Shown: one piece after another, positions 1 through 6,722 of the stretch | Layout: the number at the start of each line of letters is the position of its first letter | Numbering within the stretch: position 1 is the stretch's first letter | Assembly: GCA_022560555.1 (NCBI GenBank) | Contig: JADFSZ010000097.1 | Span: forward strand, 1-6,722 | From: JADFSZ01 sp022560555 [NCBI: PVC group bacterium] | GTDB taxonomy: Bacteria > GCA-001730085 > JADFSZ01 | Length of the DNA: 6,722 nucleotides | Direction: 5' to 3' | Position numbers and translations under genes: made by a program | The notes under the pieces: generated by a model | Databases searched by the model: none | Told to the model about the DNA's origin: nothing | The model's input: only the letters and a program-made list of their open reading frames with translations

Positions 1-850
1 CATTTTCTCCCTGACTTGCGGCCACTTGAGAAACCAACGTTTCCGCCATAATCCAGATTTCACCCCCAACATCCACAAAAACGTACGTTTGCTCATCATG
101 AACTGAAACCGCCCGGTTCGCAGGCAAAGTCCAAGGGGTCGTTGTCCAAATGAGAAGATACACAGGCTTTTTTAGGCCCTGGTCATCCTCACATCGAAAT
201 TTGACAAAAATCGACGGGCTTGTTTTAGATTCATGTTCTACTTCGGCTTCCGCGAGAGCCGTCTGACAGGTGCAACACCAATGAATGGGACGCAATTTCT
301 TATAAACAAATCCGCGCTCGACCAATTTTCGAAAACTTTTTAAAATCGCCGCTTCGTAACTAGTATCCATCGTCAAATACGGTTTTTCCCAATCACCAAA
401 AATTCCCAAACGCTCAAACTCTTCCTTCTGTATTTTGATAAATTTATCCGCGTATTCACGGCACTTTTTTCGAATTTTTAAAGTGTCCTCAACGTCTTGA
501 CCCCCTGGAGATTTGACAACCTGGTGCTCGATCGGAAGGCCGTGACAATCCCAGCCGGGGACATACGGACAATCGAAGCCATCCAAAGAATGAAATTTCA
601 CAACAAAATCCTTGAGTGTTTTATTGAGAACATGGCCTAAATGAATGTGACCGTTAGCATAGGGAGGGCCGTCATGAAGAACGTATTTCTTCTGCCCCTT
701 TCGTTTTTCACGCAGCGCGGAATACATATTAAGACTCGACCAATACCGGAGGATCTCCGGTTCTTTCATCGTCAAATTCGCCTTCATGGAAAAATTCGTT
801 GAGGGCAGATTGATCGTGTCTTTATAATTCGTTTTTTCTTGAGTACCCAT
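1..850 (-). CDS. ileS: Isoleucyl-tRNA synthetase, N-terminal part (cut by window edge)
   Basis: Class I aminoacyl-tRNA synthetase that charges tRNA-Ile with isoleucine in the cytoplasm. The frame is open from ATG at 850 to the left edge and gives 283 residues; the family is usually over 900 residues, so about 30% is present. Visible landmarks, in order: the N-terminal DTINLP segment typical of IleS, the HIGH-type motif HLGH (residues 70-73) inside GPPYANGHIHLGH, GWDCHGLPIE (99-108), a Cys pair WCCTC (191-195) followed by TALAEAEVE, and WTTTPWTLPAN (235-245), the start of the CP1 editing domain that hydrolyses Val-tRNA-Ile. The WTTTPWTLPAN motif and GWDCHGLPIE fit IleS rather than ValRS or LeuRS. 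The KMSKS motif, anticodon domain and any C-terminal zinc site lie outside. There is no clear Shine-Dalgarno sequence; the ATG directly follows a heptad array. It is the last gene of the operon seen here and is probably co-transcribed with mtnP. Confidence 0.97.
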   Translation of the reverse strand, partial: MGTQEKTNYKDTINLPSTNFSMKANLTMKEPEILRYWSSLNMYSALREKRKGQKKYVLHDGPPYANGHIHLGHVLNKTLKDFVVKFHSLDGFDCPYVPGWDCHGLPIEHQVVKSPGGQDVEDTLKIRKKCREYADKFIKIQKEEFERLGIFGDWEKPYLTMDTSYEAAILKSFRKLVERGFVYKKLRPIHWCCTCQTALAEAEVEHESKTSPSIFVKFRCEDDQGLKKPVYLLIWTTTPWTLPANRAVSVHDEQTYVFVDVGGEIWIMAETLVSQVAASQGEN

Positions 851-913
851 TGTCAGTTCGGAGTTATGAATTTGTGATTTTTTTCGATTTACTATTTACC
901 ATTTACGATTTAC
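851..913 (-). repeat. Heptad array at the mtnP/ileS junction
   Basis: Read on the minus strand, 913 to 851 divides into exactly nine 7-base units ending at the base before the ileS ATG. The first four units (913-886) are near-identical copies of GTAAATN (GTAAATC, GTAAATG, GTAAATA, GTAAATC). The remaining five are degenerate, ending ACTCCGA, ACTGACA. The first units encode the last residues and stop codon of mtnP, so the array overlaps the gene end by about 11 bases. The four clear copies are seen directly; the phasing of the other five is an inference supported by the whole-number fit. Heptanucleotide intergenic repeats are known in cyanobacteria (STRR elements), but no relationship is claimed. 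Confidence 0.75.
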
Positions 914-1778
914 GGTCTTTCAGATGTTTCCCTATAATGAGTTCCAGCTTTTTTTTAGTGGCATCCGGAATAGCACTTACCTCCGTGATAATGGCTTTGT
1001 CCAGGGCATGAGCGCAAGAGCAATTCCGCTCAACAGGTATCTCGGGAACAATCCGGCGGATCATTTTTTTGGCCTTATCCACATTGGCCAAAAGGTGCTG
1101 AACCACCGTCTCCACCGTAACGTCTTCTTCTTCCTCGTGCCAGCAATCATAATCCGTCACCATCGCCATGGTGACATAACATATCTCGGCTTCTCGCGCG
1201 AGCTTCGCTTCATATAGATTCGTCATCCCAATCACATCCATGCCCCAACTTCGATAAAGTTGCGATTCGGCCTTCGTTGAAAACGCGGGCCCTTCCATGT
1301 TCACATATGTCCCCTTGGCGTGAACCCCCAGATGTTCTCGGCGACCCGCGGCTACCGCCTGTTCGGCTAAAACAGGACAAATCGGTTGGCCAAAGGAAAT
1401 ATGCGCCACACACCCTTCACCAAAAAATGTTCCCTTTCGTCCTTGATTTGTCCGATCCACAAACTGGTCCGGAACAACCATATCCCGGGGTTTATATTCT
1501 TCCTTGAGGCTGCCCACGGCGGAAATCGAAAGAATCCGCGAGACACCCAAAAATTTCATTCCGTAAATGTTAGCCCGGTAATTGATCTCCGACGGTGTTA
1601 AACGATGTCCTTTTCCGTGCCGAGCAAGAAAAACAACGTCCACACCGCCCAAGTTTCCCGTCACATATTCATCCGAGGCCGGTCCCCAAGGGGTATCTAC
1701 CCGAACAGAATTGATATCCATCAAGTCATCCATATTATAAAGTCCGCTTCCGCCAATAATTCCGATTTTTTGTCCCAT
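903..1778 (-). CDS. mtnP: S-methyl-5'-thioadenosine phosphorylase
   Basis: Cytoplasmic enzyme of methionine salvage that splits methylthioadenosine, using phosphate, into adenine and 5-methylthioribose-1-phosphate. It has 291 residues, a normal length for the MTAP branch of the PNP/MTAP phosphorylase family. Seen in order: the phosphate-loop start GGSGLY (9-14), RHG (53-55), SAVGSL (86-91), [12 protein letters not shown] (161-172), the family segment [18 protein letters not shown] (184-201), and TDYDCW (208-213). The two Asp residues of TDYDCW read the 6-amino group of adenine and argue for MTAP over inosine/guanosine phosphorylase. The ATG at 1778 follows the yggU stop by 5 bases, with GAGG about 10 bases upstream inside yggU. 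The last codons (RKS and stop) lie inside the heptad array, so the C-terminal tail may have been remodelled by the repeat. Its position between yggU and ileS suggests operon transcription. Confidence 0.95.
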
Positions 1779-1783
1779 TTCTG

Positions 1784-2020
1784 CTATGCCTCAATTTTTA
1801 ATGTCTTGTCCCTGGATCTTTTTCCTTTTACGATGGAAACAGCGGATATGCGCACATGATACATTTTCGCAATCATCTTTTTTAGAGCCTCATTGGCTTT
1901 TCCGTCTTCCGGTACCGCGGTAAGCTTGGCCCGAAACCGGTTTTTTCCCAACAAAATCAATTCATTTTTGCGGGCCCGAGGTATTACGCGCACTTCTATC
2001 ACACGAACACTTTGACTCAA
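1784..2020 (-). CDS. yggU: DUF167 / YggU family protein (UPF0235)
   Basis: Small soluble protein of the DUF167 family, whose biochemical role is not settled. It has 78 residues against about 75-100 for the family. The family pattern is clear: an opening strand [12 protein letters not shown], the central [10 protein letters not shown] motif followed by an amphipathic helix, and the terminal [17 protein letters not shown]. The start is a TTG at 2020 that overlaps the TGA of yggT in the 4-base string TTGA, with GGGA about 5 bases upstream. No in-frame ATG precedes it: the nearby upstream ATG belongs to the yggT frame. Overlap plus a weak start codon suggests translational coupling to yggT. The yggT-yggU pair is a common bacterial neighbourhood, which supports the assignment. 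The stop is TAG at 1784-1786, 5 bases before mtnP. Confidence 0.92.
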
Positions 2021-2337
2021 AATATTCCCATGGAGGATGAACTTAATTGAACAATGTAAATATAAAAATTCTGCAGAATTTCCCGCAGAATATTAATCCC
2101 CACAAGCACAACCCAAGGGGTCAAGTCCATCATACCAATTTGCAAAAACGGCATCAGACGTTTGGCTTTTTGAAGAACAGGATCCGTTAATGAACACAAA
2201 ATGCGCACAACAGGATTATACGGATCTGGATTGACCCAGGAAAGGAACACACGGATAAGAATAATCCAGAAATATCCCGACAAAAGCATCATGCCGAAGC
2301 TTAAAATTCCTTTAAGAATAGGACCTAGTACAATCAT
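2017..2337 (-). CDS. yggT: YggT family inner-membrane protein
   Basis: Small integral membrane protein of the YggT/YlmG family. Relatives are linked to cell division or envelope and osmotic functions, without an agreed molecular activity. From the ATG at 2337 it has 106 residues. Two hydrophobic segments (about 6-33 and 72-95) flank the conserved loop LSWVNPDPYNPVVR (32-45) and TDPVLQKAKRLMP (51-63), followed by the DLTPWVV motif (71-77). I chose ATG 2337 because GGAG lies 6 bases upstream. A TTG at 2349 would add four residues (MEWN) but would place that GGAG at the start codon. The gene begins 15 bases after the proC stop and ends by overlapping the yggU TTG start. Loop and topology match the family; only the start is in question. 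Confidence 0.93.
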   Translation of the reverse strand: MIVLGPILKGILSFGMMLLSGYFWIILIRVFLSWVNPDPYNPVVRILCSLTDPVLQKAKRLMPFLQIGMMDLTPWVVLVGINILREILQNFYIYIVQLSSSSMGIF

Positions 2338-2352
2338 GTTCCACTCCAAATT

Positions 2353-3177
2353 TTACGTGTTCAGTTTTGACAAATCATCCGCGCGTTTCGCTGCATTTTT
2401 AACCGTCTCAAGAATGATGCCGGAAAAATCTTTTTGATCCATCACACTCATGCCGGCCTCCGTTGTGCCGCCGGGAGATGTAACTTTTTTCCGGAGCTCT
2501 TCGGGTGGTACGGAAGATTCCGCGAGCAGCTTTGCCGATCCCAGGATCGTCTGAAGTATCAATTCCTTCGCAAGATCAGCCGCTAAACCCAGTTTTTCAC
2601 CAGCACGAATCAACTCTTCGGCTAAACGAAAAACATAAGCCGGGCCCGATCCCGAAAGAGCGGTAATTAAATTCATCTGAGACTCTTTCACCTCAACAAC
2701 CCGTCCGACGGATTCAAAAACAGCTCGAACCACAGAACGATTTTTATCGCTGACGTTCGCGCTAAACGCCAGTGCCGTCATCGCTTCTCCGATAAGAGCC
2801 GGCGTGTTCGGCATCACACGCACAACATCTGTGTCCGGACCTAAAACGTTTTTGATGACCTCCGATGAGACACCGGCCACAATGGAGACGATCACTTTGC
2901 CTTCGGTTTGGTTTGAAATTTCATCCAAAATAGTTTTAATCTGCTGAGGCTTAACGGCCAAAATCAAGATGTCACTGGCTTCAAGGATGGAAATATTCCT
3001 GGAGGAAATATTGATGCCGGTTTCTTCTTTGAGTTGGGTCAGTCTCTCGGGCCTGACATCGCTTGCGTGAATGTTGTCAGGAATAGTAATCTTTTTCTGG
3101 AGCATCCCTTTTATCAGGGCCTCGGCCATATTGCCGGCACCGATAAAACCGATAATTTTACTGATTTTTTTAACCAT
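2353..3177 (-). CDS. proC: Pyrroline-5-carboxylate reductase
   Basis: Catalyses the last step of proline synthesis, the NAD(P)H-dependent reduction of 1-pyrroline-5-carboxylate to proline, in the cytoplasm. It has 274 residues, a normal length (E. coli ProC is 269). The N-terminal Rossmann fold opens with GFIGAGNMAEAL (10-21). VMPNTPALIGEAMTAL (121-136) follows near the active site. The C-terminal dimerisation domain carries the P5CR signature ALSGSGPAYVFRLAEELI (173-190) and SPGGTTEAG (234-242). The ATG at 3177 is the natural start for the Rossmann strand, yet no Shine-Dalgarno sequence precedes it: the 105 bases upstream are a heptad array ending one base before the ATG. Placement between yggS and yggT is the arrangement common in Proteobacteria and many other Gram-negatives. 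Confidence 0.97.
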   Translation of the reverse strand: MVKKISKIIGFIGAGNMAEALIKGMLQKKITIPDNIHASDVRPERLTQLKEETGINISSRNISILEASDILILAVKPQQIKTILDEISNQTEGKVIVSIVAGVSSEVIKNVLGPDTDVVRVMPNTPALIGEAMTALAFSANVSDKNRSVVRAVFESVGRVVEVKESQMNLITALSGSGPAYVFRLAEELIRAGEKLGLAADLAKELILQTILGSAKLLAESSVPPEELRKKVTSPGGTTEAGMSVMDQKDFSGIILETVKNAAKRADDLSKLNT

Positions 3178-3178
3178 T

Positions 3179-3283
3179 TTATGAGTTCAGATGTCAGAGA
3201 CCAGCGGTCAGAGTTCAGAAGTCAGATACTGTCTTCTGTTTTCTGTTATCTGTCTTCTACCTTTGTCATTTATCATTTCTCAT
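3179..3283 (-). repeat. 15-unit heptad array forming a quasi-palindrome between yggS and proC
   Basis: Read on the minus strand from 3283 to 3179, the sequence falls into 15 seven-base units. Three are of type ATGANAA, then AGGTAGA, then four carrying ACAGA or ACAGT, then six of type NNCTGAN or close, then CTCATAA. The array starts inside the last three yggS codons, includes the yggS stop, and ends one base before the proC ATG. The two halves are complementary in a single register centred at 3227. The CAG(A) cores at 3231, 3238, 3245 and 3252 pair with (T)CTG cores at 3223, 3216, 3209 and 3202, and AGAT at 3256-3259 can pair with the core at 3195-3198. The central 23 bases (3216-3238) fold as a 6-bp stem, one A.A mismatch, a 3-bp stem and a 3-base loop. 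Confidence 0.8.
3216..3238 (-). other. Predicted central hairpin of the heptad array
   Basis: On the minus strand, CAGAAG pairs with CTTCTG (6 bp). Inside this lies an A.A mismatch and then CAG/CTG (3 bp) closing a TAT loop. Further CAGA/TCTG pairs continue outward in the same register, separated by 3x3 internal loops. No T-run follows, so this does not look like an intrinsic terminator. An mRNA stability or processing element between yggS and proC is possible but unproven. Confidence 0.5.
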
Positions 3284-3959
3284 TGGTTTCTAAGACTCCC
3301 TCAAAAACGGCACTGCCGATTCGAAGTATATCCGCGCCTTCTTCCAAAGCCAACGGATAATCGTGACTCATCCCCATAGATAATTTCCATCTTGAATTGT
3401 ATTTTAGCCGCATGTTGTGCAATGCCTTAAATGTGCTGCGAATCCATTCAGCATCATCGGTTAAAGGCGCCATCGTCATCAGACCCAGTATGCGAATATT
3501 CTGACAAGACTCTATCTGATTTAAAACGCTTTCGACCTCTTCGGGGCGGAGGCCCCATTTAGCCTCCTCACCGGATGTGTTCACCTCCAAAAAAACATCA
3601 ACCTTCTTGCCAACTTTTTCGGCTTGTTGATTTATCGCTTGGGCCAATTTCAAACTATCCACAGAATGAATCGTTGAAAATATTTCGAGAGCCGTTTTGA
3701 CTTTGTTGGTCTGCAAATGACCGATCATGTGCCAGCAAAAAGGTTCTTTGATATGACGTATCTTTTCTTTCGCTTCTTGGACTCTATTTTCACCCAAATC
3801 CTGAACATCCAGAGCCATCAATTCACGCACCACTTCGGCAGGAATTGTTTTCGTAACGACAACGAGTCTAATCTCTTGGCTGTTCCGGTGATGTTTCTCA
3901 CAAATGTGCCGGATATGTGTGCGTATCCGATCAAGATTTTCCCGAAGACGCTCCTTCAT
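3273..3959 (-). CDS. yggS: YggS-family pyridoxal phosphate homeostasis protein
   Basis: PLP-binding protein of the YggS/PROSC (PLPBP) family with an alanine-racemase-like TIM-barrel fold. Members are thought to buffer cellular PLP and affect amino-acid pools rather than catalyse a known reaction. It has 228 residues, which is typical. Seen: RLVVVTKTIP (31-40) with the likely PLP-Schiff-base Lys37, DLGENRVQEAKEK (54-66), WHMIGHLQTNK (76-86), EVNTSGEEAKWGL (125-137), GLMTMAPL (159-166), and the phosphate-binding end SMGMSHDYPLALEEGADILR (194-213) followed by IGSAVFEG. The ATG at 3959 matches the usual N-terminus. There is no Shine-Dalgarno sequence: six C residues precede the ATG, and the promoter -10 ends only 8 bases upstream, so the mRNA may be leaderless or nearly so. 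It is the first gene of the operon. Its last codons fall inside a heptad array. Confidence 0.96.
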   Translation of the reverse strand: MKERLRENLDRIRTHIRHICEKHHRNSQEIRLVVVTKTIPAEVVRELMALDVQDLGENRVQEAKEKIRHIKEPFCWHMIGHLQTNKVKTALEIFSTIHSVDSLKLAQAINQQAEKVGKKVDVFLEVNTSGEEAKWGLRPEEVESVLNQIESCQNIRILGLMTMAPLTDDAEWIRSTFKALHNMRLKYNSRWKLSMGMSHDYPLALEEGADILRIGSAVFEGVLETNEK

Positions 3960-3967
3960 GGGGGGCT

Positions 3968-3995
3968 ATTATAGTGAAAACTTTAGAAAAATCAA
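3968..3995 (-). promoter_or_regulatory. Predicted sigma70-type promoter of the yggS operon
   Basis: On the minus strand there is a -35 of TTGATT (3995-3990; 4 of 6 consensus bases), a 16-base spacer, and a perfect TATAAT -10 (3973-3968). Only 8 bases (AGCCCCCC) separate the -10 from the yggS ATG. A usual initiation site would therefore fall within a few bases of, or at, the start codon. An AT-rich tract (about 3998-4010) lies upstream and could act as an UP element. This is the only convincing promoter found ahead of the six-gene operon. Confidence 0.7.
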
Positions 3996-4012
3996 TCCAA
4001 TTATATATATGT

Positions 4013-4022
4013 TGCCCGGGCA
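4013..4022. repeat. 10-bp perfect palindrome in the divergent promoter region
   Basis: TGCCCGGGCA is a perfect self-complementary decamer, GC-rich within an otherwise AT-rich spacer. It abuts the -35 of the plus-strand promoter (4023) and lies 18 bases upstream of the minus-strand -35. It could be an operator shared by the two divergent promoters. A palindrome this short can also occur by chance. Confidence 0.35.
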
Positions 4023-4049
4023 TTGACATTATCTTAATAATTTGATAAT
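4023..4049 (+). promoter_or_regulatory. Predicted promoter of the pilin-like surface protein gene
   Basis: A perfect -35 TTGACA (4023-4028) is followed by GATAAT (4044-4049; 5 of 6 consensus bases) after a 15-base spacer. An alternative is a poorer TAATGT at 4046-4051 with a 17-base spacer. The ATG at 4059 is only 9 bases past GATAAT, and no Shine-Dalgarno sequence is present, so the transcript would have little or no leader. The short spacer suggests a regulated or weak promoter, or the need for a bound factor. Confidence 0.55.
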
Positions 4050-4051
4050 GT
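4026..4051. promoter_or_regulatory. Dyad (8+8 bp inverted repeat) overlapping the promoter, possible operator
   Basis: ACATTATC (4026-4033) and GATAATGT (4044-4051) are perfect inverted copies separated by 10 AT-rich bases. The left arm shares ACA with the -35 and the right arm contains the -10, so a dimeric DNA-binding protein here would block RNA polymerase. Half-site centres are 18 bp apart, close to two helical turns. Part of the right arm's symmetry comes from the -10 itself, so function is inferred. Confidence 0.45.
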
Positions 4052-4058
4052 TAAACTT

Positions 4059-4241
4059 ATGAGGAACTCAACCGGAGCTTCTCTCATGGCGGCCATCGTC
4101 ATCATGGTTCTAATAGCCACTTTGGGAGGCACGTTTACATTTCTGATGTCCACGCATTATCGGGCTTTGCCGCTCGATACAGACTTCGCCCAAGCCAACA
4201 GCATCGCACATGCGGGAGTGGAGTGGACCTTAAAAAATCTC
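4059..4241 (+). other. Pilin-like N-terminal segment (PilX/MshP-like)
   Basis: Residues 1-61. A short basic leader ends in Gly6, then comes an about 23-residue hydrophobic helix starting ASLMAAIVIMV, and then an amphipathic stretch ending in AHAGVEWTLKNL. The residue at mature position 5 is Ala, not the Glu of major pilins. GspK-type pseudopilins and the PilX/MshP-type minor subunits also often depart from Glu5. Cleavage by a prepilin peptidase is inferred; a plain N-terminal membrane anchor is the alternative. Confidence 0.6.
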
Positions 4242-6500
4242 ATTCCGACTGCGAGTCCCATCCCATTTGCCGGAGGGACATTCAGTGTGACTCAAGATGG
4301 AAACGTATTTACGGTTACCGCACGTCATGGATCTGCCCGTGTCATTTTTACGGTGTCGCCTCCAGCGGTTCTGAGCCTCATCCTCATACCTTCTAACGGA
4401 CCAACAGGAACACTTCTTACGATTCAGGGGCAGGGATTTCAATCAAATGAAACCCTCAACTTAGCCAGCTCGAAATATGGAACGGAACCTCCTGTGCTTT
4501 TGATCAATCTTACCGACACGGGAACATTTGCCGGGGATTCCATATCCGGCACGAACAATGAACTCGTCACAACGGACACAATCGGAAATTTTGAAGTGAC
4601 ATGGGTTGTGACATGGATCACGGATCCCGGGGGAGTGTCGGTCCCCTATGAAATTGATTCCGCCAATGGAACCTCGGACCCGAGTTCGGTTGTCTTCACC
4701 GTAACCCAAGATCCGAGTTATGTCATATTGATTTCGCCCATTTTTGGGTATCCGGGCACAATACTCACTATCACGGGTTTTAACTTATCGGCAAGTACCA
4801 CTTACAACCTTGAAGATGGATTTGGAACCCGTTTAACAACGTTTACGGATGTGGATAACGGAACCTATGATGGCGATGCTGTGGGCGGTCCATCCAATCG
4901 AGATATTACAACAGATATTTCGGGTGGATTTCAAATCACATGGCGGGCCAATCAAGAACCAACAGCAGACTTTGGTGATACCATTGATATCCGGGGAGGT
5001 GGCTTTACGGCCGGGTTTCTTTTTACAGCTTTACGCCCCCTTCTCACATTAACTCCGTCATCCGTGGAAGAAGACGACACCATGCTCGTCCGAGGTGATG
5101 GCTTTTACAGAAACAATGCTGCAGAAACAGGTTTTCGTATGGATTATGACTCGGGTCCTGACCGGCTTGAAAATATGTTGGATACATCCACATTTTTCGG
5201 CGATAGTATTTCCGGCGGAGCCAATGATCGTGTCAATGCAAATGCGGACGGTAAATTTGAATTTGTTTGGACGGTTAATTCATCGAACCTTAGAAAGGGA
5301 TCAACCATCTCGTCCGGAACCCACAATATCGATAAAAAAGGCGGCGGTCAAGATCCGGCCGCGGCTGAATTTACGTTTACTAAACCCGGCGTTATTCGTC
5401 AGCTGACAATAGCCATTACAGGAGAAGTACAAGCCCTTCAAGTTGGATTCTTGAATGACGATTCCGGGGACACGCAGTTTCCGGATGTGGCCATTGGGAC
5501 AAAAACAGGCAAAAATTCCGGCAGGGTTGAGATTTGGCTCAATACCGCGGATGAAACCGGTAACATCACGTCTCATAGCACATTCACTGCGAACAACAGT
5601 GTCAATGCCCTAGCTCTTTCAGCCATTCAAGGGGGTGATACCGACGACGATATCATGGTCGGGAACAACGCTAAGGGATCCAATGCCATTGAAATTTGGA
5701 TCAATGATGGGACAGGAACTTTTACAGAAGATAACAACAGTCCTTACAATGCCAATAAAAAAGTTCTTGCGGTAACCCATGCCGACATGGATGGTGACGA
5801 TACGGATGATCTGATCTATGGGGACGATGATAAGAAAATTACGGTCCGACTTCATACGGGGAATGCTGATTTTGGCTCCGCATTAACAGTGTCACTTAAT
5901 AAAAAACCCTTAGCCCTTGCGGCAGGCAATATCTCTGAAGACACAAATGGAGACATAGATATTATGGCTGGCACTGATGATAAAAACGGCGAAATTAAAG
6001 TGACCGAAAACGATGGCGCGGGAAATCTCAGTGAGGAAAGCAGCAGCCCCTACAATACCTCCGGTAAACAGGTGCGAGCCATAGATGCGGGTGATATGAA
6101 TGCGGACGGATTTATTGATATCGTTGTTGGGACACGCAACGGAGCTGCGAATCGCGAAATCGAAGTCTGGCTCAACAATGGAGATGGGACTTTTACGAAG
6201 GATGATGATTATGAAATTGCATTAAAAATTAATGCATTGAAGCTTGGAGACATAGATAATGATGGTGACTTGGACGTAGTTATTGGCGTTGAAATCCCGG
6301 GAAACACGGGGCAGGTGGAAGTATGGCTGAACGATGGCAGCGGAAATCTTACAGAAGACACGAACAGCCCCTTTGCGGTCGATGGGAAAGTCCTTGCTCT
6401 TGATCTTGGCGATATGGATCAAGATGATACAATCGATATCGTGGCAGGAACAAAAACAGGAGGATCAACAGGCAATATTGTCATTTTATTTTTAGATTAA
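4059..6500 (+). CDS. Pilin-like protein with TIG-like modules and a seven-bladed VCBS/FG-GAP propeller
   Basis: 813 residues, not recognised as a named protein; predicted to be exported and exposed. Residues 1-6 (MRNSTG) followed by a hydrophobic helix (about 8-30) resemble a prepilin leader cut after Gly6. ANSIAHAGVEWTLKNL (46-61) matches the 'A..AGxEwAL' pattern of PilX/MshP-type minor pilins. A short beta region (about 68-100) follows. Three TIG/Ig-like modules cover about 104-216, 220-326 and 327-442. Residues 446-813 hold seven VCBS/FG-GAP repeats with integrin-type calcium loops, best at 679-687 (DMNADGFID), 731-739 (DIDNDGDLD) and 785-793 (DMDQDDTID). There are no cysteines, and it is rich in Asp, Asn and Gly. 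ATG 4059 is chosen because it keeps the prepilin-like leader. ATG 4086 has GGAG 8 bases upstream but would start inside the membrane helix. Likely a pilus-tip or surface adhesin-like protein; no pilus machinery lies beside it. Confidence 0.85.
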   Translation: MRNSTGASLMAAIVIMVLIATLGGTFTFLMSTHYRALPLDTDFAQANSIAHAGVEWTLKNLIPTASPIPFAGGTFSVTQDGNVFTVTARHGSARVIFTVSPPAVLSLILIPSNGPTGTLLTIQGQGFQSNETLNLASSKYGTEPPVLLINLTDTGTFAGDSISGTNNELVTTDTIGNFEVTWVVTWITDPGGVSVPYEIDSANGTSDPSSVVFTVTQDPSYVILISPIFGYPGTILTITGFNLSASTTYNLEDGFGTRLTTFTDVDNGTYDGDAVGGPSNRDITTDISGGFQITWRANQEPTADFGDTIDIRGGGFTAGFLFTALRPLLTLTPSSVEEDDTMLVRGDGFYRNNAAETGFRMDYDSGPDRLENMLDTSTFFGDSISGGANDRVNANADGKFEFVWTVNSSNLRKGSTISSGTHNIDKKGGGQDPAAAEFTFTKPGVIRQLTIAITGEVQALQVGFLNDDSGDTQFPDVAIGTKTGKNSGRVEIWLNTADETGNITSHSTFTANNSVNALALSAIQGGDTDDDIMVGNNAKGSNAIEIWINDGTGTFTEDNNSPYNANKKVLAVTHADMDGDDTDDLIYGDDDKKITVRLHTGNADFGSALTVSLNKKPLALAAGNISEDTNGDIDIMAGTDDKNGEIKVTENDGAGNLSEESSSPYNTSGKQVRAIDAGDMNADGFIDIVVGTRNGAANREIEVWLNNGDGTFTKDDDYEIALKINALKLGDIDNDGDLDVVIGVEIPGNTGQVEVWLNDGSGNLTEDTNSPFAVDGKVLALDLGDMDQDDTIDIVAGTKTGGSTGNIVILFLD
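4368..5384 (+). repeat. Three TIG/Ig-like modules within the surface protein
   Basis: Residues about 104-216, 220-326 and 327-442. Each module opens with a TIG-type strand pair, such as PTGTLLTIQGQGF (115-127) and YPGTILTITGFNL (231-243); the third (TMLVRGDGF, 341-349) is degenerate. Each also carries a shared mid-module block beginning DTGTFAGDSISG (153), DNGTYDGDAVGG (266) and DTSTFFGDSISG (375). That block is followed by a D..G.FE.TW.V strand. The copies are about 110 residues apart. They most likely act as a stalk between the pilin-like helix and the propeller. Confidence 0.7.
5427..6497 (+). repeat. Seven VCBS/FG-GAP repeats (one beta-propeller)
   Basis: Repeat starts at residues 457, 515, 569, 617, 672, 724 and 778 (nucleotides 5427, 5601, 5763, 5907, 6072, 6228, 6390). 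A typical unit runs V.AL..GD.D.DG..DIV.GT....G.IEVWLN.G.GT. The first six are 48-58 residues long. The last is only 36 and ends the protein. The strand preceding repeat 1 (about 446-456, IRQLTIAITGE) can supply its missing outer strand, closing the ring. Calcium loops are best in repeats 5, 6 and 7 and degenerate in 1, 2 and 4. The copies have diverged at DNA level, so the duplication is old. Confidence 0.8.
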
Positions 6501-6527
6501 TACTTGCAGCTCATGACACCATGCTCA

Positions 6528-6722
6528 TCACCGGCCCCGCGCCCAGACAAACACATGTACATCTTTGGCCGAGGATTGTTTCAATGTTTTCGCACACTCG
6601 TTGAGAGTACTTCCTGTTGTCATGACATCATCCACGATAAGAATCGTTTTTCCGGCAACAACATTTTTTTGGGGCACGTCAAAAGCGCCCTGAATCACAG
6701 AAATGCGTTCATGTTTATTTAA
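6528..6722 (-). CDS. comF: ComF-family phosphoribosyltransferase, C-terminal end (cut by window edge)
   Basis: The C-terminal 64 residues of a type I phosphoribosyltransferase-fold protein, open to the right edge and ending at TGA (6530-6528). The PRPP-binding loop is intact: ILIVDDVMTTGST. It is preceded by VIQGAFDV and the KTI strand, and followed by a helix (LNECAKTLKQ) and a final strand ending VFVWARGR. The GAF..... and VDDVMTTGST spacing and the terminal AR are typical of ComF/GntX-type proteins. These are linked to competence and DNA uptake in Bacillus and Haemophilus, though the enzymatic activity is often undefined. The N-terminal zinc finger lies outside the window, so membership is inferred from the C-terminus. 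It converges on the surface-protein gene with only 27 bases between the stop codons and no clear terminator hairpin. Confidence 0.85.
   Translation of the reverse strand, partial: LNKHERISVIQGAFDVPQKNVVAGKTILIVDDVMTTGSTLNECAKTLKQSSAKDVHVFVWARGR

What the first reader, a model, noticed from the sequence alone, without database searches (positions are those of the whole stretch)
4059..6500. Single-chain fusion of a minor-pilin helix to a TIG stalk and a calcium-type propeller
Seen: a prepilin-like N-terminus with a PilX/MshP-style AHAGVEWTL block, three TIG-like modules and seven FG-GAP repeats in one cysteine-free 813-residue chain. Known: in type IV pili the tip adhesin PilY1/PilC has a calcium-binding propeller and works with separate minor pilins such as PilX. 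Inference: this protein could combine both roles, a self-anchoring pilus-tip adhesin made of one polypeptide. Its own regulated-looking promoter and the lack of adjacent pilus genes suggest an orphan, exchangeable tip module.
Basis: partly seen in the sequence, partly recalled or inferred. Interest (0 to 1): 0.68.

Follow-up and report, generated by a model that had tools for sequence, protein, structure and literature searches.

The report
Pilus-cap helix fused to integrin-like propeller
A little-known bacterium encodes one protein that starts like the cap subunit of a type IV pilus and ends in a seven-bladed propeller predicted to fold like the head of a human integrin, so it may carry its own sticky or sensing head to a filament tip; this has not been tested in the laboratory.

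Summary
Window 4059-6500 is an intact, cysteine-free 813-residue ORF. Residues 1-103 look like a Glu5-less minor pilin (PilX/GspK/MshP type): a profile made from PilX_N proteins scores it 25.9 bits, 0 of 3000 shuffles reach that, and 10 of 11 N-terminal matches elsewhere sit beside pilin genes. Pfam PilX_N itself does not call it. Residues 104-445 are three mutually homologous TIG-like modules. Residues 439-813 are predicted (pLDDT 80.5, pTM 0.85) as a seven-bladed FG-GAP propeller like that of integrin alpha; no PilY1-family match. The genome has many type IV filament parts, but no prepilin peptidase or PilY1 was found in this 91.5%-complete assembly. I read it as a modular pilin of the Glu5-less cap type that carries its own propeller to a filament tip. 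Comparable fusions: PilX_N + FG-GAP (a Gemmatimonadetes MAG), PilX_N-like + PQQ propeller (two genomes of one family), N_methyl pilin + SdrD_B + FG-GAP (one genome). They are rare: 0 of 57 other large PilX/GspK-type ORFs had FG-GAP. Modular pilins are a known kind; my searches found no paper on this version. Tip position, metal binding and adhesion are inferred. The promoter claim is weak.

The parts
4059..4076 (+). Leader peptide, residues 1-6 (MRNSTG), ending in the conserved Gly
   Evidence: Gly6 is invariant in the 17-row N-terminal alignment. An alternative in-frame ATG at 4086 has GGAG eight bases before it, while 4059 has no Shine-Dalgarno (sequence, my reading); likeness over residues 6-9 favours 4059.
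4077..4253 (+). Pilin-type N-terminal helix, residues 7-65; mature position 5 is Ala, not Glu; ends in the AHAGVEWTL block
   Evidence: helix inferred from homology; not modelled
4242..4367 (+). Short beta part of the pilin module, residues 62-103
   Evidence: Aligns with pilin-like L073, L077 (two copies) and L071; 0 of 1000 shuffles reach each score; these partners had been picked by likeness to the query
4368..4703 (+). TIG-like module 1, residues 104-215
   Evidence: Pfam TIG, weak; repeat scores
4704..5051 (+). TIG-like module 2, residues 216-331
   Evidence: Repeat scores
5052..5393 (+). TIG-like module 3, residues 332-445
   Evidence: Repeat scores
5373..6497 (+). Seven-bladed FG-GAP propeller, residues 439-813; the first strands probably complete the last blade (inferred)
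   Evidence: FG-GAP_3, blades, model pLDDT 80.5 and pTM 0.85, integrin alpha Z 35.0
4023..4051 (+). Promoter-like TTGACA-17-TAATGT, ending 7 bases before the start codon; possibly a leaderless transcript (inferred)
   Evidence: the consensus scan did not list this site

Best explanation
The gene encodes a modular minor pilin of the Glu5-less (cap) type. The first ~103 residues insert in the inner membrane as a prepilin and are cut after Gly6 (inferred). The helix joins a type IV filament as its first, outermost subunit, the place given to PilX or GspK in known systems (inferred from literature). Three Ig-like TIG modules form a stalk of perhaps 12 nm (inferred), which presents a seven-bladed integrin-alpha-like propeller beyond the tip. 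The propeller probably binds metal and a surface, polymer or protein ligand, so one polypeptide does what PilX plus the separate PilY1 do elsewhere. Shown here: the ORF, the pilin-type N-terminus, the repeats and the predicted propeller fold. Inferred: processing, filament assembly, tip position, ligand and metal binding.
For: A profile from 16 proteins found with PF14341 (10 over and 6 under that family's cut-off, one of them from this genome) scores the N-terminus 25.9 bits; 0 of 3000 segment-preserving shuffles reach that (best 17.6). Among 159 ORFs from 20 fetched stretches of the same genome it ranks fifth, behind four PilX/GspK-like proteins (one of them a profile row) and above the classical pilins among them. 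In 386 genomes, 13 had a match at E <= 0.01, its own included; of the 13 other match rows 11 start at query residues 2-5, and 10 of these 11 have pilin-like neighbours, the eleventh lying at a contig end (read by eye). Propeller: pTM 0.85; integrin alpha6beta1 Z 35.0, rmsd 2.7, 336 aligned. The genome has PilM, PilN, secretin, T2SSF and T2SSE genes in one operon with a PilX-like gene, which is also the weak N-terminal paralogue (E 0.27). Comparable fusions: L083 PilX_N + FG-GAP (both over cut-off), L084/L085 PilX_N-like (under cut-off) + PQQ propeller, L087 N_methyl + SdrD_B + FG-GAP. Literature: PilX and GspK lack Glu5 and are placed at the tip (PMC7541494, passages); tip complexes are capped by a subunit lacking Glu5 (PMC10191384, passages); Glu5 is dispensable for processing (PMC4471445, passages).
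Against: No curated pilin family reaches its cut-off; a PF14341 search of the same genome at E <= 1 listed two places, neither of them this gene. No prepilin peptidase found in the assembly. No orthologue of the whole chain: in 97 other genomes all matches lay in the propeller, so conservation cannot be tested. The gene stands alone on its contig. Of 57 other large PilX/GspK-type ORFs none had an FG-GAP head. Two genomes with comparable fusions, G105 and G135, have weak PilY1-family matches under the cut-off (E 0.09 and 0.004), so replacement of PilY1 is not shown. The second possible start codon would remove the leader. The full chain could not be folded (pLDDT 31.9). In the structure comparison WD-repeat propellers tie with integrins (Z 34.4 and 34.2 against 35.0).
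Confidence: 0.62

Rival explanations
1. It is a pseudopilin-type cap (GspK-like) of a type II secretion pseudopilus, so that the propeller acts in the periplasm or at the secretin as a substrate adaptor and not as a surface adhesin.
For: The best, though weak, NCBIfam match of the N-terminus is GspK (E 0.069); the genome has two GspK-like genes in pilin clusters.
Against: No helix-hairpin-helix or other GspK domain was found after residue 62; the gene is in neither cluster.
Confidence: 0.17
2. It is an ordinary N-terminally anchored FG-GAP/TIG surface or periplasmic protein whose helix only resembles a pilin.
For: No curated pilin hit; no prepilin peptidase seen; gene not in a pilus operon; a possible internal start with a better ribosome site.
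Against: Profile test and genome ranking; likeness runs past the helix into the beta part; N-terminal matches elsewhere sit in pilin operons.
Confidence: 0.15
3. It is a modular pilin, but built into the filament shaft or kept in the membrane pool, with the propeller used for aggregation and not at the tip.
For: Some minor pilins are spread along filaments (PMC10191384, passages).
Against: Absence of Glu5 marks the cap subunit in the cited papers; the large head is hard to pack in the shaft (inference).
Confidence: 0.06

Closest known systems
Modular pilins (Streptococcus sanguinis PilB/PilC; Raynaud et al. 2021, PMC8179133, passages read)
   Same: One chain with a pilin module and a grafted binding module; a tip position is proposed
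   Different: Their survey used the N-terminal motif IPR012902 (corresponds to Pfam N_methyl, recalled), which this N-terminus does not match; here the pilin part is Glu5-less and the head is a TIG stalk plus FG-GAP propeller. Their data set was not read.
PilX + PilY1 tip complex (PMC7541494, PMC13190605, passages)
   Same: A Glu5-less pilin next to a propeller protein, predicted order PilX then PilY1 at the tip
   Different: Two separate chains with predicted beta-strand complementation; [quoted passage not shown]
PilX_N + FG-GAP protein of Gemmatimonadetes MAG J002 (L083/L091, 822 aa)
   Same: Same order: Glu5-less pilin N-terminus, then FG-GAP repeats
   Different: Sits in a minor-pilin operon; no TIG match by Pfam at E <= 0.1; diverged sequence
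N_methyl + SdrD_B + FG-GAP protein L087 (979 aa)
   Same: Pilin N-terminus, Ig-like stalk, FG-GAP repeats in one chain
   Different: Classical N_methyl start; lies next to a PilX-like gene
Integrin alpha headpiece propeller
   Same: Predicted fold over 336 residues, Z 35.0
   Different: About 12-16% identity; WD-repeat propellers tie in Z; no integrin system is implied

Membership tests
Type IV pilin superfamily (class III signal peptide) | Short hydrophilic leader ending in Gly, then a ~21-residue hydrophobic stretch | tested here: met
   MRNSTG then mostly hydrophobic residues 7-31; Gly6 invariant in 17 rows
Type IV pilin superfamily (class III signal peptide) | Glu at mature position 5 (almost invariable in bacterial pilins) | tested here: not met
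   Ala; no row of the 17-row alignment has Glu there; the cited papers report the same lack for PilX and GspK caps
Type IV pilin superfamily (class III signal peptide) | Prepilin peptidase in the genome | tested here: inconclusive
   Not found in a 91.5% complete assembly by family or by the relative's protein (which had no positive control); found in the one relative of the same phylum
PilX_N (PF14341) | Score over the curated cut-off | tested here: not met
   No match of residues 1-103 at E <= 10, so not filed as PilX_N; a profile of PF14341 matches does recognise it
GspK (NF037980) | Score over the curated cut-off | tested here: not met
   12.7 bits against 130
PilY1/PilC (PF05567) | PilY1 propeller domain | tested here: not met
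   No PF05567 match to the protein at E <= 10
FG-GAP integrin-type propeller | FG-GAP repeats and seven-bladed fold | tested here: met
FG-GAP integrin-type propeller | Calcium bound in the blade loops | not testable with these tools
   Motifs in 4 of 7 blades; no metal assay
Modular pilins | Pilin module plus extra non-pilin domain | tested here: met
   By architecture
Modular pilins | N-terminal IPR012902 motif, as used in the published survey | tested here: not met
   Pfam N_methyl does not match, so it would lie outside that survey

The most novel reading that the evidence does not exclude
Glu5-less pilin caps have been fused to beta-propellers of different families (FG-GAP, PQQ type) more than once in separate bacterial lineages, giving single-chain filament tips that replace the PilX-PilY1 pair; the window protein is one with an integrin-like head on a TIG stalk.
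Probability: 0.35. Interest if true: 0.7.

Novelty: new variant of a known kind. Interest (0 to 1): 0.5.

Why it matters
How a type IV pilus carries an adhesin at its tip is studied largely with PilY1, a separate protein held by minor pilins. A cap pilin with its own propeller in one chain would show that the tip can be a single gene, and would give a simple construct to test tip delivery. It also suggests that Glu5-less modular pilins escaped the published survey, which searched for the classical motif.

Tried and rejected
Rejected: a PilY1-type propeller (no PF05567 match; PilY1 structures are not among the 50 rows shown, which excludes nothing). Rejected: foreign DNA by composition (gene GC 0.47, contig upstream of it 0.45, 20 fetched stretches of the genome 0.43). 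Not convincing: the regulated promoter. Led nowhere: full-chain fold from one sequence (pLDDT 31.9); scans with the whole protein in genome contigs and with the N-terminus or the propeller alone in viral contigs, none confirmed; plasmid search (6 records, propeller part only).

Rows dropped: two of 13 non-own rows lie in the TIG region (L078, L081), in genes without a pilin start, and were left out of the N-terminal count. For the profile I used 16 of the loci and left out L106 (match over 22 positions only) and those with E above 0.006. For the survey of heads I took, from the rows listed, the 57 with an open frame of 455 aa or more that were not in A1; that list was cut, so this is a partial sample. 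Six of the 57 were first read in a wrong frame and taken again. Pfam found FG-GAP in 0 of the 57 and Kelch in 1, which I did not identify: 30 of the 57 were rescanned singly without finding it. Ten PilX_N proteins showed no propeller (four of them are also among the 57). The A1 search contains the window sequence, so its own rows match by construction.

Full report
Setting. The window is a whole contig (6722 bases) of a 1.66 Mb assembly in 222 contigs, 91.5% complete. Of the 97 other genomes listed only one, G001, is marked as the same phylum. The finding's ORF runs 4059-6500, 813 residues, no cysteine. Its neighbours look like housekeeping genes on the other strand (my reading of the translations: ileS, mtnP, yggU, yggT, proC, yggS and a comF-like end; names recalled, not searched). 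It stands alone.

N-terminus. Pfam gives nothing for residues 1-103 at E <= 10; NCBIfam gives GspK at E 0.069, in register, and one unrelated viral family at 0.16. A search of 386 genomes with residues 1-445 gave 14 rows in 13 genomes, one of them the window. Of the other 13 rows, 11 begin at query residues 2-5. The proteins behind these 11 are PilX-, MshP- or GspK-like, and 10 of them have pilin-like neighbours; the eleventh starts at a contig end (by eye). Gly6 is invariant in a 17-row alignment and no row has Glu at mature position 5. To lessen selection by my own query I took 16 proteins found with Pfam PilX_N (10 over the cut-off, 6 under it, one from this genome), built a profile, and scored the window: 25.9 bits; 0 of 3000 shuffles that keep leader, hydrophobic part and rest apart reach it (best 17.6). 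Among 159 ORFs of 20 stretches of the genome it ranks fifth, behind four PilX/GspK-like proteins, one of which is a profile row. The likeness goes on into the short beta part (0 of 1000 shuffles for each of four comparisons; the partners had been picked by likeness).

Middle and C-terminus. Three modules of about 110 residues are homologous to each other; Pfam sees TIG weakly. The last 375 residues hold seven repeats. With 12 FG-GAP relatives from viral contigs as alignment the propeller is predicted at pLDDT 80.5, pTM 0.85. Foldseek ranks KICSTOR, integrin alpha and ADAM22-LGI1 complex structures first. VIA-align puts integrin alpha6beta1 and alpha4beta7 first, Z 35.0, over 336-337 residues; WD-repeat propellers follow at 34.4 and 34.2, which counts as a tie. 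So the seven-bladed fold class is firm, and the integrin label rests on the FG-GAP repeats as well. The single-sequence fold of the whole chain failed, so the joint arrangement of the parts is not modelled.

Genome context. There are 25 N_methyl matches and 9 T2SSE-family matches over the cut-off. One operon carries PilM, PilN, secretin, T2SSF, a PilX-like gene, pilin-like genes and an MshEN-type ATPase. No prepilin peptidase was found by family (the family rings in 12 of 14 control genomes) or by the relative's protein; the relative has one. No PilY1 match in this genome at E <= 0.1, but none of the 14 control genomes passed that family's cut-off either, so the sensitivity of that test is not shown; of the 12 genomes searched one passed the cut-off (G235) and two had weak matches (G105, G135).

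Similar fusions. L083/L091, a Gemmatimonadetes MAG, has PilX_N (35.9 bits, cut-off 25.5) plus FG-GAP (36.7 bits, cut-off 22.1) in 822 residues, beside pilin genes. L084 and L085, two genomes of one family, have a PilX_N-like start (24.1 and 21.3 bits, under the cut-off) plus a PQQ-type propeller (PQQ_2 E 9e-28 and 9e-16) beside pilin-like genes; the second is cut by a contig end. L087 has N_methyl, SdrD_B and FG-GAP in 979 residues beside a PilX-like gene. These are few: of 57 other large PilX/GspK-type ORFs none had an FG-GAP head and one had Kelch repeats.

Literature. Modular pilins are described (PMC8179133; passages read): more than 1,200 proteins and 264 architectures found through IPR012902. 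Glu5-less PilX and GspK are placed at the tip (PMC7541494; passages), a review says tip complexes are capped by a subunit lacking Glu5 (PMC10191384; passages), and another that Glu5 is dispensable for processing (PMC4471445; passages). PilX and PilY1 are predicted to share beta strands (PMC13190605; passages). Searches for pilin with FG-GAP, with and without TIG domain, found no paper; VCBS with prepilin found one (listing only); FG-GAP repeat with type IV pil found two (listing only); minor pilin with propeller domain and fused found only PMC8179133. These searches cover open-licence PMC papers only.

Judgement. A modular pilin of the Glu5-less cap type with an integrin-like head is the best reading (0.62). 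It is a new variant of a known kind.

Noticed in passing
L012:997-2916: A flagellin (Flagellin_N and Flagellin_C) with an FG-GAP propeller in the middle, 639 aa; genome G009 has further ORFs of similar size that match the propeller, not checked for flagellin parts. A parallel graft of the same fold on another filament.
   Followed up: partly
L083:7239-12635: N_methyl pilin-like protein of 1798 aa with Big_7 domains, next to the PilX_N + FG-GAP gene
   Followed up: no
L086:8390-10270: 626-aa pilin-like protein with repeated modules at the mshP-like place of an MSHA-like operon (operon naming recalled); no Pfam match
   Followed up: no
L055:4184-6043: 619-residue PilX-like protein of the same genome in a pilin cluster, with a weak bactofilin match in the head
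   Followed up: partly
L194:43-1920: Pilin-like protein (weak N_methyl) with W-rich repeats that look propeller-like by eye; no Pfam domain in the head
   Followed up: no
window 4074-4086: GGAG eight bases before an in-frame ATG at 4086; if used, the leader peptide would be lost
   Followed up: partly
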